Positions 1 through 64,000 of a stretch of 64,000 bases of DNA are shown here, piece by piece. The stretch is from Dehalococcoidia bacterium (GTDB lineage Bacteria > Chloroflexota > Dehalococcoidia > Lucifugimonadales > UBA3495). The translations under genes were made by a program, and so were the position numbers. The stretch lies in the NCBI GenBank assembly GCA_022827095.1, contig JAJDTP010000005.1, positions 310,001 to 374,000 of the forward strand. Direction: 5' to 3'. Each line of letters opens with the position of its first letter. The first letter of the stretch is position 1. The notes beneath the pieces are model-generated. The model was not told where the DNA came from. It saw nothing but the letters and a program-made list of their open reading frames with translations, and ran no database searches.

Positions 1-93
1 CGGTGGACGGTGGACGAGTTGGCGGGCGTGTTCCCGGCGACCATCGGGGTTGAGCTATACAACCCGGCGCCGGCGCCACCGCCGAGCGCGTAG
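1..93 (+). CDS. C-terminal end of a truncated gene, function unknown
   Basis: Frame 1 is open from the window edge to a TAG at 91-93, giving 30 residues that begin RWTVDELAGVFPATIGVELY and finish in a Pro/Ala-rich tail. A hairpin terminator follows about 40 bases later, which fits a real 3' end. Too little is visible to name a family. Confidence 0.5.
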   Translation, partial: RWTVDELAGVFPATIGVELYNPAPAPPPSA

Positions 94-135
94 GGGTTCC
101 GACCGGCTCGGGTCGGTTCCATAGGCAGGAACGAT

Positions 136-170
136 GATGCCGGGTGGGCGACCGCCCGGCATCTTGCTTT
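136..170 (+). terminator. Intrinsic terminator after the truncated gene
   Basis: Arms GATGCCGGG (136-144) and CCCGGCATC (155-163) form a perfect 9-bp stem with a 10-base loop. It is followed by the T-rich TTGCTTT. It lies just after the TAG at 91-93 and before the next gene on the same strand. Confidence 0.7.
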
Positions 171-246
171 GCTGCGTGTCCAAGGCAAATTGGGCGGATC
201 CACCATGGTCGGCATCCCTTTGGTTACCTTAGTTGGGGGGTACGTG

Positions 247-933
247 ATGCGTGAATTCCGGGTACTAACGATCATCGCGACGGTGATCGCGTTTTGCGTG
301 CTGGCCGCGTTGGCGCTGGTAATTGCAATGGTGATCAGTCCCGGGGCGGTGGGAGTCGGTGGTACGCATAAAGACTGGTTTGTGTATGTGACGCCTGAAG
401 ACATGGTGGAGCACTCCGAGCATATCGTCCTGGCCCGTTACCTAGATGAAGCGATCTATGAGATTCCCAACCCATCGCAGGATTACGACGTCGTGCAGTC
501 GAACACGGACGTTTATCGGCAGTTTGAAGTAGTGGGATCTTTCAAGGGCAGTTTCGAAGCTGGCGACACCGTTTACGTGGGGTGGAGCGCCGGATATACC
601 AGGGCCGGCCCTGAGCCCGGAAGACGGCAGTTCATACCGCGAGTGGTTGCGCCGCTCGCGCAAGGCGAAATCTACGGGTTGTTCTTGAACCTGCAGTATT
701 CGAGATCACGCCACCCTGACGAGCCGGAAACCAGGATGTGGAAAACGCCGGACGGATTGGAGGTCGCGCTGGTGGATGGTCAGGGCAGGTTCTCGTTCCA
801 GACTGATCAGTACTACCGCAACGCATTGAAAGACATGGGCCTGAAGCCGGTTGCCGGTTCGGGGGCTCCGTTCGAGTTGACTACCCACGACGTGCAGCGG
901 TTGGTGGCGTCCGGCTCCGATTTCTCCAAGTAG
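247..933 (+). CDS. Membrane-anchored or secreted protein of unknown function
   Basis: A 228-residue protein beginning MREFRVLTII. The frame is open upstream, but ATG 247 is preferred because a G-run (235-240) sits just before it like a ribosome binding site and it places one hydrophobic segment (about residues 5-36) at the N-terminus, typical of a signal anchor. The remaining 190 residues look extracytoplasmic: aromatic, rich in beta-forming residues, no cysteine pair and no recognisable motif. It stands alone between a terminator and the SRP RNA region. I do not recognise the family. Confidence 0.65.
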   Translation: MREFRVLTIIATVIAFCVLAALALVIAMVISPGAVGVGGTHKDWFVYVTPEDMVEHSEHIVLARYLDEAIYEIPNPSQDYDVVQSNTDVYRQFEVVGSFKGSFEAGDTVYVGWSAGYTRAGPEPGRRQFIPRVVAPLAQGEIYGLFLNLQYSRSRHPDEPETRMWKTPDGLEVALVDGQGRFSFQTDQYYRNALKDMGLKPVAGSGAPFELTTHDVQRLVASGSDFSK

Positions 934-974
934 TGGAGTTCGTCAACGTTGTGGCGCCTTGCCGGTTCCCGCTT

Positions 975-1068
975 GGTCATCTCAGGAAGCGCAGCGAGCT
1001 GGCGATTTGGTAGTTTGAAGACCGGACCCGCCAGCAACGAGATTGCCGCGCTGCGCTCGCAATGACGG
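975..1068. repeat. Family A inverted-repeat element, copy 1
   Basis: Left arm GGTCATCTCAGGAAGCGCAG... is an imperfect reverse complement of the right arm, which ends ...GCGCTCGCAATGACGG. Total about 94 bp, non-coding inside. The same right arm recurs at 1534-1565, 18192, 19544, 49201 and 49276, and a full copy lies at 42009. It looks like a miniature non-autonomous mobile element. Confidence 0.7.
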
Positions 1069-1093
1069 CTGAGAGGTGCGAGGGATGGGCGGA

Positions 1094-1122
1094 TTGACAG
1101 GGTTTGAGGGTGGGCATACCAT
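1094..1122 (+). promoter_or_regulatory. Sigma-70-type promoter for the SRP RNA
   Basis: A perfect -35 hexamer TTGACA (1094-1099), a 17-base spacer and a -10 TACCAT (1117-1122) predict a start at about 1129. That is exactly where the inferred SRP RNA begins. It is the best-matching promoter in the window. Confidence 0.75.
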
Positions 1123-1128
1123 GTTTGT

Positions 1129-1405
1129 AGTGGTCGTGCTACATGGGGAGCTGGCGGTGCCCTGAACCCGCAACCCGCCACAGCGGGGTGGAATTCCTCC
1201 CCCAGGCAAGGTGCAAGGGCCAATTTCCCAGGGAATGGTGTTGACGGCCGGGTCCCACGCGGCGCAGGCTCGTGAACTCCGCCAGGGCTTGACGGCAGCA
1301 ACGGTAAGCGATGTCCCGCGGGTGCCGTGGGAGTGCCTGGCCTGAGCCAATCCCGACGATATGCCCCCAGGCTGCAGTCAAAGGGAGGTGCTCGGCCACT
1401 TTTTT
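1129..1405 (+). ncRNA. ffs: Signal recognition particle RNA, large (Alu-domain) bacterial type
   Basis: The RNA scaffold of the signal recognition particle, which pairs with Ffh to deliver nascent membrane proteins. The Ffh-binding S-domain hairpin is plain: AACTCCGCCAGGGCTTGACG (1275-1294), then GCAGCAACGGTAAG, flanked by pairing GTCCCACG and CGTGGGA arms (1252-1331). The 5' part GCTGGCGGTGCCCTGAACCC (1150-1169) and GCAACCCGCCACAGCGGGG resemble the Alu domain of long bacterial SRP RNAs. The outer ends GTGGTCG and CGGCCAC pair, and a T-run (1400-1405) ends the gene. Length of about 275 nt matches the long class rather than the 114-nt E. coli type. Exact ends are inferred from pairing, promoter and terminator. 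Confidence 0.85.
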
Positions 1406-1470
1406 GATTCTTACCCATCCATTTGCAGCAAGGTTTTGTCAGCACCGTGTCAGCCTCAGGAGTACCCAGT

Positions 1471-1565
1471 TTGTCATCGCGAGGAGCGCAGCGACGTGGC
1501 GATCTCGTTCCCACTGCGGCGTCCGTTGCCCTGACGAGATTGCCGCGCTGCGCTCGCAATGACAG
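1471..1565. repeat. Family A inverted-repeat element, copy 2
   Basis: Left arm TTGTCATCGCGAGGAGCGCA... (1471-1509) and right arm ...GCTGCGCTCGCAATGACAG (ending 1565) are imperfect reverse complements around a short unique centre. It lies between the SRP RNA and rsmA. An ATG inside its right end (1559) opens the rsmA frame, but is unlikely to be the true start. Confidence 0.75.
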
Positions 1566-1600
1566 TTCCAGCAAAAGTGTGTGTGGGTGAGCGTGCCAGT

Positions 1601-2443
1601 ATGTCGAGAACCGCGGTGGCCTCAACTCCCATGCGCCGGCGGCGGAAATCGCTGGGGCAGCACTTCCTGGCGGACGCGAGGATCGCCAACCGGATCGTTG
1701 CGGCCGCCGAGCCGGACGGATCAGATACAGTGCTCGAGATCGGCCCGGGGGCGGGAGTTTTGACGCGGCGACTCGTGGAACAAGCAGGCAGGGTGATCGC
1801 GGTGGAATTGGACCGGCGGTTGGTCGCCGAATTGCCGGAGAGGCTGGAGTTTCCGGCCAACCTTGAGGTCGTGTCGGGGGATGGACGAGAGGCTGATCCC
1901 GACGAGTTGGTGGGTGCGGACACGTCGTACAAGGTTGTGGCGAACCTGCCCTACTATGCAGCCGCGCCGATCGTGCGGCGGTTCCTGGAGACGGTGAGGC
2001 CACCGACGCTCATGGTGGTGATGGTGCAGCGCGAAGTGGCGGACGCGATGAATGCCAGTCCGGGGGAGTTCACGCTGCTGTCGGTAGCGACGCAGTTCTA
2101 CGCGGAGCCGTCGGTGGTGGCTCAGGTGCCGGCGCGTTGCTTTCGGCCGCCGCCCAAGGTGTCGTCCACGGTTCTGAAACTGACCGTGCGCGCGGAACCG
2201 GCAGCTGTGGTGGCGGACAAGGGGGCGTTCTTCGCGTTGGTCAGGGCCGGGTTCAACGCGCCGCGGAAGCAACTGCGCAACTCGTTGATGCAGGGCACCG
2301 GGGCGTCGGCAGAGACGGTTGCAGCATCGCTGGACGCCGCAGGGATTGATCCGCAGCGGCGGCCGGCGATGCTGGGGATCGACGAGTGGGCGGCGTTGGA
2401 CGCGAAATGGCCGGCGGGAGCGCCGAGATCCCGGGCCACGTGA
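1601..2443 (+). CDS. rsmA: 16S rRNA dimethyladenosine transferase RsmA (KsgA)
   Basis: Dimethylates the two adjacent adenines in the 3'-terminal hairpin of 16S rRNA, a late small-subunit maturation step; cytoplasmic. The 280-residue protein shows the family signature GQHFL near residue 19, the SAM-binding loop EIGPGAG near 46, acidic EL-D after beta 2 and the catalytic NLPY near 115. The C-terminal helical domain carries FRPPPKV and FNAPRKQLRNSL. ATG 1601 has a GGTGAG upstream and excludes the repeat-derived ATG 1559; ATG 1631 is also possible. ispE follows 20 bases later, a common pairing that suggests co-transcription. Confidence 0.93.
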   Translation: MSRTAVASTPMRRRRKSLGQHFLADARIANRIVAAAEPDGSDTVLEIGPGAGVLTRRLVEQAGRVIAVELDRRLVAELPERLEFPANLEVVSGDGREADPDELVGADTSYKVVANLPYYAAAPIVRRFLETVRPPTLMVVMVQREVADAMNASPGEFTLLSVATQFYAEPSVVAQVPARCFRPPPKVSSTVLKLTVRAEPAAVVADKGAFFALVRAGFNAPRKQLRNSLMQGTGASAETVAASLDAAGIDPQRRPAMLGIDEWAALDAKWPAGAPRSRAT

Positions 2444-2463
2444 TACCTGTTAGGGATTCGGTC

Positions 2464-3339
2464 ATGGCGCAAGAGCAGTTGACTCTAAAGGCTTATGCCA
2501 AGGTGAACCTGACGCTGGAGGTCATCGGCAAGCGCGACGATGGTTACCATAACGTGGCGACGATACTGCAGACCGTGGATCTGGCGGACCGGGTGGTGAT
2601 TACCGAAGCCGACGAATTGGCGGTGGAGTGTGATGAACTGAGCCTGTCGGGTGAGAGCAACCTGGCGTGGAACGCGGCAGCAATGTTGGCGGAACGGGCC
2701 GAGGTTGTGCCGCGGGCGCACATACGTATAGACAAAGGCATCCCGGTGGCATCGGGATTGGGAGGAGGGTCGGCGGACGCGGCGGCGACGCTGGTTGGGT
2801 TGAACCGATTGTGGGGGCTTGGCCTGACGGGAGGGGAGTTGGCAAAGGTGGCCGCCGGGTTGGGTTCCGATGTGCCGTTTCTGCTGAATGGGGGGACGGC
2901 GTTGGGATTAGGCAGGGGTGACGAGATCACGCCGCTGACATCGCTGCCGGCGACCGATGTGTTGCTGGTGGTCCCGGCGGAGAGCATAGAGGCGAAGACG
3001 CCCACCATGTACCGGGCGCTGAGGCCAGGGGATTTTTCGGACGGAGGCAGGACGCAGGCGATGGCGCGCGAACTGGATGGCCGAAGGTTGACATCGGCGA
3101 TTTGTTGCAACGCATTCGAAAGGGCCGCGCCGGAGATCTTTCCAGGCCTGGCGGGCGTATGGGAAAGGGTGGCGCATGTGACGGAGCATCCGCCGCGACT
3201 GTCCGGAGCCGGGCCCTCGTTTTACTGTATGCCTTCTTCCGAAAGTGAACGTATCCGGGTGGCCGAATCCTTGCGAGGCACCAGCGCGGCGGCGTACCTT
3301 GTGCAGACGGTTTCGCCGCAGGGCGAGAGCGGAGCATAA
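2464..3339 (+). CDS. ispE: 4-diphosphocytidyl-2-C-methyl-D-erythritol kinase
   Basis: Fourth step of the MEP pathway to isoprenoids: ATP-dependent phosphorylation of CDP-methylerythritol. The 291-residue GHMP kinase has the N-terminal KAYAKVNLTLEV, DDGYHN near residue 25, the ATP-loop VASGLGGGSADAA (95-107) and the later GSDVPFLLNGG and SGAGPSFY motifs. The start is ATG 2464, in line with the family N-terminus. It lies 20 bases after rsmA. Directly downstream is a family C repeat. Confidence 0.93.
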   Translation: MAQEQLTLKAYAKVNLTLEVIGKRDDGYHNVATILQTVDLADRVVITEADELAVECDELSLSGESNLAWNAAAMLAERAEVVPRAHIRIDKGIPVASGLGGGSADAAATLVGLNRLWGLGLTGGELAKVAAGLGSDVPFLLNGGTALGLGRGDEITPLTSLPATDVLLVVPAESIEAKTPTMYRALRPGDFSDGGRTQAMARELDGRRLTSAICCNAFERAAPEIFPGLAGVWERVAHVTEHPPRLSGAGPSFYCMPSSESERIRVAESLRGTSAAAYLVQTVSPQGESGA

Positions 3340-3344
3340 ACCAG

Positions 3345-3463
3345 AGAACGTCAGAAGCAGGATTATCAGGATTTCGGGATTATCAGGATTGGAACCGTTG
3401 TGTGATGGGTATTTCCCAATCCCGCCAGATCATAAAATCCCGTAGATCCAGATGCTGACGATT
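3345..3463. repeat. Family C inverted-repeat element, copy 1
   Basis: About 119 bp beginning AGAACGTCAGAAGCAGGATT and ending ATGCTGACGATT; the ends are inverted (AACGTCAG versus CTGACGATT). The interior CATAAAATCCCGTA and ATTGGAACCG is shared almost word for word with the copy at 37211. It begins 6 bases after the ispE stop. Confidence 0.8.
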
Positions 3464-3506
3464 GGCGCAAATGGGTACGTATGAGGGCATTGGGCGTGAC
3501 CGATTG

Positions 3507-3532
3507 GATTCCTGCGGAAGCAGGAATGACGG
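3507..3532. repeat. Family B short palindromic repeat, copy 1
   Basis: ATTCCTGC-GGAA-GCAGGAAT hairpin followed by GACGG. The same hairpin and GACGG tail recur at 36481, and in degenerate form at 19459. Confidence 0.65.
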
Positions 3533-3620
3533 AGTTCAGGCCGCGACAGGATAGACGGAGTTCGGGTCGGGAGTGGCTCGATGGTGAACAAATAGCAGGT
3601 CAGGGAGAAGATAATCGTCA

Positions 3621-4532
3621 ATGGATATTCTTGCGGTAATCAGCATACCCTTTGATCCGGACATCATTCGCACCGCCGGGTTTATACTTTCCTGGCACGG
3701 ATTTTTCACCTTCGTGGCCGTTGCGGTCGCGGTGTACCTGACGTGGCGTTGGGGTCGCAAGGACGGATTGGATGGCGACGCGATCCTGTCGGTGGCGACG
3801 TGGTGCATCATCGGCGGGATCATTGGCGCCCGGATATTGCACGTCATCGACTTCTGGGACGACGTGTACCAATACAATCCGGCGCGGATCGTGTATTTCT
3901 GGAACGGAGGGATCGCGATATTCGGCGCGTATCTGGGCGGGTTCGCCGGGGGCGCGACGTATATCACGGTTCGCAACGCACGGTGGCTGACGAATTTCTG
4001 TGACAGCCCCGGGCTGCGGTGGACCGGGATGCACCGGGCGGTGGCACAAATGCCGCCGGTGTCACACCTGGCGGACGTGGCCGCTCCGGCACTGCTGATC
4101 GCGCTGGCGATCGGGCGAATCGGGGACGTCATCAACGGTGAGCACTGGTCGAGTTTCTCCGATCTGCCGTGGGCGTGGGTGTATACCGACCCGGACAGCC
4201 TGGGTTTCGGCAGGCCGGCGTCGCATCCGGCGGTGGCTTACGAGCTGATTTTCTGCCTGATCTGGGCTGGCGTGCTTTGGTGGTTGAGGGACCGGGTCAG
4301 GCCGCGTGGGATGCTGTTCGCACTGTTTTTCGCGGGATATTCGGCGGGCCGGTTCTTCATATCGTTTGTGCGGCAGGAGCAGAACACCTACATCTTCGGG
4401 TTCAACGAGGCGCAGTTGGTGGCCCTGGCGGTCATGCTGGTGACGGTTCCGCTGTTGATCTACCGGGCGCGGCTGGTTCGCCCGGTGCGCGGGGGGCAGG
4501 AGCCGGCTCCGAGGCAGGCGGACGAAAGCTGA
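3621..4532 (+). CDS. lgt: Prolipoprotein diacylglyceryl transferase
   Basis: Transfers diacylglycerol from phosphatidylglycerol to the lipobox cysteine of prolipoproteins at the cytoplasmic membrane. The 303-residue protein has about seven hydrophobic segments, the WHG motif near residue 24, the family signature GGIAIFGAYLGG (near 96-107) and GRIGDVINGEHW, where the family's catalytic Arg and substrate-binding residues lie. A GGGAGAAG precedes ATG 3621. Two lipoproteins encoded at 37.4-39.7 kb are plausible substrates. Confidence 0.93.
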   Translation: MDILAVISIPFDPDIIRTAGFILSWHGFFTFVAVAVAVYLTWRWGRKDGLDGDAILSVATWCIIGGIIGARILHVIDFWDDVYQYNPARIVYFWNGGIAIFGAYLGGFAGGATYITVRNARWLTNFCDSPGLRWTGMHRAVAQMPPVSHLADVAAPALLIALAIGRIGDVINGEHWSSFSDLPWAWVYTDPDSLGFGRPASHPAVAYELIFCLIWAGVLWWLRDRVRPRGMLFALFFAGYSAGRFFISFVRQEQNTYIFGFNEAQLVALAVMLVTVPLLIYRARLVRPVRGGQEPAPRQADES

Positions 4533-4553
4533 CGGACGGGCGTCTCCGGAGAG

Positions 4554-5147
4554 TCAGTGGGCCGCGCCTATCCGGGCGAAGATGGGAGCCAGGTCAATGG
4601 CGACGCCGGGCATGGCGTCGGAGGTAAGGGTGTCCGAGGCGGCGAAGGTTCGGACCGGAGTCAGGGTGTCGCTGTCTCCGGAATGGATGGTAACCGTAGC
4701 AGCGTCGAGGTCGACGATCCAGATCTCGCGCACGCCGTTGGTGGCATAGACGGGCAACTTTACGGCAAGGTCGCGGCGGCGGGTGGAATCGGAGAGGATT
4801 TCGACTACCACGTCGGGTGCGCCGGTAATGCCGTGACCATCCGGGTTGAAGATGTGTCGCCGGGCGTTGGAAACGAACAGCAGGTCGGGCTGAAACGTGT
4901 TGAATTCGTCGATGTGAACGTCATAAGCAGCGATGCGGATTTCGCCAATGTCCAGTTCGTCGGCCTGCGTCAACATGGCGGAACCGCAACGCAGTGCGAA
5001 TACTTGATGGGCGTCGCTGGCGCCAGACATTTCGATGAGTTCTCCGTTGATGAGCTGGTAGCGGGGGCCGGAGTTGGCCGGTGGGGTCATCGCCGTGTAG
5101 TCCGCGTTGGTCAACTTGGTGCGGGGCTTGGCTTTGGGCTGTGTCAT
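4554..5147 (-). CDS. Uma2-type (DUF820) PD-(D/E)XK nuclease-fold protein
   Basis: A 197-residue protein of the Uma2 family, often expanded in Chloroflexota and cyanobacteria; a restriction-endonuclease-like fold is established for the family, the biological role is not. Visible family marks are YQLINGELIEM (about 29-39), FQPDLLFVSN, the core GAPDVVVEILSDSTRRRDLAVKLPVY where Asp, Glu and Lys provide the nuclease triad, and VREIWIVDLD. All catalytic positions appear intact. AGGAGG lies 9 bases before the ATG at 5147. A second, more diverged Uma2 gene is at 43663-44355. Confidence 0.85.
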   Translation of the reverse strand: MTQPKAKPRTKLTNADYTAMTPPANSGPRYQLINGELIEMSGASDAHQVFALRCGSAMLTQADELDIGEIRIAAYDVHIDEFNTFQPDLLFVSNARRHIFNPDGHGITGAPDVVVEILSDSTRRRDLAVKLPVYATNGVREIWIVDLDAATVTIHSGDSDTLTPVRTFAASDTLTSDAMPGVAIDLAPIFARIGAAH

Positions 5148-5177
5148 GGAACCGCCTCCTTCTCCCTGCTAGCGCCG

Positions 5178-5183
5178 ATTATA
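5178..5183 (-). promoter_or_regulatory. -10 element (TATAAT) for the Uma2 gene
   Basis: On the minus strand TATAAT reads 5183 to 5178, overlapping the recJ stop. It predicts transcription from about 5171, 24 bases before the ATG at 5147. No clear -35 is seen. Confidence 0.4.
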
Positions 5184-6876
5184 CTGCGGGGCGGAGGTCG
5201 TCGACGCGGAGGTAAGGGCGACGCTCGCCGCGATAGTTGTCCTCGGCCAACTGGAAGACGAGGTCGGCGGCTTCGTACCCGCCCCACTCCCCGGGATAGT
5301 TCCATGCCAGGGCATCGATCGAACGGCCGCCACTGCTTACCCGCAGTTTCAGGTGCTGTCCATTGGAGCCAACAAAGCCGGCGTTGGTCACGCGCACCCC
5401 TCGGGTCAGGTAAAGGGGCGTTGGGTTGTCCTTGCCGAAGGGTTCAAGACGCGAGCAGAGTTCGGCCATCTCGGGACTGAGGAGTTCGTCCAGGGTGCCC
5501 TCGGCATGGATTTCCAGGGAGGGTTCGGGTCCGAGCAGGCCGATTTGAGCGTTGGCGATGCCAGTCAGCCGCTGCGCGACATCTGTATAGAGTTCGTTGC
5601 GCACGGTGAAGCCGGCAGCGGCCTGATGCCCACCATAGCGAACCAAAAGGTCCGCGCATTGGGAGATGGCGTCAATCAGGCTGAAATTGGCCACGCTGCG
5701 GGCGCTGGCAACCAGGTGGTCAGCATCGGCACGGGCCAGGGCGATGGAAGGCCGGTTGAACATTTCGGCGAGGCGCCCGGCAACGAGTCCGTTGATGCCC
5801 GGCGTGTAGGCGTCATCGTAGGTGATGATAATCGCCGGCACGGGCGGGGATGCCAATACTTGCTCCACTGCAATGTCGAATGACCGGGTGGTCAAGTCGC
5901 GGCGGCGGGTATTGTATTCTTCCAGCTGAGTGGTCAGGCGTTCGCCTTCACGCTCGTCGTGGGTCAGCAGGAGATTGAGCGAAGTTGCGGGGTGCGGGAT
6001 TCGGCCGGAGGAGTTGAGACGTGGGGCGAGTTGAAACGAAACGTGCTCAGCGTGGATGGGCCGATTGGCGAGGTTCACACGTCGGAGCAGAGCGCGCAGT
6101 CCGGGGCGGGTAGTGAAGGGCAGGAGTTCCAAACCGCGCTGCACGATGTGGCGGTTTTCGTCGCGCAACGGGACGAGATCGGCGATTGTGCCGAGGGCGG
6201 CGAGTTCCAGGAGCGAGGGGTCGTCGGGGTGTCCAAGGTGCGCCAACAGAGCGGTGGCGAGTTTGTAGGCGATGCCGGCGCCGCACAACTCGGGGAATGG
6301 GTATTGGTTGCCGGCCATCCTGGGGTTGACGATGGCCACAGCCTCCGGGAGTTGAGCGGGAGGAACGTGGTGGTCGGTGACAACGACGTCGGTTCCGCTC
6401 CGGTTGGCGAGGGCGATCTCGGCCGAATTGCTGACGCCGGAGTCGACGGTGACGATGAGCGTCGCGCCTTGGGCGACAAGGCGCTCCACAGCGAGCGGGG
6501 TCATCCCATGGCCCTCGGCCACCGGGTCGGGCAGGTAGGGGATCACCCGCGCACCGAGGCGTTGGAGTGTTTCGCAGAGGATCGCGGTGCCTGTAATGCC
6601 GTCGACGTCAAAGTCTCCAAAGACCGCGACGGTTTCCCGGGATCGAACGGCCGACGCGAGCCGGGGCAGGGCGGCGTCGACGCCCGGCAGAGAGTCGGGC
6701 GGATGCGGCAGGCCGGGAGGGTCTACGAAGCGGGATAGGGCCGCATCGTCGCCGATGCCTCGGGAGAGGAGCAGTTGGACGGCGGTGGCCGACAGGTGGG
6801 CCGGGAAACGGTGGCCGTCAGGCCGAGGCGGGAGCAGCCAACGCCGAGGCGGGGGAGTGTGCCGAGGGGAAGTCAC
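5179..6876 (-). CDS. recJ: Single-stranded-DNA-specific exonuclease RecJ
   Basis: 5'-3' ssDNA exonuclease of recombination and mismatch repair. The 565-residue protein carries the DHH-family motifs in order: FGDFDVDGITG (about 86-96), TVDSG (143), VVTDHH (165-170), NPR, AALGTIADLVPL, then the DHHA1 domain with GRLAEMFNRPSIAL and RYGGHQAAAGF, and a C-terminal OB-like domain. The GTG at 6876 is preferred because it overlaps the fabF TGA as GTGA, a translational-coupling arrangement; a longer frame would run into fabF. Length is normal for the family. Confidence 0.92.
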   Translation of the reverse strand: MTSPRHTPPPRRWLLPPRPDGHRFPAHLSATAVQLLLSRGIGDDAALSRFVDPPGLPHPPDSLPGVDAALPRLASAVRSRETVAVFGDFDVDGITGTAILCETLQRLGARVIPYLPDPVAEGHGMTPLAVERLVAQGATLIVTVDSGVSNSAEIALANRSGTDVVVTDHHVPPAQLPEAVAIVNPRMAGNQYPFPELCGAGIAYKLATALLAHLGHPDDPSLLELAALGTIADLVPLRDENRHIVQRGLELLPFTTRPGLRALLRRVNLANRPIHAEHVSFQLAPRLNSSGRIPHPATSLNLLLTHDEREGERLTTQLEEYNTRRRDLTTRSFDIAVEQVLASPPVPAIIITYDDAYTPGINGLVAGRLAEMFNRPSIALARADADHLVASARSVANFSLIDAISQCADLLVRYGGHQAAAGFTVRNELYTDVAQRLTGIANAQIGLLGPEPSLEIHAEGTLDELLSPEMAELCSRLEPFGKDNPTPLYLTRGVRVTNAGFVGSNGQHLKLRVSSGGRSIDALAWNYPGEWGGYEAADLVFQLAEDNYRGERRPYLRVDDLRPAV

Positions 6877-8132
6877 GGACTCGATCGCGTCAACACGATC
6901 ACGGAATTGTGGCCGCCGAACCCGAAGGAATTGCTGAGAGCCACGTTGATATCGCCAGCCCGGGCGGCATTGGGGACGTAGTCGAGGTCGCACTCGTCGT
7001 CCGGATCGTCCAGGTTGATGGTGGGCGGCATCAGGCCTTCGGCGAGAACCCTAGTGCACAGAGCGGCCTCCAACGCGCCGCCAGCGCCGAGGAGGTGGCC
7101 GGTCATGCTCTTGGTGCTGCTGACGGGTATGCGGTACGCCTCGTCACCCAGGGCGAGTTTGAGAGCCTTGGTTTCGTGCCAGTCGTTGAGGGGTGTAGAC
7201 GTGCCGTGGGCGTTGAGGTAGTCGACGTCGGCAGGCCGGAGACCGGCGGCGGCGAGGGCTTCGGTGACCGCAGTGGCCGCGCTCTGGCCGGTAGGGTTGG
7301 GCTCGGTGAGATGGTGCGAATCGCTGGTGGCGGCATAGCCGCGCAACTCGGCGATGGGCTCGGCGCCGCGGGCGGCGGCGTGTTCCACGCTTTCCAGCAC
7401 CATGATAGCTGCCCCTTCGGCCAAGACGAAGCCATCACGGTTCCGGTTGAACGGTTGGCTGGCCCGCTGGGGGTTGTCGTTCTGGCGAGACAGGGCGCGA
7501 AGGGCGTTGAATCCGGCGACGGAAAGGGGGGCCACGGGGGCCTCGGCGCCACCGGCGAGGACGACTTCAGCCTTGCCGTGGCGGATAAGGTCCCAGCCGG
7601 CGCCGATGGCGTCGGCGCCGCTGCTGCACGAAGAGGTGATGCAGTAGTTTGCGCCCATGGCACCGGTGACCATGGACACCTGAGCGGACCCCATGTCGGC
7701 GAGCATCATAGGGATGAGGAACGGAGTGACGCGGCGGGGGCCGCGGTCCAGCAGGACCTGATGCTGCTCGGTGAGGGTGGTTATGCCGCCGATACCGCTG
7801 CCGACGACGACATGGACGCTGTAGCGGTCCATGTCGCGGGGGTTTAGCTCGGCCTGGGCGCAGGCTTCCTGGGCGGCCACGGCGGCGAATTGGGCGAACC
7901 GGTCCATGCGCCGGGCATCCTTGCGCTCCAGGTAGTTCTCGGGGTCGAAGCCCTTGACCTCGGCGGCGAAGCGGGTGTCGAACGCCTCGGCGTCGAAACC
8001 GGTAATGTAATCGATGCCGGACTGGCCGGCGGCGACGGCGCACCAGGTGTCGGCGACGTTAAGACCGAGCGGGCTGACCATTCCCACGCCCGTTACGACC
8101 ACCCTCCGGCCGGAGCCGCCGCCGGTTGTCAT
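6873..8132 (-). CDS. fabF: Beta-ketoacyl-ACP synthase II
   Basis: Condenses malonyl-ACP with acyl-ACP in fatty-acid elongation. 419 residues with the thiolase-like fold: RRVVVTGVGMVSPLG at the N-terminus, active Cys169 in SSCSSG, His in NAHGTSTPLND, Lys and His in KSMTGHLLGAGGA, and the C-terminal NSFGFGGHN. The nucleophile context CSSG differs from the usual CATG, though Cys and both His remain. No acpP or other fab gene is adjacent. It is co-directional with and 9 bases downstream of the radical SAM gene, and its stop overlaps the recJ start. Confidence 0.92.
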   Translation of the reverse strand: MTTGGGSGRRVVVTGVGMVSPLGLNVADTWCAVAAGQSGIDYITGFDAEAFDTRFAAEVKGFDPENYLERKDARRMDRFAQFAAVAAQEACAQAELNPRDMDRYSVHVVVGSGIGGITTLTEQHQVLLDRGPRRVTPFLIPMMLADMGSAQVSMVTGAMGANYCITSSCSSGADAIGAGWDLIRHGKAEVVLAGGAEAPVAPLSVAGFNALRALSRQNDNPQRASQPFNRNRDGFVLAEGAAIMVLESVEHAAARGAEPIAELRGYAATSDSHHLTEPNPTGQSAATAVTEALAAAGLRPADVDYLNAHGTSTPLNDWHETKALKLALGDEAYRIPVSSTKSMTGHLLGAGGALEAALCTRVLAEGLMPPTINLDDPDDECDLDYVPNAARAGDINVALSNSFGFGGHNSVIVLTRSSP

Positions 8133-8141
8133 GCTTTCTCG

Positions 8142-9989
8142 CTATCTCGCCTGGTTGGGATTGCGCCGATGAGTGGCGGAGTCGAGGACGCCGTTGAGCA
8201 TCTCGGTGACCTCACTGACGCGGGCGGAGATGCCGGTCGCTACGTCCTTGCTGCCGCTGTCGGCCCGTTCGGCGTAAACCCGCAGCGCCTCCGAGGTTTC
8301 GTTGATCCTCACCCGCAGGTTGTCCATGAAGTCCGAGCCCATATTGGACAGGGGTTGGCTGACGGAACGGAGGGTGTCGGCCAGTTCAGTCACGTGCTGA
8401 TTGAGGCTCTCGCCGAGTTCTTTGCCGGCCTGTTCAACCTGGTGGGACCAGTTGCGCATGGTCTCGGTGGTCTCGGACAGGTCCTGCACGCTGCGGGCCT
8501 GCCGGAGGCGATAGTTTCCGAGGATGCGGAAGATCCGGCCGTAGAGAGCGTCAATGGAGGTGAGTTTGGCGCTGTATTTGTCGAAGAGCTCGCGGCTCTC
8601 GGCCATGTTCCAGCGGTCGTCTTCGTGGACGAACTGGCGGCCGGTGTAGAGTTCGTAGGGCCGCATCTCGCCTTCCTGCAGGGGCTCGCCGTTGGCGCTC
8701 AGGGGCTTCAGGTCCCAGTTGGACGTGGCGGGCAGCGGGGTGAGCAGGTTGGCAGTCTGGTACCGGCTGTGCTGGGTGACCCAGTCGGCTAGGGTCATGA
8801 TGGATTCCTCGGTGTCGTAAGGCAGGCCTATGATGGTCATGGCGACGACGGAGAAACCCTTTTCGTTGAGGTGGACCAGGTCCTTCTGCATCTGGCCGGG
8901 TTCCTGGCGCTTGCGCACGGCGGCGAGGCTCTCGGCGTTGTTGGACTCGACGCCGAGGTAGAGCATCTTCACGTTGGCGTCCAGCAGAGCGTCGGCCAAC
9001 TCGTCATCCTGACCGATCTCCGCGCGGGCTTGGCAGATCATGTTCATGGAGTCGGTACGGCCGGCCCAGCCCTTGAGGCGTTCGAGGCGCTCGTTCCGGA
9101 ACTTGACGGCCCGCAGCGGAGGGGTGTGTAAGTCGTCCGAGATGAAGACGTTGAACTTACCGTTGCGACCGGTATGGATCAGACCGTCGGCGGCGAGTTC
9201 TTCCAGCTGCTCGATGCGCTTGAACTCCGTTTCGCGTTCGATAAGGCGGTAGCCGAGGAACTGCTGGATGACCTGGCAGTAGGAGCAGTTTTCGGTGCAG
9301 CCGCGCACGGTCTCCAGGACGCCGCCGGCCATGGGGTTCATGGGCGACAGGCCGCGGATCGACCGGAAGTCGGGCAGGGGCACGAAGTCGGGGGCGACGA
9401 GGCCCTTGCGGCGGGTCTGGGTCACATGCCCGTCACGCATGAAGGAGATGCCGGCGACGCGTTCGAGGTACCGGTACTTGCGGTCGTCGCGGAAGGTGAG
9501 CAGGATGTCGCAGAGCTGGCCGATGATGTCTTCGCCCTCGCGATTGACGATGGCGTCGAAGCCGCCGCGGGCGATGGCCTCTTCGGGCAAGGGGCTCATC
9601 TGGGGCCCGCCGCCGAGGATCACAAGTTCGGGATGGAATTCGCGGGCCTGACGGGCGAGTTCGTAGGCGCGCGGGGTCTCATTGATGAGAGAAGTGATCA
9701 TCAGGACGTCGATGTCGTCGAGGTCCTTATCGGGGTCCATGCGACCCAAACGGTCTTCGAACCAGATATCCCGTTCGTAGACGTAGGGGCCTTTCCACTG
9801 GGCGAGGGCTCCAGAGAGGAACAACATGCCCTGCCGGGGAATGGCAATATATTCGAAGTTGCCACCCGCCGACGCAGGCTGGACCATCATAACCCGCCTG
9901 GTACGGTCACCCTGGAGCTGAATGGAAACGGGCGACTGGGTAGCGGGGGTACCGTCGAACTTAGTATCGAGCAGTTCAATAATGCTCAT
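8142..9989 (-). CDS. B12-binding-domain radical SAM protein with a helical C-terminal tail
   Basis: 615 residues in three parts. Residues 30-165 resemble a cobalamin-binding Rossmann domain (DVLMITSLINETPRA, LVILGGGPQMS). Residues 215-500 form a radical SAM domain with the 4Fe-4S motif RGCTENCSYC (Cys231, 235, 238). From about residue 505 to the end lies a low-complexity amphipathic helical region (SVQDLSETTETM..., ...SEVTEMLNGVLDS) with heptad-like spacing and no cysteine, resembling a phasin or coiled-coil tail. Substrate unknown; methylation or carbon-skeleton chemistry would be typical. It has its own promoter with a palindrome and precedes fabF by 9 bases, hinting at lipid-linked chemistry (inference). 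A BtuF-like gene lies 2 kb upstream. Confidence 0.85.
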   Translation of the reverse strand: MSIIELLDTKFDGTPATQSPVSIQLQGDRTRRVMMVQPASAGGNFEYIAIPRQGMLFLSGALAQWKGPYVYERDIWFEDRLGRMDPDKDLDDIDVLMITSLINETPRAYELARQAREFHPELVILGGGPQMSPLPEEAIARGGFDAIVNREGEDIIGQLCDILLTFRDDRKYRYLERVAGISFMRDGHVTQTRRKGLVAPDFVPLPDFRSIRGLSPMNPMAGGVLETVRGCTENCSYCQVIQQFLGYRLIERETEFKRIEQLEELAADGLIHTGRNGKFNVFISDDLHTPPLRAVKFRNERLERLKGWAGRTDSMNMICQARAEIGQDDELADALLDANVKMLYLGVESNNAESLAAVRKRQEPGQMQKDLVHLNEKGFSVVAMTIIGLPYDTEESIMTLADWVTQHSRYQTANLLTPLPATSNWDLKPLSANGEPLQEGEMRPYELYTGRQFVHEDDRWNMAESRELFDKYSAKLTSIDALYGRIFRILGNYRLRQARSVQDLSETTETMRNWSHQVEQAGKELGESLNQHVTELADTLRSVSQPLSNMGSDFMDNLRVRINETSEALRVYAERADSGSKDVATGISARVSEVTEMLNGVLDSATHRRNPNQAR

Positions 9990-10062
9990 TTTAGCTCACG
10001 TACTCCGTTGCCGTTGGACAGGAGCGGTTGTTGCTGCGCGGTTCATGTAGACGTTACGGGTC

Positions 10063-10094
10063 ATTATACAACATTGGCATAGACGCCAACGTTG
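10063..10094 (-). promoter_or_regulatory. Promoter with operator-like palindrome upstream of the radical SAM gene
   Basis: Minus-strand -10 TATAAT (10068-10063) is directly preceded by an inverted repeat: CAACATTGGC (10069-10078) and GCCAACGTTG (10085-10094), 10-base arms with one mismatch and a 6-base spacer. The palindrome covers the -35 position, where a repressor would block RNA polymerase. The predicted start leaves a 65-70-base leader. Confidence 0.55.
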
Positions 10095-10246
10095 TCATGC
10101 GGTCAATCGCAAATGCCCAGTTTGGTTCGATTTTTGGTCAACAAAAGATGGTCCAATGTGACCAGACATAACGGTTTCCAACGGTTTATGCATCTGTCGC
10201 CTGAAGCGATCACAAACGGCGTACGGGGTGTTTCGGGGCAATCGGG

Positions 10247-11215
10247 TCAGCGCCCACGGAAATGGGGGATGATGTCCTTAGCGATGACTTCGAGATGGCG
10301 GCGGCGGTCCTCGCGGGGGGCCGCGATGCTGAAAATAATGTACCGGGCGCCGGCGTCGATGTATTCTTCCAACCTTTCGATGCACATCCGGGGCGTGCCC
10401 AACAGGCAGTAGCGGCGGACGATGTTGATGAACTCGCCGCCGTATAGGTACTGGTTGCCCAGGGCCGCGGCGGCGGTGCGCGCCGCCTGTTCCTCAGTCG
10501 GCGCCAGGGTGACATACGGAAAAAAGGCCCACTGGAAGTTGGTGATGTCACGGTTTTCTTCTTCCGCGAAGTCCGCGATCTTGGCAACGCTGTCGCGATA
10601 GCGCTCGGGGCTGTAAAAGTAGGGCAGCCAACCGTCTCCGTACCTGACGGCGCGACGCATGGCGGCGTCACGGCGGCCGGCGACCCAGATGGGAGGGTGC
10701 GGCTGCTGTTCCGGCTTGGGATTGATGGCCGCTTCGTCCAGCGTGTAGTGACGGCCGGGGAAGGTGACCGAGTCCTCAGTCCAGAGCCGGCGCAGTGCGT
10801 CGAGGCACTCGTCGGTGCGCCGTCCGCGGCGGCGGATGTCCAGGCCGGCGTTTTCATACTCCATCGGGAATTCGCCACCAACGCCGACGCCCAGGGTGAG
10901 CCGCCCGCCGGAGGCGATGTCCAGGGTGGCGGTCATGCGCGCGAGCATCAGAGGGTGGTAGAAGGGCGCCAAGGTGACGGAGGTGACGATGCGCATCCGT
11001 TGGGTCGCGCCGGCGGCGACGGCGAGGAGCGGCAGCGCGGCGTGGGTCGGGCCCGGCGGACGGCCCCGCATGAAGTGCTCGCCGGCTCCCATGTACTCGA
11101 AGCCAAGGTCCTCCATGAGACGCGCCTGCTCGGCGGTGCGGCTGGCGGGAAGCGCCATGCTGGCGCCGAAGTGCAGAGCGTCGGCGTTGGCGGAACGATT
11201 AGCGGACGTGGTCAT
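10247..11215 (-). CDS. LLM-class (luciferase-like) flavin-dependent oxidoreductase
   Basis: 322 residues of the bacterial luciferase TIM-barrel superfamily, which oxidises substrates with F420 or FMNH2. Family features are LMEDLGFEYMGAGEHF (about 33-48), the RIVTSVTLAPFYHPLMLARMTATLD strand-helix, SGGRLTLGVGVGGEFPMEYENAG, and PPIWVAGRRDAAMRRAVRYGDGWLP. The C-terminus EVIAKDIIPHF matches the other LLM protein at 44510-45637. A flavin reductase gene lies upstream on the same strand, a sensible partner if FMN is used, though a hairpin separates them. Substrate cannot be read from sequence. Confidence 0.87.
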   Translation of the reverse strand: MTTSANRSANADALHFGASMALPASRTAEQARLMEDLGFEYMGAGEHFMRGRPPGPTHAALPLLAVAAGATQRMRIVTSVTLAPFYHPLMLARMTATLDIASGGRLTLGVGVGGEFPMEYENAGLDIRRRGRRTDECLDALRRLWTEDSVTFPGRHYTLDEAAINPKPEQQPHPPIWVAGRRDAAMRRAVRYGDGWLPYFYSPERYRDSVAKIADFAEEENRDITNFQWAFFPYVTLAPTEEQAARTAAAALGNQYLYGGEFINIVRRYCLLGTPRMCIERLEEYIDAGARYIIFSIAAPREDRRRHLEVIAKDIIPHFRGR

Positions 11216-11269
11216 GGTTGAGATTGCTGGCGACCGGCGATGATGGCCTCTTAGCGCTTGGGTACGTCA

Positions 11270-11294
11270 GAGGGCAGGTTCCGGACCTGCCCTC
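11270..11294. terminator. Strong intergenic hairpin between flavin reductase and LLM genes
   Basis: GAGGGCAGGT (11270-11279) and ACCTGCCCTC (11285-11294) form a perfect 10-bp stem with a 5-base loop. Neither strand has a good T-run after it, so it could be a weak terminator or an mRNA-stabilising hairpin. Confidence 0.5.
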
Positions 11295-11332
11295 GTGATT
11301 TCGTCGATGGGACGGAACGGCGGCCAGGCGGG

Positions 11333-11821
11333 TTATTCGTGGGCGGGATGGTACCAGTGGCTGTCGTAGAACATCAACGGGTTGGCATCGTCCCCGCCAC
11401 GCCGCATCTCCCGTACTTCGCCTACGTAGATGGTGTGGTCGCCGTAGACGTGAGATCCTACGATGTCGCAATTGAAGAAGACCATGGAGCCGTTGAGTTC
11501 GGGCACGTTGTGTTCACCCATGGTGTACGAATACTCCGGGTTGCCCTCGCGCTGCTCAGGCCGGCGGGCGAAATAGCGGCCGAGCACTTCCTGCTCCTCG
11601 CGCAGCACGTTGACGCCGATCCGCTTCTGTTCCTCGACATAGCCGTAGGTGATGGTGTTATGGGCCACACATACGAGAAGAGTTGGCGGATCCAGACAAA
11701 CCGAAGTGAAGGCGTTGGCCGTCATGGCATGGGGATCGCCCGAAGGGTCGAGGGTGGTGATAACCGTGACCCCAGTCGCAAACTTAGACATGGCCTGCCG
11801 AAACTCGTCTTGACTAACCAC
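11333..11821 (-). CDS. Flavin reductase (HpaC/RutF-like, FMN-binding split barrel)
   Basis: 162 residues. Such enzymes reduce FMN or FAD with NAD(P)H and supply it to a partner monooxygenase. Diagnostic stretches are FRQAMSKFATGVTVITT (about 7-23), the flavin-binding AMTANAFTSVCLDPPTLLVCV (32-52), INVLREEQEVLGRYFA-like text and the late DHTIYVGEVREM. The LLM-class monooxygenase downstream on the same strand is the likely client. Length is typical. ATG 11821 begins the family alignment. Confidence 0.87.
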   Translation of the reverse strand: MVSQDEFRQAMSKFATGVTVITTLDPSGDPHAMTANAFTSVCLDPPTLLVCVAHNTITYGYVEEQKRIGVNVLREEQEVLGRYFARRPEQREGNPEYSYTMGEHNVPELNGSMVFFNCDIVGSHVYGDHTIYVGEVREMRRGGDDANPLMFYDSHWYHPAHE

Positions 11822-11852
11822 TGCGCGTGTACCCCCGGTTAGGTTGGCGATG

Positions 11853-11858
11853 ATTATA
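11853..11858 (-). promoter_or_regulatory. -10 element (TATAAT) for the flavin reductase gene
   Basis: A consensus TATAAT on the minus strand at 11858-11853, about 32 bases upstream of the start at 11821. It lies in the 77-base gap after the BtuF-like gene. Confidence 0.45.
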
Positions 11859-11898
11859 CCCGCCCAATATCACTAATGCCAGACGGTTGGAGTCGAAG

Positions 11899-12915
11899 CT
11901 ATCGGCTGGCCAGTGCAACCGGCACGGCAACGGAGGGCGAGGCGGCGTGCCAGGGTTTGAAGGCGTGGCCGATGAGATCCGGGTCGTCGGGCGTCAAGTC
12001 AGGGTCGAGTTTGAGGACGGCGTCTGGGGGAATGTGGCCCTCGAAAAGGTCGGGGTGGGTCAGTTGGGCCAGGAGTTCAAGGCCGTCGACGACGCGAGGA
12101 CCGGGTCGGCTCAGCGTGCTGTGGTCGATGAGGTAGACCTCGCCGGAGCGGACGGCGGGCAGGTCGCTCCAACCGGGCTGGGCGGCAAGCCAGGGGATCT
12201 CGCGGACGCTGCGGGCGAGATCAGAGGAGCAGAGATCGATGTAGAGCTTGTCGGGCCGCGCGGCCACCACATCATCCCACGGTATGCGCTCCGCAGCGCA
12301 GCCGGGGGCGAAGCGGTCGGGCAAACGGCCACCGGCCCGGGCCAGCAGATCAGTCACCCAATGACCGCCGATGACGAGGGGGTTGACACCCTCGATGGAG
12401 AAAACGGCAGGCCGGGAGGGGGCTTGGGCGATTTTGTGCGCAACCGTGTCGATGCGCGCTTTCAGGTTTGAGACCAGCAGGCGGGCGCGGTCGGGCACGG
12501 CGCAGGCAGAGCCGACTTCCAGGAAACTGTCGAGGATCTCAGCCAGGGTCCGAGGGTTGAGGTTGAGGACGGCCGGCGGAGCGGGAATGGGGTCAACCGC
12601 GCGCTGGACGGTGTCGGCGTCGATTTCGCAGAAGTAGCACAGGTCCTGGGTGATCACGAGGTCGGGGGCGGCGGCCTGGAGCCAATCGACATCAAGGTCG
12701 TAGGGGCTTTCGCCGCTGGACAGGATGCGGTGCATCTCCGCCTCGACTTCTTCGCTGGACATGATGGATGGGTCGATGCGGCTGCGGCAGATCACCCGCA
12801 TGTCGGCGGCTTCCGGCGGATAATCGCAGAGGTCGGTGACGCCGATGATCTGATCCTGCAGGCCCAGGGCGAACAGGATTTCGGTGCCGCTGGGCAGCAG
12901 TGAGCAGATGCGCAT
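11899..12915 (-). CDS. BtuF-like corrinoid/siderophore-binding protein, without signal peptide
   Basis: 338 residues of the class III periplasmic-binding-protein fold. It begins MRICSLLPSGTEILFALGLQDQIIGVTDLCDYP, the usual start of cobalamin-binding YvrC/BtuF-type proteins, and continues with PDLVITQDLCYFCEID (near 95), PAVFSIEGVNPLVIGGHWVTDLLARAGG and SRPGPRVVDGLELLA. No signal peptide, lipobox or neighbouring permease and ATPase gene is present, so import may not be its role. A cytoplasmic corrinoid-handling function serving the B12 radical SAM enzyme 2 kb away is a possibility (inference). Confidence 0.8.
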   Translation of the reverse strand: MRICSLLPSGTEILFALGLQDQIIGVTDLCDYPPEAADMRVICRSRIDPSIMSSEEVEAEMHRILSSGESPYDLDVDWLQAAAPDLVITQDLCYFCEIDADTVQRAVDPIPAPPAVLNLNPRTLAEILDSFLEVGSACAVPDRARLLVSNLKARIDTVAHKIAQAPSRPAVFSIEGVNPLVIGGHWVTDLLARAGGRLPDRFAPGCAAERIPWDDVVAARPDKLYIDLCSSDLARSVREIPWLAAQPGWSDLPAVRSGEVYLIDHSTLSRPGPRVVDGLELLAQLTHPDLFEGHIPPDAVLKLDPDLTPDDPDLIGHAFKPWHAASPSVAVPVALASR

Positions 12916-13330
12916 TATCGGGTTGCCTCCATGACTTTAGGAGAGACTTGCTGTTGGTGGACCCGGGACTGTAACCGGACGCTGGCCACGCATAGGAAGC
13001 ACGGGCGGACGGGGAGGCGCCGGATTGGCGAGTGGACAGTGGTCAGACGCTCGCAAAAAACCAACATCGGGGGTTTGATACCCCGGCGGCGGCATTGTAG
13101 CATAGGGCAGGGTTCAGATAACGAATATCAGAGTTTGCACGTGTTCCGCCGCAGCCCAGCGTATGGGGCCCGAGTTATAAATTCCGGGGATGAGGGGGAC
13201 TGGTGTGGCTGAATGTCGGCCAAGTTGTGAAGGGGAGAAGCCGAGCTGATCCGGATGGATTCCGTTGCGACGATGCGATTATGGCAACATTGAACAAGTT
13301 AGAGCGTTTACCAGGTTTCATAAGGCCACT
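12916..13330. other. Intergenic region with no recognised gene
   Basis: This 415-base divergent gap holds the upstream regions of the BtuF-like gene and of the MFS carrier. I looked for a cobalamin riboswitch (GCCACTG and AGNCAGGANACC boxes) and for tRNA on both strands and found neither. An ATG at 13265 would extend the MFS frame. Confidence 0.5.
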
Positions 13331-14671
13331 GTGAACGTATACGGTTACAGCACTTTGCAAGAGACGGCGGCGGATGCGGGCGCTTGGGGCAAGTGGTCTC
13401 TGGCGCGGCTCAACGCGTACAGTTTCGGCCTGGCCGGGTTCGTGCTGGCCATGGACACGGTGGTGCTGCCAATCCTGGTGCTGGATGTCGCGCCGGAGGC
13501 GGCGAAGAACACGCTGCTGGGGATGCTGGGACTGGCGGGGATGCTGGCGGCGGCGATGGTGCAGGTGCCGGTGGGATGGGCGAGCGACCGGACGCGTTCG
13601 AGGCTGGGGCGGCGGCTGCCTTACATGCTGTGGGCGTGCGTGTGCATCCCGGTGGCCCTGATCGCGCTGGCCACACCGCTCACCTACGGCAGCCTGCTGG
13701 TGGTTTGGCTGTTCATCCAGATCAACTCCGGGATCGCGTATTCCCCGTACTTGGCCAGCATCCGGGAGCTGGTGCCCACCAGCCGGATGGGGGTGGCGGC
13801 GTCGATAAAGACGCTGCTGGAGGCGTTGGGTGGAGCCAGCATCCTATTCGTGGCGGCGCTCATGGTGGGGCATTACTCGCGGCCCGACAATGCCTGGTGG
13901 CTGTGGGCCACGCTGGGGATGTTTGCGGCGGCGATACTGTGCACGGCGGCGATCAGTTCGACGACGATTTACCGTCGGATGCGGGAGACCGGCGGGGCGG
14001 CCACGGCGGCGTTTCACCGGGCTGCGATGGCGTTTCCGGAAACGACCAGCATGGCGCGGTTGCATCCCGACCTGCCGTGGTTTGTGGCGTCGCGGGCGGC
14101 GTTCCTGGCGGCAGTGGTGATCTTCACGACCTATGGGTTGTTCTTCCTGAGGGACAAAGTGCAGGTGGAAAATCCGGCGCAGGCATTGGGGGTTGCGATT
14201 ATCGGCATCGGCGGGATGCTGATTATGACGACGTACCCGTCAGGCTGGCTGTCGGACCGGGTCGGCCGGAAACCGGTGCTGGCAGTGGGCACGGCGGCTG
14301 CCCTGGCGTCGACGATCGCGATGATGTGGGTGAGCACCTACGTGCTGGCGGTGGTCGTGGCCAGCGTGATCGGCGGGGCGGTTGGCATCATCCTGACCAC
14401 GCACTGGGCGTTGGCAAACGACCTGGGGACGCCGGGCCGGGAAGCGCAGCACATGGGCGTGGTGAACCTGGGCACGCTGATCGGGGCGGCGGGAGCCAAA
14501 GCGATTGGGCCGCTGCCGGACCTGGTCTCGGTGTGGTTCGGGCCGGGGTTCGGTTACACGGCGCTGCTGGGAGCGAGCGCGCTGCTGTTCATGATCGGGG
14601 GTCTACTGCTGTTGAAGGTGAGGGTGGAGCATCCGGCCATGATTGCGGCTCCCGAAAGCGGCGACGATTAG
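13331..14671 (+). CDS. MFS transporter, 12 membrane segments
   Basis: About 446 residues from GTG 13331, which follows an AAGG at spacing 5-6; an ATG at 13265 would add 22 residues. Visible are about 12 hydrophobic segments, the inter-helix 2/3 motif GWASDRTRSRLGRRLPYML (similar to sugar/GPH-type carriers) and its second-half repeat GWLSDRVGRKPVLAVG. NSGIAYSPYLASIREL in the first half resembles the SLC45/GPH group. Substrate is unknown. It is single, with no metabolic gene beside it. Confidence 0.83.
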   Translation: MNVYGYSTLQETAADAGAWGKWSLARLNAYSFGLAGFVLAMDTVVLPILVLDVAPEAAKNTLLGMLGLAGMLAAAMVQVPVGWASDRTRSRLGRRLPYMLWACVCIPVALIALATPLTYGSLLVVWLFIQINSGIAYSPYLASIRELVPTSRMGVAASIKTLLEALGGASILFVAALMVGHYSRPDNAWWLWATLGMFAAAILCTAAISSTTIYRRMRETGGAATAAFHRAAMAFPETTSMARLHPDLPWFVASRAAFLAAVVIFTTYGLFFLRDKVQVENPAQALGVAIIGIGGMLIMTTYPSGWLSDRVGRKPVLAVGTAAALASTIAMMWVSTYVLAVVVASVIGGAVGIILTTHWALANDLGTPGREAQHMGVVNLGTLIGAAGAKAIGPLPDLVSVWFGPGFGYTALLGASALLFMIGGLLLLKVRVEHPAMIAAPESGDD

Positions 14672-14822
14672 AGCCGTATCGCCGCAGGCACCGGCGCGAC
14701 CAGTCCGGGGCCGCTGAGGGTGGCGTAAATACGGTGAGGTCGGCTGCCCAGGGTTGGGGTTGCAGCCTGCGGACAAATCGAGCACCGATCCGGGGTGGCG
14801 ATCAAAGCGGTGTCGTTGCTCG

Positions 14823-15056
14823 CTAGGCAGTTTGCCGGGCGTCGGTGGTGTCGGGGCGTGGCCTCAATTCCCATGCCTTGAGTTCGTCTTGGAGCTCTCG
14901 CAAAATGCTGCGCGCTGCGTCCATCTTGGCTTGTCTTATAGTGGGGTCCTCGCCAGGGATGCGGTCTGCCTCCCCGCTTTCCATGCGCCCAACCAGTTGA
15001 AAGAACTCCTGCTCTTTCTCTTGGGTGACCCGGTATTGTTCTTCATTTTCAATCAT
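14823..15056 (-). CDS. Small helical protein coupled to the nucleotidyltransferase-like gene
   Basis: 77 residues starting MIENEEQYRVTQEKEQEFF, nearly all predicted helix and highly charged, with DPTIRQAKMDAARSILRELQ in the middle. Similar N-terminal helical segments occur in small antitoxin-like proteins, often ahead of an HTH that is absent here. Its ATG at 15056 overlaps the TGA of the preceding gene as ATGA, so the two are translationally coupled. The function is probably to regulate or neutralise that partner; this is inference from context. Confidence 0.65.
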   Translation of the reverse strand: MIENEEQYRVTQEKEQEFFQLVGRMESGEADRIPGEDPTIRQAKMDAARSILRELQDELKAWELRPRPDTTDARQTA

Positions 15057-15490
15057 GGGAGAGTCCTCAGGTCGATTGCGATAATCCCTTTTGGTATGGC
15101 CTGCTGGTCTGTCTGGAAGAACTCGAGAAAGGTCCTGCCATGTTCGTCGGCCTCCCAGTCGGCCGGGAAGAGTTCGCCGCCGAAGGTGAGTTTCTGCGCC
15201 TGACGGAGGTTGGTAAAGTCCAGCAGTGTTGTGTTGAGCAGCCGTGGGTCCACGCCAGCGGTCTCCCATGCAACGTCGAAATCGACAGGGAGTTCTTTGT
15301 CGGTGGCGAAGCTTCCGTCGAGATATACCTTACGGCATCCTGCTTGTCTCAGGTTCAGGAGAGCGCTGAGCAAGCCTTGAAGCAGGGTTCCTCGGTGCGG
15401 GTTGGTTCCGAGGCGTTCAGTGGTTTGTCGCCATGTGGCTTGGTGGATCCCCGGCGGCAGATAGCCGTTGGGTTGGAATGCCGGTATCAT
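15053..15490 (-). CDS. DUF6932-like putative nucleotidyltransferase (toxin-like)
   Basis: 145 residues from ATG 15490, starting MIPAFQPNGYLPPGIHQATW, a form typical of the DUF6932 family. The central VYLDGSFATDKELPVDFDVAW contains the polymerase-beta-type nucleotidyltransferase signature: GS at residues 59-60 followed by D-x-D at 70 and 72. A third acidic residue is not obvious. The gene is followed with ATGA overlap by a 77-residue helical protein. The pair resembles minimal nucleotidyltransferase toxin-antitoxin modules. The family assignment is from pattern memory; activity is untested. Confidence 0.68.
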   Translation of the reverse strand: MIPAFQPNGYLPPGIHQATWRQTTERLGTNPHRGTLLQGLLSALLNLRQAGCRKVYLDGSFATDKELPVDFDVAWETAGVDPRLLNTTLLDFTNLRQAQKLTFGGELFPADWEADEHGRTFLEFFQTDQQAIPKGIIAIDLRTLP

Positions 15491-15640
15491 ATTTGCGGCT
15501 TCCTGACGCCGTCCCGTCGGGATTCTATGCCGTCGATGGACTCGATGCAACGTAAGGCGCGAGTTCCGCGGCTCTGCGGTCTTGGACAGCCGTGGGCTTT
15601 CATTGGTTCACACACTGTAATCAGATGAGCGGTCCGAGGT

Positions 15641-16918
15641 TCAGGCGGAGCGTCGGCGGTAGGTTTCGCGGACGAAGATCATGAGGCCGATACCGGATGC
15701 AGCCAGGACGGCGGCATCGATCCACAGTGACCAGGAGAAGTTCGTCACGTCGGCGATGGCGCCCAGGACCAGGGCGCCCATGACGGTGCCAACGCCTCCG
15801 AAGGTGCGGAGCAGGCCGATGGTGACGCCCTCCAAACCCGGCGGCGCGATGTCGGCGAAGAACACGGTGCCGGCGGGACTGCCAAGGCCCTCGCCCATGC
15901 CGAGCAGGACACCGGACAACATGAGCTGCCACAGGTTTCCCGCCCAGATGAAGGCAGCGATGCCCAGGGTCATCAGGATTATTGCCGGCAGGATGGGGGT
16001 TTTGCGTCCAAAACGGTCGGAGAGGTATCCGGACGCCAGGGTCGTGAAAAACTGGGGGAAGTGGGTGACGCTGATCCAGAGGCCGAGGTCGTCGGGGCCG
16101 AATCCCTTCTGACGCCCGAAAAGCGGCATGACGCTGAAGCGAGCGCCCTGCCGGTTCGCGACGATCATCAGCGCGAACATTCCGACGAGGATGAAGGCGG
16201 GATTGAACATCAGGCGCCAGATCGCGCCGCGACGATCAGCGGGTTCCGGCCGTGCGACAGTATCGGCCTCCTGGGTAGCCCGGGTCCTGGGGGTGGCGCG
16301 CCGACGCGTGGCGCCGTCGGAGGCGAGCTGTTCGCGCCAACGGGACTCGGGCAAGGCCACGATGATCACCACCAAAGAGGCGGCCATCAAAACGGCCTGG
16401 ACGTACAGCGGGACGCGCAGGCCGAAGATGCTGGCCAGGTAGCCGCCCAGCAGGGGGCCAAGGGTCTGGCCGGCCAGGATGCTAAGTTCCTGCAGGCTGA
16501 GCAGGCGGCCCCGCGTTTCGGGAGTGGCCTCGTCACGCAGGTAAATGGTCGCTACGGTGAGGAAGATGCTGCCGCCGAAACCGGATACGAAGCGCCATCC
16601 CGTCAGCCAGGCGTAGCTGAATGAGACGGAGACGAGAGCCGCGCCGACGAGGTTGATGGCGGACCCCAGGGCGAGCACGGGGCGGCGTCCGTAGCGTTGG
16701 GCGAGATACCCGGCGGGCACGCTGGTGACGAGACGGCCCAGGCCGAAGAAGAACCCGACGGCGATGCCGACCTCGGTGGCAGATACGCCGTACTCGCGTT
16801 CCAGGAAGAGGGGCAGCACGGGCGAGATGGCGCCCATGCCGAAGCTGTTCAGCGCGACGACGGCGCAGAGCAGGGCAACGCTGTGGTAGCGGCCGCGGCG
16901 TCCCAGGGCGGACCGCAT
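15641..16918 (-). CDS. MFS transporter, 12 membrane segments
   Basis: 425 residues from ATG 16918; a TTG at 16933 overlapping the DUF951 stop as TTGA is an alternative start that would imply coupling. N-terminal FGMGAISPVLPLFLEREYGV, motif A YLAQRYGRRPVLALG and its repeat YLSDRFGRKTPIL place it with multidrug/metabolite carriers of the DHA1 type. A basic loop of about 40 residues (TRRRATPRTRATQ) joins the two halves. It is the last gene of a pyrF-DUF951-MFS series. Confidence 0.83.
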   Translation of the reverse strand: MRSALGRRGRYHSVALLCAVVALNSFGMGAISPVLPLFLEREYGVSATEVGIAVGFFFGLGRLVTSVPAGYLAQRYGRRPVLALGSAINLVGAALVSVSFSYAWLTGWRFVSGFGGSIFLTVATIYLRDEATPETRGRLLSLQELSILAGQTLGPLLGGYLASIFGLRVPLYVQAVLMAASLVVIIVALPESRWREQLASDGATRRRATPRTRATQEADTVARPEPADRRGAIWRLMFNPAFILVGMFALMIVANRQGARFSVMPLFGRQKGFGPDDLGLWISVTHFPQFFTTLASGYLSDRFGRKTPILPAIILMTLGIAAFIWAGNLWQLMLSGVLLGMGEGLGSPAGTVFFADIAPPGLEGVTIGLLRTFGGVGTVMGALVLGAIADVTNFSWSLWIDAAVLAASGIGLMIFVRETYRRRSA

Positions 16919-16929
16919 GGAACCGGGGT

Positions 16930-17151
16930 TCAACGGTTGCGCTGCTCGTCAGCTTCTGGAGCCGGGCGGGTTACTTCCCGGATGCGCCTCAGGATGCGGA
17001 AACTGGGCGTCATGACGTAGTGGCCGCAGGTCTGGCAGCGGAGGCCGATATCACCGCCGACGCGGTTAACAAGCCACTGGTATCCGCCGCAGGGGTGGGG
17101 CTTCTTCAAGCGAACTACGTCGCCGGGTTTGAGGTCGGCAACATCGACCAT
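16930..17151 (-). CDS. DUF951 family small protein
   Basis: 73 residues: [20 protein letters not shown], then [24 protein letters not shown] and FRILRRI. The pattern [15 protein letters not shown] plus C-x2-C is the DUF951 (YyzM-like) signature, a small SH3-like protein of unknown role. The Cys trio may bind zinc. ATG 17151 shares its A with the pyrF stop (TGATG), so it is coupled to pyrF. Confidence 0.85.
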
Positions 17152-17990
17152 CACTTCCATCCGAGCCCCATGTCGTCGAGGGTGGCGTTGATTTCGTCCC
17201 GCAGTTTGGCGGCTGCGTGTCGTGCGGCGGAAGCGTAATCCGCGCCGGCGGAGGCGTAGATTACGGAACGAGACGCATTGATCACGGCCAAGCGGCCGTC
17301 GGCGTCCACGCCGCAGCGAACCGAATCGGCCAGGTCTCCGCCCTGGGCACCGATGCCGGGGATGAGGAGAGGCAGGCCGGGGCAGATGCCGCGGACGTCG
17401 GCCAACTGCTGGGGAGCAGTGGCGCCGACGACGAGGCCAAGGTTGCCCTGGGACGCCCGTTGCTGGGAACGTCGAGCCAGGCGCAGGTACAAAGGCTGTT
17501 CCAGGTTGCCCACGCCGCTGACGGCGAGGTCCTGGATGTCGGCCGCGCCGCGATTGGAGCCGCGACACCAGATGAACGCGCCTTGCTCGGGGTTGGTCAG
17601 CCAGGGTTCCACGGTGTCCATGCCCCCCCAGGGGTTCACCGTGACGGCGTCGAAGCCCCAGACGTCGAACATGGCGGTGGCATAGGCGGCGGCGCTGGAG
17701 TCAATGTCGCCACGTTTGCAGTCTCCGATGATGATGCAGTGGGGCGCCTCGTCGCGGATGTGCTTGACGGTTTTCTCCAGGGCCTTGAAACCGGGCATGC
17801 CCATCGCCTCATAGAAGGCGAGGTTGGGCTTGTAGGCGCAGACCAGATCGGCGGTGGCGGATACGATGGCGCGGTTGAACTCGACGGTGTCTGATACTGG
17901 AAGTCGGGCGGGATCGGGGTCCAGGCCCGCGCAGAGGAGGCTTTGGGTGGCCTCGCTGGCGGCGCGGAGGCGTTCAGTGAAGTTTGGCAT
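17151..17990 (-). CDS. pyrF: Orotidine 5'-phosphate decarboxylase (type 2)
   Basis: Last step of UMP synthesis. 279 residues with [10 protein letters not shown] at the N-terminus, [14 protein letters not shown] (51-64), and the catalytic D-x-K-R-x-D: Asp90, Lys92, Asp95 in [15 protein letters not shown]. Phosphate-binding text [12 protein letters not shown] follows. Length and the KPN-x-AFYEA form fit the long PyrF subfamily found in actinobacteria and Chloroflexota. No other pyr gene is nearby. Confidence 0.92.
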
Positions 17991-18030
17991 GATATTTATC
18001 CGTGGAAGTGGCGGTAGTTATTGGGTGAGT

Positions 18031-18060
18031 ATTATAGACTTGGAGCGGCGGGAGTGTCAC
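18031..18060 (-). promoter_or_regulatory. Promoter for pyrF-DUF951-MFS
   Basis: Minus-strand -35 GTGACA (18060-18055), an 18-base spacer and a consensus -10 TATAAT (18036-18031). Predicted start about 18024, giving a 34-base leader to the pyrF ATG. Confidence 0.55.
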
Positions 18061-18101
18061 ATGGATGCGCTAGGTAGCATGCATACCCGGTTTGCGGTGG
18101 G

Positions 18102-18151
18102 GGAACGTCGGAAGCAGGATTTTGAGGATTAGAAGATTTCCAGAATTGAGT
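18102..18151. repeat. Family C element, partial copy 2
   Basis: GAACGTCGGAAGCAGGATTT followed by GAGGATT-rich sequence matches the left end of the other C copies. The right end CTGACG is not found, so it is a half element. Confidence 0.55.
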
Positions 18152-18191
18152 GGGCCGGTAGGACGGTCTGACCTGCGTGGACGTGTGTATC

Positions 18192-18226
18192 GCAACGAGA
18201 TTGCCGCACTGAGCTCGCAATGACGG
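18192..18226. repeat. Family A element, solitary right arm
   Basis: GCAACGAGATTGCCGCACTG, then AGCTCGCAATGACGGG: the family A right arm with two changes. No left arm lies within 150 bases. Confidence 0.6.
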
Positions 18227-18332
18227 GATGGGTGTGTGCGGATGTTCAGTTTGGGCGTTCTTGACACTCTGCGATGCGCTTTTCTACACTGCGGCACAAA
18301 TCGATATCAGGATTAGCAGGAGGTCATCTGCG

Positions 18333-19328
18333 ATGACAACTGGCCGATTTACGCATCCGCACCTCCACGTCACCGCCGCGATGGTGGACGCCGCCCGGCG
18401 CTGGGTGGCGAGCCTGGACAGCGACCAACGCGGGAAGGCGACCTACCACTATATGGACGGCGAGCGGCTGTTCTGGTACTACCCGCCGCTGAACCGGCAC
18501 GGGCTGCCACTGCGCGACATGAACGAGCAGCAACGCGGCCACGCGATGGACCTGCTGGCGACGGGTCTTACGGACGAGTCGAACCAGCAAGCCCGGTCGA
18601 TCATCGAGCACGAGTTGGTGCTGGGTCCGCTGGAAGCCGAGTGGGGGCAGGTGACGTGGCCCCGGGATCCGGAGCTTTACTACTGGACGGTTTTCGGCGA
18701 CCCGGGGCGGCACGACCCGTGGGGATGGCGGGTGGAAGGGCACCACCTGTCGGTGCACTACAGCGTATGGGGGGACCAGGTGATCGCGGTGACGCCGTTC
18801 TTCCTCGGGGCGAACCCGGCCGAGGTGCGAAAGGGTCCGAAGGAAGGGCTGCGCATCCTGGGGCGGCGGGAGGATCTGGCGATTGAGCTCATCGGATCGC
18901 TGGACGCGGGGCAGCGCGGCAAGGCGGTGATCCACGACAAGGCGCCGTGGGACATCCTGGGGTACAACAGCAGCAAGCAGGCCATCCACGATGAAGAAGG
19001 CCTGGCTGGTCACGAGATGAACGGCACGCAGCGGGAAATCCTGATGGCGCTGATCGGTGAGTACGTGAACGGGGTTCCGGCGCCGGTGGCGGAACAGCGG
19101 CTGGCGACAATACGGGAGACCGGGCTGGACGACTACCGGCTGGTATGGGCCGGCGGGTTGGATCGGAGCCGGGACCACTACTACCGGATCCACGGCGGGC
19201 AGTTCATCGTGGAGTTCGACAACGTCCAGAACGAGGCGAACCACATCCACTCGGTGTGGCGGGAAGTGGAGAACGACTTCGCGCAGGACGTTTTGCGAGA
19301 CCACCGGATGCTGTATCACATCCTGTGA
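18333..19328 (+). CDS. DUF3500 family protein
   Basis: 331 residues from ATG 18333, which follows AGGAGG at spacing 9. The text matches the DUF3500 family: LDSDQRGKATYHYMDGERLFWYYPP near residue 28, HELVLG, RDPELYYWTVFGDP, GWRVEGHHLSVHYSVWGDQ, TPFFLGANPAEVRKGPKEG, and the C-terminal FIVEFDNVQNEANHIHSVWREVENDF. Biochemical function is not established. The conserved His cluster (GHHLSVH, NHIHSVWR) suggests metal binding or hydrolysis. A terminator follows, so it is monocistronic. Confidence 0.85.
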   Translation: MTTGRFTHPHLHVTAAMVDAARRWVASLDSDQRGKATYHYMDGERLFWYYPPLNRHGLPLRDMNEQQRGHAMDLLATGLTDESNQQARSIIEHELVLGPLEAEWGQVTWPRDPELYYWTVFGDPGRHDPWGWRVEGHHLSVHYSVWGDQVIAVTPFFLGANPAEVRKGPKEGLRILGRREDLAIELIGSLDAGQRGKAVIHDKAPWDILGYNSSKQAIHDEEGLAGHEMNGTQREILMALIGEYVNGVPAPVAEQRLATIRETGLDDYRLVWAGGLDRSRDHYYRIHGGQFIVEFDNVQNEANHIHSVWREVENDFAQDVLRDHRMLYHIL

Positions 19329-19356
19329 GTTCGCCGGTCACTGGCCCACAAGGAAG

Positions 19357-19391
19357 AGCGGGGATGGATTGCCATCTCCGCTTTTGTTTTT
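19357..19391 (+). terminator. Intrinsic terminator after the DUF3500 gene
   Basis: AGCGGGGATGG (19357-19367), loop ATTG, CCATCTCCGCT (19372-19382, one G-T pair), then TTTTGTTTTT. A textbook rho-independent terminator 29 bases past the stop. Confidence 0.85.
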
Positions 19392-19458
19392 GCGCCCAAC
19401 CAGGCGGTTTTGGCAAGTGATGGCTCAGCAAATTGCGCGTGCTGGTTCTTGAGGACGG

Positions 19459-19486
19459 TGGGTTCTTGCTTTCGCAGGAACCACGG
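19459..19486. repeat. Family B short palindromic repeat, degenerate copy 2
   Basis: GGTTCTTGCTTTCGCAGGAACC hairpin (one changed pair) followed by ACGG. It corresponds to the copies at 3507 and 36481. Confidence 0.5.
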
Positions 19487-19543
19487 TGGGGTGGCCTAAC
19501 CGCCGCAGTACGCGCGACGCAGGACAGGGGCGGGCGTTATCGG

Positions 19544-19579
19544 ACAACGAGATTGCCACGCTGCGCTCGCAATGACGGG
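19544..19579. repeat. Family A element, solitary right arm
   Basis: ACAACGAGATTGCCACGCTG, then CGCTCGCAATGACGGG: the family A right arm, without a clear left arm, between the DUF3500 terminator and the lepA stop. Confidence 0.6.
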
Positions 19580-19621
19580 TGGGGGTGAGCGCGGATGATG
19601 ACGGGTCGGGGCGGGCGGTGG

Positions 19622-21475
19622 TTAGTTGTCCTCGCCGATTTTGAGGAGGCTCAGGAAGGCTTCCTGGGGAACTTCGACGCGGCCGACGCGCTTCATGCGC
19701 TTCTTGCCTTCCTTCTGCTTTTCGAGGAGCTTGCGCTTGCGGGTGATGTCACCGCCGTAGCACTTCGAGAGTACGTCCTTGCGCATGGCGCGGACGGTCT
19801 CGCGAGCGACGATGCGGCTGCCGATGGCCGCCTGGATGGGCACCTCGAACATCTGGCGCGGGATGGTGGACCGGAGTTTTTCGACGATGCCACGGCCCTG
19901 GGCGACGGCGTTGTCGCGGTGGCTGATCATGCTCAGGGCTTCGACCGGCGTCTGGTTGACCAGGATGTCGATGCGCACCAGCGGCGCGGCGCGGTAGCCC
20001 TCGAAGGTGTAGTCGAGGGAAGCGTAGCCCTGGGTGCGGGACTTGAGCTGGTTGTAGAAGTCGGCCAGCATCTCGCCCAGGGGCATGGTGTATTCCATCA
20101 CCACGCGGTTCTGGCCGTCGGCTTCGGACGACGCTGCGTCGCCGTTGGATGCGTGGCTCCCCTGCATGTACTCCATGCGGCGGAACTCGGAACGGCGGGC
20201 GTGCATCAGTTCCATGATCGCGCCGACGGCGCGGCTGGGGGCGACGATGGTGACGCCGAGGATGGGTTCGCGGATTTCGGATGTGGAGTTGGGCGGAGGG
20301 AGCAGCGACGGGTTGTCGATGCGGATGACCTCGCCGCTGGTGAGGAGGACTTCATAGGCGACGCTGGGGGCGGTGACGATCAGGTCGAGGTCGTATTCCC
20401 GTTCGAGGCGTTCCTGGACGATCTCCAGGTGAACGAGGCCGAGGAAACCGCAACGGAAACCGAAGCCGAGGGCGCCGCTGTTTTCGGGCTCGATGGTCAG
20501 GGACGCGTCGTTGAGCTTGAGCTTTTCCAGGGCGGCGCGCAGGCGGGTGTAGTCCTCGCCGTCGGCCGGGTAGAGGCCGGCGAAGACCATGGATTTGAGC
20601 TCGACGTAGCCGGGCAGGGGTTCGTCGGCGGGCTCGGCGTTGTTGGTGAGAGTGTCGCCGACGGCGCACTCCTGCACGTCCTTGAAGCCGGTGGCGACGT
20701 AGCCGACTTGACCCGCCTGGAGCACGCCGGTGGGCGTCGGCTCGGGAGCGAAGACGCCGACCTCCATGATCTCGACCGAGCGGCCGGATGACATGACGCG
20801 GAGGCGGTCGTTCTGGGAGATTTGGCCGTCCTCGACGCGGACGTAGGCGATGATGCCCTTGTACGTGTTGTACGTGGAGTCGAACACGAGGGCGCGGAAA
20901 GGCGCGTCATCAACGCCCTTGGGGCCGGGCACGCGCTCGACGATGGCGTCGAGGAGCTCGCGACAGCCGAGGCCGTCCTTGGCGGAGACGAACATCACTT
21001 CGTCGCGACGGAACCCGAAGATCTGCTCCATTTCGGCGGCGACGCGGTCGGGCTCGGCGGAAGGGAGATCGACCTTGTTGATGACCGGGATCATCTCGAG
21101 GTCGTATTCCAGGGCGAGCATGGTGTTGGCGATGGTCTGCGCCTCGACGCCCTGGGTGGCGTCGACGACCAGCAGGGCGCCTTCGCAGGCGGCGAGGGCG
21201 CGGGAGACCTCGTAGGAGAAGTCCACGTGGCCGGGGGTGTCGATGAGGTTCAGCTGGTATTCGGTACCATCGGGGGTGCGGTGGGTCATGTTCACCGCCT
21301 TGCCCTTGATGGTTATGCCGCGTTCACGCTCCAGCTCCATCTGGTCGAGGAACTGCGCCTTCATGTCCTGAGGGCGGACGGTTCCGGTGATTTCGAGGAG
21401 GCGATCGGCCAGGGTGGACTTACCGTGGTCGATGTGGGCGATGATGCAGAAATTGCGGATGTGCTGCTGATCCAT
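19622..21475 (-). CDS. lepA: Elongation factor 4 (LepA) GTPase
   Basis: Ribosomal GTPase that acts on stalled or back-translocated ribosomes. 617 residues from ATG 21475: P-loop AHIDHGKS (13-20), switch [31 protein letters not shown], then the LepA-specific C-terminal domain with [26 protein letters not shown]. The in-frame ATG at 21487 overlaps the -10 element, so the second ATG, which matches the family start (MDQ-x-HIRNF), is preferred and the mRNA would be almost leaderless. Confidence 0.95.
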
Positions 21476-21485
21476 GACGTCGATC

Positions 21486-21494
21486 ATGGTAGCA
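21486..21494 (-). promoter_or_regulatory. Extended -10 promoter of lepA
   Basis: Minus-strand TGC-TACCAT (21494-21486). The start predicted 7 bases further (about 21479) is only 4 bases before ATG 21475. No strong -35. Confidence 0.45.
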
Positions 21495-21609
21495 CGGGGG
21501 CGAACGGAGCGGCAACGAACGGCGCTGGCTCATGCGTGCCCAGTTTGGCGAGAACAGGGAATTTGCATGGATGCACAGGATCGACAGGATTGGATTGATG
21601 CGCTGTGCT

Positions 21610-22860
21610 CTATGTGGACGGCGGGTTCTCGGCGTTGGGGTTGCGGAGGGGGATCACGAAAATGATCGCCGCGGTGATGAGGGTCAGGATGCCGGCGTAG
21701 TAGTAGACGGTGCCGTAGCTGCCCCAGTAGTCGATGATGAAGGAGGCCAGGAAGGGGGAGCCGATGCCGATGACGCCGTTGATGCCGAACAGCAGGCCGA
21801 TGGCGGTGGCCTCGGTGCCCTGGCCGACGTAGTCCAGCACGGATGCCTGGATGATCTGGTGGAGGGCGAAGCTGAAGAGGCCCAGGCCGGCCATGACGGG
21901 GATCAGCAACAGGCTGGAACCGACGCTGACCACGGCCAGAGAGAGGAGGGCAGCGGCGACGAAGCCGGGAGCCAGGACCGCCTTGCGTCCGAACTTGTCG
22001 GACATCCAGCCGAGGACCGGGGCGGAGATTATGCCCATGCCGGTGAGCAGGGCATAGTAGACGCCGGCCTGCAGGGTGCTCATCTCCAGGGTCTCGCGGA
22101 GGTAGAAGGGGGTCCAGTTGAACAGGGCGTTCAGTCCGATTCCGCGAAGGAGCGCGGCGAAGATCAGGGCCATGACCACGGGGTTCTTGAGCAGGGCGGC
22201 GGCGCTGACGAACTGGTCGGCGAGGCTCCTGACCCGAATACCGTCATCCTCGCGCCCGAGGCCGCGCAGCGACCACCAGACGAAAAAGGCCATGAATATG
22301 GCGAGCCCGGCGTATATTAAGAAAACGTGCCGCCAGATGATGAAGCTTGCGCCCAACAACGCGCCGGCGATGATGGGCCCGCTGACGTTGCCGAGATTGG
22401 AGCCAAACCCGTGCATCGAGATCGCGAATCCGCGACGGTCCGGGAACCGCTGGGAAATGGCGGCAGCAGACGGCAGATGCCACAAGGATCCCGGCATGGA
22501 CATGAAGAACACGACCACCACCAAAAGGGCAAAAGTGGGTGAGCCTCCGATGGCGGCGAAGGTGATGGCGTGGCCCAGCATGCACGCCGTGAGGATGATG
22601 CCCCAGTAGGACTTGAGGTGGTCGATGAAGGGGCCGCCGCCGAGACTGGTGGCGCTGGATCCGCCCTGGCGCACGGCGAAGAGGGCGGCGGTGCGGACGG
22701 TGCCCAAGCCCATGGCGGCTGCGATCTCGGTGATCAGCAGGGGGAAACCCTGGTCGAACATGTGGGATAGGCCGTGTCCCACCGAGAGGCTGCCGAGGAC
22801 AAACGCGCGGTTGTTCTTGATGCCCGGCGCTCCGGGCGCAGCGGGTGTTGCGGTCGCCAA
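21610..22860 (-). CDS. MFS transporter, 12 membrane segments
   Basis: 416 residues. No ATG or GTG fits upstream of the first membrane helix; TTG 22860 with GGAGG just before it is the best start. The frame stays open further upstream only because it mirrors the divergent ATPase gene. About 12 hydrophobic segments are seen, with the signature WMSDKFGRKAVLAPGF in the second half, ISMHGFGSNLGNVSGPIIAGALLG in the first, and GTEATAIGLLFGINGVIG. The arrangement resembles organic-acid or nitrate/nitrite-type MFS carriers. Substrate unknown. Confidence 0.8.
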   Translation of the reverse strand: MATATPAAPGAPGIKNNRAFVLGSLSVGHGLSHMFDQGFPLLITEIAAAMGLGTVRTAALFAVRQGGSSATSLGGGPFIDHLKSYWGIILTACMLGHAITFAAIGGSPTFALLVVVVFFMSMPGSLWHLPSAAAISQRFPDRRGFAISMHGFGSNLGNVSGPIIAGALLGASFIIWRHVFLIYAGLAIFMAFFVWWSLRGLGREDDGIRVRSLADQFVSAAALLKNPVVMALIFAALLRGIGLNALFNWTPFYLRETLEMSTLQAGVYYALLTGMGIISAPVLGWMSDKFGRKAVLAPGFVAAALLSLAVVSVGSSLLLIPVMAGLGLFSFALHQIIQASVLDYVGQGTEATAIGLLFGINGVIGIGSPFLASFIIDYWGSYGTVYYYAGILTLITAAIIFVIPLRNPNAENPPST

Positions 22861-22969
22861 TGGGCCTCCAATGCGCCATGGGGTGGCGTGGGGCGATTGT
22901 AGCGGGGAGGTGGGGGTGGGGCAAGGATGGGGTGGCGGTGGCGCGCGCAAGCGGCCGGTCCCAGGGGAA

Positions 22970-22975
22970 TATAAT
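22970..22975 (+). promoter_or_regulatory. -10 element (TATAAT) for the AAA/TOPRIM-like module
   Basis: Consensus TATAAT 30 bases before ATG 23005, leaving a leader of about 22 bases that holds a GAGGAG binding site. A minus-strand TACAAT (22901-22896) serves the divergent MFS gene. Confidence 0.5.
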
Positions 22976-23004
22976 ATGACGTGAGGACTGCGAGGAGCGC
23001 CAAC

Positions 23005-24246
23005 ATGATCACATCGCTGCGGCTCAGGAACTTCAAAAACTTTGCGGACGAGACGCTGAAGCTGGGGCCGTTCACGGTGATCGTGGGGGCTAACGCCAGC
23101 GGGAAGAGCAACATACGCGACGCTTTTCGGTTTCTGCACGGGATCGGGCGAGGGTACACGCTGGCGGAGATTATTGGAGGGAAGGTGGGCGTTGGCGGGC
23201 AGCTGGAATGGGAGCCGATTAGGGGCGCGCCCAACGAGATAGTTCGCATGTTCGACGGATCTAACGAGGAGATAGGCGAATTCTATGTGAGGTTGAGCGT
23301 GCGCACCGGCGGGAAAAATATGGATTATTCCTGCACAGTTGGAATAAACCCGGACGGGAAAGACGGTTTTCGGCTGTTGACAGAAATGATGATGGCTGAG
23401 AATCAGCCGATATTTGGGATGGTGAATTCCGAACAAGAATGGCGCTACATGCAGGAAGTCAGACCGGCGTTGGCGCGGCCGCTCGATCACGATCCGATAA
23501 GCGAGGATCAGCGCTCCTGTCTTTGTTCTTCTATCCAGAGTATGCGTTTCCTAGAACTGTCGCCGGCGCGGATGCGAGAGCCTTCCGTGCCGGGAGCCAC
23601 CATCCTAGGCGACTACGGCCAGAACCTGCCCACGGTGCTGGAAGCGATTTGCGCTGACGCCGACCGCAAGCAAACGCTGCTTTCGTGGTTCGAGGAACTG
23701 ACGCCGATGGACGTGCAAGGTTTTGAGTTCCCGCGAGACCCCAGCGGCCGGGTGCATCTGTACATTACGGAGCGCAACGGGCGCAAGGTGTCGGCCTACA
23801 GCGCGTCGGACGGGACGCTGCGGTTCCTGGGGTTACTGGCGGCGCTACTGAATGATGATGCCGGCGGCATTTATTTCTTTGAGAAAATTGACAACGGCAT
23901 CCACCCCAGCCGGCTGTGGCTGCTGCTGGACTTGATCGAACGGCAGACGGCGAAGGGGAAGATACAGGTGATCACCACCACCCACTCGCCGGCCCTGCTG
24001 GCCTGGATGAATGACGATACCTTTGAGCACACGTCGGTGGTGTATCGCGATCAATACTGGTCGGACAGCGTGATACGGCACATCGCCGACCTGTATCGCC
24101 TGAGAGAGTTGAGAAAGTCCTACGGGCTGGAACGCCTGCTCACCAACGGCTGGCTGGAAGACGCGATGAAAGCATCTGAAGGAGACGCCGACACCGATCA
24201 TCTGGATGATGACGACGAGGATGGTTGGGGGATGGAGGAAGAATGA
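23005..24246 (+). CDS. AAA_21/OLD-type ATPase, first gene of a putative defence module
   Basis: 413 residues starting MITSLRLRNFKNFADETLKL, the usual start of SMC/RecF-like ATPases. Walker A is GANASGKS (28-35). There is an ABC-like signature SDGTLRFLGLLAALL, a Walker B region IYFFEKIDNGIHPSRL, and the H-loop TTTHSPALLAW. In relatives the Walker B acid pair is usually EE (EEIENGIHP); here the second position is Lys, which could change ATP hydrolysis. The C-terminus is very acidic (DADTDHLDDDDEDGW). It overlaps the next gene by ATGA. ATPases of this kind act as sensors in Gabija, PARIS and OLD-type phage defence. Confidence 0.82.
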   Translation: MITSLRLRNFKNFADETLKLGPFTVIVGANASGKSNIRDAFRFLHGIGRGYTLAEIIGGKVGVGGQLEWEPIRGAPNEIVRMFDGSNEEIGEFYVRLSVRTGGKNMDYSCTVGINPDGKDGFRLLTEMMMAENQPIFGMVNSEQEWRYMQEVRPALARPLDHDPISEDQRSCLCSSIQSMRFLELSPARMREPSVPGATILGDYGQNLPTVLEAICADADRKQTLLSWFEELTPMDVQGFEFPRDPSGRVHLYITERNGRKVSAYSASDGTLRFLGLLAALLNDDAGGIYFFEKIDNGIHPSRLWLLLDLIERQTAKGKIQVITTTHSPALLAWMNDDTFEHTSVVYRDQYWSDSVIRHIADLYRLRELRKSYGLERLLTNGWLEDAMKASEGDADTDHLDDDDEDGWGMEEE

Positions 24247-24827
24247 ACGTACTCGTCATTCCCGAAGACTTTCGCAAAGACCAGTACATTATCAAGCCCC
24301 TTTTCACCAGGCTTTTCCGACGCCTTAGTGCGCCTTCGGTGGAGGTTACTATTTGCAGGGACCCGCTGCTTGGCGGAGTTAGCGAAGCCTTGAAATTGGA
24401 ACGCATTGCGGAAATCGTTGACCAGCAAGCGCCTATGCGCGACATACTGGTACTGTGTGTTGATCGGGATGGCGAAGTGGGGCGACGGCAAAGACTCGAT
24501 GACATTGAGGCTGCAATACAAACCCGATTTGGCGACCGGGTGCGCTTCTTTGCCGAAAATGCCTGGGAAGAGCTGGAAACCTGGGTTCTAGCCGGCCTGA
24601 ACCTGCCCGGCAACTGGCGATGGGCGGACTTGCGCGCCGAGATACACGTCAAGGAACAATACTTTGAGCCGTTGGCGGTGCAGCGTGGCGTGGATAATTC
24701 ACAAGGTGGTGGGCGGAAGGCGCTGGCCGAGGAAGCATCGCGCCGTGTCCTGGCCATCCGGCGGAAATGTCCGGAGGATTTCAACGCGCTGGCGGAGCGG
24801 CTGGAAACCGGCATCCAGGCGGCATAA
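24243..24827 (+). CDS. TOPRIM-like partner of the AAA ATPase (DUF4276-like)
   Basis: 194 residues from ATG 24243, overlapping the ATPase stop as ATGA. It opens with MNVLVIPEDF (Glu8 after the first strand) and has DILVLCVDRDGE (Asp74, Asp76, Glu78), the arrangement of TOPRIM metal-binding sites. AENAWEELETWVLAGLNLPGNW follows, like the helix after the TOPRIM core of OLD and DUF4276 proteins. It is probably the nuclease effector of the pair. The fold call is inference from motif order. It is shorter than the AriB (DUF4435) effector of PARIS. Confidence 0.7.
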   Translation: MNVLVIPEDFRKDQYIIKPLFTRLFRRLSAPSVEVTICRDPLLGGVSEALKLERIAEIVDQQAPMRDILVLCVDRDGEVGRRQRLDDIEAAIQTRFGDRVRFFAENAWEELETWVLAGLNLPGNWRWADLRAEIHVKEQYFEPLAVQRGVDNSQGGGRKALAEEASRRVLAIRRKCPEDFNALAERLETGIQAA

Positions 24828-24853
24828 CCAATCCCACGCCGCTCGGCGTTTGA

Positions 24854-24862
24854 TGCTACAAT
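24854..24862 (+). promoter_or_regulatory. Extended -10 promoter of aprB
   Basis: TGC-TACAAT (TG 24854-24855, hexamer 24857-24862). Predicted start about 24869, so the leader begins just before the hairpin at 24884. It shows that aprB has its own transcription unit. Confidence 0.55.
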
Positions 24863-24883
24863 GCGCGGCAGATTTTCGCCGCC

Positions 24884-24906
24884 GGGCGGGTTTGCCCGCC
24901 CATTTT
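24884..24906 (+). promoter_or_regulatory. GC-rich leader hairpin followed by a T-run, before aprB
   Basis: GGGCGGG (24884-24890), loop TTTG, CCCGCCC (24895-24901), then ATTTTG. It sits between the promoter and the GAGGAG binding site of aprB. It may terminate the upstream module or attenuate aprB. Confidence 0.5.
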
Positions 24907-24918
24907 GAGGAGTGATCA

Positions 24919-25359
24919 GTGCCTACATATGTCGATCCGTCCGCCTGCAACGCCTGCGCCGGCGTGCACGGCGGACCCCAGTGCGTCTATATCTGTCCGA
25001 ACGACCTGATGGTGCTGGACGGGATGGTGAACAAGGGCAGCAACCAGGAGCCCGACATGTGCTCCGAGTGCTACGCCTGCGTGAAACTCTGCCCTGAAAA
25101 CGCGATACACGTTCGCGGCTACGCAGACTTCGTTCCGCTGGGGGCCGAGGTGCAGCCTCATTACGAAGGGCAGGACATCGTCTGGGATGTCACGTTCCGC
25201 GACGGCCGGACGGAGCACTTCCGGTTCGCGTCGCGGTCGACGCCGTGGGGGAGCATCGACCCGTACGCGACGGTGGGTCCGGCGGACGCGGACGCGCTGA
25301 GGACGCAGGTTCTGTTCGGGGAACCGGAGTATCTGATGCTGCCTGAGGAGAGCGCCTAG
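24919..25359 (+). CDS. aprB: Adenylylsulfate (APS) reductase beta subunit, no alpha subunit nearby
   Basis: 146 residues from GTG 24919 with a GAGGAG site. MPTYVDPSACNAC, CVYICPNDLMVLD, NQEPDMCSECYACVKLCPENAI, VRGYADFVPLGA and GSIDPYATV are near-exact AprB marks. Two 4Fe-4S clusters are coordinated by Cys10, 13, 22, 26 and Cys48, 51, 54, 58. In the dissimilatory enzyme AprB passes electrons to the FAD of AprA for APS/sulfite interconversion. Neither aprA, sat, qmo nor dsr is within 20 kb on either side, so this is either a separated subunit or an AprB-like ferredoxin reused by another partner. The C-terminal wrap region is short. Confidence 0.85.
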   Translation: MPTYVDPSACNACAGVHGGPQCVYICPNDLMVLDGMVNKGSNQEPDMCSECYACVKLCPENAIHVRGYADFVPLGAEVQPHYEGQDIVWDVTFRDGRTEHFRFASRSTPWGSIDPYATVGPADADALRTQVLFGEPEYLMLPEESA

Positions 25360-25504
25360 CGGTTCCACGGGCGCGATCAAACAGCTTCCGAAATTGTTGC
25401 GGCCGGCTCTCCATTGGGGAGCCGGTCGAATTCATGGGATAGGACGAGAAAGAGTGGATGGCGGCGGGTCGCGATATTGAAGGGCGTCCAATATCCGCGA
25501 AAGA

Positions 25505-25513
25505 TGATACAAT
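25505..25513 (+). promoter_or_regulatory. Extended -10 promoter of the metallophosphoesterase-glycosyltransferase pair
   Basis: TGA-TACAAT (25505-25513). It predicts a start near 25520 and a 40-base leader to GTG 25561, which has a CAGGAGG binding site. Confidence 0.5.
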
Positions 25514-25560
25514 ACGGTACGGTCAAAAACTGCTGTCCCTAACCTTCACAGGAGGATGTA

Positions 25561-26325
25561 GTGACGACGGTAACGAAGGATTATCGGGCCGTATTCATCA
25601 GCGATACGCATCTTGGGTTCAAAGGATCGAAAGCAGCGCAATTAGCCGAATTTCTCGACAGCCACCACAGCGATCACCTCTATCTCGTGGGAGACGTAAT
25701 TGACGGATGGAGGATGCATCGGAAAATTCATTGGCCCGAGGAGCACACCAGGGTCGTACACAGATTATTAGCAAAATCACATAACGGCACCGAGGTGCAC
25801 TACATCGTCGGCAATCACGACGAAGTGTTCCGGTCCTGGCTCGATTGGGAATTGAGCTTCGGCCGGATTAATTTTTGCAATCAGCGGGACTACTACGGCC
25901 TGGACGGAAAGCGGTACCTGGTGATCCACGGCGACCTGTTCGACGACCTGATGAAAAGCGGCGTGGGGCGGGCCATGATGTTCGTGGGAACCTACGGGTA
26001 CGACGCTTTGCTGAACGTCAACAGCGTCACGGACCGCATCCTGGCCAGGTTTAACATCGGTCCCATGAGCCTAACCGGGTACGCGAAACGGCAGACCAAG
26101 GCGGCGATGTCGTACATCCTGAAGTTCGAGGCGTTGCTGGCAGAGCATGCCCGGGTGAACCAGTATGACGGGGTGATCTGCGGGCACATCCACACCCCGG
26201 ATATTCGGAGCATAGACGAAATCGCGTATCTGAACTGTGGGGACTGGGTGGAAAATTGCAGCGCGATCGTAGAGCACGACGACGGGCGTTGGGAGCTGCT
26301 GAGATGGAGGGACCATGTCGAGTGA
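25561..26325 (+). CDS. Metallophosphoesterase, UDP-2,3-diacylglucosamine diphosphatase-like
   Basis: 254 residues from GTG 25561 with strong AGGAGG spacing. The calcineurin-like dimetal motifs are intact: ISDTHLG (Asp15, His17), LVGDVIDGW (Asp45), VGNHDE, IHGD, and GHIHTP, with a LpxH-like LNCGDWVE. In Gram-negatives LpxH acts in lipid A synthesis, but no lpx gene is seen here. The coupled glycosyltransferase suggests a glycolipid or cell-envelope role, as for similar pairs elsewhere (inference). The end overlaps the next start by 11 bases. Confidence 0.85.
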   Translation: MTTVTKDYRAVFISDTHLGFKGSKAAQLAEFLDSHHSDHLYLVGDVIDGWRMHRKIHWPEEHTRVVHRLLAKSHNGTEVHYIVGNHDEVFRSWLDWELSFGRINFCNQRDYYGLDGKRYLVIHGDLFDDLMKSGVGRAMMFVGTYGYDALLNVNSVTDRILARFNIGPMSLTGYAKRQTKAAMSYILKFEALLAEHARVNQYDGVICGHIHTPDIRSIDEIAYLNCGDWVENCSAIVEHDDGRWELLRWRDHVE

Positions 26326-27352
26326 GCGTTGTCGGTTGGCGCTGGTGACGGACGCTTGGGAGCCGCAGGTCAACGGGGTGGTGACCACGTTCAACAACGT
26401 GATCAGCCGGCTGGCAGCGCTGGACGTGGACGTGACGGTGGTGCATCCGCTGCTGTTTCGGACGGTGCAGCTGCCGCGGTACTCCGAGGTCAGGCTGGCG
26501 GTGTCGCCGGTGCGGGTCTACCGGATCCTGGACGAGCTGGATCCCGACTACGTGCATATTGCGACGGAAGGGCCGTTGGGCACCATCGCGCGTTTCTGGT
26601 GCTGGCGACGGGGTATCCGGTTCACGTCCAGCTACCACACCAGGTTCCCGGAGTACATCAAGGAGATGTATGGGCTGCCGTCTGGGCCGGCGACGCGATA
26701 CATGCGATGGTTCCACGGAGGCGCGGAACGTACCCTGGTGCCGACGCCGAGCATGAGGGACGACCTGGTGGAGTCGGGGTTCAGGAACCTAGTGGTCTGG
26801 CCTCGGGGAGTGGACTCGCAGCTGTTCCATCCTTCCCGGCGGAGCGATGGGTGGTACCAGTTGGACGATCCGGCCCGAACGGTGTTGGCATACGTGGGGC
26901 GGGTGAGCAAAGAGAAAAGCGTCGACGACTTCTGCGAACTGGCTCAGAAACCCGAGTTCAGCTGCTGGGTGGTTGGCGACGGACCTTACCGGGAGGAGTT
27001 GGAGCAGCGGTACGGGGACCGGGTCAGATTCGTGGGGTTCAAGCGCGGCGAGGAATTGGCGCAGTTCTACGCGTCGGCGGACGTGATGGTGTTTCCCAGC
27101 CGGACCGACACCTTCGGGAATGTGATCACCGAGAGCATGGCCTGCGGGACGCCGGTGGCGGCATATCCGGTCACCGGGCCGATAGACGTAATCGCGGATG
27201 GGATCTCGGGAGCGATGGACGAGGACATGCACGTGGCGGTAGAGCGGGCCCTAGAGTGCGACCGCGGCGAAGTACGAGAGCATGCGCTGGGTTATTCGTG
27301 GGAGAACTGCGTGCAGATTTTTCGGGACTCGCTGGTGCCGAAGGGCAGGTAG
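26315..27352 (+). CDS. GT4-family glycosyltransferase (MgtA-like)
   Basis: 345 residues; ATG 26315 has GGAGG at spacing 5 and overlaps the phosphoesterase gene by 11 bases. GT-B fold marks: LVTDAWEPQVNGVVTTF (about 9-25), ATEGPLG, SSYHTRFPEY, WPRGVD, YVGRVSKEKSVDDF, VVGDGPYREEL, VRFVGFKRGEEL, and the nucleotide-sugar E-x7-E type motif FPSRTDTFGNVITESMACGTPV. Similar enzymes glycosylate diacylglycerol or phosphatidylinositol. The pair with a diacylglucosamine-diphosphatase-like enzyme suggests membrane glycolipid synthesis. Confidence 0.88.
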   Translation: MSSERCRLALVTDAWEPQVNGVVTTFNNVISRLAALDVDVTVVHPLLFRTVQLPRYSEVRLAVSPVRVYRILDELDPDYVHIATEGPLGTIARFWCWRRGIRFTSSYHTRFPEYIKEMYGLPSGPATRYMRWFHGGAERTLVPTPSMRDDLVESGFRNLVVWPRGVDSQLFHPSRRSDGWYQLDDPARTVLAYVGRVSKEKSVDDFCELAQKPEFSCWVVGDGPYREELEQRYGDRVRFVGFKRGEELAQFYASADVMVFPSRTDTFGNVITESMACGTPVAAYPVTGPIDVIADGISGAMDEDMHVAVERALECDRGEVREHALGYSWENCVQIFRDSLVPKGR

Positions 27353-27374
27353 ATGTGGCAGGCGCCGGATCCGG

Positions 27375-28817
27375 TTACGAATTGATCCGAGGCTGTCGCG
27401 CCCGGATGGCGAAGGCAATAGCGGCGGCGGCCGCAGTACACGCGCCGACGCGGAAGACGTCGCGGTAGGCCAGCAGAAAGGCCGCGTCCGGCGGGCGGGT
27501 CGCGGCGTACAGGTCGCTGAGGGCGGAGAAGACCGCGCCGACGATGGCGACGCAAAGGACGGTTCCCGAGGCCTGCGCCAGCGACATCGCCCCCGACGCG
27601 GTACCGTAGCGGTCAGCCGGGATGGTGCCCAGCATCAGGGCGTAGGCGGCCGACTGGTACCAGCCCACGCCGAGGCCGACCGCTGCAATCCCGACGGCGG
27701 GGTGCCAGACCGCCGAGTTGGCATCCAGCATGGACATGGCGAGGAGCCCGACGGCCGAGGTCAGCAGGCCAGCCGCGCCCACGGGGCGCACGCCCCAGCG
27801 GTCGCACAGCCAGCCGCCGACCGGCGAGGACAGGATGTTGGAGGTGGACATAACCGCCAGCATGATGCCCAGCGTCACCGGGCCGCGGCCCAGGGCGTCG
27901 GTGATGTAGAACGGGAAGATGAACCAGATCACGAACTGCGAGAAATGGCCGAGGAACATGGCGCCGACGGCGGTCTGGAAGCCGGACAACCGGGCCAGCG
28001 CGCCGGGCAGCACCGGGGATGCAGCGGATCGCTCGACCCTAACCAGGGCGACAAGGATCGGGGGAGATGCGGCGAGGAGGGCGAGCACCGGGATCGAGGT
28101 CCATCCGATGGCTTGGCCCAGACGCAGGCCGATCATGAGACACAGCAACAGGGAGAGGACGAGGGCGGAACCGGGCAGGTCGAACCGGGGTTTATCCGTG
28201 TCAGTTGGCTGGTTCCCGAGCGTTCGGGGGATGGAAAAAAGGCCGATAATAAGGGCGAGACCGGCCAGGGGGAGACGGCCGGCGAATACCGCCGGCCAGT
28301 CGAACAGTTGAATCAGGGGACCGGCGCCCAGGGTGGACGTGACCATGCCGAGGGCGAGGCTGGCGGAGGTGAATCCCATGGACAGGCCGCGACGATGCTC
28401 GGGGAAGACCGAAGCGGCGATGGCCGGAGCGGTGCTGTAGAGGCAGCCGGTGCCCAGGGCCTGCAGGACTCGGAAACCGACCAGCACCTCCAGAGTCGGC
28501 GACAGGGACAGGCAAATCATGGACACGACGTAGGTCGCGGTGCCGAACAGATAGACGAGCCTGAGACCGAAGCGGTCGGCGAACGCGCCGGCGCCCAGGG
28601 CGAGGCCGGCGCGGGTGGCGATGAAGACTACGATCACCCACTGGACGGAGGCGAGGTCGGTCTCGAAGGCGTCGCGCATGGCCGGCAGCCCGACGTTGAC
28701 CGCGAAGTCCAGGGAGGCCAGGACCATGCCGAGGGCGGCGGCGGATGCCAGCAGGAGGGTGCGCCAGGTAATCCGACCGGGCATCGCCGGCACTTTGGTG
28801 TCGGATTGGGAGCGCAT
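27375..28817 (-). CDS. MFS drug:H+ antiporter-like transporter (DHA2-like, about 14 segments)
   Basis: 480 residues. Features include LASLDFAVNVGLPAMRDAFETDLASVQWVIVVF at helix 1-2 (the DHA2 LD-x-TIVNVALP position), motif A GAFADRFGLRLVYLFG, and motif C-like LGMVTSTLGAGPLI. The extra helix pair in the middle gives about 14 segments. It is convergent with the glycosyltransferase gene (22 bases apart). A minus-strand TACAAT at 28831-28826 lies 9 bases upstream of the ATG, suggesting a very short leader. Confidence 0.84.
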   Translation of the reverse strand: MRSQSDTKVPAMPGRITWRTLLLASAAALGMVLASLDFAVNVGLPAMRDAFETDLASVQWVIVVFIATRAGLALGAGAFADRFGLRLVYLFGTATYVVSMICLSLSPTLEVLVGFRVLQALGTGCLYSTAPAIAASVFPEHRRGLSMGFTSASLALGMVTSTLGAGPLIQLFDWPAVFAGRLPLAGLALIIGLFSIPRTLGNQPTDTDKPRFDLPGSALVLSLLLCLMIGLRLGQAIGWTSIPVLALLAASPPILVALVRVERSAASPVLPGALARLSGFQTAVGAMFLGHFSQFVIWFIFPFYITDALGRGPVTLGIMLAVMSTSNILSSPVGGWLCDRWGVRPVGAAGLLTSAVGLLAMSMLDANSAVWHPAVGIAAVGLGVGWYQSAAYALMLGTIPADRYGTASGAMSLAQASGTVLCVAIVGAVFSALSDLYAATRPPDAAFLLAYRDVFRVGACTAAAAAIAFAIRARQPRINS

Positions 28818-28950
28818 GGCGGTTGATTGTACGCCATGCGATGAACGGGCGGGGCAACACGGCCAGTGGTCGCCCTAGTGAACCCCGGTCAATCGGGTTC
28901 AGTAGTGGCGAGACTATCGGCGTTTCATGGGTGCCCGGGTTGGCGGCATG

Positions 28951-29055
28951 AGAACGTCAGAATCAGGATTTGCCAGATTTATGGATTATGAGGATCAGCA
29001 GTACTCTGCCGAAATGGTTTCAATCCAGCGCATCCGTGGATCCTGATTGTGACGA
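28951..29055. repeat. Family C inverted-repeat element, copy 3
   Basis: Begins AGAACGTCAGAATCAGGATT and ends ATCCTGATTGTGACGAAC, about 105 bp, with inverted ends. It lies between the divergent MFS start and the ETF stop. Confidence 0.7.
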
Positions 29056-29096
29056 ACTACAGAGACCGCGCAATCGTGAGCAATTGCCCCAGATGC

Positions 29097-30944
29097 TTAC
29101 CCGAGGCCGTGTTCGGCGAGGACGGGGCGGATGGCCTCGACCAGGGGAGCCAGGTACTCGTTCCAGTCGCCGACGATCCCGTAGTCGGCGGCGCGGAAGA
29201 TGGCGGCGCGGTGGTTGCGGTTGATGGCAAGGATCACGCCGGCCTTCTGGATGCCCACGGTGTGGTTGAACGCGCCGCGGATTCCAACGGCGAGGTAGAC
29301 CTGGGGGGCGATGGTGCGCCCGCTGATACCCACCTGGATGTGGTGGGGGAGCCAGCCGGAGTGCACGACGTTCCGGGTGGTGCAGATGGACGCCCCGATG
29401 CTGGATGCGAGCTGCTGGGCGGCGGGCACGTTCTCCTCGCCGATGCCCATGCCCAGGCCGACTACGACCTCAGCGGAGGTAAGTTCCAGCGCGCCGTGTT
29501 CTTCCGAGATGTGCTCGTCGATCAGCGCGACGTCGACATCGTCGGTGGGGGAGGCCGGGATGGATTCGACGATGGCCGTGGCGCCGGGTTCTGGAACGCC
29601 GGGAGACAGGACGCCGGGGCGGAGGGTGACCAGGTTGGGAAGGGTTTTCGAGAGGATGGGAGCGACGACGTTGCCGCCGAGGGCCGGCTTGAGCTGGACA
29701 AGCTGGCCGCCGTCGTTGATTTCGAGGTCGATGGCGTCGCCGGTGAGGCCGAGCCGGCGACGGGCGGCAATGCGGGCGGCCAGGTCGCGGCCGTCGGCGG
29801 TGGCGGCGAACAGGATGGCGTACGGTGGTTGTTCGCCGATGGCGTCGGAGAGGGCGCGGGAGACGCCGCGGCCGCAGAGGACGCCGAGGTTCGCCATGTC
29901 CAGGGTGAGGATGCGATCGGCGCCGGCTTCGGCGAGTTGGGTGGTGACATCCGCAGATGGATGGCCGCCCTGGATGACGACGGCGACCACCTCGCTTTGG
30001 GTGATGGGAGTGAGAGCGCGGGCTTTGCCGAGCATTTCCAGAGTCACCTGTCGCACACCGTCAGCGGCCAGTTCAGCAACGACCCAGATGCTGCGGTCAC
30101 CGCCTGAGTAGCGGGGCAACGCGGCGTTTGCGGTGTCAGAACTAGCCTCCGATGCCAAGGAGGTCAGACGCTCCCGAAGGCTGTCCGCGACCTGGCGGGC
30201 CGCGTCCTCGGGAGTCTCGTCGCGGATGACGACGGCGAGGCGGTCGGGCTCGACGAGGCGGATGTCCTCAACCCAGGTGGGGGAACCGTCGAGGCCAAAC
30301 AGGGAGAGGTCGTTGGTCAGGTCGGAGCAGGCGAGCTGTTCGATGCTGCGTTCCTGGGCCTCGGTCATCTCATCGCGGCCGGGATAGCGCTCCTGACCAG
30401 CGCCCTCGGTGACGCAGACGACGGCGGGCAGCGGGCATTCAATGACCTGGTAACCCTCGTCGGTGGCGCGCTCGGCTACGATACGATTGCCGGAGCGGTC
30501 CACGTCCAGTTTGCGGACGTTGCTGATGTGGGGCAGGCCCATGAGCTCGGCGACTTCTGGTCCGACCTGGCCGGTCTCGGCGTCGCTGCTGTTGCGTCCG
30601 CAGACGATGAGATCGGGGGATTCGCGCTGGAGGGCCAGGGCCAGGGCCTGGGCGGTCGCCAGGGTGTCGCTGCCGGCGAGGGCGCGGTCAGAGAGCAGGA
30701 TGCCCCGGTCGGCTCCCAGGGCGTAGCATTGGGTCAGGCCCTCGGCGGCGTTGGGCGGACCCATGGACAAGGCGACGACGGAATCCTCGGCACTGGACTT
30801 GAGGTCGACGGCCATGTTGATGCCGAGCAGGTCGAATGGGTTGATCTCGGAGGGGACGCCCTCGCGCTGGATCACCTTGTTTTCGTAGTCGAACTCGATG
30901 CGGGACACCACGGGGACGAACTTGACGCAGACCGCGATTTTCAT
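29097..30944 (-). CDS. Fused electron transfer flavoprotein (beta-alpha)
   Basis: 615 residues in which an EtfB-like N-terminal half is joined to an EtfA-like C-terminal half. The beta part (1-about 255) has MKIAVCVKFVP, NPFDLLGINMAVDLK, GADRGILLSD, DLIVCGRNSSDAETGQVGPEVAELMGLPHIS. The alpha part (about 285-615) ends in the FAD domain: ISGRTIAPQVYLAVGIRGAF, AGVILAINRN, IFRAADYGIVGDWNEYLAPL. Normally these are two genes; here they are one frame with no internal stop. ETFs carry electrons from acyl-CoA and other dehydrogenases to the quinone pool. It lies 22 bases after pncB and has GGAG before the ATG. Confidence 0.92.
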   Translation of the reverse strand: MKIAVCVKFVPVVSRIEFDYENKVIQREGVPSEINPFDLLGINMAVDLKSSAEDSVVALSMGPPNAAEGLTQCYALGADRGILLSDRALAGSDTLATAQALALALQRESPDLIVCGRNSSDAETGQVGPEVAELMGLPHISNVRKLDVDRSGNRIVAERATDEGYQVIECPLPAVVCVTEGAGQERYPGRDEMTEAQERSIEQLACSDLTNDLSLFGLDGSPTWVEDIRLVEPDRLAVVIRDETPEDAARQVADSLRERLTSLASEASSDTANAALPRYSGGDRSIWVVAELAADGVRQVTLEMLGKARALTPITQSEVVAVVIQGGHPSADVTTQLAEAGADRILTLDMANLGVLCGRGVSRALSDAIGEQPPYAILFAATADGRDLAARIAARRRLGLTGDAIDLEINDGGQLVQLKPALGGNVVAPILSKTLPNLVTLRPGVLSPGVPEPGATAIVESIPASPTDDVDVALIDEHISEEHGALELTSAEVVVGLGMGIGEENVPAAQQLASSIGASICTTRNVVHSGWLPHHIQVGISGRTIAPQVYLAVGIRGAFNHTVGIQKAGVILAINRNHRAAIFRAADYGIVGDWNEYLAPLVEAIRPVLAEHGLG

Positions 30945-30966
30945 CGGATTCGGGCTCCTTTGGAAA

Positions 30967-32349
30967 TTATGAGGTTAGGGCGGCGGTCAGTCGGCCGCGT
31001 ATCTGGGACTCCAGGAGGCTGAGTTCCGCGCTGATTGACACGGGGAAATGGTCAGGTTGGCGGAGGCGACGATGGGCCTGGGGCAATCGGGAAAGGCCGT
31101 CGGCCACGCGCTGGCGGGCGTCGGCGATTGCGCTGGGCGGGATGGCGCGACGGCCGTCCGTCATCGCCTGGATCAGCACGGGTTCTGCATCCGGTACGTC
31201 CTCGGTTGCCAGTCCGATGACGTCGGCGGACATCATGCCCTCCGGGTCGTGTTGGCGAAAGACCTGCTTGGCGGCGGGCAGGGTCTCCTTGCCCTCGCTG
31301 AGCTTCATCACTGGCCGGCCGTCGTAACTGACCATCTTGTACACCATGTCGCAGGACGGGGCGTCGGCGGAAACGCCAACGCGGGTGCCGACGCCGAACA
31401 TGTCGATGGGCGCGCCGCCGGTGATGAGACGGTCGATTTCGTATTCGTCGAGGCCGCCGCTGGCGACGATGCGGACGTAGTCGAGTCCGGCGTAGTCGAG
31501 GATGCGTCGAACCTGGCGGCTGAGGGCGTCGAAGTCGCCGGAGTCGAGACGGACGCCGGTGAGGCGATGGCCGTCGCTCTCCATCTCGTGGGCGACCTTG
31601 ACGGCGGCGTGGGCGGCGTTGATGGTGTCGTAGGTGTCGAGCAGGAGGATGCTGCGGTCAGGGAACATGCGGGAGTAGGCGCGGAAGGCGGCGATTTCAG
31701 AGTCGAAGCTGGTGACGTAGGAATGGGCCATGGTGCCGGTGGGCGGGATGCCGTAGCGGCGGGCGGCGAGGACGTTGCTGGTCGCGCCGAAACCCGCAAT
31801 ATATGATGAGCGGGCCATCTTGATGCTGGCCTCGGTTCCGTGGGTGCGGCGGGCGGCGAAGTCGGCGATGGGCCGGCCACGGGCGGCCTGGACGCAGCGG
31901 GCGGACTTGGTGGCCAGCAGGGTCTGGTACTGGACCTGGTTCATGACGATGGTTTCGGCCAACTGGGCGGCGATGATGGGGCCAGTGACCTCGAGGACCG
32001 GCTCGTGGGTGAAGAACAGGGCGCCCTCGGGCATGGCGCGGACGCTGCCGGTGAAACGGAAGTCACGCAGGTATTCCAGGAAGTCGGCGGTGAAGATGCT
32101 GGTGCTGCGCAGGTACTCGATGCTGTCGGTGTCGAAGGACAGGGCTTCTAGGCAGTCCACCGCATCATCAACGCCAGCGGCGACGAGGTAGCCGCGGTCG
32201 GGCGGGTACTCGCGCACGTACATGCTGAACGCGGCCTCGCCATGGATGCCTTCGGCGAAGTAGGACTGGGCCATGGTCAGCTCGTAGAGATCGGTGAGCA
32301 GGCCGATTTCGCCGGCGGGCAACGGCAGGAAGGGGGTGTCGTTCGGCAT
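30967..32349 (-). CDS. pncB: Nicotinate phosphoribosyltransferase
   Basis: Makes nicotinate mononucleotide from nicotinate and PRPP for NAD salvage. 460 residues from ATG 32349 (a TTG 9 bases earlier is possible). GLLTDLYELTMAQSYF (about 15-30), the FAARRTHGTEA loop with the catalytic His, GTMAHSYV, LLLDTYDT, GVRLDSGDF and FGVGTRVG are all present. It shares a direction and a 22-base gap with the fused ETF gene. A minus-strand GATAAT (32406-32401) may be its -10. Confidence 0.92.
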   Translation of the reverse strand: MPNDTPFLPLPAGEIGLLTDLYELTMAQSYFAEGIHGEAAFSMYVREYPPDRGYLVAAGVDDAVDCLEALSFDTDSIEYLRSTSIFTADFLEYLRDFRFTGSVRAMPEGALFFTHEPVLEVTGPIIAAQLAETIVMNQVQYQTLLATKSARCVQAARGRPIADFAARRTHGTEASIKMARSSYIAGFGATSNVLAARRYGIPPTGTMAHSYVTSFDSEIAAFRAYSRMFPDRSILLLDTYDTINAAHAAVKVAHEMESDGHRLTGVRLDSGDFDALSRQVRRILDYAGLDYVRIVASGGLDEYEIDRLITGGAPIDMFGVGTRVGVSADAPSCDMVYKMVSYDGRPVMKLSEGKETLPAAKQVFRQHDPEGMMSADVIGLATEDVPDAEPVLIQAMTDGRRAIPPSAIADARQRVADGLSRLPQAHRRLRQPDHFPVSISAELSLLESQIRGRLTAALTS

Positions 32350-32447
32350 GGGCAGCAAGGGCGGGGTTGCGGAAACGGCTGGATCGTAGGGGATGCTGGC
32401 ATTATCGGGCGGGGTATGGGGAGAGTCAAACAGGGCTTGAGTAGTGG

Positions 32448-32456
32448 TGCTACACT
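32448..32456 (+). promoter_or_regulatory. Extended -10 promoter giving a leaderless ATPase transcript
   Basis: TGC-TACACT (TG 32448-32449, hexamer 32451-32456). Seven bases further is 32463, the A of the ATG. No ribosome binding site fits between. Confidence 0.5.
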
Positions 32457-32462
32457 TGTGAC

Positions 32463-33782
32463 ATGGACAGCATAACGCTGCAAAACTACCGCTGCTTCGG
32501 CAGCGAGGAGCAGACGGCGCGGTTGGCGCCGCTGACGCTGCTGGTGGGTCCCAACAGCACGGGGAAGACGTCGTTTCTGGCGTTGATACGGGCGCTGTGG
32601 GACGTGGCGTTTCGGGAGGTGGTGCCGAATTTTCGGGAGGAGCCGTTTGACCTGGGGTCGTTTGAGGATATTGTTCACTACAGCGGGGGCAGGAAAACCG
32701 GCGTAAAATCCTTCACCGCAGGTTTTAAATTCCCCTCGCCGATATTGCGCGATGGAGGGATTGAGTTTGCGGCGACTTTTGCGAGCCACCAGACCGCACC
32801 GTTCCCGGTGACGCGGAAGATTGCCTACAAGGATGTTGGCTTGGAGTTGTCGTCAGCCCGAGTCGACAATAATCGAGCGAAGAACGCGCTCGCTCGCTAT
32901 CGCATAGCGGAAGGACCATGGCAGAGTTGGGATAGAGATCCCAGGACCATTATAGTAAGCGATGAGCTGGTTTCCTTTCGGTTCCTTGCCGGGCCGCCAT
33001 CGTCGCTGTCTTCGAGCGTGGTCGATAAATATCTCGATGAAGTAACGTCTTTGCTGTCGGTTGTTGATTTCAACAATCGTGCAGTCAACCGACCGGTGGC
33101 CAATGCTCCCATTCGCTTTCAGCCTCGCCGAACTTATGATCCGGTACGTCAGTTGCAGGACAGCGCGGGCGAATATGTCCCCAGCTACCTAGCAGGGTTA
33201 TACCGGGGCAATGCCGACGAATGGCAGCGGCTTAAAGATAGCTTAGAGGCGTTCGGCAAAGCATCGGAACTCTTCGATGAGATTTCCGTGCGTTCGTTCG
33301 GTACGTCGGACGGAGACCCCTTCCAGTTACAGGTTCGCAAATTCAGAAAGCGCCGAAAAGGGCCGTGGCGCAATTTAATCGACATGGGTCATGGGGTAAG
33401 CCAAACGTTACCCACGCTGACAGAGTTGTTGAGAGAAGATGCGGCGACTGTGTTTTTGCTTCAGCAACCGGAGGTGCATTTGCATCCGCAGGCGCAGGCG
33501 GCGTTGGGCACGTTGTTTTGCCAGGTGGCTGCCGGGGGGCGGCAGTTGGTCGTTGAGACGCACAGCGATTACATCATTGACCGGGTGCGCATGGACGTAA
33601 GGGATCAGACAACGGGATTGAAACCGGAGGATGTTTCGATACTGTACTTTGAGCCCAGGGATTTGGACGTGAAGATCCACTCGATAAGGCTCGACGAGAT
33701 GGGAAACGTGCTGGGTGCCCCGCCAACCTACGGCAAATTCTTTATGGACGAAGTTAGCCGATCCATAGGCATACGAAAGTAG
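32463..33782 (+). CDS. AAA_21-type ATPase, first gene of a putative ATPase-PIN module
   Basis: 439 residues starting MDSITLQNYRCFG, a RecF/OLD-like start. Walker A GPNSTGKT (29-36), a signature-like IDMGHGVSQTLPTL, Walker B VFLLQQPEVHLHPQAQ, and the H-loop VVETHSDYIIDRVR. The first catalytic Glu of the usual EQPE is Gln here (QQPE). The middle region (80-280) is unlike the ATPase at 23 kb, so the two are not recent duplicates. It ends two bases before a PIN-domain gene. By analogy, the ATPase would sense and the PIN protein would cut RNA. Confidence 0.83.
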   Translation: MDSITLQNYRCFGSEEQTARLAPLTLLVGPNSTGKTSFLALIRALWDVAFREVVPNFREEPFDLGSFEDIVHYSGGRKTGVKSFTAGFKFPSPILRDGGIEFAATFASHQTAPFPVTRKIAYKDVGLELSSARVDNNRAKNALARYRIAEGPWQSWDRDPRTIIVSDELVSFRFLAGPPSSLSSSVVDKYLDEVTSLLSVVDFNNRAVNRPVANAPIRFQPRRTYDPVRQLQDSAGEYVPSYLAGLYRGNADEWQRLKDSLEAFGKASELFDEISVRSFGTSDGDPFQLQVRKFRKRRKGPWRNLIDMGHGVSQTLPTLTELLREDAATVFLLQQPEVHLHPQAQAALGTLFCQVAAGGRQLVVETHSDYIIDRVRMDVRDQTTGLKPEDVSILYFEPRDLDVKIHSIRLDEMGNVLGAPPTYGKFFMDEVSRSIGIRK

Positions 33783-33784
33783 CT

Positions 33785-34258
33785 ATGTGCGCGATCATTG
33801 ACGCAAACTCTTTGCCGGAGGTTTTCGGCGACAACAAAACAGACAGATCGATGGCTTTCGTAAATTGGCTAGAGGCCCAGACGGTTCAAGTAGTCATTGG
33901 TGGCACCCAGTACCGAGCTGAAGTCGATAAGGTCGCAAAAGCCAGCCAGTGGTTTCGACAAGCGATCAGAACTGGTCGAGCTTCCGAGGTAAACGACGAG
34001 GATGTAGATCGCAGCGCTACAGACCTACGAAACTTGAGCGACGCACGTCACCAAGCCATCGTTCGGTCCGACGATCCGCATATACTGGCGTTGGCACGTT
34101 GCAGCGGCGCACGATTGCTCTACACGGCGGACGGTGCCTTGATCCAAGATTTTACTGATGCCAATATTATTGGCAGGCCCGTCGGAAAAGTGCTGCCGCC
34201 CAGCGACTATCACGAGTTCCTGAACGACCGCCGCAACCGCCGGTTATGCAGTCAATGA
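33785..34258 (+). CDS. PIN-domain nuclease-like protein
   Basis: 157 residues starting MCAIIDANSLPEVFG. The acidic PIN residues are visible: Asp6 after strand 1, Asp96-Asp97 in SDDPHILALA, and Asp116 in LLYTADGALIQDF. PIN proteins cleave RNA and are the usual VapC toxins, but here the partner is an ATPase instead of a small antitoxin. It starts 2 bases after the ATPase stop with no clear binding site, so translation is probably coupled. The last residues are basic (DRRNRRLCSQ). Confidence 0.8.
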   Translation: MCAIIDANSLPEVFGDNKTDRSMAFVNWLEAQTVQVVIGGTQYRAEVDKVAKASQWFRQAIRTGRASEVNDEDVDRSATDLRNLSDARHQAIVRSDDPHILALARCSGARLLYTADGALIQDFTDANIIGRPVGKVLPPSDYHEFLNDRRNRRLCSQ

Positions 34259-34282
34259 TGATCCTATTGCCGACGCTGCGTA

Positions 34283-34291
34283 TGGTATATT
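34283..34291 (+). promoter_or_regulatory. Extended -10 promoter of argJ
   Basis: TGG-TATATT (34283-34291), predicted start near 34298. A small hairpin CGGC-ATTTTT-GCCG follows in the leader before AGGAG and ATG 34340. Confidence 0.5.
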
Positions 34292-34339
34292 TATGCGGCA
34301 TTTTTGCCGAGGTTTCTCGGCCCGCAGGAGCGCTTTACG

Positions 34340-35566
34340 ATGCCCGCCAGCGCAGATATCACCGCCATTCCGAACGGTACCATCACGTCGCCTCAAGGGT
34401 TTTCCGCCGGCGGCGTTTTCATCGGCCTCAAAACGCGAGGGGAGGAAAAGCTGGACCTGGCCATGCTGGTGTCGGACACGCAGTGTTCCATCGGTGGGGT
34501 GTTCACGACCTCGGCGATACGGTCGGCGACGGTGGACCTGGACCGAGAGCGAGTGGCGCGTGGGCAGGCCCGGGCGTTGATCGTGAACGCGGGGATCGCG
34601 AACACGTGCGTGGGGGCACAGGGTTACAAGGACGCGGAGGAGATGACGCGGCTGGCCGCTGAAAAGCTGGGTATGGCGGCCGAAGACGTGCTGGTATGCA
34701 GCACGGGCGTGATCGGTGTCGAGCTGCCTATGTCGCTGATCCGGTCGGGCGTTACGGAGATTGCGCTGGACGACGCTGGCGGCAACGAGTTGGCGCGGGC
34801 GATGATGACCACGGACACGCATCCGAAAGAGACAGCCGTGTCCTTCACGGCGTCCACCGGGCAGACGATCACCATAGGGGGCGTGGCGAAAGGGTCGGGC
34901 ATGATCAACCCCAACATGGCGACGATGCTGTCGTTTGCCGCCACGGATGCCGCGGTTGACCCCGGGTTCCTGCAGATGACGGTCAAGGCCGTGGCGGACG
35001 AGACCTACAACATGCTGACCGTTGATGGTGACAGCAGCACCAACGATACTTTCCTGGCCTTCGCCAACGGCCAGGCGGGCAATCCGGTGATCGACGAACG
35101 GTCGCCGGACGCCGAGGCGTTCACGGCCGCCCTGCACCAGGTGTGCGCCAACCTTACGCGGATGCTAGCGCGCGACGGCGAGGGGGCCACGAAACTGCTC
35201 ACGGTGCAGGTCGATGGGGCGAAGGACGCCGTCGACGCACGGAAGGCGGCGCTGACCATCGCGGGGAGCCCGCTGGTCAAGTCGGCGGTGTACGGCGCCG
35301 ACCCGAACTGGGGACGGCTGATGATGGCCCTGGGCCGTAGCGGCGCTGAGGCAGTGGAAGAGAAGGTGGACCTGTTTGTCAACGGGGTTTGCATCATGGA
35401 GGCGGGAACGCCGATACCGTTCCACCGAGATGCGGTGGTGGCGCTGATGTCCGGCGAGCAGGTGGACTTCCGGGTCAGCCTGAACCTGGCGGCCGGGGAG
35501 GCGACGGCGTACGGCTGCGACCTCACCGAGCAGTACGTCATCATCAACAGCGCGTACACGACCTAG
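34340..35566 (+). CDS. argJ: Glutamate N-acetyltransferase / amino-acid acetyltransferase ArgJ
   Basis: Transfers acetyl from N-acetylornithine to glutamate, closing the arginine acetyl cycle. 408 residues; ATG 34340 with AGGAG at spacing about 9. The autoproteolysis site is GSGMINPNMATML, where Thr195 becomes the nucleophile of the beta chain. Oxyanion-side TGVIG, DGDSSTNDT, and DPNWGRLMMALGRSG also match. The bifunctional or monofunctional type cannot be decided. argB follows 83 bases downstream. Confidence 0.94.
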   Translation: MPASADITAIPNGTITSPQGFSAGGVFIGLKTRGEEKLDLAMLVSDTQCSIGGVFTTSAIRSATVDLDRERVARGQARALIVNAGIANTCVGAQGYKDAEEMTRLAAEKLGMAAEDVLVCSTGVIGVELPMSLIRSGVTEIALDDAGGNELARAMMTTDTHPKETAVSFTASTGQTITIGGVAKGSGMINPNMATMLSFAATDAAVDPGFLQMTVKAVADETYNMLTVDGDSSTNDTFLAFANGQAGNPVIDERSPDAEAFTAALHQVCANLTRMLARDGEGATKLLTVQVDGAKDAVDARKAALTIAGSPLVKSAVYGADPNWGRLMMALGRSGAEAVEEKVDLFVNGVCIMEAGTPIPFHRDAVVALMSGEQVDFRVSLNLAAGEATAYGCDLTEQYVIINSAYTT

Positions 35567-35649
35567 TCGCAAGCCGCGCCTCTGGCCTGGCGCCGGTCGA
35601 CACCGGTACTGATCCCATCAGCCTTTGCAGCCGGTTGAGGAACGCCGAC

Positions 35650-36453
35650 GTGTCACGACAGTTCGCGGAACCGCCCATCGTCGTCAAGATCGGGGGCAGC
35701 ACCCTGGGGGGCAACGACACATCGTTGCAGGACTTGGTTGCTCTGCACGCATCCGGGAAACCGGTGGTGATCGTTCACGGGGGCGGGAACGTAATCAGCG
35801 AGTGGATGCAGCGGCAGAACCTGGCGCCCAACTTTGTTAATGGGTTGCGGGTGACCGATGCGCCGTCCCTGGAGATCGTGGTGGCGGTGCTGGGCGGGCT
35901 GGTGAACAAGGAACTCACTGCGCAGATGCAGCGGCTGGGCGCGCCGACCATTGGGATCAGCGGGATGGATGGCAACCTGCTGCAGGCGCACGTGGCCAAT
36001 CCCGACCTGGGTTATGTGGGAGAGGTCACCGAGGTTGACCCGGAACCGGTGCGGGCGATCGTATCGGCGGGGTTCATCCCCATGGTATCGCCCATCGCGG
36101 TGGATGTCAGCAAGGACAGTGAGCACGCGGGCCAGCCGCTGAACGTGAACGGAGACACGGCGGCCGGAGCGCTGGCGCACGCGCTGCGGGCGGAACGGAT
36201 CATTTTCCTGACGGACGTGGCCGGCGTGATGGACAACGGCGGTCGGGTTATACCGCGACTGGACGCGCGCGGGGCGGAGCAGTTGCGGGCATCCGGCGTG
36301 GCGCGAGGCGGGATGCTGCCCAAGCTGGCGGCGTGCGTGGACGCGCTGGCCGACGCGGCGGTTCCGATTGCGCACATCGTGGATGGGCGGGAACCTGGGG
36401 CGGTGATGAACTGCGTGAACGGGAGGCCGGTGGGGACGAGGATAACGGCGTGA
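35650..36453 (+). CDS. argB: Acetylglutamate kinase
   Basis: Second step of arginine synthesis after N-acetylglutamate. 267 residues from GTG 35650, with GAGGAA upstream. PIVVKIGGSTLGG (about 10-22), VIVHGGGNVISEWM, GLRVTD, NVNGDTAAGALAHAL, LTDVAGVMD and GGMLPKL mark the amino-acid kinase fold with ATP and substrate loops. The usual KxGG lysine is present. argJ and argB together suggest one operon; argC and argD are not in the window. Confidence 0.93.
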   Translation: MSRQFAEPPIVVKIGGSTLGGNDTSLQDLVALHASGKPVVIVHGGGNVISEWMQRQNLAPNFVNGLRVTDAPSLEIVVAVLGGLVNKELTAQMQRLGAPTIGISGMDGNLLQAHVANPDLGYVGEVTEVDPEPVRAIVSAGFIPMVSPIAVDVSKDSEHAGQPLNVNGDTAAGALAHALRAERIIFLTDVAGVMDNGGRVIPRLDARGAEQLRASGVARGGMLPKLAACVDALADAAVPIAHIVDGREPGAVMNCVNGRPVGTRITA

Positions 36454-36480
36454 GGGGAATTGGTCGCGCCGCAAGCGTAT

Positions 36481-36508
36481 GGGTTCCTGCTTTCGCAGGA
36501 ATGACGGG
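36481..36508. repeat. Family B short palindromic repeat, copy 3
   Basis: GGGTTCCTGC-TTTC-GCAGGAATGACGG, same hairpin and tail as 3507. It lies 27 bases after argB. Confidence 0.6.
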
Positions 36509-36572
36509 CGTATAGATACCGGAGTGACGGGTATGTAAGTACGGGAACGACGTGCATGCAGGCAAAGGAACA

Positions 36573-36604
36573 GGGGCGGGTCAACGACCCGCCCCCGATC
36601 TTTT
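36573..36604. terminator. Bidirectional terminator between argB and the minus-strand gene
   Basis: GGGGCGGGTC (36573-36582), loop AAC, GACCCGCCCC (36586-36595), a perfect 10-bp stem, followed on the plus strand by CGATCTTTT. On the minus strand it lies 33 bases past the stop of the convergent gene. Confidence 0.8.
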
Positions 36605-36627
36605 GGAGTTGGTCGACGCCAGAGAGG

Positions 36628-37092
36628 TCAGGCGGCGATCAGGTCCTTGGCGACGGCGTCGGGGATGAGGTTGCCCTCGGCGGCCAGGTGTGCCTTGATG
36701 GCATCGGCGGCGGCGTTGACCATTTCCGGATCCAGGTTGGCAGCGGCCTCGGGATACCCGGCCTCGGACAAGTAGGTGGCGGTCTGCTCCCGGAGCTGTT
36801 CCAGGGAAAAATCGAGCTGCGTGGCGGCGTCGCGCATTTCCTCGGGGTAGTCGACGTGGGATCCGCCGGCGCCGAGCTTGTCGTAGCCGCCCTTGTGCCA
36901 GTGGCCGCGGGACCCGTGGGGGTCGAAGCGGATGATTTCAACGCCCTGGACATCCACGCCGAAGGTTGGGCCACCGAACTTTGCCTTGAGGCAGCGCAGG
37001 GGCCAGAGATACATAGTGACGTCGCCGGACTTGCTAAGCGGGCGAACCATCACGCGGCCCAGATAGGACTCGCCATCGATCATCGTTGCCAT
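36628..37092 (-). CDS. Conserved-looking protein of unknown function
   Basis: 154 residues. ATG 37092 has GGAGG at spacing 8. The N-terminal half is beta-rich with FDPHGSRGHWHKGGYDKLGAGGSHVDYPE, where several His and Asp residues could bind a metal. The second half is helical and acidic. I do not recognise the family. It has its own promoter and terminator, so it is a stand-alone unit. Confidence 0.75.
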   Translation of the reverse strand: MATMIDGESYLGRVMVRPLSKSGDVTMYLWPLRCLKAKFGGPTFGVDVQGVEIIRFDPHGSRGHWHKGGYDKLGAGGSHVDYPEEMRDAATQLDFSLEQLREQTATYLSEAGYPEAAANLDPEMVNAAADAIKAHLAAEGNLIPDAVAKDLIAA

Positions 37093-37142
37093 GAAACAAT
37101 CCTCCTGACGGCGGCTTCAATCCGCCGGGTAATGACCTGCGT

Positions 37143-37151
37143 ATAGTATCA
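37143..37151 (-). promoter_or_regulatory. Extended -10 promoter of the unknown gene at 36628-37092
   Basis: Minus-strand TGA-TACTAT (37151-37143). The predicted start near 37136 leaves a 44-base leader with GGAGG. Confidence 0.42.
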
Positions 37152-37210
37152 CAGAACGCCGATCCTCCAATCGCGCGGTTCCGGCTTACGCGCCTCCAGT
37201 TTGCGGCGGG

Positions 37211-37330
37211 GAAACGTCAGATTCAGGACTTTCAAGATTTGAGGATCGTCAGGATTGGAACCGCTGCGTGATGGGGAGATTCGCATCCTGCCAAATCATA
37301 AAATCCCGTATGGTCTGCAGCTGACGATTT
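37211..37330. repeat. Family C inverted-repeat element, copy 4
   Basis: Begins GAAACGTCAGATTCAGGACT and ends CAGCTGACGATTT, 120 bp. The interior GATTGGAACCG...GTGATGGG and ATCATAAAATCCCGTA match copy 1 at 3345 nearly exactly. Confidence 0.82.
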
Positions 37331-37440
37331 ACGAGAGTCGGTCCGCATTAGGGCTAGGATCGACCGGAAGGGCCACAGGCGGCGGATACGGCACGGTATC
37401 AACAGTTATACTCGGTGCACCCACAAAGTTGAGAGACGTG

Positions 37441-38811
37441 ATGACTCGTTCAACCCTGAGAGCCGGGAGCATGATGCTGCTGGCGGCGTTGTTGGCGCTG
37501 GCCGTGGCGGCATGCGCGCAGAGCGCGGCGCCGGCGGAACAGTCCGCAGAACCGGCGAGCCCGACGTCGGCGCCCGCTGTCGCGCCCACGTCGGGAGATT
37601 CCGCACCGGCGGCGGAGCCCACCATCGCGCCCGCCGAGTCGGTCGAAACGACACCGGCCGTGGTGTTGCCCACGGGTGAACTGCCGGCCACACAGGCTCC
37701 CACGGCGACGCCAGCGGAGGAGGCCAAAGCCAAACCGATTGCCCAGGACATACCCAACGTCGAGGGCATCGACGCGTGGCTCAACACGGATGACGCGCTA
37801 TCCATCCAGGGACTGGTCGGCGAGGGCAACGTGGTGCTGGTGGACTTTTGGACCTACACGTGCGTCAACTGCATCCGGACGCTGCCGTTCCTGCGGGACT
37901 GGTGGTCGCGCTATGAGGACGACGGGTTGGTGATTTTGGGCATTCACACACCGGAGTTTGAGTTTGAAAAGGACCACGAAAACGTGGCGGAAGCCCTGAT
38001 GACCCACGAGATCGGGTGGCCGGTGGCGCAGGATAACGACCGGGTGACGTGGCGGAACTTTGAGAACCGTTACTGGCCGGCGAAGTACCTGTTCAACAGC
38101 CACGGCGAGTTGATCTACTCCCACTTCGGTGAAGGGGCGTACGGCGAGACCGAGCAGAAGATACGCAACGCGCTGGTGGAAGCCGGAGCGGACCTCTCCG
38201 ATGATCCGCTGGACCTGCCGCAAGACCAGGTACGGGACGCGGCGTTCCAGTCGGCGCGGATCGGCGGGAGCGCGCCGGTGACACCGGAACTGTACGCGGG
38301 TTGGCAACGGAACGTGGGCGTGGCGAGGTCGGGTCGCCATCCTTACGTGGCGCAGTATGAGGACTATTTCCAGTCGATACTAGACGACGGGAGCGGCTTG
38401 ATCGACGTTCAGGTGCCCCAGGACCTGCATCCACACCTGCTCTATTTCCAGGGCGTCTGGTCGGTGGAACCGGAGCGAATCCGGCACGCGCGGGTAACCG
38501 AGGACCTGGAGGACTACCTGGCGTTGAACTACGCGGCCAAGAGCGTGAACGCCGTGCTGACCTCTGACTCGGGCGACCCGTACCGGGTCGTGGTCACCTT
38601 GGACGGCGCGATGCTGTCGGAAGAGAATGCCGGCGCGGATATCCAGTGGGATGAGAACGGGTACTCGTACATCATGGTGGACGAACCGAGGATGTACGGG
38701 ATCATCGATAATCCGCAGTACCTGCCCCAGTCGATCCTGACGATGCGGTCAAACTCCGACGACTTCGGCGTGTTCGCCTTCACCTTTGGCGTGTACGAGG
38801 AGGGCCCGTGA
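37441..38811 (+). CDS. Thioredoxin-like lipoprotein (DipZ-type redoxin)
   Basis: 456 residues. A lipoprotein signal ends in the lipobox LAVAAC (Cys25), followed by a 75-residue Ala/Pro/Thr-rich linker, then a redoxin domain with FWTYTCVNCIRTLPFLRDW (CxxC at 141-144), GVHTPEFEFEK-like text and YWPAKYLFNSHG, as in DipZ and related extracytoplasmic thioredoxins. The last 170 residues are the DipZ C-terminal domain type (FQGVWSVEPE, GSGLIDV). It likely acts outside the membrane in thiol-disulfide exchange. A -10-like TATACT lies at 37407-37412. The next gene overlaps its stop. Confidence 0.87.
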   Translation: MTRSTLRAGSMMLLAALLALAVAACAQSAAPAEQSAEPASPTSAPAVAPTSGDSAPAAEPTIAPAESVETTPAVVLPTGELPATQAPTATPAEEAKAKPIAQDIPNVEGIDAWLNTDDALSIQGLVGEGNVVLVDFWTYTCVNCIRTLPFLRDWWSRYEDDGLVILGIHTPEFEFEKDHENVAEALMTHEIGWPVAQDNDRVTWRNFENRYWPAKYLFNSHGELIYSHFGEGAYGETEQKIRNALVEAGADLSDDPLDLPQDQVRDAAFQSARIGGSAPVTPELYAGWQRNVGVARSGRHPYVAQYEDYFQSILDDGSGLIDVQVPQDLHPHLLYFQGVWSVEPERIRHARVTEDLEDYLALNYAAKSVNAVLTSDSGDPYRVVVTLDGAMLSEENAGADIQWDENGYSYIMVDEPRMYGIIDNPQYLPQSILTMRSNSDDFGVFAFTFGVYEEGP

Positions 38812-39743
38812 TGCGCGCGGCCCTGCTGGTAATTGCATCTGCATTAACGGCAATCGCGCTGGTGGCCTGCGGTGGTTCTGCGCCGGAGCCTCAGCCGGTA
38901 GAAACCGCTGCGCCACCAATCATCCAGGTACCCACGATTGTTTCGGACGACGGTGAGATCCAATCGCACCTGGCGACCAAGGTACTGGAGGTCGGCACGC
39001 AGCGGGTGGCGTTCCTGCTGAACACGCAGAAAGCGCTGGTCAAAGCGCCGGAAGTGCATATCTCCGTGGCGCCCGCTGACGCATCGGCTCCGCCGACGGA
39101 AATCACCGCGCCTTACAATGCCTGGCCGTATGGGGTTAGGGGGTCGTATGCGGCGCCGGTGGAGTTTCCCGCGCCCGGGGATTACCGGCTGACGGTGATG
39201 CCGGTGGGCGGCGAGGTTTCTGGGGAAGCGGTGATCAACGTTTCGGTAGCGGCCGATTCGCCCATCCCGTCGATTGGGGAAACCGCCCCGGCCAGCGAAA
39301 CGAAGACGCTTGACGATCCCGCGGAGATAACCGACCTGACCACCGCGTACGAACCGGACGACGAACTCTACCGGATGTCGGTTGCCGCAGCCGTTGAGTC
39401 GGGCAAACCGTCGGTAGTAGTGTTTGCCACGCCGGCGTTTTGCACGAGCCCGACCTGCGGCCCGCAGGTGGACACGGTGTCGGAACTGCGAGTGGCGCAT
39501 CCGGACGCCGCCAACTACATCCACGTGGAACTATACGACAACCCTCAGGAGATACAGGGCGATCTGAGCCGCGCGGATCTGGTTCCCGCGGCGGACGAGT
39601 GGGGGTTCACGCAGATACCCGGATGGACCAACGAGTCGTGGGTTTTCGTGCTGGACGGCGAGGGAATCGTGCGGCAGCGGTTCGAGGGGTTTGCGACATT
39701 GGCGGAGTTGGAAGCGGCGCTGGCGGAGGTGGGTGGGCTGTAG
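38811..39743 (+). CDS. Lipoprotein with thioredoxin-like C-terminal domain
   Basis: 310 residues; ATG 38811 shares an A with the previous stop (TGATG). Signal with lipobox ALVAC (Cys20). Residues 40-150 look like an immunoglobulin-like beta domain (RVAFLLNTQKALVKAPEVHISVAP, PGDYRLTVMPVGG). The C-terminal domain has SVVVFATPAFCTSPTCGPQVDTV with Cys211 and Cys216 (C-x4-C), then DEWGFTQIPGWTNESWVFVLDGEGIVRQRFEGF, a thioredoxin fold. Coupled translation with the redoxin upstream suggests they work together in extracytoplasmic redox or metal handling. Confidence 0.82.
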   Translation: MRAALLVIASALTAIALVACGGSAPEPQPVETAAPPIIQVPTIVSDDGEIQSHLATKVLEVGTQRVAFLLNTQKALVKAPEVHISVAPADASAPPTEITAPYNAWPYGVRGSYAAPVEFPAPGDYRLTVMPVGGEVSGEAVINVSVAADSPIPSIGETAPASETKTLDDPAEITDLTTAYEPDDELYRMSVAAAVESGKPSVVVFATPAFCTSPTCGPQVDTVSELRVAHPDAANYIHVELYDNPQEIQGDLSRADLVPAADEWGFTQIPGWTNESWVFVLDGEGIVRQRFEGFATLAELEAALAEVGGL

Positions 39744-39759
39744 TTCTGCGGCGTTGGCG

Positions 39760-39861
39760 TAAATCGTCAGAAGCAGGATTTTCGGGATTTGGGGATTGTC
39801 TGGATTGGAGCGGTTCCATGACGAGGCTCTCCCAATCCTGCCAATCTTGATACTGACGTTT
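39760..39861. repeat. Family C inverted-repeat element, copy 5
   Basis: AAATCGTCAGAAGCAGGATT at the left, ATACTGACGTTT at the right, with CCCAATCCTGCCAATC near the right end as in the other copies. It lies 17 bases after a stop codon. Confidence 0.72.
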
Positions 39862-39900
39862 CCGCGCCGCAAACTGGGTAAACAAGAGAGTTCCTACAGA

Positions 39901-39929
39901 TTGACCCTGTAATGGGCGCGTGATAGCAT
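39901..39929 (+). promoter_or_regulatory. Promoter of the T-box-ilvB unit
   Basis: -35 TTGACC (39901-39906), 17-base spacer, extended -10 TGA-TAGCAT (39921-39929). Predicted start about 39936, just at the beginning of the T-box leader. Confidence 0.6.
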
Positions 39930-39935
39930 TTTCTC

Positions 39936-40226
39936 GAAAAGCTGAGATGGAGACGAGTAAGCGGACGACGAGCGTCGTAGCGAGCCTGGCCTGGTGAAAG
40001 CAGGCACAATCGTCCCGCCCAAAATCCCTCCGGAGCTGCCGGCTGAAATCCGCCTTCCGAACACGGCGGTGAGTAAGCTCAGGCCGGGTTCGTTGCCCGT
40101 TAGAAGCGACGGGACATGATGGTGTCCTGCCAGAGAGGCTCTGAGCACCCGCATCGCGGGCGGCTGAGGGCAAATAGGGTGGTACCGCGGGCAATTCGTC
40201 CGTCCCTATGGGACGGGCTTTTTTTG
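39936..40226 (+). promoter_or_regulatory. T-box riboswitch leader of ilvB
   Basis: The invariant T-box AGGGTGGTACCGCG lies at 40176-40189, right before a terminator, and an AGTA element (39956-39959) opens stem I. Uncharged tRNA bound to such leaders stabilises the antiterminator, raising expression under amino-acid starvation. Pairing of GACG (39952-39955) with CGTC (40011-40014) would leave ATC (40009-40011 edge) as the specifier, consistent with tRNA-Ile; that reading is tentative. Leader length of about 290 nt is normal. Confidence 0.88.
40198..40226 (+). terminator. Regulated terminator of the T-box
   Basis: GTCCGTCCC (40198-40206), loop TAT, GGGACGGGC (40210-40218), then seven T. The 5' side competes with the T-box bulge for antiterminator formation. 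Confidence 0.85.
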
Positions 40227-40289
40227 TGCCGCAGCGAACCTTCACCGGCGCGATCTGGCGGACGGAACGACGCTGTACGGAGAGAGACC

Positions 40290-41984
40290 GTGAAACTGAA
40301 AGGTTCGGAAATCATCTGCGAGAGCCTGCTGAGGGAAGGTGTCGACGCCCTTTTCGGCCACCCCGGCGGGGCGATTCTGCCGTTCTACGACGCGCTGTGG
40401 TCGTACCCGCAATTGCGCCACGTGCTGGTGCGGCACGAACAATCGGCGGCGCACGCGGCGGACGGCTACGCCAGGATGACAGGCAAGCCGGGCGTGTGCG
40501 TGGCCACGTCGGGTCCGGGGGCGACCAACCTGGTGACCGGGATCATGGGAGCCAAGGCGGACAGCGTGCCGCTGGTGGCCATCACCGGCCAGGTGGCGCG
40601 GGCCGCCATGGGCACCGAGGCGTTTCAGGAGTGCGACATCTGCAGCATCGCCTCGGTGTGTACGAAGCGGACGTATTTGGTGATGTCCGCCGGCGACCTG
40701 GCGCGGACGATACGGGAGGCGTTCCGGGTGGCCCAGGAAGGCCGGCCGGGACCGGTGCTGATCGACGTGCCGCGAGACGTGCAGTTGGAGGAAGCGGAGT
40801 TCGAATACCCCGAGACGCCATGGGCCGCGGATCCGGAGTTGTCAGACGAGACGCTGGAAAACGTCCGGAAGGCGGCCGATCTCATCAACCAGGCGGAGCG
40901 GCCGGTGATCATCGCGGGTCACGGGATCGTCAACTCTCGGGCGTTTGACGAGCTGCTGGCGTTGGCTGAGGGTTCCGGCATTCCGGTCATCAACACGCTG
41001 CTGGGCTTGAGCAGTTTTCCGCGGAATCATCCCCAGAGCTTGGGAATGCTGGGCATGCACGGGATGTACTGGTGCAACATGGTGGTTGACCAGGCGGACG
41101 TTATCGTGGGACTGGGGATGCGGTTCGATGACCGGGTGACCGGCCGGGTGTCGGGGTTCGCTCCCCACGCGAGGATCGTGCACCTGGATATCGAGGCCAG
41201 CCAGGTGGGTCGGATCGTGCCGGCGGAGGTGCCGTTGGTGGGGGACGCCAGACCGATCCTCAGAGCGCTGGCCCCGCTGGTGCAAAAGGTGGACCGGTCG
41301 GAGTGGATGGGGGCGATCGCGCAACTGAAGGCGCAGCATCCGTCGCTGGCGATTCCGCAGAGCGACGCATTGCTGCCCCAGCAGGTGCTCACCGAGATGA
41401 ACGAGATGCTGCAGGCCGACGACGACGCGGTCGTGGTCACTGGCGTGGGGCAGCACCAGATGTGGGCGGCCCAGTACCTGTTCCTGAACCAGCCTAACTC
41501 GTTCGTCACGTCCGGCGGGTTGGGTGCGATGGGGTTCGAGGTGCCGGCCGCATTGGGGGCGCAACTGGGCCGGCCGGGATCGACGGTATGGTCGGTGGCG
41601 GGCGACGGCGGTTTCCAGATGACCCTCCAGGAACTCATCACCGCGGTGGAGGAGAGGCTGCCGATCAAGATCGCGCTGTTCAACAACGGGTATCTGGGCA
41701 TGGTGCGGCAATGGCAGGAGATGTTCTTCGACGGCCACCTGAAAGAGGTGCCGATGCCAGGGCCGGACTACGTCAAGCTGGCCAACGCGTACGGGATTCC
41801 CGCGCTGCGAGTGGAGCACCAGGAAGACGTGGCCGCAGCCTTGCAGCAGGCCAAGGACTACGACGGGCCGTTCCTCATCGAGTTCGTCGTTGAGCGGGAA
41901 ACCAACGTGTTCCCCATGGTTCCGCCGGGCGGGTCGCTGGCCGACACGCTTGAGGACCCGCGGACCATGGCAGCGGCGCGGTAA
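40290..41984 (+). CDS. ilvB: Acetolactate synthase large (catalytic) subunit
   Basis: First common step of branched-chain amino acid synthesis. 564 residues from GTG 40290, preceded by GGAGAGAG; the frame is open upstream through the T-box but that part is leader. KLKGSEIICESLLREGVDALFGHPGGAILPFYDAL, the ThDP glutamate in VRHEQSAAHAADGYARMTGKPGVC, SGPGATNLVTGIMGA, FQECDI, and the ThDP/Mg motif GDGGFQMTLQEL...NNGYLGMVRQWQ are intact. No ilvN (regulatory subunit) or ilvC follows, which is unusual for a T-box ilv unit; a family A repeat lies downstream instead. Confidence 0.94.
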   Translation: MKLKGSEIICESLLREGVDALFGHPGGAILPFYDALWSYPQLRHVLVRHEQSAAHAADGYARMTGKPGVCVATSGPGATNLVTGIMGAKADSVPLVAITGQVARAAMGTEAFQECDICSIASVCTKRTYLVMSAGDLARTIREAFRVAQEGRPGPVLIDVPRDVQLEEAEFEYPETPWAADPELSDETLENVRKAADLINQAERPVIIAGHGIVNSRAFDELLALAEGSGIPVINTLLGLSSFPRNHPQSLGMLGMHGMYWCNMVVDQADVIVGLGMRFDDRVTGRVSGFAPHARIVHLDIEASQVGRIVPAEVPLVGDARPILRALAPLVQKVDRSEWMGAIAQLKAQHPSLAIPQSDALLPQQVLTEMNEMLQADDDAVVVTGVGQHQMWAAQYLFLNQPNSFVTSGGLGAMGFEVPAALGAQLGRPGSTVWSVAGDGGFQMTLQELITAVEERLPIKIALFNNGYLGMVRQWQEMFFDGHLKEVPMPGPDYVKLANAYGIPALRVEHQEDVAAALQQAKDYDGPFLIEFVVERETNVFPMVPPGGSLADTLEDPRTMAAAR

Positions 41985-42008
41985 CAGACCACCGGCACGC
42001 CGCCAGGA

Positions 42009-42103
42009 GTCATTGCGAGCGGAGCGTGGCGATCCCGTCGCCGAGGCGACCCGGTGACGCAGCGAGATTGCCGCGAACGCCCGCGGCGTTCGCGCAATGA
42101 CAG
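42009..42103. repeat. Family A inverted-repeat element, copy 5 (full)
   Basis: GTCATTGCGAGCGGAGCGTG...GATCCCG at the left and CGAGATTGCCGCGAACGCCC...CGCGCAATGACAG at the right. The right arm carries an extra internal palindrome (GAACGCCCGCGGCGTTC). Confidence 0.7.
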
Positions 42104-42210
42104 GTTTCAGGTGCGGCGTCCGATTGATCTGCGTCTGACTTGCCGCTATGCGGGGTTGGTGGTAGAAATAGGCATTGCTGCCTGATGAATGCTGCGATTG
42201 GAGGTGCAGA

Positions 42211-42621
42211 ATGCCCCGGGTCACTATCCAGGAAGCCTCACGGATCCTGAACGTATCCCAGGACGTGATCCGCAAGGACGTCCGCGCTGGGAAGCTACAG
42301 GCCACCAAAGAAGGTGGCCCCACCGGTACCCGATGGATGGTGGACATCCCGGACGACGTGGAAGAGTACACGGACGATTTCAAGGAAGGCATACACGATC
42401 TGGCGCGCTCGCTGACACCGTGGTGGTTCGACAATCCCCGCCGGGAGGGTGTGGTCCACTACCTGGAAAGCTTGGGCATCGAAGAGGTAGAGCCATTCTT
42501 CCTGTGCGGGGCCAAGGGCGAGGATATCTGGCCGGCCACCGGGCACGAGACGTGGCAAAGGTGTCCCGAGTGCGTCCTTGAGGTCCACGACCAGGGCATG
42601 CCGATGGAAACCAGAGAATAA
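42211..42621 (+). CDS. Small HTH (excisionase/MerR-like) protein
   Basis: 136 residues; ATG 42211 has GGAGGT at spacing 5. Residues 3-36 form a MerR/excisionase-like winged helix: VTIQEASRILNVSQDVIRKDVRAGKLQATKEGG. The rest has FFLCGAKGEDIWPATGHETWQRCPECVLEVHDQGM with a C-x2-C that might bind zinc. No integrase or phage gene is adjacent, so it may be a stand-alone regulator or a leftover of an integrated element. A terminator follows. Confidence 0.75.
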   Translation: MPRVTIQEASRILNVSQDVIRKDVRAGKLQATKEGGPTGTRWMVDIPDDVEEYTDDFKEGIHDLARSLTPWWFDNPRREGVVHYLESLGIEEVEPFFLCGAKGEDIWPATGHETWQRCPECVLEVHDQGMPMETRE

Positions 42622-42647
42622 ACACCCCGACCGCACGGTGTTTCAGT

Positions 42648-42677
42648 ACGAGCCGCAAGAACGCGGCTCGTTTCGCT
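42648..42677. terminator. Terminator after the HTH gene
   Basis: ACGAGCCGC (42648-42656), loop AAGAAC, GCGGCTCGT (42663-42671), then TTCGCTT. It also lies 20 bases past the stop of panE on the opposite strand. Confidence 0.7.
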
Positions 42678-42697
42678 TAAACCGTTACGCGCCCTAG

Positions 42698-43624
42698 TCA
42701 GGCCGTGCCTTGCGCGTAGGGTTTGAGGGCGGCATAGATCACGTCGTTGATCGGCGTGGCGACACCGGCGGATTCACCGGCGCGGACGACGGCGCCATTC
42801 AACGCTTCTAACTCCATGGGGCGGCCGGCCAACAGGTCGGCGTGCATGGACGCGCTCATGGCTCCTTTGGCGGACTCCATGTAGTCGAGGGTGTCGGCGA
42901 CGATGGTCGGCGAGAGGTCGACGCCGGAGCCACGGCCGGCCGCCTCGATTTCGGTCATGCAGCCCACGATGATCTTGTGCCACTCGGGACGGGGAAGGAG
43001 GTCGCGCAGGTATTCGCGGGCCAGCGAGGAAGTGCCGGCCATGGTGGTGATGAAGAGGAACTTGGTCCACAGGGTTACGGCGATGTCGTCCTCGGCCTCC
43101 GCGGGTACGGTTGCATCGCGGAAAGCGCCGCAGACGGTCTCGGCTCGCTGCTTGTGGGATGTGTCACTGCCCCGGATGCTGCCCGTGGCGATGCGGACGA
43201 TGTCGCCGGCCTGGGTGACGACGCCGGGTCCGGAGCGGCCGGCCTCGATGTAGGCGGCGCCGGGCAGGACGATGGCGTCGGGGAATGCTTCCACCAGGAG
43301 TGCGTAGGAGTCGATGCCGTTCTGCAGGCAGAGGATCGCCGTATCGGGGCCGACCATGGGGGCCATCGACGGCACGGCGATGGCGTTGTGGTAGGTCTTG
43401 GTTGTGAGCAGGGCCAGGTCAACGGGGCCAACATCGGCGGGCCGATCGGTGGCGGAGCAAGGGACGGTGAAGTTGCCGCGCTCAGTCTGCATCCTGAGCC
43501 CGTCGCGGCGGATGGCGTCGAGGTTATCGCCGCGAGCGATAAAGGTGACGTCGTGGCCGGCGCGAGCTAGCATGCCGCCGAAATAGCCGCCGATGCTGCC
43601 GGCTCCCATGACTGCCACTTTCAT
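42698..43624 (-). CDS. panE: 2-dehydropantoate 2-reductase (ketopantoate reductase family)
   Basis: NADPH-dependent reduction of ketopantoate in pantothenate synthesis. 308 residues: Rossmann start MKVAVMGAGSIGGYFGGMLARAGHDVTFIARG, LALLTTKTYHN with the family Lys, LCLQNGID (Asn), and the C-terminal helical domain with LWTKFLFITTMAG (catalytic Lys region) and GRPMELEALNGAVVRAGESAGVATPIND. Family members outside pantothenate synthesis exist, so the precise substrate is open. GGAG lies before ATG 43624. Confidence 0.85.
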   Translation of the reverse strand: MKVAVMGAGSIGGYFGGMLARAGHDVTFIARGDNLDAIRRDGLRMQTERGNFTVPCSATDRPADVGPVDLALLTTKTYHNAIAVPSMAPMVGPDTAILCLQNGIDSYALLVEAFPDAIVLPGAAYIEAGRSGPGVVTQAGDIVRIATGSIRGSDTSHKQRAETVCGAFRDATVPAEAEDDIAVTLWTKFLFITTMAGTSSLAREYLRDLLPRPEWHKIIVGCMTEIEAAGRGSGVDLSPTIVADTLDYMESAKGAMSASMHADLLAGRPMELEALNGAVVRAGESAGVATPINDVIYAALKPYAQGTA

Positions 43625-43662
43625 TGATTATAGCTCCTTTTCAGTACCGGAAGGTCCGCAGG

Positions 43663-44355
43663 TTACTGTGCGTCGAAAATCCTGGAGCGCACGTCGAACA
43701 CGAAGCCGGGCAGATCGGGGTCGGCGCTGACTGTATCGGGGTCTTCGAGCGCCAGGGGATCGACGCCGGGCCGGTAGATGTGAACCCGGCGTCGGAAGGG
43801 GTCGATCAGCCACCCGAGCATTGCGCCGTGGTCGATGTAGACCTGCATCTTGCGGTGGGCGCTGGCTTGGCTGTCGTTGCGTGACAGGATCTCGACCACG
43901 AAATACGGGCAGAAATCCAGTAGCCAGGTTTCTTCCGACGGGGTGTACGCCGCCAATTGTTCCGGTGACAGCCAAGCGGCATCGGGAGCGTAGCGGTCGT
44001 CTTCGGTCATCCGAATTCCCAGTCTGGCGCCGTGGGCTTCGCCGCCATAGTCTCTAGCCCACACGGCCAAATCGACGAAGAATTCCCCTTCCAATTTTGA
44101 TCCGTATTTGCTTTGCATGGGGGATATCAGCAACGCTCCTTCGGAAGTCAGTTCGAGTTTGCCCACCAATTCACGGTTGGCCTCGTTCAAATCGATCAGC
44201 CACTCGTCCAGTTTGACGCCTTCAATACCGACATCGGCCAGAAGTTTCAGCACCGGACGAAAGTCCAGATGAATGGGGGACGGGGTGGGGTCGCCGTCGA
44301 CCCACATGTTTTCCACGAATATGGCGGGGATTTCCGTTGTCGGTTTGGCAACCAT
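43663..44355 (-). CDS. Uma2-type (DUF820) nuclease-fold protein, second copy
   Basis: 230 residues from ATG 44355, with AGGAGG at spacing 9. The core FCPYFVVEILSRNDSQASAHRKMQVYIDHGAMLGWLIDPFRRRVHIYRPG carries the Glu and Lys of the PD-(D/E)XK site, and DDRYAPDAAWLSPEQ holds the Asp. The first 70 residues are unlike the copy at 4554, so the two are distant paralogues. Role unknown. It lies 38 bases upstream of panE on the same strand. Confidence 0.83.
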   Translation of the reverse strand: MVAKPTTEIPAIFVENMWVDGDPTPSPIHLDFRPVLKLLADVGIEGVKLDEWLIDLNEANRELVGKLELTSEGALLISPMQSKYGSKLEGEFFVDLAVWARDYGGEAHGARLGIRMTEDDRYAPDAAWLSPEQLAAYTPSEETWLLDFCPYFVVEILSRNDSQASAHRKMQVYIDHGAMLGWLIDPFRRRVHIYRPGVDPLALEDPDTVSADPDLPGFVFDVRSRIFDAQ

Positions 44356-44435
44356 GGCTTCGGCCCTCCTGGGCGGTGAGTATGCCACAGATGGCCCGGA
44401 AGCGTGGAATAGACCAAGTCTAACGACCGGGCTCG

Positions 44436-44464
44436 TTGACGGTGATTATTGCCGGTGCTAAATT
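44436..44464 (+). promoter_or_regulatory. Promoter of the second LLM-class gene
   Basis: -35 TTGACG (44436-44441), 17-base spacer, extended -10 TGC-TAAATT (44456-44464). Predicted start about 44471; GAGGAGGG precedes ATG 44510. Confidence 0.6.
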
Positions 44465-44509
44465 GGCGGCAATGATGATCATTATCGCCCCACTCTGAGG
44501 AGGGCCCGC

Positions 44510-45637
44510 ATGACTGCCAAAATGGATTTTGGACTGTTCACCACCTGGAACGCCGTTTACGAGGGCGACAAGGTTCCCTGGGACCCGGATTACCAGGGTG
44601 GAAAGTTGCTTGAGGCCGCGGCGTACAAGCAGAACTTCAAAGAAATCGACCACATCGAGGAAGCAGGTTGGGACTACGTCTGGTTCGGCGGCGGTCACTT
44701 CTCCACGCAGGGCAGCATGGACCCGCAGTCGCTGATGCTGTCAGCCGTCATCGCCAACCACACCGAGAACATCAGGATCGGCACGTCCATCCACCGGCCG
44801 ACGCTGCGGTTGCCAGGTGAGACCGTTTCGGAGCGGGCGCTGCCCCACGAACGCTACGCCTTTGACAATCTCCAGCTGGAGGACCCCTTCCAGGTCGCCG
44901 AGCAGGTCGCCATAGTGGACCAGGTCAGCGAGGGGCGGTTCATCTACGGACCCGGGGCGCGCACACGTGGTTCCGACGAACGCCGGGAGTATTTCTACGA
45001 GTACCTCGAGCTGCTCAAGCAGCTCTGGAACGAGGACAGGTTCTCCGGATTTGAGGGCAAGTACTTCAACTATCCGGCGTTCTACGAAGACTACATGAGC
45101 ATTCCCAAGCCGGTTCAGAAGCCCATGCCGATGCTCCTACCGGTGGACAGCCAGGAGAGCTTCGTGCCCATGGGCGAGCACGGGTATCGGATCGCCATTG
45201 GCGCCGGCAGCTCGCCACACAACCTGCGCGGTTCCGCCATCTTGAGGCAAGACGTGCAGGATTACCGCAAGGCGTGGTACGACGCGGGACACGAGGGTCA
45301 TCCCAGCACGGTGGTGCGCGTGCCGACTTTGGTCGCCGACACGCAGGAGAAGGCGGACCGCCGGGTCGACGACCTCATGAACTTGGCCCGCATCTATTAC
45401 GCCGGTCGGCTCGCCATCGGGAGCACCGACGCGGGCAGCGCCGGCCCCGAAGCCACCCAGGAGGTCAACCTCTTTGGCACGCCGGAAGAGGTGGTCGAGA
45501 AGATCCACATGTTCCGCGAGCAGTTCACCACGGACGAGATCATGTTCGAGTGCAACTGGACGTCGTCGGTTCCGCGGGAAGTGGTCATGGACACGCTGAA
45601 GTGCCTGTCCGAAGACGTGATACCGCACTTCAAGTAA
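44510..45637 (+). CDS. LLM-class (luciferase-like) flavin-dependent oxidoreductase
   Basis: 375 residues with the luciferase-like barrel: MDFGLFTTWNAVYEG, EEAGWDYVWFGGGHFSTQG, NIRIGTSIHRPTLRLPG, DPFQVAEQVAIVDQVSEGRFIYGPGAR, EYLELLKQLWNEDRFSGFEGKYFNY, and C-terminal FGTPEEVVEKIHMF and EDVIPHF. It is longer than the copy at 10247 and closer to alkanal/long-chain monooxygenases. Own promoter and terminator, so monocistronic. Such genes are numerous in SAR202-like genomes, where they are thought to attack recalcitrant organic matter. Confidence 0.87.
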   Translation: MTAKMDFGLFTTWNAVYEGDKVPWDPDYQGGKLLEAAAYKQNFKEIDHIEEAGWDYVWFGGGHFSTQGSMDPQSLMLSAVIANHTENIRIGTSIHRPTLRLPGETVSERALPHERYAFDNLQLEDPFQVAEQVAIVDQVSEGRFIYGPGARTRGSDERREYFYEYLELLKQLWNEDRFSGFEGKYFNYPAFYEDYMSIPKPVQKPMPMLLPVDSQESFVPMGEHGYRIAIGAGSSPHNLRGSAILRQDVQDYRKAWYDAGHEGHPSTVVRVPTLVADTQEKADRRVDDLMNLARIYYAGRLAIGSTDAGSAGPEATQEVNLFGTPEEVVEKIHMFREQFTTDEIMFECNWTSSVPREVVMDTLKCLSEDVIPHFK

Positions 45638-45660
45638 TCGGTACAGAATCCGATTGGCGC

Positions 45661-45701
45661 ACCCGCCCCGCTGTGCGACAGGTTTGGGGCGGGTATTCTT
45701 T
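45661..45701 (+). terminator. Terminator after the LLM-class gene
   Basis: ACCCGCCCC (45661-45669) and GGGGCGGGT (45686-45694) form a 9-bp stem, then ATTCTTTTA. Confidence 0.78.
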
Positions 45702-45723
45702 TACCGAGGTGTGAAGCTTTCAA

Positions 45724-46083
45724 ATGGGAACGTTTGCAACAACAGTACGCGTCGGCAATCCTGCCGGAGGAGACACGTTTGAAGTGGAAGCGCTGGTGGA
45801 CACCGGCGCGTCTCACTCCATGTTTCCTGCGTCGCTTCTGGACGCCTTGCACATACCCCGACGCTCGCAATTCGACGCTATTCTGGCCGACGGGACGGAA
45901 GTGTCGTATTGGAACGGTCGTGTCCTGATCGGGATCGACGGGCGAGAGGAGATTTGCTTGGCGTTATTCGGTCCGGAAGGTGATGAGAGCAGCGTGATTG
46001 GAGCGACGACGCTACAGTTGTTGATGTTCAAGGTGAATCCGGTTCGCGAGGTTTTGGAACCCACCACTCGGGTGCGCCTCTGA
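45724..46083 (+). CDS. Retropepsin-like aspartic protease
   Basis: 119 residues, a single-lobed aspartyl protease domain: EALVDTGASHSMFPASLLDAL with the catalytic Asp26 in DTGA, flap-like ILADGTEVSYWNGRV, and the second hydrophobic-hydrophobic-Gly element SSVIGATTLQ. Bacterial proteins of this size act as dimers like retroviral proteases. There is no signal peptide. The substrate is unknown. Confidence 0.8.
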   Translation: MGTFATTVRVGNPAGGDTFEVEALVDTGASHSMFPASLLDALHIPRRSQFDAILADGTEVSYWNGRVLIGIDGREEICLALFGPEGDESSVIGATTLQLLMFKVNPVREVLEPTTRVRL

Positions 46084-46113
46084 TGCGGTGCGATCCTCTG
46101 GGAAACCTCGGCG

Positions 46114-46650
46114 TTATTGCTGCTGTTGCTGCTGGACGAAGCGGCGGTAGACTTCTTCCTCGGACAGGGCTTCCTGGTGGAACCAGTTGTCGTCGATGAC
46201 TTTGTAGACGGCGCTGAGGCGTTCCAGGATCTGGTTGGTCAGCAGCAGGGCGTCCAGGGGTGATTGGGGCATCGCACTGTCGTCCTCCAGAGTCAGAACG
46301 GCCTCGGACAGGGCGCGGATTAGCTCCACTGTGCCCACATGGGTGGCATTGCCGCGAGCGGTCGTCAGGCTGTGGTAGATGGACGATACCTCGTGCCGCC
46401 TCAGGAGGAGTTCCAGGGCGCGGCGCGGGTCTTCGGTTGGTATGCCGCGGATGGCGGCGGCGCTATTGAGGGATTGTTGGAGGGCGACCATGTCGCTGCC
46501 GTTCTCCACAGCGACGCGGGCGAAGTTGTTGATGACGCGCGTGGTGTTGTCGGCGCGCTCCAGCCAGCGGCCCATCCAAATCAGGTTGTACACCCTGGAG
46601 TCGGTGAGCCACCGGTCGGGGCGATAGGCAATTGACCTGGGTTCTACCAT
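46114..46650 (-). CDS. Short alpha-E (DUF403) domain protein
   Basis: 178 residues, mostly helical; YNLIWMGRWLERADNTTRVINNF is the family signature. Alpha-E proteins are usually about 310 residues; this copy is little over half that and ends in a run of Gln (QQQQQQ). It is the last gene of a three-gene operon with transglutaminase and circularly permuted ATP-grasp genes, the standard partners of alpha-E, thought to make or process a peptide-like product or modify proteins. Exact chemistry is unknown. Confidence 0.82.
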   Translation of the reverse strand: MVEPRSIAYRPDRWLTDSRVYNLIWMGRWLERADNTTRVINNFARVAVENGSDMVALQQSLNSAAAIRGIPTEDPRRALELLLRRHEVSSIYHSLTTARGNATHVGTVELIRALSEAVLTLEDDSAMPQSPLDALLLTNQILERLSAVYKVIDDNWFHQEALSEEEVYRRFVQQQQQQ

Positions 46651-46695
46651 GTGGGGTCGTCTCCTCCGGGGGTTTAATTGGGGAACGCAACACGG

Positions 46696-47607
46696 TCACA
46701 TAACCCCGTCGCTGGAATGCAGCAGGTTCAGGGCGTCGTCAACGGAAACGGAGTCCCGGTCGAAGAAGCACTGGGCGGTGGTGAAATCGAGATGTCCGTC
46801 GCCGCGGGAAATAAAGGAACCGGAAACCGGCGGGACTTCCGAGTAGTCGCGCCCGACGCCAAATTTCAAGTAGTCGGCGCCGAGGTCGATGACGACGCCG
46901 CGGGTGGGATCGGCGGGCAACCACCCGAGGTTTGGGTGCAGGAACTCGACCCAGGCGTGGGTCTCGCCGGGTTGGCGCGTGAGCAGGCCGCTGACGTACC
47001 GCGCGGGGATGCCGAGGGCCCGGAGCATGGCCAAGCAGAGGTGGGCCTGGTCCTGGCAAACGCCGCGCATGGAGACGAGGACGTCGGCCGCGGTGGTGTT
47101 GACCGACGTGAGGCCGCGTTCGTATCGGACGTTGGCGTAGATCCAGTGAACGACGTTATTGACACAGTAGAGCAACGTGTCTGCTCCGGCGCAGGCTTCC
47201 CGGGCGGCATCTTCGACGCCCGTCGGGTCGGCTAGGCGCGATGCGGTAAGAAATTCCTGGGCTTCCAGGCCGTGTTCGGCGCCGGCCAGAATGACGTCGG
47301 GCGCATCCACGATGCGACGATTCAAGCTGACCTGTCCGGTGGCGGCGATGATGAGTTCGTGGTGCGGCGTGGTGACCCTGACGCGGTGCACGGCGTTGCC
47401 CAATCGGTCCGGATACTGGATCTGGCGACCCTGCGGGAAGGTGGCCACGCTGCAGGGCCCCGGCGTCTGGCAATCATCGGCGAAGGGCGACAGCCGCAAG
47501 AAGTTGTCGTTTTGCACCACTGTGTCGGTGTAGGTATAACGAGCCACGTAGACATAATGCACCGGGATCGTCTCGACTGTTATCGGACCACCCAGCTCGG
47601 TTTGCAT
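46696..47607 (-). CDS. Transglutaminase-like cysteine protease-fold protein
   Basis: 303 residues. The N-terminal domain (TIPVHYVYVARYTYTDTV, NAVHRVRVTTPHHELIIAATGQV) and the catalytic triad Cys184 (RGVCQDQAH), His217 (THAWVEF), Asp233 (LPADPT) match the bacterial transglutaminase family that travels with alpha-E and ATP-grasp proteins. Its start overlaps the upstream ATP-grasp gene by 28 bases. Length is normal. Confidence 0.88.
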   Translation of the reverse strand: MQTELGGPITVETIPVHYVYVARYTYTDTVVQNDNFLRLSPFADDCQTPGPCSVATFPQGRQIQYPDRLGNAVHRVRVTTPHHELIIAATGQVSLNRRIVDAPDVILAGAEHGLEAQEFLTASRLADPTGVEDAAREACAGADTLLYCVNNVVHWIYANVRYERGLTSVNTTAADVLVSMRGVCQDQAHLCLAMLRALGIPARYVSGLLTRQPGETHAWVEFLHPNLGWLPADPTRGVVIDLGADYLKFGVGRDYSEVPPVSGSFISRGDGHLDFTTAQCFFDRDSVSVDDALNLLHSSDGVM

Positions 47608-48956
47608 GATCCTCCTGACGAGTTGTTGGTGACCCGGCTGTTCGCCTCGGACACGCGGGTGAGACCTCCGGGGAAGACGGTGACCTCCCCGCGGCCGTTT
47701 TGCACCGCGAACACGCGCAGGTCGACGTGGCGCTCCTCAAATTCGCCACTGGTCTCGTCGAAGACAAGATGTCGGGAGAAGTCCAGGGTCTCCTGAGCGA
47801 TGAAGACCTGGGGCTGCTCGATCAATTGCTGGGCCAGGCGGCTGCGGTAACCTTTGTCCAGATCGGGCATTATGAAAACGCCCAGCCCGCCGTATCCCTG
47901 ACGCGTCTTGAGCACCAGACTGTCCAGGTTCTGCAGCACGTATTGACGGTTTTCCGGGGACCGCAAGTCGTAGCTCCGGGCTTGTTCCAGGATGGCCTCT
48001 TCTCCCTGATAGGCTTTTATCATATCGGGCACCCAGAGGAACACCAGCTTGTCGTCGCAGGCACCCGTGCCCATGGCGTTGACGAGCACGACCTTGTGAT
48101 CCAGGTACGCCTCGGTCAGGCCGGGGACGAAGAGCTCGAGGTCCTCCACGCGGCGGTAGACGAGATCGACCTCGAAGTCGCCGTCCAGGCAACGGGCCCA
48201 CACGCGGCCGTTATGCCCGACGTAAAGGTCGGAGCCTTCCACCAGGGGGATGTCCAGCAGCTCGGACAGGTAGCGGTGCTCGAAAAAGGCGGAGCCGAAC
48301 TTGCTGTCGGTGAGCAGGACGCAGACCGGCGAATCGGTTTCACACAATGAGGCGAACATGTCGAGGTAGGCGGAGCGGATGTCGTAGGGAACGATGTCGT
48401 AGCCGCCGGCCAGTTCGGGTAGTACGTTCAGCCCGATCTGGGTGGTCTTGAGCTGGTAGGCGATGCCGGAGGGGATGCGCAGGTTGTCTTCCAGGATGAC
48501 ATAACGGCCGTCGCCCATGTGGACCAGATCGATGCCGTACACGTGGACGAAAACGTCGGATGCGGGGCGATAGTCCTGCAACTCGGGGTTGTAGTACTGG
48601 CAGGAGTACATGACGTCCGGCGGGACAACCTGCTGGTCGCCGCAGTAAAGGTCCAGCAGGAAATGGTTGATGGCTTTGAGGCGTTGCGCGACACCGCGGG
48701 AAATGGTGTCCCATTCGTCGGCGGGAATCAGACGGGGCAGCCAGTCGGTGGGCACAGTGCGGAACTCGCGGGGATCGAGCATGAAGGTGAAGGCGTCCAG
48801 GGCTGCGGTGTCGTTGGCGTCGCGCCATCGCTGCTGGAGTTCAGGCACCCCGAGACCGTTCAGGCTGTCCATGAGGGGCTGGTAGACGGGCCGCGTGGAT
48901 CCGTCGGAGTTGAGGTGTTCGTTCAAGGTGGTTTTGGAGATGTCCCCGGTCAGCAT
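47580..48956 (-). CDS. Circularly permuted ATP-grasp protein (type 2)
   Basis: 458 residues from ATG 48956. VYQPLMDSLNGLGVPELQQRW (about 23-43), HVYGIDLVHMGDGRYVILEDNLRIPSGIAYQL, VYRRVEDLELFVPGL, VLVNAMGTGACDDKLVFLWVPDMI, LVLKTRQGYGGLGVFIMPDL and a C-terminal NNSSGGSCKPSWVV are family marks. ATP-grasp enzymes form amide or thioester bonds using ATP. First gene of the three-gene operon. Confidence 0.9.
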   Translation of the reverse strand: MLTGDISKTTLNEHLNSDGSTRPVYQPLMDSLNGLGVPELQQRWRDANDTAALDAFTFMLDPREFRTVPTDWLPRLIPADEWDTISRGVAQRLKAINHFLLDLYCGDQQVVPPDVMYSCQYYNPELQDYRPASDVFVHVYGIDLVHMGDGRYVILEDNLRIPSGIAYQLKTTQIGLNVLPELAGGYDIVPYDIRSAYLDMFASLCETDSPVCVLLTDSKFGSAFFEHRYLSELLDIPLVEGSDLYVGHNGRVWARCLDGDFEVDLVYRRVEDLELFVPGLTEAYLDHKVVLVNAMGTGACDDKLVFLWVPDMIKAYQGEEAILEQARSYDLRSPENRQYVLQNLDSLVLKTRQGYGGLGVFIMPDLDKGYRSRLAQQLIEQPQVFIAQETLDFSRHLVFDETSGEFEERHVDLRVFAVQNGRGEVTVFPGGLTRVSEANSRVTNNSSGGSCKPSWVVR

Positions 48957-49041
48957 TGGCCACCAGATCCTTTGGAGGGTTTGCGTGGAACAGAAGGGAT
49001 AGGAGCGCGGTTGGGGAGGCGGAGGGTCGAATAACGGCCCA

Positions 49042-49050
49042 CTTATACCA
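49042..49050 (-). promoter_or_regulatory. Extended -10 promoter of the ATP-grasp operon
   Basis: Minus-strand TGG-TATAAG (49050-49042). A TTGCAA about 19 bases upstream may be the -35. Leader of about 80 bases to ATG 48956. Confidence 0.42.
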
Positions 49051-49200
49051 GCGTACAACGTGTGCGTTGCAACAGGGTTAACGATTTGTAACAAAGAGAT
49101 TTCGCGGCAGTCGGGTAGGACGCGCGCGCAGTTGCGTCTGAACCATCATTTCCAGCGTGGCGTGGGAATCGCGTGATGGTAACGGCGTTTCTTCCAGCGA

Positions 49201-49232
49201 CCGGATTCCCGCGCTGCGCTCGCAATGACGAA
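49201..49232. repeat. Family A right arm
   Basis: CCGGATTCCCGCGCTGCGCT, then CGCAATGACG. The 5' half differs from the consensus (GATTGCC to GATTCCC). Confidence 0.5.
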
Positions 49233-49275
49233 GCGGGCAGGCGTGAACGTCCGGCCCGAATGGCTTCGTTGCGCC

Positions 49276-49309
49276 AACGGGATTGCCGCGCTGCGCTCGC
49301 AATGACACG
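49276..49309. repeat. Family A right arm
   Basis: AACGGGATTGCCGCGCTGCG, then CTCGCAATGACAC; a near-perfect arm 75 bases after the previous one, same orientation. Confidence 0.58.
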
Positions 49310-49370
49310 TCGCCGGCGACCGGGAACAGCTGGGTGAAGGTGGCCCGGCTTTTCGCTGAACTGGCGGTTA

Positions 49371-49379
49371 TGCTATACT
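49371..49379 (+). promoter_or_regulatory. Extended -10 promoter of tig-clpP-clpP-clpX
   Basis: TGC-TATACT (49371-49379). Predicted start about 49386, just before a leader hairpin at 49391. Confidence 0.55.
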
Positions 49380-49390
49380 CGGCTGCGTTC

Positions 49391-49427
49391 GCGGGCAGGC
49401 CGGTATCGACCACCCTGCCCGCCGTTT
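49391..49427 (+). promoter_or_regulatory. Terminator-like hairpin in the tig leader
   Basis: GCGGGCAGG (49391-49399) and CCTGCCCGC (49414-49422), followed by CGTTTTA. It is transcribed at the very start of the tig mRNA and could attenuate it. The aprB leader has a similar layout. Confidence 0.5.
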
Positions 49428-49463
49428 TATGCAGATTCAACCGGGCACAGGAGCGTATCGGCG

Positions 49464-50909
49464 TTGAAGGTCACGAGGGACAACGCATCACCAATTGAGG
49501 TCACGCTGTCGGTGGAATTGGCCACGGAAGACGAGAATCCGTTCATTGAACGCTCGTACCGTCGGGTCGTTTCGCGCCTGAACATCCCGGGGTTCCGCCG
49601 GGGACGGGCGCCGCGGCACATCGTGGAGAGCATGATGGGTCGGACCGCACTGTTGCAGGAAGCGCTTGAGTTCATGGTGCCGGAGACGCTGGACAAGGTC
49701 CTGCAGGACGAAGAGGTTTCGGCGTTCGGTGAACCCAGCATTGAAGTCACTGAGCTTGAGCCAGTGTCGTTCACGGCTACGGTCCCGCTGGAACCGACGG
49801 TGGACCTGGCGGGTTATCGCGACATTCGAGTGGAGACCGAGCCGGTGGAGGTGACGGACGAGGAGGTTGACGGGGTCCTGGATCGCGTGCGCGACGAGCA
49901 AGCGATTTGGGAGCCGGTGGAGAGGGCAGCGGAGTATGGCGACCGCCTGAACCTGGACGTCCTGGGAACCATGGACGAGGAAACGGTGGTGGAAGACGAG
50001 GACGTTGAGTACATCCCCAATGAGGAGAACGTGCTGCCGTTCCCGGGTTTTGCTCCCAACCTGGTGGGCCTGTCCGAGGATGACGAAAGCGAGTTCACGG
50101 TCACCGTGCCGGAAGACTACCCGCGTGAACAGTACGCGGGCAAGGATATCCAGTTCAAGGTGTCGGTGCTGTCCGTGAAGGAAAAGGCGCTGCCGGAACT
50201 GGACGACGAGTTTGCCAAGTCGGTAGGCGATGGGTTCGATGACCTGGAAGCTCTGCGGGACAGCATCCGGGAGTCACTGACCAGTCAGGCGGAGAGCGCC
50301 GCTCGCAACGATCTGGAGCAGAAAAGCCTGGAAGCGTTGTGCGACGTGGCAGTGGTCAACGCGTCCCCCCTGCTGTTCGAGCGAGAGCTGGAGGCAATGC
50401 AGGCGGACCGGGAGCGGATGCTGCGGCAGCAGGGGCTGGACCTGGCGACTTACCTGAGGTTCATGGGCAAGTCGGCGGACGAGTTCCTCGATGAAATGCG
50501 CCCCAACGCGGAACGCCGCCTGGTGAGCGCCCTGGTGATGCGGAAGCTGGCGGAGGTAGAGGAGATCGAGATCTCCGACGAAGACATCCAAACGGAAACT
50601 GACCGGCTGCTCGGTCTGTCGGCCGGCGAAGAAGAACAGGACGAGTCGAACCTGGACTCGCTGCGAGAGTTTCTCGGGTCGGAGTCGACGCGGAACAACA
50701 TCCGGTCCACGCTGCACAGCCAGCGGGTCATGGAGCGGCTCACGGACATCGCGCAGGGCAAACTCGACGAGGATGGTGACGCGGAAGCCGGCGCGGCGGA
50801 AGACGCATCCGAATCGGCCGGCGAATCCGAGGCCGTGGAAACAGTTGCAACCACCGATGCAGGCGATGGCGAGGCCACCGCAGGCGATGAGGCGGAGGAA
50901 CGGGAATGA
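49464..50909 (+). CDS. tig: Trigger factor, ribosome-associated chaperone and prolyl isomerase
   Basis: 481 residues from TTG 49464, with AGGAG 10 bases upstream. The ribosome-binding loop GFRRGRAPRHIVESMMG is the family signature. The FKBP-like domain spans about 150-240 (YGDRLNLDVLGTMD...FPGFAPNLVGLSEDDESEFTVTVPEDY), and the C-terminal helical chaperone region follows, ending in a long acidic Ala/Glu-rich tail not needed in relatives. It leads the Clp operon: its stop overlaps the first clpP start. Confidence 0.93.
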   Translation: MKVTRDNASPIEVTLSVELATEDENPFIERSYRRVVSRLNIPGFRRGRAPRHIVESMMGRTALLQEALEFMVPETLDKVLQDEEVSAFGEPSIEVTELEPVSFTATVPLEPTVDLAGYRDIRVETEPVEVTDEEVDGVLDRVRDEQAIWEPVERAAEYGDRLNLDVLGTMDEETVVEDEDVEYIPNEENVLPFPGFAPNLVGLSEDDESEFTVTVPEDYPREQYAGKDIQFKVSVLSVKEKALPELDDEFAKSVGDGFDDLEALRDSIRESLTSQAESAARNDLEQKSLEALCDVAVVNASPLLFERELEAMQADRERMLRQQGLDLATYLRFMGKSADEFLDEMRPNAERRLVSALVMRKLAEVEEIEISDEDIQTETDRLLGLSAGEEEQDESNLDSLREFLGSESTRNNIRSTLHSQRVMERLTDIAQGKLDEDGDAEAGAAEDASESAGESEAVETVATTDAGDGEATAGDEAEERE

Positions 50910-51595
50910 CGTTCGGCCGTCCACCATTCCAGGAGAACCTAGAGATGCCACGAAGTTCCAATCCGTCGGGCATAGTTTCGCCGACCAACGTGATCCCCGG
51001 GATAATCCGGCCGACCACCGAAGGCGAGCGGGCCTTCAATCCCTACTCGTTGCTGCTGCAGGCTCGGATCATTTACCTGGGCACGCCCGTGGACGATGAC
51101 ATTTCGAACGCGATCGTTTCGCAACTGCTGTACCTGAGCTGGGAAAACCCGGACGAGGACATCAGCCTGTACATCAACTCGCCGGGCGGGTCGGTGCTGG
51201 ACGGCATGGCCATCTACGACACGATGCAGTTGATCAAGCCCGACGTGGCCACCATCTGCCTGGGCAAAGCCGCGAGCATGGGGGCGGTGCTGTTGTCCGG
51301 TGGAACGAAAGGAAAGCGGTACTGCACGCGGAATTCCACGGTGCTGATCCACCAAGTGATGGGAGGCATACAGGGTTCGGCGTCGGATATCGAGATCACA
51401 GCCCAGGAGATCCTGCGCCTGCGGGAGCGCCTGAACACCATCCTGTCGGAGAACTGCGACCAGCCGTTTGACAAGGTATCGCGGGACTCGGACCGGGACT
51501 ACTGGATGAACGCCGAAACAGCGGTGGCATACGGGATCGTGGACCATGTGATGGACACGCTGCCCGATTCATTCAATCGCGTATTCGGCGGATAG
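50906..51595 (+). CDS. clpP: ATP-dependent Clp protease proteolytic subunit, copy 1
   Basis: 229 residues. ATG 50906 overlaps tig's TGA as ATGA and has GAGGAA before it; an in-frame ATG at 50945, also with AGGAG, would give the more usual 216. Ser in [11 protein letters not shown], His in VLIHQVMGG and the Asp in the [10 protein letters not shown] region form the triad. NSPGGSV is the oxyanion/strand motif. Confidence 0.93.
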
Positions 51596-51666
51596 GGACC
51601 GCTGCCACGCCCAAATGGACGTTCAGGTTGTCCGGCTGTCGCCGCAATCAATATCAGGAGACCACA

Positions 51667-52317
51667 ATGGCCGTTCCGTTCGAAGATTCCCCGCTGCTGC
51701 AACCCACCAACATCGTGCCGATGGTCATCGAGACCAGCCCACGGGGAGAGCGGGCATTTGACATTTACTCGCTGCTCCTCAGGGAGCGGATCATCTACCT
51801 GGGAACGCCGATAACCGACCAGGTAGCAAACGTGATCATCGCGCAGTTGTTGTACCTCGAGCGCGAGGACAGCGACCGGGACATCAGCCTGTACATCAAC
51901 AGTCCGGGCGGGTATATCGCGTCGGGGCTGGCCATTTTGGATACCATGCGACTGATCAATTCGCCGGTCTCGACGATATGCGTGGGGACGGCGGCGAGCA
52001 TGGCGACGGTGCTGCTGGCGAACGGAGTGAGGGGCAAGCGCTACTGCCTGGCCAATTCCACGGTGCACATGCATCAACCCAACGTGGGCAGCTTCCAGGG
52101 CCAGGCCGCGGACATCGAAATTCAGGCTAGGGAGATCGTCAGGCTCAAGGAACGACTGACCAGGATCCTGTCAGAAGCAACGGGACAATCCCAGGAGAAA
52201 ATTGCCGATGACACCGACCGGGATTTCTTCTTGACGGCGGAAGAGGCGGTTGAGTATGGGCTGGTAGACGAAATACTGGGGACGCAGACGGAAGAGCAGG
52301 CCGCGGAAGCCGCGTAA
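51667..52317 (+). CDS. clpP: ATP-dependent Clp protease proteolytic subunit, copy 2
   Basis: 216 residues from ATG 51667 with AGGAG. Triad context [14 protein letters not shown] (Ser), [12 protein letters not shown] (His) and [14 protein letters not shown] (Asp). It differs substantially from the first copy around the catalytic Ser and His, so they are likely to form mixed ClpP1P2-type heptamers or separate rings rather than being a simple duplicate. Confidence 0.93.
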
Positions 52318-52357
52318 CAGTCGGGAACCCTCTAAACACCCGACCGAGGACGCACCG

Positions 52358-53752
52358 ATGACCACGGGAAGCCGCAGTTCCAATCGCAATGCTCATCGTT
52401 GCGCGTTCTGCGGCAGCCAGTTTCCGCAGGGCCGTTTGGTACGGCCACCGGGTCAGACCAGGGGTGGCATCTGCTTCGATTGTATCCGCGAGTTGGCCAA
52501 CTACGTGGCCGAGCGCGGCGGCAAAAAGCAGCGGAACGACGGCGGCGGTCGGGCCCGCACCAACGACCGGGTCGAACTGGCGGACAGTCCTCCGCCCAAA
52601 CGCGGCGGGGAAAATCGAACGCTGGTACCCAGGGAGATTTATTCCAGCCTGGACGCCTACGTGATCGGCCAGGAGAAGGCCAAGAAGACGCTGGCGGTCG
52701 CCGTATACAACCACTTCAAGCGCATCCGCAGCGAGGCGACGGACCCGGACGTCGAAGTACAGAAGTCCAACATCCTCCTGATCGGCCCCACCGGTTCCGG
52801 GAAAACCCTGCTGGCCGAAACGCTGGCCCGGTCGCTGGACGTGCCCTTCGCGATATGCGACGCGACGTCACTGACGGAATCGGGCTACGTCGGGGAGGAT
52901 GTGGAGAACATCCTGCTGCGGTTGATCCAGGCCGCCGATTGGGATATCCCACGGGCGGAGCAGGGGATCATATACATCGATGAGCTGGACAAAATCGCGC
53001 GGAAAGAAGGGGTGAACCGTTCGATCACCCGGGACGTGGCGGGCGAAGGGGTTCAGCAGGAGCTGCTCAAGATCATCGAAGGCTGCGTCGCCAACGTGCC
53101 GCCACAGGGCGGCCGCAAACATCCGCACCAGGAGATGCTGCAGATCAACACCAGGAACATCCTGTTCATCTGCGGCGGAGCTTTCGACGGGTTACAGGAG
53201 ATCATCTCCAAGCGGGTGTCGTCGGGGTCGGCGATGGGATTCCTGGCGCAGAGCCAGGATCGAGCCGAAAGAAAGGCGAGTTCCGTGCCGATGCTGGACC
53301 TGGTGACGCCCGAGGACTTGCTCCAGTTCGGGTTCATACCGGAACTGGTGGGCCGGCTTCCGGTGGTCGCGGCGTTGCAGCCGCTGGATCGCGAGGACCT
53401 AATCCGGGTACTGGTGGAGCCGCGGAACGCGATAGTCAAACAGTACCAGCGGCTGTTCCACCTGGACAACGTGAAGCTGGAATTCACCGACGATGCCTTG
53501 GAAGCGGCCGCCGAACGGGCGCTGACCTACCAAACGGGAGCACGTATCCTGCGTCACATCGTCGAGGACGCGCTGATGGAAGTGATGTACGAGCTGCCGT
53601 CGTTGCGGGATATCGGCCGCTGCGTCGTTCACGGCGACGCCATCACGGGGGACGCGTCTCCGAGGCTGTACCGACGCGGAGGCGGGCGGCACCTGACGCT
53701 GAAGTCCGCGCTGGCCCGTTCGCGGTCGAGTCAGCAAAGAAAGTCCGCGTAG
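52358..53752 (+). CDS. clpX: ClpX unfoldase of the ClpXP protease
   Basis: 464 residues, somewhat longer than usual. N-terminal zinc-binding domain with Cys15, 18, 39 and 42, a Gly/Arg-rich linker, then the AAA+ module: Walker A GPTGSGKT (143-150), pore loop [12 protein letters not shown], Walker [12 protein letters not shown], Sensor-type GRLPV (RH family: [11 protein letters not shown]), and [16 protein letters not shown], where the common family text is GARGLRS. C-terminus is a basic 20-residue tail. It ends the operon; the convergent formyltransferase-like gene stops three bases away. Confidence 0.93.
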
Positions 53753-53755
53753 CTT

Positions 53756-54571
53756 TTATCCGCCGGCAAGCGCGGCCTCGATGTGCTCGGTGAGAGGCAG
53801 GCCGCCCGGATAGAGAAGTTCCAGGGGTTGCCCCGATGCGTCGAGGGCCGTTTCCGGCCTGACGTTCAACCTCCCGTCGGCGACGGCGCGGAGGGTTTCC
53901 AGGATCAAGTAGGGTTCGCGGCGGTAGCCGGCTTCGCGGATGCGCTGGAACAGCGGGAAGTCTTCGCCTTCAGCGGCCCGGATATCCGTGGCCTCGCGCC
54001 CGCGCACCATATCCCAATACTGATCGAAACCGTCGCCGGTTATCGACACTACGCAATGGGACAGCACGGGGCCGCGGTCCACAACTTCCGTGGCGAGGTG
54101 GATCATTGCTCCGGTTTGCTGGGCCTGAGATCGGATCAACTGCCAGATTACCGACTGCCAGGTTCCAGTGGGCCCGTCCGGCAGTGCGCCGTGGAGGTTC
54201 AGCAGGGGATAGCGCCGGCACATTTCCCCACTGCAGATGAGCATGTATCCGGCCAGGGCGCAAACGTCCGGTCGATAGGGTTCAAGGAGCCGGATGGCCT
54301 CGCGATCAAAACCGAGGCGATGACGCGCCATGGGACCGCCGCCGTGCTCCCGCCGATACCGGCTGGATGACAGGGTTACCAGCGGCAGGCCGTAGGAACG
54401 AACGAGGTCAAAGAACTGGTCAGATCCGTCGGCCTCGCCCGGCTCGCGGTTGCTGAAGACGAACTCGATATCAGCGTCCAAGCGACCCTGTTCGATGGCG
54501 TCGTGAATGAAACGAAGCAGGCCGCGCGAACCTTCTCCCCGGCCGGTGGCAAACCATCCTATACGCAGCAT
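53756..54571 (-). CDS. PurN-like formyltransferase-family protein
   Basis: 271 residues from ATG 54571 (an ATG 18 bases earlier is also in frame). MLRIGWFATGRGEGSRGLLRFI resembles the PurN N-terminus; PLLNLHGALPDGPTGTWQSVIWQLI and TGAMIHLATEVVDRGPVLSHC correspond to the family His and Asp motifs (NIHPSLLP and H-x-D-GP). The common FPG/HPS text is altered, so the formyl acceptor may not be GAR. The gene is last in the dprA-to-formyltransferase run. Confidence 0.78.
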   Translation of the reverse strand: MLRIGWFATGRGEGSRGLLRFIHDAIEQGRLDADIEFVFSNREPGEADGSDQFFDLVRSYGLPLVTLSSSRYRREHGGGPMARHRLGFDREAIRLLEPYRPDVCALAGYMLICSGEMCRRYPLLNLHGALPDGPTGTWQSVIWQLIRSQAQQTGAMIHLATEVVDRGPVLSHCVVSITGDGFDQYWDMVRGREATDIRAAEGEDFPLFQRIREAGYRREPYLILETLRAVADGRLNVRPETALDASGQPLELLYPGGLPLTEHIEAALAGG

Positions 54572-54598
54572 CGGGCAGAGCCGGTACATTGCCGAGGA

Positions 54599-54943
54599 TC
54601 AGAACGGCGGATCGTCATCATCAAACAGGGAGGGGTCATCCGGTTCCAACGGAGGCGGCGGTTCCCAGTCGTCGTCGCCGAGCGGAAATTCGGTAGTGGT
54701 CGATGGCGCCGGAGCGCGGCCGTCTCCGATTTGGGTGATGCGGAGTTCGGTTTCGGTGAGAAGCTCCTGGCACCGGCCGGCCAGTTCCATGCCTTCGTGG
54801 TAGAGACGTTCCGCGTCAGTTAGCGAAAGTTCGCCCTGCTCGAGGCGGGAGACGGTGTCCTCGAGGCGACGATAAACCTCCTCGAAGGGCATCGAGGCGA
54901 GTTGCCCCCGCCAGTCACCACCGGGTTCCGTGATGTCCGTCAT
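54599..54943 (-). CDS. xseB: Exodeoxyribonuclease VII small subunit
   Basis: 114 residues. MPFEEVYRRLEDTVSRLEQGELSLTDAERLYHEGMELAGRCQELL is the XseB signature. The C-terminal 45 residues are a Pro/Asp-rich extension beyond the usual 70-80. It lies 16 bases after xseA. Confidence 0.88.
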   Translation of the reverse strand: MTDITEPGGDWRGQLASMPFEEVYRRLEDTVSRLEQGELSLTDAERLYHEGMELAGRCQELLTETELRITQIGDGRAPAPSTTTEFPLGDDDWEPPPPLEPDDPSLFDDDDPPF

Positions 54944-54959
54944 GATTAGGGACGGGCCG

Positions 54960-56300
54960 CTACAGCAGAGGCTTCATGGCCGGAGGGGAGCCGGAGGAAC
55001 GCCGGCTGCGGCGCTTGTTCGGGTTTGAGGCGGCGATCGGATCGCTGGCTACCGGTCCGGCTGGTATTTCCCGGGGGACGGCATCGGAACCAGGTGAAGC
55101 GGGATGATGGCCGACCGTAGCCGCCAAGCGGCCGCCGGCCAAGGAGATGTCGAGCTGGGCGCCGTCGGAAACCTGTTCGGGCGAAGTGAGCACGGCGCCT
55201 TCGCCGGACAAGCGAACGACAGCGTAACCGCGTCGCAAAGTATCGGCGGGATTGAGCGCGCCCAGCTTTCCCACCAGCGTAGCAACGTCCCGCCCGGCCA
55301 GCGAGTGGCGATGACGAATGGACGCTGCGGCGCGTTCCGCGAATTCGTCGACACTGCGGCGCATGGAGCCAATGTCGGGTGCGCGACGCTGCAGGCGCTG
55401 TTGGTGGAAGAGTACCGATGAACGGAGGCGGTCGACGTGACCCACAACGACCGACGTCATATGCTGCCGTGCGCCAAAAATGTCGGCCATGAGTTGGTTG
55501 CGATCAGGGGTGATCAGTTCGGCGGCGGCCGATGGCGTGGGAGCGCGGCGGTCGGAAACCTCGTCAGCGATGGTGGTGTCGGTCTCGTGGCCGACGCCGG
55601 AGACAATGGGGATGCTGCTGGCAAAGATGGCGCGAGCCACCTCCTCCGAATTGAAGCACCACAGATCTTCAAGAGATCCGCCGCCGCGCGCAACTATGAT
55701 GACGTCTGCGACGCCCTCGTCGTTGAGCGATCGGATTGCGTCGGCAATCAACTCGCCAGCTCCGTCACCCTGGACGGACGTTGGAGACAGGCGCAACTCG
55801 GCGAGGGGGTAACGCCGCATGACGACGTTCTGGATGTCCTGCCAGACCGCGCCGCTGGGCGAGGTAACCACGCCGATGATCCTGGGGAAAGCCGGCACCG
55901 GTCGCTTGCGGGAAGGGTCGAAAAGGCCCTCGGCCGCCAACTGCTGTCGGAGGCGAGCCAACTCCAGAGCGAGGGCGCCGGCACCCACGGGGAGCACCGC
56001 TGAAACCTGCATGTTGGCTTCGCCCGACGGCGGGTAGAAGGTGAAGTTTCCGCCGGCGAGGATTTCCTGACCGTCTTGCAGGTATTCCTGACCAGAGCGG
56101 CCGCGGAACATGACACAGCGGATGCTGCTGCCGTCCTCGCGGAGGGTGAAGTAGGAGTGGCCAGAGGCGACGGTGCGGAGGTTGGCGATCTCGCCCTGGA
56201 CGGTCAGCCGTGAAAGCAGACCGTCCGACTCAAGCTTGTCCTTGAGATAGACGGCCACCTGGCTCACCGTGTGAACTACCGGCGACAGCATGGGCGACAT
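54960..56300 (-). CDS. xseA: Exodeoxyribonuclease VII large subunit
   Basis: 446 residues. An OB-fold domain (about 6-110: VSQVAVYLKDKLESDGLLSRLTVQGEIANLR, SIRCVMFRG), then the catalytic core IIGVVTSPSGAVWQDIQNVV, VIIVARGGGSLEDLWCFNSEEVARAI, and VSGVGHETDTTIADEVSDRRAPTPSAAAEL. C-terminal tail about 65 residues rich in Pro, Ser and Arg. With xseB it degrades single-stranded DNA in both directions. Confidence 0.92.
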   Translation of the reverse strand: MSPMLSPVVHTVSQVAVYLKDKLESDGLLSRLTVQGEIANLRTVASGHSYFTLREDGSSIRCVMFRGRSGQEYLQDGQEILAGGNFTFYPPSGEANMQVSAVLPVGAGALALELARLRQQLAAEGLFDPSRKRPVPAFPRIIGVVTSPSGAVWQDIQNVVMRRYPLAELRLSPTSVQGDGAGELIADAIRSLNDEGVADVIIVARGGGSLEDLWCFNSEEVARAIFASSIPIVSGVGHETDTTIADEVSDRRAPTPSAAAELITPDRNQLMADIFGARQHMTSVVVGHVDRLRSSVLFHQQRLQRRAPDIGSMRRSVDEFAERAAASIRHRHSLAGRDVATLVGKLGALNPADTLRRGYAVVRLSGEGAVLTSPEQVSDGAQLDISLAGGRLAATVGHHPASPGSDAVPREIPAGPVASDPIAASNPNKRRSRRSSGSPPAMKPLL

Positions 56301-56312
56301 CGACGGAGGAGG

Positions 56313-56879
56313 CTACGACACGCGTTCGGAATAGGTCCCGTTGCGGGTATCGACCTTGACGCGGGTGCCCGGGGTGATGAACATCGGGACGGTGATGCGC
56401 AGGCCGGTTTCCAGGGTGGCCGGCTTGTTGCCGCCCTGGGCGGTATCACCCCTGAAGGCGGGCGGCGTGTCAACTACCTCAAGCTCGACATGGATGGGGA
56501 GGTTCACGTTGATGGGGTTGCCCTTGTACAGCACCAACTCGACCATCATGCTTTCGGTCAGGTAGCCCAAGGCGTCACCCAGCTGGTCCGCCGTGAGCTC
56601 GAGCTGATCGAAGGTTTCCTGGTCCATGAAGTAGTAGCTTGACCCGTCGGTGTAGAGGTACTGGGTCTCGCGGTTGTCGACCTCGGCGATACTGAAGGCG
56701 GTGTCGTAGCGCTGGAAGGTGCGTTCGATGACGGTGCCGCTGATCAGGTTTCGCATCTTGATACGGGTGACGGGCGCGCGTTGCTGCATCTTGTGACGCT
56801 CGTAGTCCATCACCTGCCACGGCTGGTTTTCCAGCTCGATTACCATGCCCTTGTTGAGGTCGCCAAAGTTGATACTCAT
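56313..56879 (-). CDS. efp: Elongation factor P
   Basis: 188 residues from ATG 56879. All three domains are visible: KOW-like N-terminus (NFGDLNKGMVIELENQPWQVMDY), YDTAFSIAEVDNRETQYLYTDGSSYYFMDQETFDQ, and C-terminal GLRITVPMFITPGTRVKVDTRNGTYSERV. EF-P relieves ribosome stalling at polyproline. The domain I tip normally reads PGKG or PGRG with a modified Lys34 or Arg32; here the loop is HKMQQRAPVT, with Gln33 and Arg34 at the tip. Lysine modification would therefore not apply. Confidence 0.92.
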   Translation of the reverse strand: MSINFGDLNKGMVIELENQPWQVMDYERHKMQQRAPVTRIKMRNLISGTVIERTFQRYDTAFSIAEVDNRETQYLYTDGSSYYFMDQETFDQLELTADQLGDALGYLTESMMVELVLYKGNPINVNLPIHVELEVVDTPPAFRGDTAQGGNKPATLETGLRITVPMFITPGTRVKVDTRNGTYSERVS

Positions 56880-56923
56880 ATCAGAAATCCCCCGAGCGGT
56901 CGGCCGACCGCAGATGACGGGCG

Positions 56924-57370
56924 TTAACCGGACTCGTCGGCAAGGATGCCGGCCAACGCTTCCAGTGCAGCAGTATAGCCTCTCCAACCGAGCCCGGCAA
57001 TTTGGCCGCGGGCGGTATCGGCCAACACCGAATGGCGTCGCCACTCCTCGCGGGCGTGGATGTTGCTGAGGTGCACCTCGATGACAGGGACGCCGGCGTC
57101 GGTGAGAGCGTCCTTCAGCGACAGGCCGTAATGGGTCAGCGCGCCGGCGTTGATGACGACGCCGTGGATGGAACCAGCGCATTCCTGGAGCTTGTCGATC
57201 AGCGCGCCCTCGTGGTTGGACTGGAAACATTCCACGGAGACGTGCAACGCGGCGGCGCGGTCGCTGATGCGGCGATTGATCTCGTCCAGGGTCAGGACGC
57301 CGTAATGATGCCGGTCGCGACGGCCGAGGGCGTTCAGGTTGGGACCGTGAAGAACGAGGATGCTGGTCAT
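56924..57370 (-). CDS. aroQ: 3-dehydroquinate dehydratase, type II
   Basis: Third step of the shikimate pathway. 148 residues: VLHGPNLNALGRRDRHHYG with the catalytic Tyr in HHYG, FQSNHEGALIDKLQ, GVVINAGALTHYGLSLKDAL, VPVIEVHLSNIHAREEWR with catalytic His. ATG 57370 overlaps the recombinase stop as ATGA, so they are coupled. No other aro gene is seen in the window. Confidence 0.92.
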   Translation of the reverse strand: MTSILVLHGPNLNALGRRDRHHYGVLTLDEINRRISDRAAALHVSVECFQSNHEGALIDKLQECAGSIHGVVINAGALTHYGLSLKDALTDAGVPVIEVHLSNIHAREEWRRHSVLADTARGQIAGLGWRGYTAALEALAGILADESG

Positions 57371-58392
57371 TCTTCTTGCGGAGCCTGGTCGCCGCCGGGA
57401 TCGGGCTCGGACGCGAGGGGATGGAAGTCCATGTAGGCGCGGCGGGCTTCCTGCTTGGTGATGTGGGTGTAAAGTTGGGTGGTGGAAACGCTGCTGTGGC
57501 CGAGGAGTTCCTGGATCACGCGGAGGTCGGCGTCGCCCTCAAGCATGTGGCTGGCGAAGCTGTGCCGCAGGGTGTGGGTGTGGATGCCATCCTTGAGTCC
57601 GGCGCGGGCGGCGTAATCCCGCACGATTTTCTCGATGCTGCGGCGGGACAGGCGGCCGCCGTAGCGATTGACGAACAGCGGGTCGTTGTGGGCTCCGGTG
57701 GCGGCGAAATGGGGCCGGCCGTTCTCCAGGTAGCGGTCCAACGCATCCTGGGCGGGAGCGCCGTACAGGGTCCAGCGTTCCTTGTCTCCCTTGCCGCGGA
57801 CGAGAATCTCGCGGCGATCGTGGTAGATGTCTCCCAAATTCATGCCCTGCAATTCGGCAAGGCGGACCCCGCAGGCGTACAGCACTTCGAGGATCGCGCG
57901 GTCGCGCAGCCCGGCGGGGGTGTCATCGTCGGGCGCGGCGAGCAGTCGGGTGGCCTCCTGCTTTCCGAGGAAGCTGGGCAGCGGCTTTTCCACTTTGACC
58001 GGGAACGAGCGAGCCGACGGGACTGGTGTGGAACCGAACCAACCTTCCTGGACCAGGAAGTTGTAGAACGTCCGGAGAGCGGTGAGCTTGCGGACGATGC
58101 TGACGCGGGCATAGCCGGCCGGCCGAGGGCCGTCGGATCTCCCAGAGGTGGCGAGGAACGCGACGTATCCCCGGAGGAGTTGGCGATCCATGTCACGCAG
58201 GCCGTGGCCGTTGCGCCGGCAGTAGTCCAGAAAGGTATGCAGATCGTCGATGTAGATGCGCCGGGTGTTGTCGGACAGCGCGCGCTGCCCGGTCAGGTAG
58301 AGCCCGTAACGCTCCAGCAGGTCGGCTGTGGCCGGAGCGCAACTCCTAGCATCCCGCGACAGGACCGCGGCGTCTGTCGGGCTAGCCGCCAA
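57367..58392 (-). CDS. xerD: Tyrosine recombinase of the XerC/XerD type
   Basis: Chromosome-dimer resolution at dif. 341 residues from TTG 58392, which overlaps the topA stop by 11 bases and has GGAG upstream; longer frames read through topA. N-terminal SAM-like domain (LLERYGLYLTGQRALSDNTRRIYIDDLHTFLDYCR), catalytic Arg in YACGVRLAELQGM, VRGKGDKERW (Lys), HTHTLRHSFASHMLEGDADLRVIQELLGHSSVSTTQLYTHIT (HxxR, His, Tyr). C versus D type cannot be settled; only one copy is in the window. Confidence 0.86.
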   Translation of the reverse strand: MAASPTDAAVLSRDARSCAPATADLLERYGLYLTGQRALSDNTRRIYIDDLHTFLDYCRRNGHGLRDMDRQLLRGYVAFLATSGRSDGPRPAGYARVSIVRKLTALRTFYNFLVQEGWFGSTPVPSARSFPVKVEKPLPSFLGKQEATRLLAAPDDDTPAGLRDRAILEVLYACGVRLAELQGMNLGDIYHDRREILVRGKGDKERWTLYGAPAQDALDRYLENGRPHFAATGAHNDPLFVNRYGGRLSRRSIEKIVRDYAARAGLKDGIHTHTLRHSFASHMLEGDADLRVIQELLGHSSVSTTQLYTHITKQEARRAYMDFHPLASEPDPGGDQAPQEE

Positions 58393-60829
58393 CGCCAGCC
58401 AACTCCGGAGCGGCGCTGGGAGTTGCGTCGCTGGAATCGATTGCGGGCGGGTCGCCCTTCCACTTGCAATCGGAACAGCGGGCGCGACCACGGGCAGCGG
58501 TGACCAGCATGCCTCCGCAATCGGGGCACGGAGCCGGAAGGGGCTCGGTGTTGACCAGGAACTCGCATTCCGGATAGCGGGCGCAGCCCCAGAAGGATCG
58601 ACCGGATTTCCGGGCGCGACGCTGCACGAGGTCCCCGCCGCATTTCGGACAGGGCACGTCGCTCTTGGTAACGATGTTGCGGCGGTTGTCGCACGGGTTG
58701 TCTTCAGCGTTATACCCGGTGCAGGCCAGGAAACGCCCGTAGCGTCCGGTCTTGATGACCATGGGGCGCTCACATTTCTCGCAAATCTCGTCGGTGGGCT
58801 CGTCGGCCGGGCGCTCCGCGTTGTCCCGCATGTTGCGCGTGTTCTGGCAGGCGGGGTAGCCGCTGCAGGCCAGGAACCTGCCGAACCGGCCCATCATCAT
58901 GGTCATGGGCTGGCCGCATTTTTCGCAGGAGGGAGTGAAAGCCTCTTCCGCGAGGCTGACCGCCTGGTGGAAAGGTCCGTAGAAGTCGCGAAGCATGGGC
59001 ACCCAGTCCTGTTCGCCCTGGGCAACGCTGTCCAGGTCCTCCTCCATCTTGGCGGTGAACTCCGGGGCCATGACGTCGGCAAAACGTTCCGTGAGAAGGT
59101 CGGTGACCGTGCAGCCCAATTCGGTAGGGGACAGCCGGCGCTGCTCGCGCTGGACGTATTCCCTTTCGACCAGGGTAGCAATGGTCGGCGCGTAGGTGCT
59201 GGGGCGGCCGATGCCCTTTTCTTCCATTTCGCGGATGAGCGTGGCCTCGGTGAACCGAGGAGGGGGCTGGGTGAAGTGCTGGCTCGCTTCGAGTTTCTGG
59301 TTGGTCAGGCCGTCGCCGGCGGCCAATTCGGGCAGGGCATTTTCGCCACCGTCGGCGGCATCGTCGCGTCCTTCGAGGTAGACGGCGCGGAAGCCGGGGA
59401 ATTTGAGCACGGAGCCCGTGGCGCGGAAACGGAACACGCTATCCGAAGGCGCGGCGCAACGGGCGTCGATCTCCACGGTAGTCGCTTCCAGCAGGGCGTC
59501 GGCCATCTGGCTGGCGACCATGCGCTCCCAGATCAGGGTGTAAAGTCGCAACTGGTCTCGGTCCAGGAAGGCGGCCATGGCCTGGGGGGTGCGGCCCACC
59601 GAGGTGGGGCGTATGGCCTCGTGGGCTTCCTGGGCGTTCTTGCTGCGGGTCCGGAACGCGCGCGGTTTGTCCGGCACGTACTCCTTGCCGAAGCGCTGAC
59701 GGACGTAATCGCGGGTCTCACGCACCGCGGTATCGGCGACGTTGACGCTGTCGGTCCGCATGTAGGTGATGAGCCCGACCGAACCTTCGCTGCCGACGTT
59801 CAGACCCTCGTAGAGCTGTTGGGCCAGGGCCATGGTGCGTTGGGCGGTGAACCGCAGCTTGCGGCCGGCATCCTGCTGGAGGGTGCTGGTGATGAAGGGA
59901 GGGGCGGGGCGCTGGCGACGCGGTTTCTTTTCCACCTTGTCGACGGAGTAGGCAGCGCCCTGGAGTTCGGCTTCCAGGCCGCGGGCCGTGGCTTCGTCGT
60001 TGATGCTCAGCTTCCGCGATCCCTTCCGGGAATGCAGCGTGGCGTTGAACAGATTGGCCGGGAGATTGGGATCGGTATCCTTGTGAAGTTCTGCCTCCAG
60101 CGACCACCATTCCTGCGGCACAAAGGCGGTGATTTCCCGTTCGCGGTCCACGATCATGCGCAGAGCGGCGGACTGGACTCGGCCCGCCGACAGGCCGAGC
60201 TTGACCTTGAGCCACAGCAACGGGCTGATTTCGTATCCCACCAGACGGTCCAGGATGCGCCGGGCCTGCTGGGCATTGACGAGTTGCATGTCAATTTCGC
60301 GGGGATGCTCGAACGCCTCTTCGACGGCCTGCTTGGTGATCTCGTGGAACACGACGCGCTTGGGGGGCTTTTCGAACTTGTCCCAGCCGGCCGCAGCCTG
60401 GAGGTGCCAGGAGATGGCCTCACCTTCCCGGTCGGGGTCGGTGGCCAGGAAGATGTCCGAAGCCTTGGCGCCGGCTTCCTTGAGTTCCTTGACCAGGTCG
60501 CGCTTGTCCTTCATGGTGAGGTACTTGGGGTTGAAATCCTGATCCGTGTCGACGCCGAGGGTGGACTTGGGCAGGTCGCGCACATGGCCCATGGACGCGG
60601 TAACCAGGTACTTGTTGCCCAGGATCTGCCCGACGGTGCGGGCCTTGGCCGGCGATTCGACGACAACCAGGCGTTTGCCCCGGGACGAAGGCACACGCGC
60701 GGAGCGGCTGGCGGCGGAGGCCTGGGAACCGGACTTGGCGGCGGCGCGTGATCCGGATCGCCGGGACTGCCCGGTGCGACCCTTGGTTGTCCGAGTGGTT
60801 TTAGCCGAAGTACCTGTCTTGGGCGGCAT
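58382..60829 (-). CDS. topA: DNA topoisomerase I (type IA)
   Basis: 815 residues. A 50-residue Lys/Arg/Ser-rich N-terminal extension precedes the TOPRIM domain (RLVVVESPAKARTVGQILG, IFLATDPDREGEAISWHL). The active Tyr lies in VGLITYMRTDSVNVA. The C-terminus has four zinc-ribbon-like repeats: CEKCGQPM, CEKCERPM, CPKCGGDL and CPDCGGML. Relaxes negative supercoils. It lies 20 bases after dprA and overlaps the recombinase gene. Confidence 0.95.
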   Translation of the reverse strand: MPPKTGTSAKTTRTTKGRTGQSRRSGSRAAAKSGSQASAASRSARVPSSRGKRLVVVESPAKARTVGQILGNKYLVTASMGHVRDLPKSTLGVDTDQDFNPKYLTMKDKRDLVKELKEAGAKASDIFLATDPDREGEAISWHLQAAAGWDKFEKPPKRVVFHEITKQAVEEAFEHPREIDMQLVNAQQARRILDRLVGYEISPLLWLKVKLGLSAGRVQSAALRMIVDREREITAFVPQEWWSLEAELHKDTDPNLPANLFNATLHSRKGSRKLSINDEATARGLEAELQGAAYSVDKVEKKPRRQRPAPPFITSTLQQDAGRKLRFTAQRTMALAQQLYEGLNVGSEGSVGLITYMRTDSVNVADTAVRETRDYVRQRFGKEYVPDKPRAFRTRSKNAQEAHEAIRPTSVGRTPQAMAAFLDRDQLRLYTLIWERMVASQMADALLEATTVEIDARCAAPSDSVFRFRATGSVLKFPGFRAVYLEGRDDAADGGENALPELAAGDGLTNQKLEASQHFTQPPPRFTEATLIREMEEKGIGRPSTYAPTIATLVEREYVQREQRRLSPTELGCTVTDLLTERFADVMAPEFTAKMEEDLDSVAQGEQDWVPMLRDFYGPFHQAVSLAEEAFTPSCEKCGQPMTMMMGRFGRFLACSGYPACQNTRNMRDNAERPADEPTDEICEKCERPMVIKTGRYGRFLACTGYNAEDNPCDNRRNIVTKSDVPCPKCGGDLVQRRARKSGRSFWGCARYPECEFLVNTEPLPAPCPDCGGMLVTAARGRARCSDCKWKGDPPAIDSSDATPSAAPELAGVGG

Positions 60830-60849
60830 AGGAAAAGTTCGTCTCCAGT

Positions 60850-62061
60850 TCAGGCGACCAATTGGTAATGCATGGTCCCAACTTGTCTGACCAGACCCTT
60901 GAGCTCCAGCATGGTGAGCAGACCGCTGATTTCCGCTATGGGCCGGCCGCTGAGGGCTACCAGGTCGTCGATGTGTATCGGTTCCCTGGCGATGTGTTGA
61001 AGCAGTTCAGCCTCGTCGGGATCGAGTGGTTCCGAGGCGGTGGGCTGACATTCTATCGGATCATGGTAACGGGCGCGCGCTGTTTCTGCACTGCCATTCG
61101 GGCCAGATTTGGCGGACGCGTCGGTTGATGCCTGAGCATCGGACATTTCCAGGGGGATCTGTCGTTCCGCGGTTTCCAGTCCGACTTCCACCAGTATATC
61201 GTTCACGTTGCAAACCAGCTTTGCGCCCTCGCGGATCAGGCGGTTGGTAAGCCGGCTGGACTCCGAGTATACGCTGCCAGGGACGCAGAAAATCTCACGG
61301 TTCTGCTCCAGGGCGTGGTAAACGGTCCACCGGGTACCGCTGGTTTCTCCGGCCTCGGTGACCAGCGTGCCCAGGGTCATGCCGCTGATGATGCGGTTGC
61401 GGCGGGGAAAGTTCGACGCTTCGGGCCGGACGCCCAGGGGGAATTCGCTGACGATCGCTCCACCCTCGGCGACTATCCGCTCGGCCAAGCGGAGATTTTC
61501 CCTAGGGTAGACGGTGTCCAGGCCGTTGCCCAGTACGGCGACCGTCAACCCGCCCGCATCCACGGTGGCCTTGTGCGCGCGGGCGTCGATGCCCAAGGCG
61601 AGGCCGCTGACCACGACCACTCCGTGGGTGGCTAGGGACGAGCACAGATCGGCGGTGACCCGACAGCCGTAATCCGTCGGCCGCCGTGTGCCTACGACCG
61701 CGATGGATGGCGCGTCGACGGCGGGCAGCGTCCCGCGCACGTAGAGCACAGGCGGCGCGTCGTCGGTCTCTTTAAGTCGGGCCGGATAGGCAGGGTCGTG
61801 CCAATTGAGGGCCGAAACTCCGGCGTCGTGGAGCCGGGACAATTCCTGATCCGGTGAGGACGTTTCCCTGGCATCGACGATGGATTGGGCGACCGCGCGG
61901 CCCACTCCGGCGGCGCGCAGGTCGCGCGCGGGAGCCTCCCACGCCGCCGACAGGTCACCACGGAAGAAGGATTCGAGGAGGCGGAAACGGGCGGAACCCA
62001 GGCGGGGCACGCGGCTCAAGGCAATCCAATAGCCCAGGGGATCGGTTCGAGTGGCGCTCAT
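60850..62061 (-). CDS. dprA: DNA-processing protein DprA (Smf)
   Basis: Loads RecA on incoming single-stranded DNA in transformation. 403 residues: N-terminal SAM-like domain, the Rossmann core with SIAVVGTRRPTDYG, VVSGLALGIDARAHKATVDAGG, VLGNGLDTVYPRENLRLAERI, SEFPLGVRPEASNFPRRNRIISGM, then a C-terminal winged helix (IDDLVALSGRPIAEISGLLTMLELKGLVRQVG). First gene of the run ending with the formyltransferase. Its ATG coincides with the predicted transcription start. Confidence 0.93.
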   Translation of the reverse strand: MSATRTDPLGYWIALSRVPRLGSARFRLLESFFRGDLSAAWEAPARDLRAAGVGRAVAQSIVDARETSSPDQELSRLHDAGVSALNWHDPAYPARLKETDDAPPVLYVRGTLPAVDAPSIAVVGTRRPTDYGCRVTADLCSSLATHGVVVVSGLALGIDARAHKATVDAGGLTVAVLGNGLDTVYPRENLRLAERIVAEGGAIVSEFPLGVRPEASNFPRRNRIISGMTLGTLVTEAGETSGTRWTVYHALEQNREIFCVPGSVYSESSRLTNRLIREGAKLVCNVNDILVEVGLETAERQIPLEMSDAQASTDASAKSGPNGSAETARARYHDPIECQPTASEPLDPDEAELLQHIAREPIHIDDLVALSGRPIAEISGLLTMLELKGLVRQVGTMHYQLVA

Positions 62062-62068
62062 CGCAGGG

Positions 62069-62077
62069 ATTCTAGCA
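62069..62077 (-). promoter_or_regulatory. Extended -10 promoter giving a leaderless dprA operon
   Basis: Minus-strand TGC-TAGAAT (62077-62069). Seven bases on is 62062, next to the dprA ATG at 62061. No -35 seen. Confidence 0.48.
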
Positions 62078-62189
62078 CAGGGTTTGTGCTGGGACGGCGG
62101 GATTGTGTCAGTGATTTTCGTGGATGCGAATGACTGACGACCTGCGCCGAAGGCGGCGGCGTGTGGCGGTTACATGTGTTGGTCGTTTC

Positions 62190-62218
62190 TTGCCCGTGCA
62201 TTCGGAGTCGGCTAGTAT
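62190..62218 (+). promoter_or_regulatory. Promoter of the GMC oxidoreductase gene
   Basis: -35 TTGCCC (62190-62195), 17-base spacer, -10 TAGTAT (62213-62218). Predicted start about 62225; AGGAGGT precedes ATG 62257. Confidence 0.5.
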
Positions 62219-62256
62219 TGCGGCCAGCCAATTACACGCAGATGCAGGAGGTCCCG

Positions 62257-63801
62257 ATGCGATACGACTATATCGTGGTGGGCGCCGGCTCGGCCGGATC
62301 CACCATTGCCACCCGCCTCTCCGAAGACCCGGACAAGAGCGTGCTGCTGCTGGAGGCGGGGCCAGACTACCCCGACTTCAACCACTTGCCGGATGATTTG
62401 AAGCTGGGCAACAACGTTTTCTTTTCGGCCTATGGCCCGCACAGTTGGGCGTACAACGCCCGGGTGACGGCGCAACAGACCGACCTGGTGATCCCGCGGG
62501 GAAAGGCCACTGGAGGTTCCTCGGCCATCAACGGCCAGGTTCTCTACCGGGGCATACCTGAGGACTACGACCGGTGGGCGGAATGGGGCAACGACGAGTG
62601 GGGCTACACCAGCGTGCTCCCGTTTTTCCGGCGGATGGAAAACGACCATGACTTCCAGGACGATTGGCACGGGACGGACGGCCCTATCCCGGTGCGACGT
62701 TACCGACCTGACGAATGGCTGCCGCACTCGGTGGCATTCAAAGACGCGGCATTGGCGCTGGGTTTCAACGATGATCCGGACCAGAACCACCCGGAATCGA
62801 CAGGCGTGTCGCCGCGGGCGCGCAACACGCTGGACGGGGTCAGGATAAGCACGGCTCTGGCCTACCTGAACCTGGCGCGCCACCGGCTGAACTTGACCAT
62901 ACGGGCCAACGTGCAGGCGTGCCGGGTGGTGTTCGACGGCAAACGAGCGGTGGGCGTGGAAGTGGAGAGCGCGGGCGACCGGTTCGTGGTCGAAGGTGGT
63001 CAGATCGTGGTGAGCAGCGGAGCGATTGCGTCTCCGCAATTGCTGCTGTTGTCGGGCGTCGGGCCGGCGGACCACCTGCGCGAGGTTGGCATCCCGGTGG
63101 TGCACGAGCTGCCGGGCGTGGGACAGAACTTGCGGGATCATCCGTCGGCGTGCGTGCTGTTCCGCGCTGCCGGCGACCGGCCGGACGTGCAGGCGGCGGC
63201 GATCCAGGTTGGCCTCAGGTACACCGTTGAGGACTCGTACCTGCGCAACGACATGCAGATTTCGCCGCTGCTGATGACCTCGGAGCACCGGCCGGCGCAG
63301 GTGGTGATCGACGACGATGAAAACTACATCGGGATCAGCGCGAGCCTGCAGCTGGCGCTGGGCAAGGGCGAGCTGAGGCTCAAGTCCAACGACCCACTGG
63401 AATACCCGTACCTGGACTACAACTATTACGAGGAGCCGTTTGACCTGGAGCGGATGCGCAAGGCCATTCGCACGTGCGTCGAGATCGGAGAGCACCCGTC
63501 CTATCGGGAAATCCTGTTGGAGCGGGTCAATCCGGTCGATGCCGATTTGACATCGGACGGGGCGTTGGACGACTGGCTGATGCGAAACTCAGGCACGTCG
63601 CACCACGTTTCGGGGACGTGCAAGATGGGGCCGGCCAGCGACGGCATGGCCGTGGTGGACCAACAGGGCCGGATCCACGGGTTGGAGAACATCCGGGTGG
63701 CCGACGCGTCCGTCATGCCGGACTGCATCCGAGCGAACACCAACGCCACCACGATTATGATCGGCGAGAAAGTGGCGGACTACATTCGCACGGGCAGATA
63801 A
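62257..63801 (+). CDS. GMC-family FAD-dependent oxidoreductase (choline/alcohol dehydrogenase-like)
   Basis: 514 residues, ATG 62257 with AGGAGGT. FAD loop VVGAGSAGS (about 7-15), LLLEAGPDY, PRGKATGGSSAINGQVLYRG, ASPQLLLLSGVGPADHLREVGIPVVHELPGVGQNLRDHP, and the catalytic end SGTSHHVSGTCKMG with His-His, then VADASVMPDCIRANTNATTIMIGEKVAD. Family members oxidise choline, alcohols, sugars or lignin-derived compounds. No betaine-aldehyde dehydrogenase is adjacent. The convergent SMP-30-like gene may take part in the same sugar or lactone metabolism. Confidence 0.9.
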   Translation: MRYDYIVVGAGSAGSTIATRLSEDPDKSVLLLEAGPDYPDFNHLPDDLKLGNNVFFSAYGPHSWAYNARVTAQQTDLVIPRGKATGGSSAINGQVLYRGIPEDYDRWAEWGNDEWGYTSVLPFFRRMENDHDFQDDWHGTDGPIPVRRYRPDEWLPHSVAFKDAALALGFNDDPDQNHPESTGVSPRARNTLDGVRISTALAYLNLARHRLNLTIRANVQACRVVFDGKRAVGVEVESAGDRFVVEGGQIVVSSGAIASPQLLLLSGVGPADHLREVGIPVVHELPGVGQNLRDHPSACVLFRAAGDRPDVQAAAIQVGLRYTVEDSYLRNDMQISPLLMTSEHRPAQVVIDDDENYIGISASLQLALGKGELRLKSNDPLEYPYLDYNYYEEPFDLERMRKAIRTCVEIGEHPSYREILLERVNPVDADLTSDGALDDWLMRNSGTSHHVSGTCKMGPASDGMAVVDQQGRIHGLENIRVADASVMPDCIRANTNATTIMIGEKVADYIRTGR

Positions 63802-63840
63802 GCCGGCGCCCACAGGACGGGCGCGGAGATTGAATGGGCA

Positions 63841-63862
63841 GGGGCGACGCGCGCGTCGCCCC
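63841..63862. terminator. Perfect palindrome between convergent genes
   Basis: GGGGCGACGCG then CGCGTCGCCCC, a 22-base perfect palindrome. Neither side has a strong T-run, but its position between the GMC stop and the convergent gene's stop fits a bidirectional terminator. Confidence 0.5.
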
Positions 63863-63883
63863 TCAAAGTCGCAGTGACCGGGT

Positions 63884-64000
63884 TCAAATGACGCGGGGAA
63901 CCGGTACGCCCGGAATGTTCACCCGCACCCGGCACAGTTCATGGAAGGTAGTGATGTACAGCGTCCGCCAGTCGCCGCCGCCGAAGCCGACATTGGTGGC
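63884..64000 (-). CDS. C-terminal fragment of an SMP-30/gluconolactonase-like protein
   Basis: The minus strand is open from the window edge to TGA 63886-63884, giving 38 residues: ATNVGFGGGDWRTLYITTFH then ELCRVRVNIPGVPVPRVI. The NVGFGG-D-RTLYIT text is typical of the last blade of SMP-30/gluconolactonase beta-propellers. The N-terminal part lies outside. Confidence 0.72.
   Translation of the reverse strand, partial: ATNVGFGGGDWRTLYITTFHELCRVRVNIPGVPVPRVI

Follow-up and report, generated by a model that had tools for sequence, protein, structure and literature searches.

Dissimilatory APS reductase (AprBA) of Archaeoglobus fulgidus (1JNR/2FJA) and Desulfovibrio gigas (3GYX) consists of a beta subunit with two [4Fe-4S] clusters and a C-terminal domain and of an alpha subunit that carries FAD. 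Cluster I lies 12.4 Å from the FAD with a tryptophan in between; this electron-transferring residue, Trp-B48, is described as strictly conserved and as missing only in Pyrobaculum (Meyer and Kuever, PMC2211403). According to the same source, Leu-A278 clamps the adenine together with Arg-A317, and Leu-A70, which A67-A68 adjoin, contacts the flavin (PMC2211403); Leu-A278, too, counts as strictly conserved in published models. An AprBA-like enzyme of Methanothermococcus thermolithotrophicus, MtPAPSR (8A8O), reduces PAPS instead; it keeps the tryptophan (Trp42), has Lys120-Arg121-Ser122 and, by alignment, bears Gln at the A278 position. As for Chloroflexota, the gene content of SAR202-type bacteria of the deep ocean has led to the assumption that they oxidise sulfite by means of AprBA, and the available part of the paper by Mehrshad et al. 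2017 (PMC5864207) assigns their aprA to a clade of its own, reports sat to be present and dsr absent, and proposes a route from sulfite through APS to sulfate.

The aprB gene that we analysed lies in a window of 64 kb, by which we mean the whole stretch of DNA studied. The AprBA to which it belongs is made of the same subunits as the enzymes of A. fulgidus and D. gigas and retains nearly all of their catalytic residues. It differs from them in that its genes lie at separate loci with no qmo or dsr recognised, and in that it has Ser at B48, Gln at A278 and Gly-Glu at A67-A68. With SAR202 it shares the separate aprA clade, the presence of sat and the absence of dsr, whereas split loci and a Trp-B48 substitution are not mentioned in the available part of that paper (PMC5864207). 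Our reading, which we hold to be very probable, is that AprB serves as a working beta subunit in the sole dissimilatory-type AprBA that this genome encodes, that aprB and aprA first acquired promoters of their own and were then moved apart by a chromosomal rearrangement, and that the enzyme, with a remodelled site, oxidises sulfite.

Positions 24919-25359 (+) encode a genuine AprB in an intact open reading frame. The frame runs from a GTG start at 24919 to a TAG stop ending at 25359 and encodes 146 aa, which score 159.1 bits against the AprB equivalog profile TIGR02060 (cut-off 135.65) and match the A. fulgidus chain 1jnr_B with E=9e-44, the match extending to residue 139. The cysteines of both clusters (C10, C13, C22, C26, C48, C51, C54 and C58) are all kept and are invariant in the alignment. 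PF12139, the C-terminal domain that binds AprA, is likewise complete (88.1 bits against a cut-off of 25; positions 1-79 of the 82 in the profile are covered). The earlier note on this DNA had recognised AprB from its sequence, and these matches, together with the eight cysteines, confirm the identity; it had also taken the C-terminal tail to be short, and in this it was mistaken, as the relatives have 145-156 aa and the A. fulgidus chain has 150, so that the tail is of ordinary length. An AlphaFold2 model of AprB built from 22 sequences had a mean pLDDT of 56 and was set aside. Elsewhere, an aprB fragment near a contig end (L222, G064:C107) reads CSES at the expected cluster cysteine, which may be a sequencing or assembly error.

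Upstream of aprB, an extended -10 element, TGCTACAAT, is located at 24854-24862 (+). The motif TG(C/T)TA(C/T)AAT precedes aprB in the 13 genus members aligned and is absent from the two other genera shown, which agrees with the previous suggestion that the gene has an extended -10 of its own. Just downstream of it there is a putative leader stem-loop, GCGGCAGATTTTCGCCGC, at 24865-24882 (+), for which most genus members have a related GCAGA(C/T)TTTT..GCCGC sequence. The leader hairpin described before corresponds to a GC-rich element, GGGCGGGTTTGCCCGCCC, at 24884-24901 (+). It is indeed present, but sequence comparison shows that it varies between genomes and that it has counterparts only in the subclade in which aprB and aprA are split; none was seen in G184, the most basal member of this subclade, or in most unsplit genomes. 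A predicted ribosome-binding site, GAGGAG, kept in relatives, follows at 24907-24912 (+). Just 5' of aprB, several genus members carry a pair of genes which here encode an AAA ATPase (22984-24243, +), weakly similar to the methylation-associated defence protein MAD3 (81 bits, cut-off 420), and, directly after it, an unclassified protein of 200 aa (24225-24827, +).

AprB is an orphan within the window, but not within the genome. No match to aprA, sat or the Dsr/NIR_SIR families was found in the 64 kb, and to this extent the term used in the earlier note was correct; the matches of the genome lie on other contigs. The assembly (G000: 3.79 Mb, 35 contigs, 97.65% complete, 4% estimated contamination) has a single aprA (C8:69146-70966, 923 bits against a cut-off of 641.75) and a single sat, on contig C17. 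Another AprA-like match, on contig C5, was rejected as a second AprA, for it reaches 37 bits, well below the family cut-off, and has an SdhE-like gene about 3 kb away; this match probably represents a flavoprotein of a succinate dehydrogenase/fumarate reductase. Contamination of the assembly as the source of aprA was rejected too, on account of an uncultured Dehalococcoidia with a single-contig genome of identical layout (G191, OX638345.1). On this chromosome 410 kb separate aprB from aprA, and the distance from aprB to sat is 1.47 Mb. The neighbourhoods of aprB and aprA in our assembly are each syntenic with it over about 15 kb, at 82-87% identity, and mis-binning is thus an unlikely cause of the split. 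Among the 250 genomes of the order that were surveyed, aprB occurs in 37 and aprA in 39, and the two are nearly always present together. The search for aprA and sat that had been recommended for this gene has yielded both partners, with an aprA of matching phylogeny, a result that the earlier note had named in advance as the sign of a normal split locus. Of the three origins considered at the time (a relic, a split-locus subunit, a recruited ferredoxin), only the split locus has survived.

Several observations suggest that the two subunits work and evolve together. Distances between AprA sequences follow those between AprB sequences; the Mantel r is 0.95 over the lineage (35 genomes) and 0.79 when the genus is taken alone (0 of 2000 permutations in both tests). 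Pairwise dN/dS is 0.03-0.06, whether the genomes are split or not. Of the 33 genomes of the family that have aprB, 32 also have sat, compared to none of the 17 without aprB (Fisher p=2e-12, uncorrected for relatedness). The catalytic or FAD-binding residues Asn74, Trp234, Arg265, Arg317, Asp361, His398, His446 and Phe448 of AprA are conserved. The agreement of the trees, the dN/dS values and the co-occurrence with sat speak against a relic, and equally against a role of AprB with some other enzyme. On one hand, a decaying remnant of a lost sulfur pathway would fit the lack of pathway neighbours in the window and also the loss of Trp-B48, which resembles the situation in Pyrobaculum (Ala there, Ser here), where the enzyme, also devoid of the FAD-binding Asn, was judged non-functional (PMC2211403). 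On the other hand, decay is contradicted by the low dN/dS, and the eight cysteines of AprB are intact, aprA and sat are both in the genome, and the substitutions are fixed and conserved across 35 genomes; in contrast to the situation in Pyrobaculum, Asn-A74 has been retained in this lineage, on which purifying selection acts. We thus regard a relic as extremely improbable.

Scarcely more credible is the idea that AprB has been recruited as a ferredoxin by some other flavoprotein or by an oxygenase, as may be the case for marine phage aprB located beside a Rieske-type oxygenase ORF. The isolation of the aprB locus, a fused EtfB-EtfA gene 4 kb from it and phage contigs with aprB but no nearby aprA could be quoted in its favor. 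Still, the domain that binds AprA is complete, and the EtfBA gene is on the other strand and is a neighbour of aprB only in split genomes; the presence of one co-evolving AprA and the co-occurrence with sat contradict such a role, and we consider it very unlikely. The EtfB-EtfA gene itself (29100-30944, -) encodes a fused electron transfer flavoprotein of 615 aa and adjoins a probable nicotinate phosphoribosyltransferase gene.

How the operon came apart can be followed in the relatives, for the genus to which the window belongs preserves intermediate stages of this process. In sister genera sat, aprB and aprA are adjacent, and the cluster is kept together in most of the family. In every member of the window's genus, sat is located away from aprB. 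The interval between aprB and aprA holds small HEPN/PaREP1-like genes (Pfam HEPN, 24.4 bits), one or several of them. The order is aprB-HEPN-aprA in G190, G187 and G185, with two HEPN copies in G183, and in G192 and G193 the HEPN copies are separated by 3-5 kb of other genes. In the window's genome and in G191, G189 and G181, aprA has a separate locus and is preceded there by the HEPN genes. A contig end interrupts aprA in G186, and in the split genome G184 the HEPN genes remained behind aprB. All six genomes with the split group in a single clade (support 85), which amounts to a single change on the tree, although the different side taken by the HEPN genes in G184 leaves room for a second split event. 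Comparison with unsplit G187 (L098) locates the cut: homology on the aprB side stops at 8374 and on the aprA side starts at 8389, around the aprB stop codon at 8382-8384, and so the cut was made at most about 15 bp from the end of aprB.

An extended -10 of the form TG(C/T)TATACTGCC precedes aprA in most aligned members, including unsplit G190, G187 and G183 and basal G193; it is a variant in G192 and is absent in G188, G185 and G182. If aprB and aprA already had separate promoters when the cut occurred, this would account for the tolerance of the split. In the genus, sat was lost from the cluster, HEPN genes and the aprA -10 were gained, and one subclade was cut afterwards. HEPN/PaREP1-like genes multiply between aprB and aprA, and other genes are inserted there (L106:8820-14696, L105:8326-12968, L087:11173-12075); this interval is an apparent rearrangement hot spot of the genus.

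The most interesting property of this AprB, overlooked in the earlier note, is the replacement of Trp-B48. The codon at 25063-25065 (+), which aligns with the electron-transfer tryptophan of A. fulgidus, is TCC (Ser49). Serine occupies B48 in 35/35 enzymes of the lineage and tryptophan in 75/75 outside enzymes. AprA has changed in a similar manner, with Gln at A278 in all 35 lineage enzymes and in none of the 75 outside ones, which keep Leu, and with Ala-A67 replaced by Gly and Gln/Met-A68 by Glu in 34/34 against 0/74. Of the remaining named active-site residues all are retained but two: Phe-A277, which is Ser in the window's genus and its nearest sister genus, and A141, which is variable in both groups. 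The outside enzymes, seven of them from other Chloroflexota and the rest from Archaeoglobus, Desulfobacterota, Bacteroidota, Acidobacteria, Nitrospirae and Proteobacteria, are a non-exhaustive sample drawn from the best 80 genome hits and a Chloroflexota survey, and the occurrence of Ser-B48 beyond the order was assessed within these 75. The lineage is monophyletic in both the AprA and the AprB tree, the latter made with the diagnostic column left out. In a literature search with limited coverage of subscription journals, a change of Trp-B48 to Ser was nowhere described. The enzyme is most likely an ordinary sulfite-oxidising APS reductase at split loci, though an undescribed variant in its active site.

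It is plausible to ask whether such an enzyme might work differently, using another nucleotide or sulfur substrate or another exit for the flavin electrons, so that Trp-B48 and Leu-A278 would not be needed. The changes are fixed at positions that are invariant in all outside enzymes compared, neither Qmo nor Dsr is recognisable in the genome, and Gln is found at the A278 position also in the PAPS-reducing MtPAPSR. MtPAPSR combines this Gln with a retained tryptophan, so that the Gln is compatible with an adenine-nucleotide enzyme. However, our lineage, unlike MtPAPSR, keeps Trp-A144, the APS-type residue of the APS channel. It also conserves almost all of the ligands of sulfate and phosphate, and the linkage of the genes to sat, together with their joint occurrence, suggests that APS is the intermediate. 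A different mode of action is unlikely, though less so than the two origins discussed above. Somewhat better, but still tentative, are the chances that the lineage represents a further functional class of APS reductase, without the tryptophan between FAD and cluster, with a polar adenine clamp, and adapted either to sulfite oxidation in one direction only or to another electron acceptor.

Under the sulfite-oxidising reading that we prefer, AprB and AprA would be made from distant loci and then assemble, the FAD of AprA would join sulfite with AMP to give APS, and two electrons would leave through clusters I and II of AprB to an acceptor. Sat would then convert APS and PPi to sulfate and ATP. 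The electrons would have to reach cluster I from FAD by tunnelling with no tryptophan on the way, in an environment remodelled at B48, A278 and A67-A68. Direct tunnelling over a gap of 12.4 Å is possible in principle, and the loss of Trp-B48 need not abolish activity for this reason. If the enzyme does lack the residue held to pass electrons between FAD and the clusters, then either the tryptophan can be done without, and the accepted electron path is put to the test, or the physiology assumed for these bacteria has to be checked. This applies to a lineage which we take to belong to SAR202, apparently with sponge-living relatives.

Regarding the direction of the reaction, DsrAB was not found in the genome, whose NIR_SIR matches are NirA-like single-chain siroheme reductases; together with the available part of the SAR202 paper (PMC5864207), this points to sulfite oxidation. 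No Qmo was recognisable among the CCG-domain proteins, which resemble GlcF, LdhH-like, SdhE and GlpC types. A long Fe-S protein with two CCG domains (L231, G000:C5:554256-554894, ORF of 699 aa) is a possible electron-transfer protein and a candidate partner for either ETF or AprBA.

The gene is found on viral contigs as well. We noted aprB on 21 of them (IMG/VR, L187-L207; for example L194:2192-4528 and L188:2974-4576), with the usual tryptophan where it was read. No aprA was found within about 3 kb of these genes, nor anywhere in the eight whole records searched, and tblastn against named phages gave no match; one aprB of a vent virus has already been reported (PMC12043954). Viral aprB without aprA makes a phage orphan worth separate study. 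In L194 the gene comes after that for a T4-like gp15 tail sheath stabiliser, and in the three viral contigs checked an ORF with a Rieske-oxygenase catalytic domain (PF00848) is located at or near the 3' side of aprB.

Follow-up and report, generated by a model that had tools for sequence, protein, structure and literature searches.

The window analysed here, a stretch of 64,000 nucleotides, carries on its minus strand an electron transfer flavoprotein (ETF) whose beta and alpha subunits are encoded as one polypeptide. ETFs are electron carriers that normally consist of two paired proteins. The genes and sites considered below are the following:

29097–30944, minus strand: fused EtfB-EtfA, 615 aa; ORF started by ATG, with no internal stop
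30174–30944, minus strand: EtfB (beta) half, residues 1–257; Pfam PF01012 at 24–204; PDB matches LctB, 5ol2_B and CarD
30096–30173, minus strand: linker, residues 258–283, variable
29100–30095, minus strand: EtfA (alpha) half with the FAD-binding domain, residues 284–615; PF00766 at 487–566; PDB matches CarE, 5ol2_A and LctC
30579–30581, minus strand: codon of Ala122, aligned with Gly123 of A. fermentans EtfB
29688–29690, minus strand: Lys419 codon; in the alignments this residue falls on the RPXFGG arginine (Arg140 of T. maritima EtfB)
30967–32358, minus strand: nicotinate phosphoribosyltransferase (NAPRTase), 22 bp upstream of the fused ETF on the same strand
27375–28817, minus strand: MFS transporter, downstream of the fused ETF

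As the preliminary description had it, EtfB and EtfA, the FAD domain included, lie in a single uninterrupted frame of 615 residues. In Pfam, two stretches match ETF (PF01012, 232 bits) and residues 487–566 match ETF_alpha (PF00766), both families above the curated cut-offs, which makes the protein an electron transfer flavoprotein by Pfam; the NCBIfam matches all fall below cut-off, the best with 177.9 bits against 600. The AlphaFold2 model, for which the input alignment held 32 sequences, has a pLDDT of 90.2 and a pTM of 0.89, and the top 48 Foldseek matches to it are all ETF chains or ETF-related. Among solved proteins, the best scores go to subunits of CarCDE, Bcd-EtfAB, Ldh-EtfAB, the A. 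fermentans Etf and EtfABCX. The earlier suggestion that a fusion fixes the stoichiometry at 1:1 is a weak argument, since an ordinary ETF is a heterodimer with that ratio in any case.

The fusion is genuine. The region 30,080–30,180, where a frameshift had been suspected, corresponds to the linker (30096–30173), and in 11 congeneric homologues (79–93% identity) the gene is full-length, in one frame and free of stops. A full-length single-frame fusion was found in 12 of the 14 genomes of the genus, the window's genome counted, and in all 10 genomes taken from the family's other genera; an assembly frameshift is thereby ruled out, and the occurrence of the same fusion in other Chloroflexota, for which a search had been proposed, is confirmed. 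One of the two exceptions is the congener G408 (locus L170), with a frame change inside the linker that is read as a small indel because no clean restart is visible. The other, congener G407, yielded no fused copy and only weaker ETF matches. Across 43 fused rows the linker measures 19–42 residues (median 26), and the model's pLDDT is lowest in a ten-residue block inside it (271–280, mean 66). Pooled over congeneric comparisons with a simple counting script, dN/dS amounts to 0.08 for EtfB, 0.37 for the linker and 0.14 for EtfA.

Within the phylum, which the nearest named relatives indicate to be Chloroflexota, 317 of 400 genomes have a match to the fused ETF, and in at least 20 of them, the window's own included, the match is full-length and free of stops; G386 comes on top of these. 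A scan of named genomes confirmed 585 loci, and the best 80 were retained. All 15 of these with at least 39% identity are fused in a single frame (two clipped by a contig edge at the 3' end and one at the 5' end), and the remaining 65 of the best 80 comprise 6 fused and 59 split loci. The deposited names of the fused-clade loci include Dehalococcoidia, SAR202, Anaerolineales, Desulfurellaceae, Binatota, Deltaproteobacteria, Blastocatellia (Acidobacteriota), Actinobacteria and Thermoplasmata MAGs; two fused copies on Rhodococcus plasmids were both verified as single frames. A tree of 87 rows and 589 columns was built with a quick IQ-TREE run, with SH-aLRT as the only support, after removal of the trait columns 122, 123 and 419; its root is the midpoint used for drawing. 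The 37 fused rows with Lys419 form one side of a branch with an SH-aLRT of 99, and the four fusions in the tree that come from f48, another family of the phylum (L051–L054), and L056 are placed among the split rows, the positions of L057, L131 and L056 being unsure on account of their long branches. The idea of a lineage-specific ETF therefore stands insofar as the clade is distinct, but not in its narrow sense, since the clade spans several phyla and Rhodococcus plasmids, which rules out a restriction of the fusion to the Dehalococcoidia lineage. By parsimony the fused or split state requires three changes on the tree, so the fusion would have arisen more than once, a count that by itself does not distinguish gains from losses.

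The fused ETF is a known domain architecture and occurs in some archaea; a classification of ETFs is reportedly due to Garcia Costas et al. in 2017. Judged by titles and abstract openings, no description of a fused EtfBA was found in the open-licence literature, by which we do not claim its absence from print.

According to the available part of PMC10734219, bifurcating (group 2) ETFs are marked by the motifs RXGV, GXXSPTXV and RPXFGG; in T. maritima EtfB the Arg of the last of these, Arg140, lies 3.1 Å from N5 of the bifurcating FAD, and the R140Q and R140M changes in EtfABCX abolish the reduction of ferredoxin. In the available part of PMC12630350, Gly123 of A. fermentans EtfB is described as invariant in bifurcating ETFs, with a bulkier residue in canonical ETFs. 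The window protein keeps the first two motifs, as REGV at 27–30 (with Arg27) and GLDGSPTWV at 217–225, but has Lys419 in place of the Arg of RPXFGG and Ala122 in place of the Gly. Ala122 is still small and is thus not the bulky residue of canonical ETFs; because this position stays small, the sequence suggests that the EtfB half leaves space for a second FAD.

Lys419 is invariant in two alignments of the fused clade (34 and 32 rows) and occurs in all 37 fused rows on the clade side of the branch, even where identity with the window protein falls to about 32%. Overall it was found in 39/47 fused versus 4/107 split proteins, and in combination with a small residue at position 122 in 39/47 fused versus 0/107 split. 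The 8 fused rows that lack Lys419 all have Arg; they are the seven f48 rows and L056. At position 122, the 38 fused-Lys rows tallied have Ala (27 rows), Ser (7) or Gly (4), the close relative L059 being one of those with Gly. The residue is not exclusive to the fused clade. The initial counts were 38/43 fused and 0/79 split, and a further 4 fused and 28 split rows, for 8 of the latter of which the DNA examined contained only the EtfA frame, brought in four split ETFs (L184, L185, L194 and L211) in which Lys takes the Arg140 position. Position 122 is Thr in three of these, and the nearest EtfB to L194, about 1 kb away, has Asp; they are possibly another ETF subgroup. The replacement of Arg by Lys at the flavin site is more telling than the fusion itself.

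The genome to which the window belongs is 97.65% complete. The preliminary description had noted the lack of fixABCX partners and had recommended a look for ETF:quinone oxidoreductase (ETF-QO) genes; no fixC/fixX-like gene lies beside the fused ETF in the window, and PF05187 and PF21162, the domains of ETF-QO and FixC/FixX type, have no match in the genome. This absence is not absolute, because of the completeness figure and because, among 14 genomes, the PF21162 control was positive in just 2 and the PF05187 control in just 3. The genome does encode an iron-sulfur protein on contig C5, at about 554 kb, with two CCG stretches and a 4Fe-4S domain by Pfam and a membrane part recognized by eye, which makes it a candidate EMO/EtfD-like protein. 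It also contains 19 matches to acyl-CoA dehydrogenases (ACADs; PF00441) and a COX1-family protein, from which aerobic respiration is likely. A second ETF, encoded by two genes on contig C11, looks canonical, with Trp at position 122, and may be the one that actually works with the EMO-like protein and with many of the ACADs. Elsewhere in the window, at 24919–25359 on the plus strand, a gene for the beta subunit of adenylyl-sulfate reductase (aprB) exceeds the NCBIfam cut-off; no aprA was seen beside it, and a match to aprA above cut-off (923 bits) is found on another contig (C8:69146–70966).

The NAPRTase gene lies upstream of the ETF on the same strand in all 11 loci examined within the family, for which 24 genomes were covered by the fusion count. 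It is also upstream of the ETF in L059 and L167, and is absent from that place in L168, L169 and L171. NAPRTase is an NAD-salvage gene, and in L166 and L167 it shares 4 bp with the fused ETF. Of 42 loci examined for the MFS gene, just three have it next to the ETF: the window's own (L176), L162 and L175. An ACAD1-ACAD2 pair follows the ETF in 6 of the 11 same-family loci and in L059, which could itself be one of the same-family genomes, in the order NAPRTase-ETF-ACAD-ACAD. The pair is not beside the ETF at the window's locus and at 4 more of the 11; in the window's genome it is located on contig C14, with 96% and 92% identity to the pair of L174. Beyond the family, a scan of 43 of 53 putative operon neighbours revealed no conserved neighbour. 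The commonest neighbour family across the clade, RidA/L-PSP (PF01042), accounts for just 4 of these 43, and no clade-wide conserved operon was found; by eye, its members were assigned to the flanks of L039, L040 and L062. On plasmid pROB02 of R. opacus B4, a rubredoxin gene and the fused ETF share 4 bp, with genes for ring-hydroxylating dioxygenases near. On pRHL1 of R. jostii RHA1 the gene that overlaps the ETF encodes a Rieske-domain protein (Rieske ferredoxin), and the overlap is 4 or 10 bp according to which start is taken. A separate fused ETF, at L056:2077–7775 on the minus strand, lies near an EMO/EtfD-like iron-sulfur protein and an ORF that, by eye, resembles an acyl-CoA dehydrogenase.

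On balance we favour the view that the product is a single-chain ETF of the FixAB/bifurcating-type lineage, which would connect the ACAD pair to the quinone pool via the EMO/EtfD-like protein. In ETFs, the EtfA domain swings between electron donor and acceptor. The flavin occupancy, donor, acceptor and direction that we infer are accordingly conditional: electrons from acyl-CoA dehydrogenases, probably the C14 pair, would pass onto the FAD of the mobile C-terminal EtfA domain, which within the single chain would move from donor to acceptor and back on the flexible linker, and the EMO/EtfD-like iron-sulfur protein would take them on to the quinone pool; the EtfB half might retain its space for a second flavin. 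Since the Arg that tunes the FAD is Lys throughout the clade, such an ETF might work without bifurcation or with altered potentials, and Lys419 in itself suggests that bifurcation is altered or lost. Several observations count against this view: the ACAD pair is away from the ETF at the window's locus and at 4 more of the 11, neighbours vary beyond the family and are a rubredoxin or a Rieske protein in the two Rhodococcus copies, the genome has its second, canonical-looking ETF, Lys419 turns up in 4/107 split ETFs, and 4/38 fused-Lys rows keep Gly at position 122. More tentatively, the fused clade might form a class of its own, of single-chain ETFs with two flavins and Lys for Arg, adapted to aerobic cells, in which electrons derived from NADH or acyl-CoA would be delivered to quinone or to a small redox protein, with bifurcation absent or altered.

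It seems unlikely that the protein is a true bifurcating or confurcating ETF in which Lys419 takes over from Arg, with NADH feeding a second FAD bound by EtfB, from which electrons would be divided between an ACAD/quinone branch and a low-potential ferredoxin. Such a role would fit the top sequence matches, which are bifurcating ETFs, the retention of RXGV and GSPTXV, and the small residue at position 122, which in L059 is even Gly; moreover, in the available part of PMC10734219, Lys409 of HdrA is placed 3.4 Å from its bifurcating FAD. However, the T. maritima Arg140Gln and Arg140Met variants of the same source lose ferredoxin reduction, the Gly given as invariant in the available part of PMC12630350 is Ala or Ser in 34/38 fused-Lys rows, no FixC/FixX domains were found in the genome, and the COX1 family suggests an aerobe. 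We consider still less probable a reductase-like ETF that would carry electrons from NADH or an acyl-CoA dehydrogenase to a rubredoxin or Rieske ferredoxin serving oxygenases. The gene overlaps on pROB02 and pRHL1, along with the dioxygenase genes of the former, point in this direction, but these are two cases only and L057 sits on a very long branch, the window's gene has no rubredoxin or Rieske neighbour, and neither appears among the 25 commonest of 89 families from the 43 putative operon neighbours. Least probable is an ordinary ETF with subunits fused by chance and function unchanged, for although the fusion arose more than once by parsimony and the f48 fusions keep Arg, L053 with an ETF-QO-type gene adjoining, so that fusion alone need not confer a special function, Lys419 as a neutral lineage marker alongside the linker would hardly persist in all 37 clade rows, nor is the bulky residue of canonical ETFs present at position 122.

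What determines whether an ETF bifurcates has been probed by mutation of the Arg to Gln or Met (available part of PMC10734219). Here dozens of natural ETFs carry Lys at the Arg140 position, with the other motifs of the bifurcating type, and as these variants come in a one-gene and presumably easily expressed format, the role of the residue can be tested directly. For an ETF of this family, with a Dehalococcoidia MAG as its nearest named relative, the ACAD pair offers a partner hypothesis. Taken by itself the fusion is a modest finding; the notable part is that it goes together with a fixed Arg-to-Lys change at a key flavin site.

Among known systems, the bifurcating-type EtfAB proteins (Bcd-EtfAB of C. 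difficile, 5ol2; CarDE, 6fah; LctBC, 7qh2; T. maritima EtfABCX, 7koe) have the same domain set and fold as the fused ETF, with 31–35% identity in structural alignments, and share with it RXGV, GSPTXV and a small residue at the second-FAD position. In contrast to them, the fused ETF is one chain, has Lys419 as the equivalent of Arg140 and Ala as that of Gly123, and is without FixC/FixX; no N-terminal ferredoxin domain was detected by Pfam, and no ACAD or lactate dehydrogenase gene adjoins it in the window. The canonical ETFs of human and Paracoccus resemble it in fold and FAD domain, and the ACADs of the genome are likely donors, but it differs from them in the absence of a bulky residue at position 122, in the lack of ETF-QO domain matches and in being fused. 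The Rhodococcus plasmid protein annotated as an FAD-binding protein (WP_012687240.1 on pROB02; RHA1 pRHL1) is the same EtfB-EtfA fusion, with 36–40% identity and Lys at 419, and its neighbour is a rubredoxin or Rieske gene rather than NAPRTase or an ACAD. The f48 proteins (L051–L054 and L212–L214) likewise join EtfB and EtfA in one frame, but keep Arg and, as far as the L051–L054 rows are concerned, occupy another place in the tree. In L053 the next gene carries checked ETF-QO domains, and by eye a similar gene follows in L051, L052 and L054. This arrangement was seen in the f48 group only, and so is ruled out as a general one for fused ETFs; within that group it would be a two-gene module leading from ETF to quinone.
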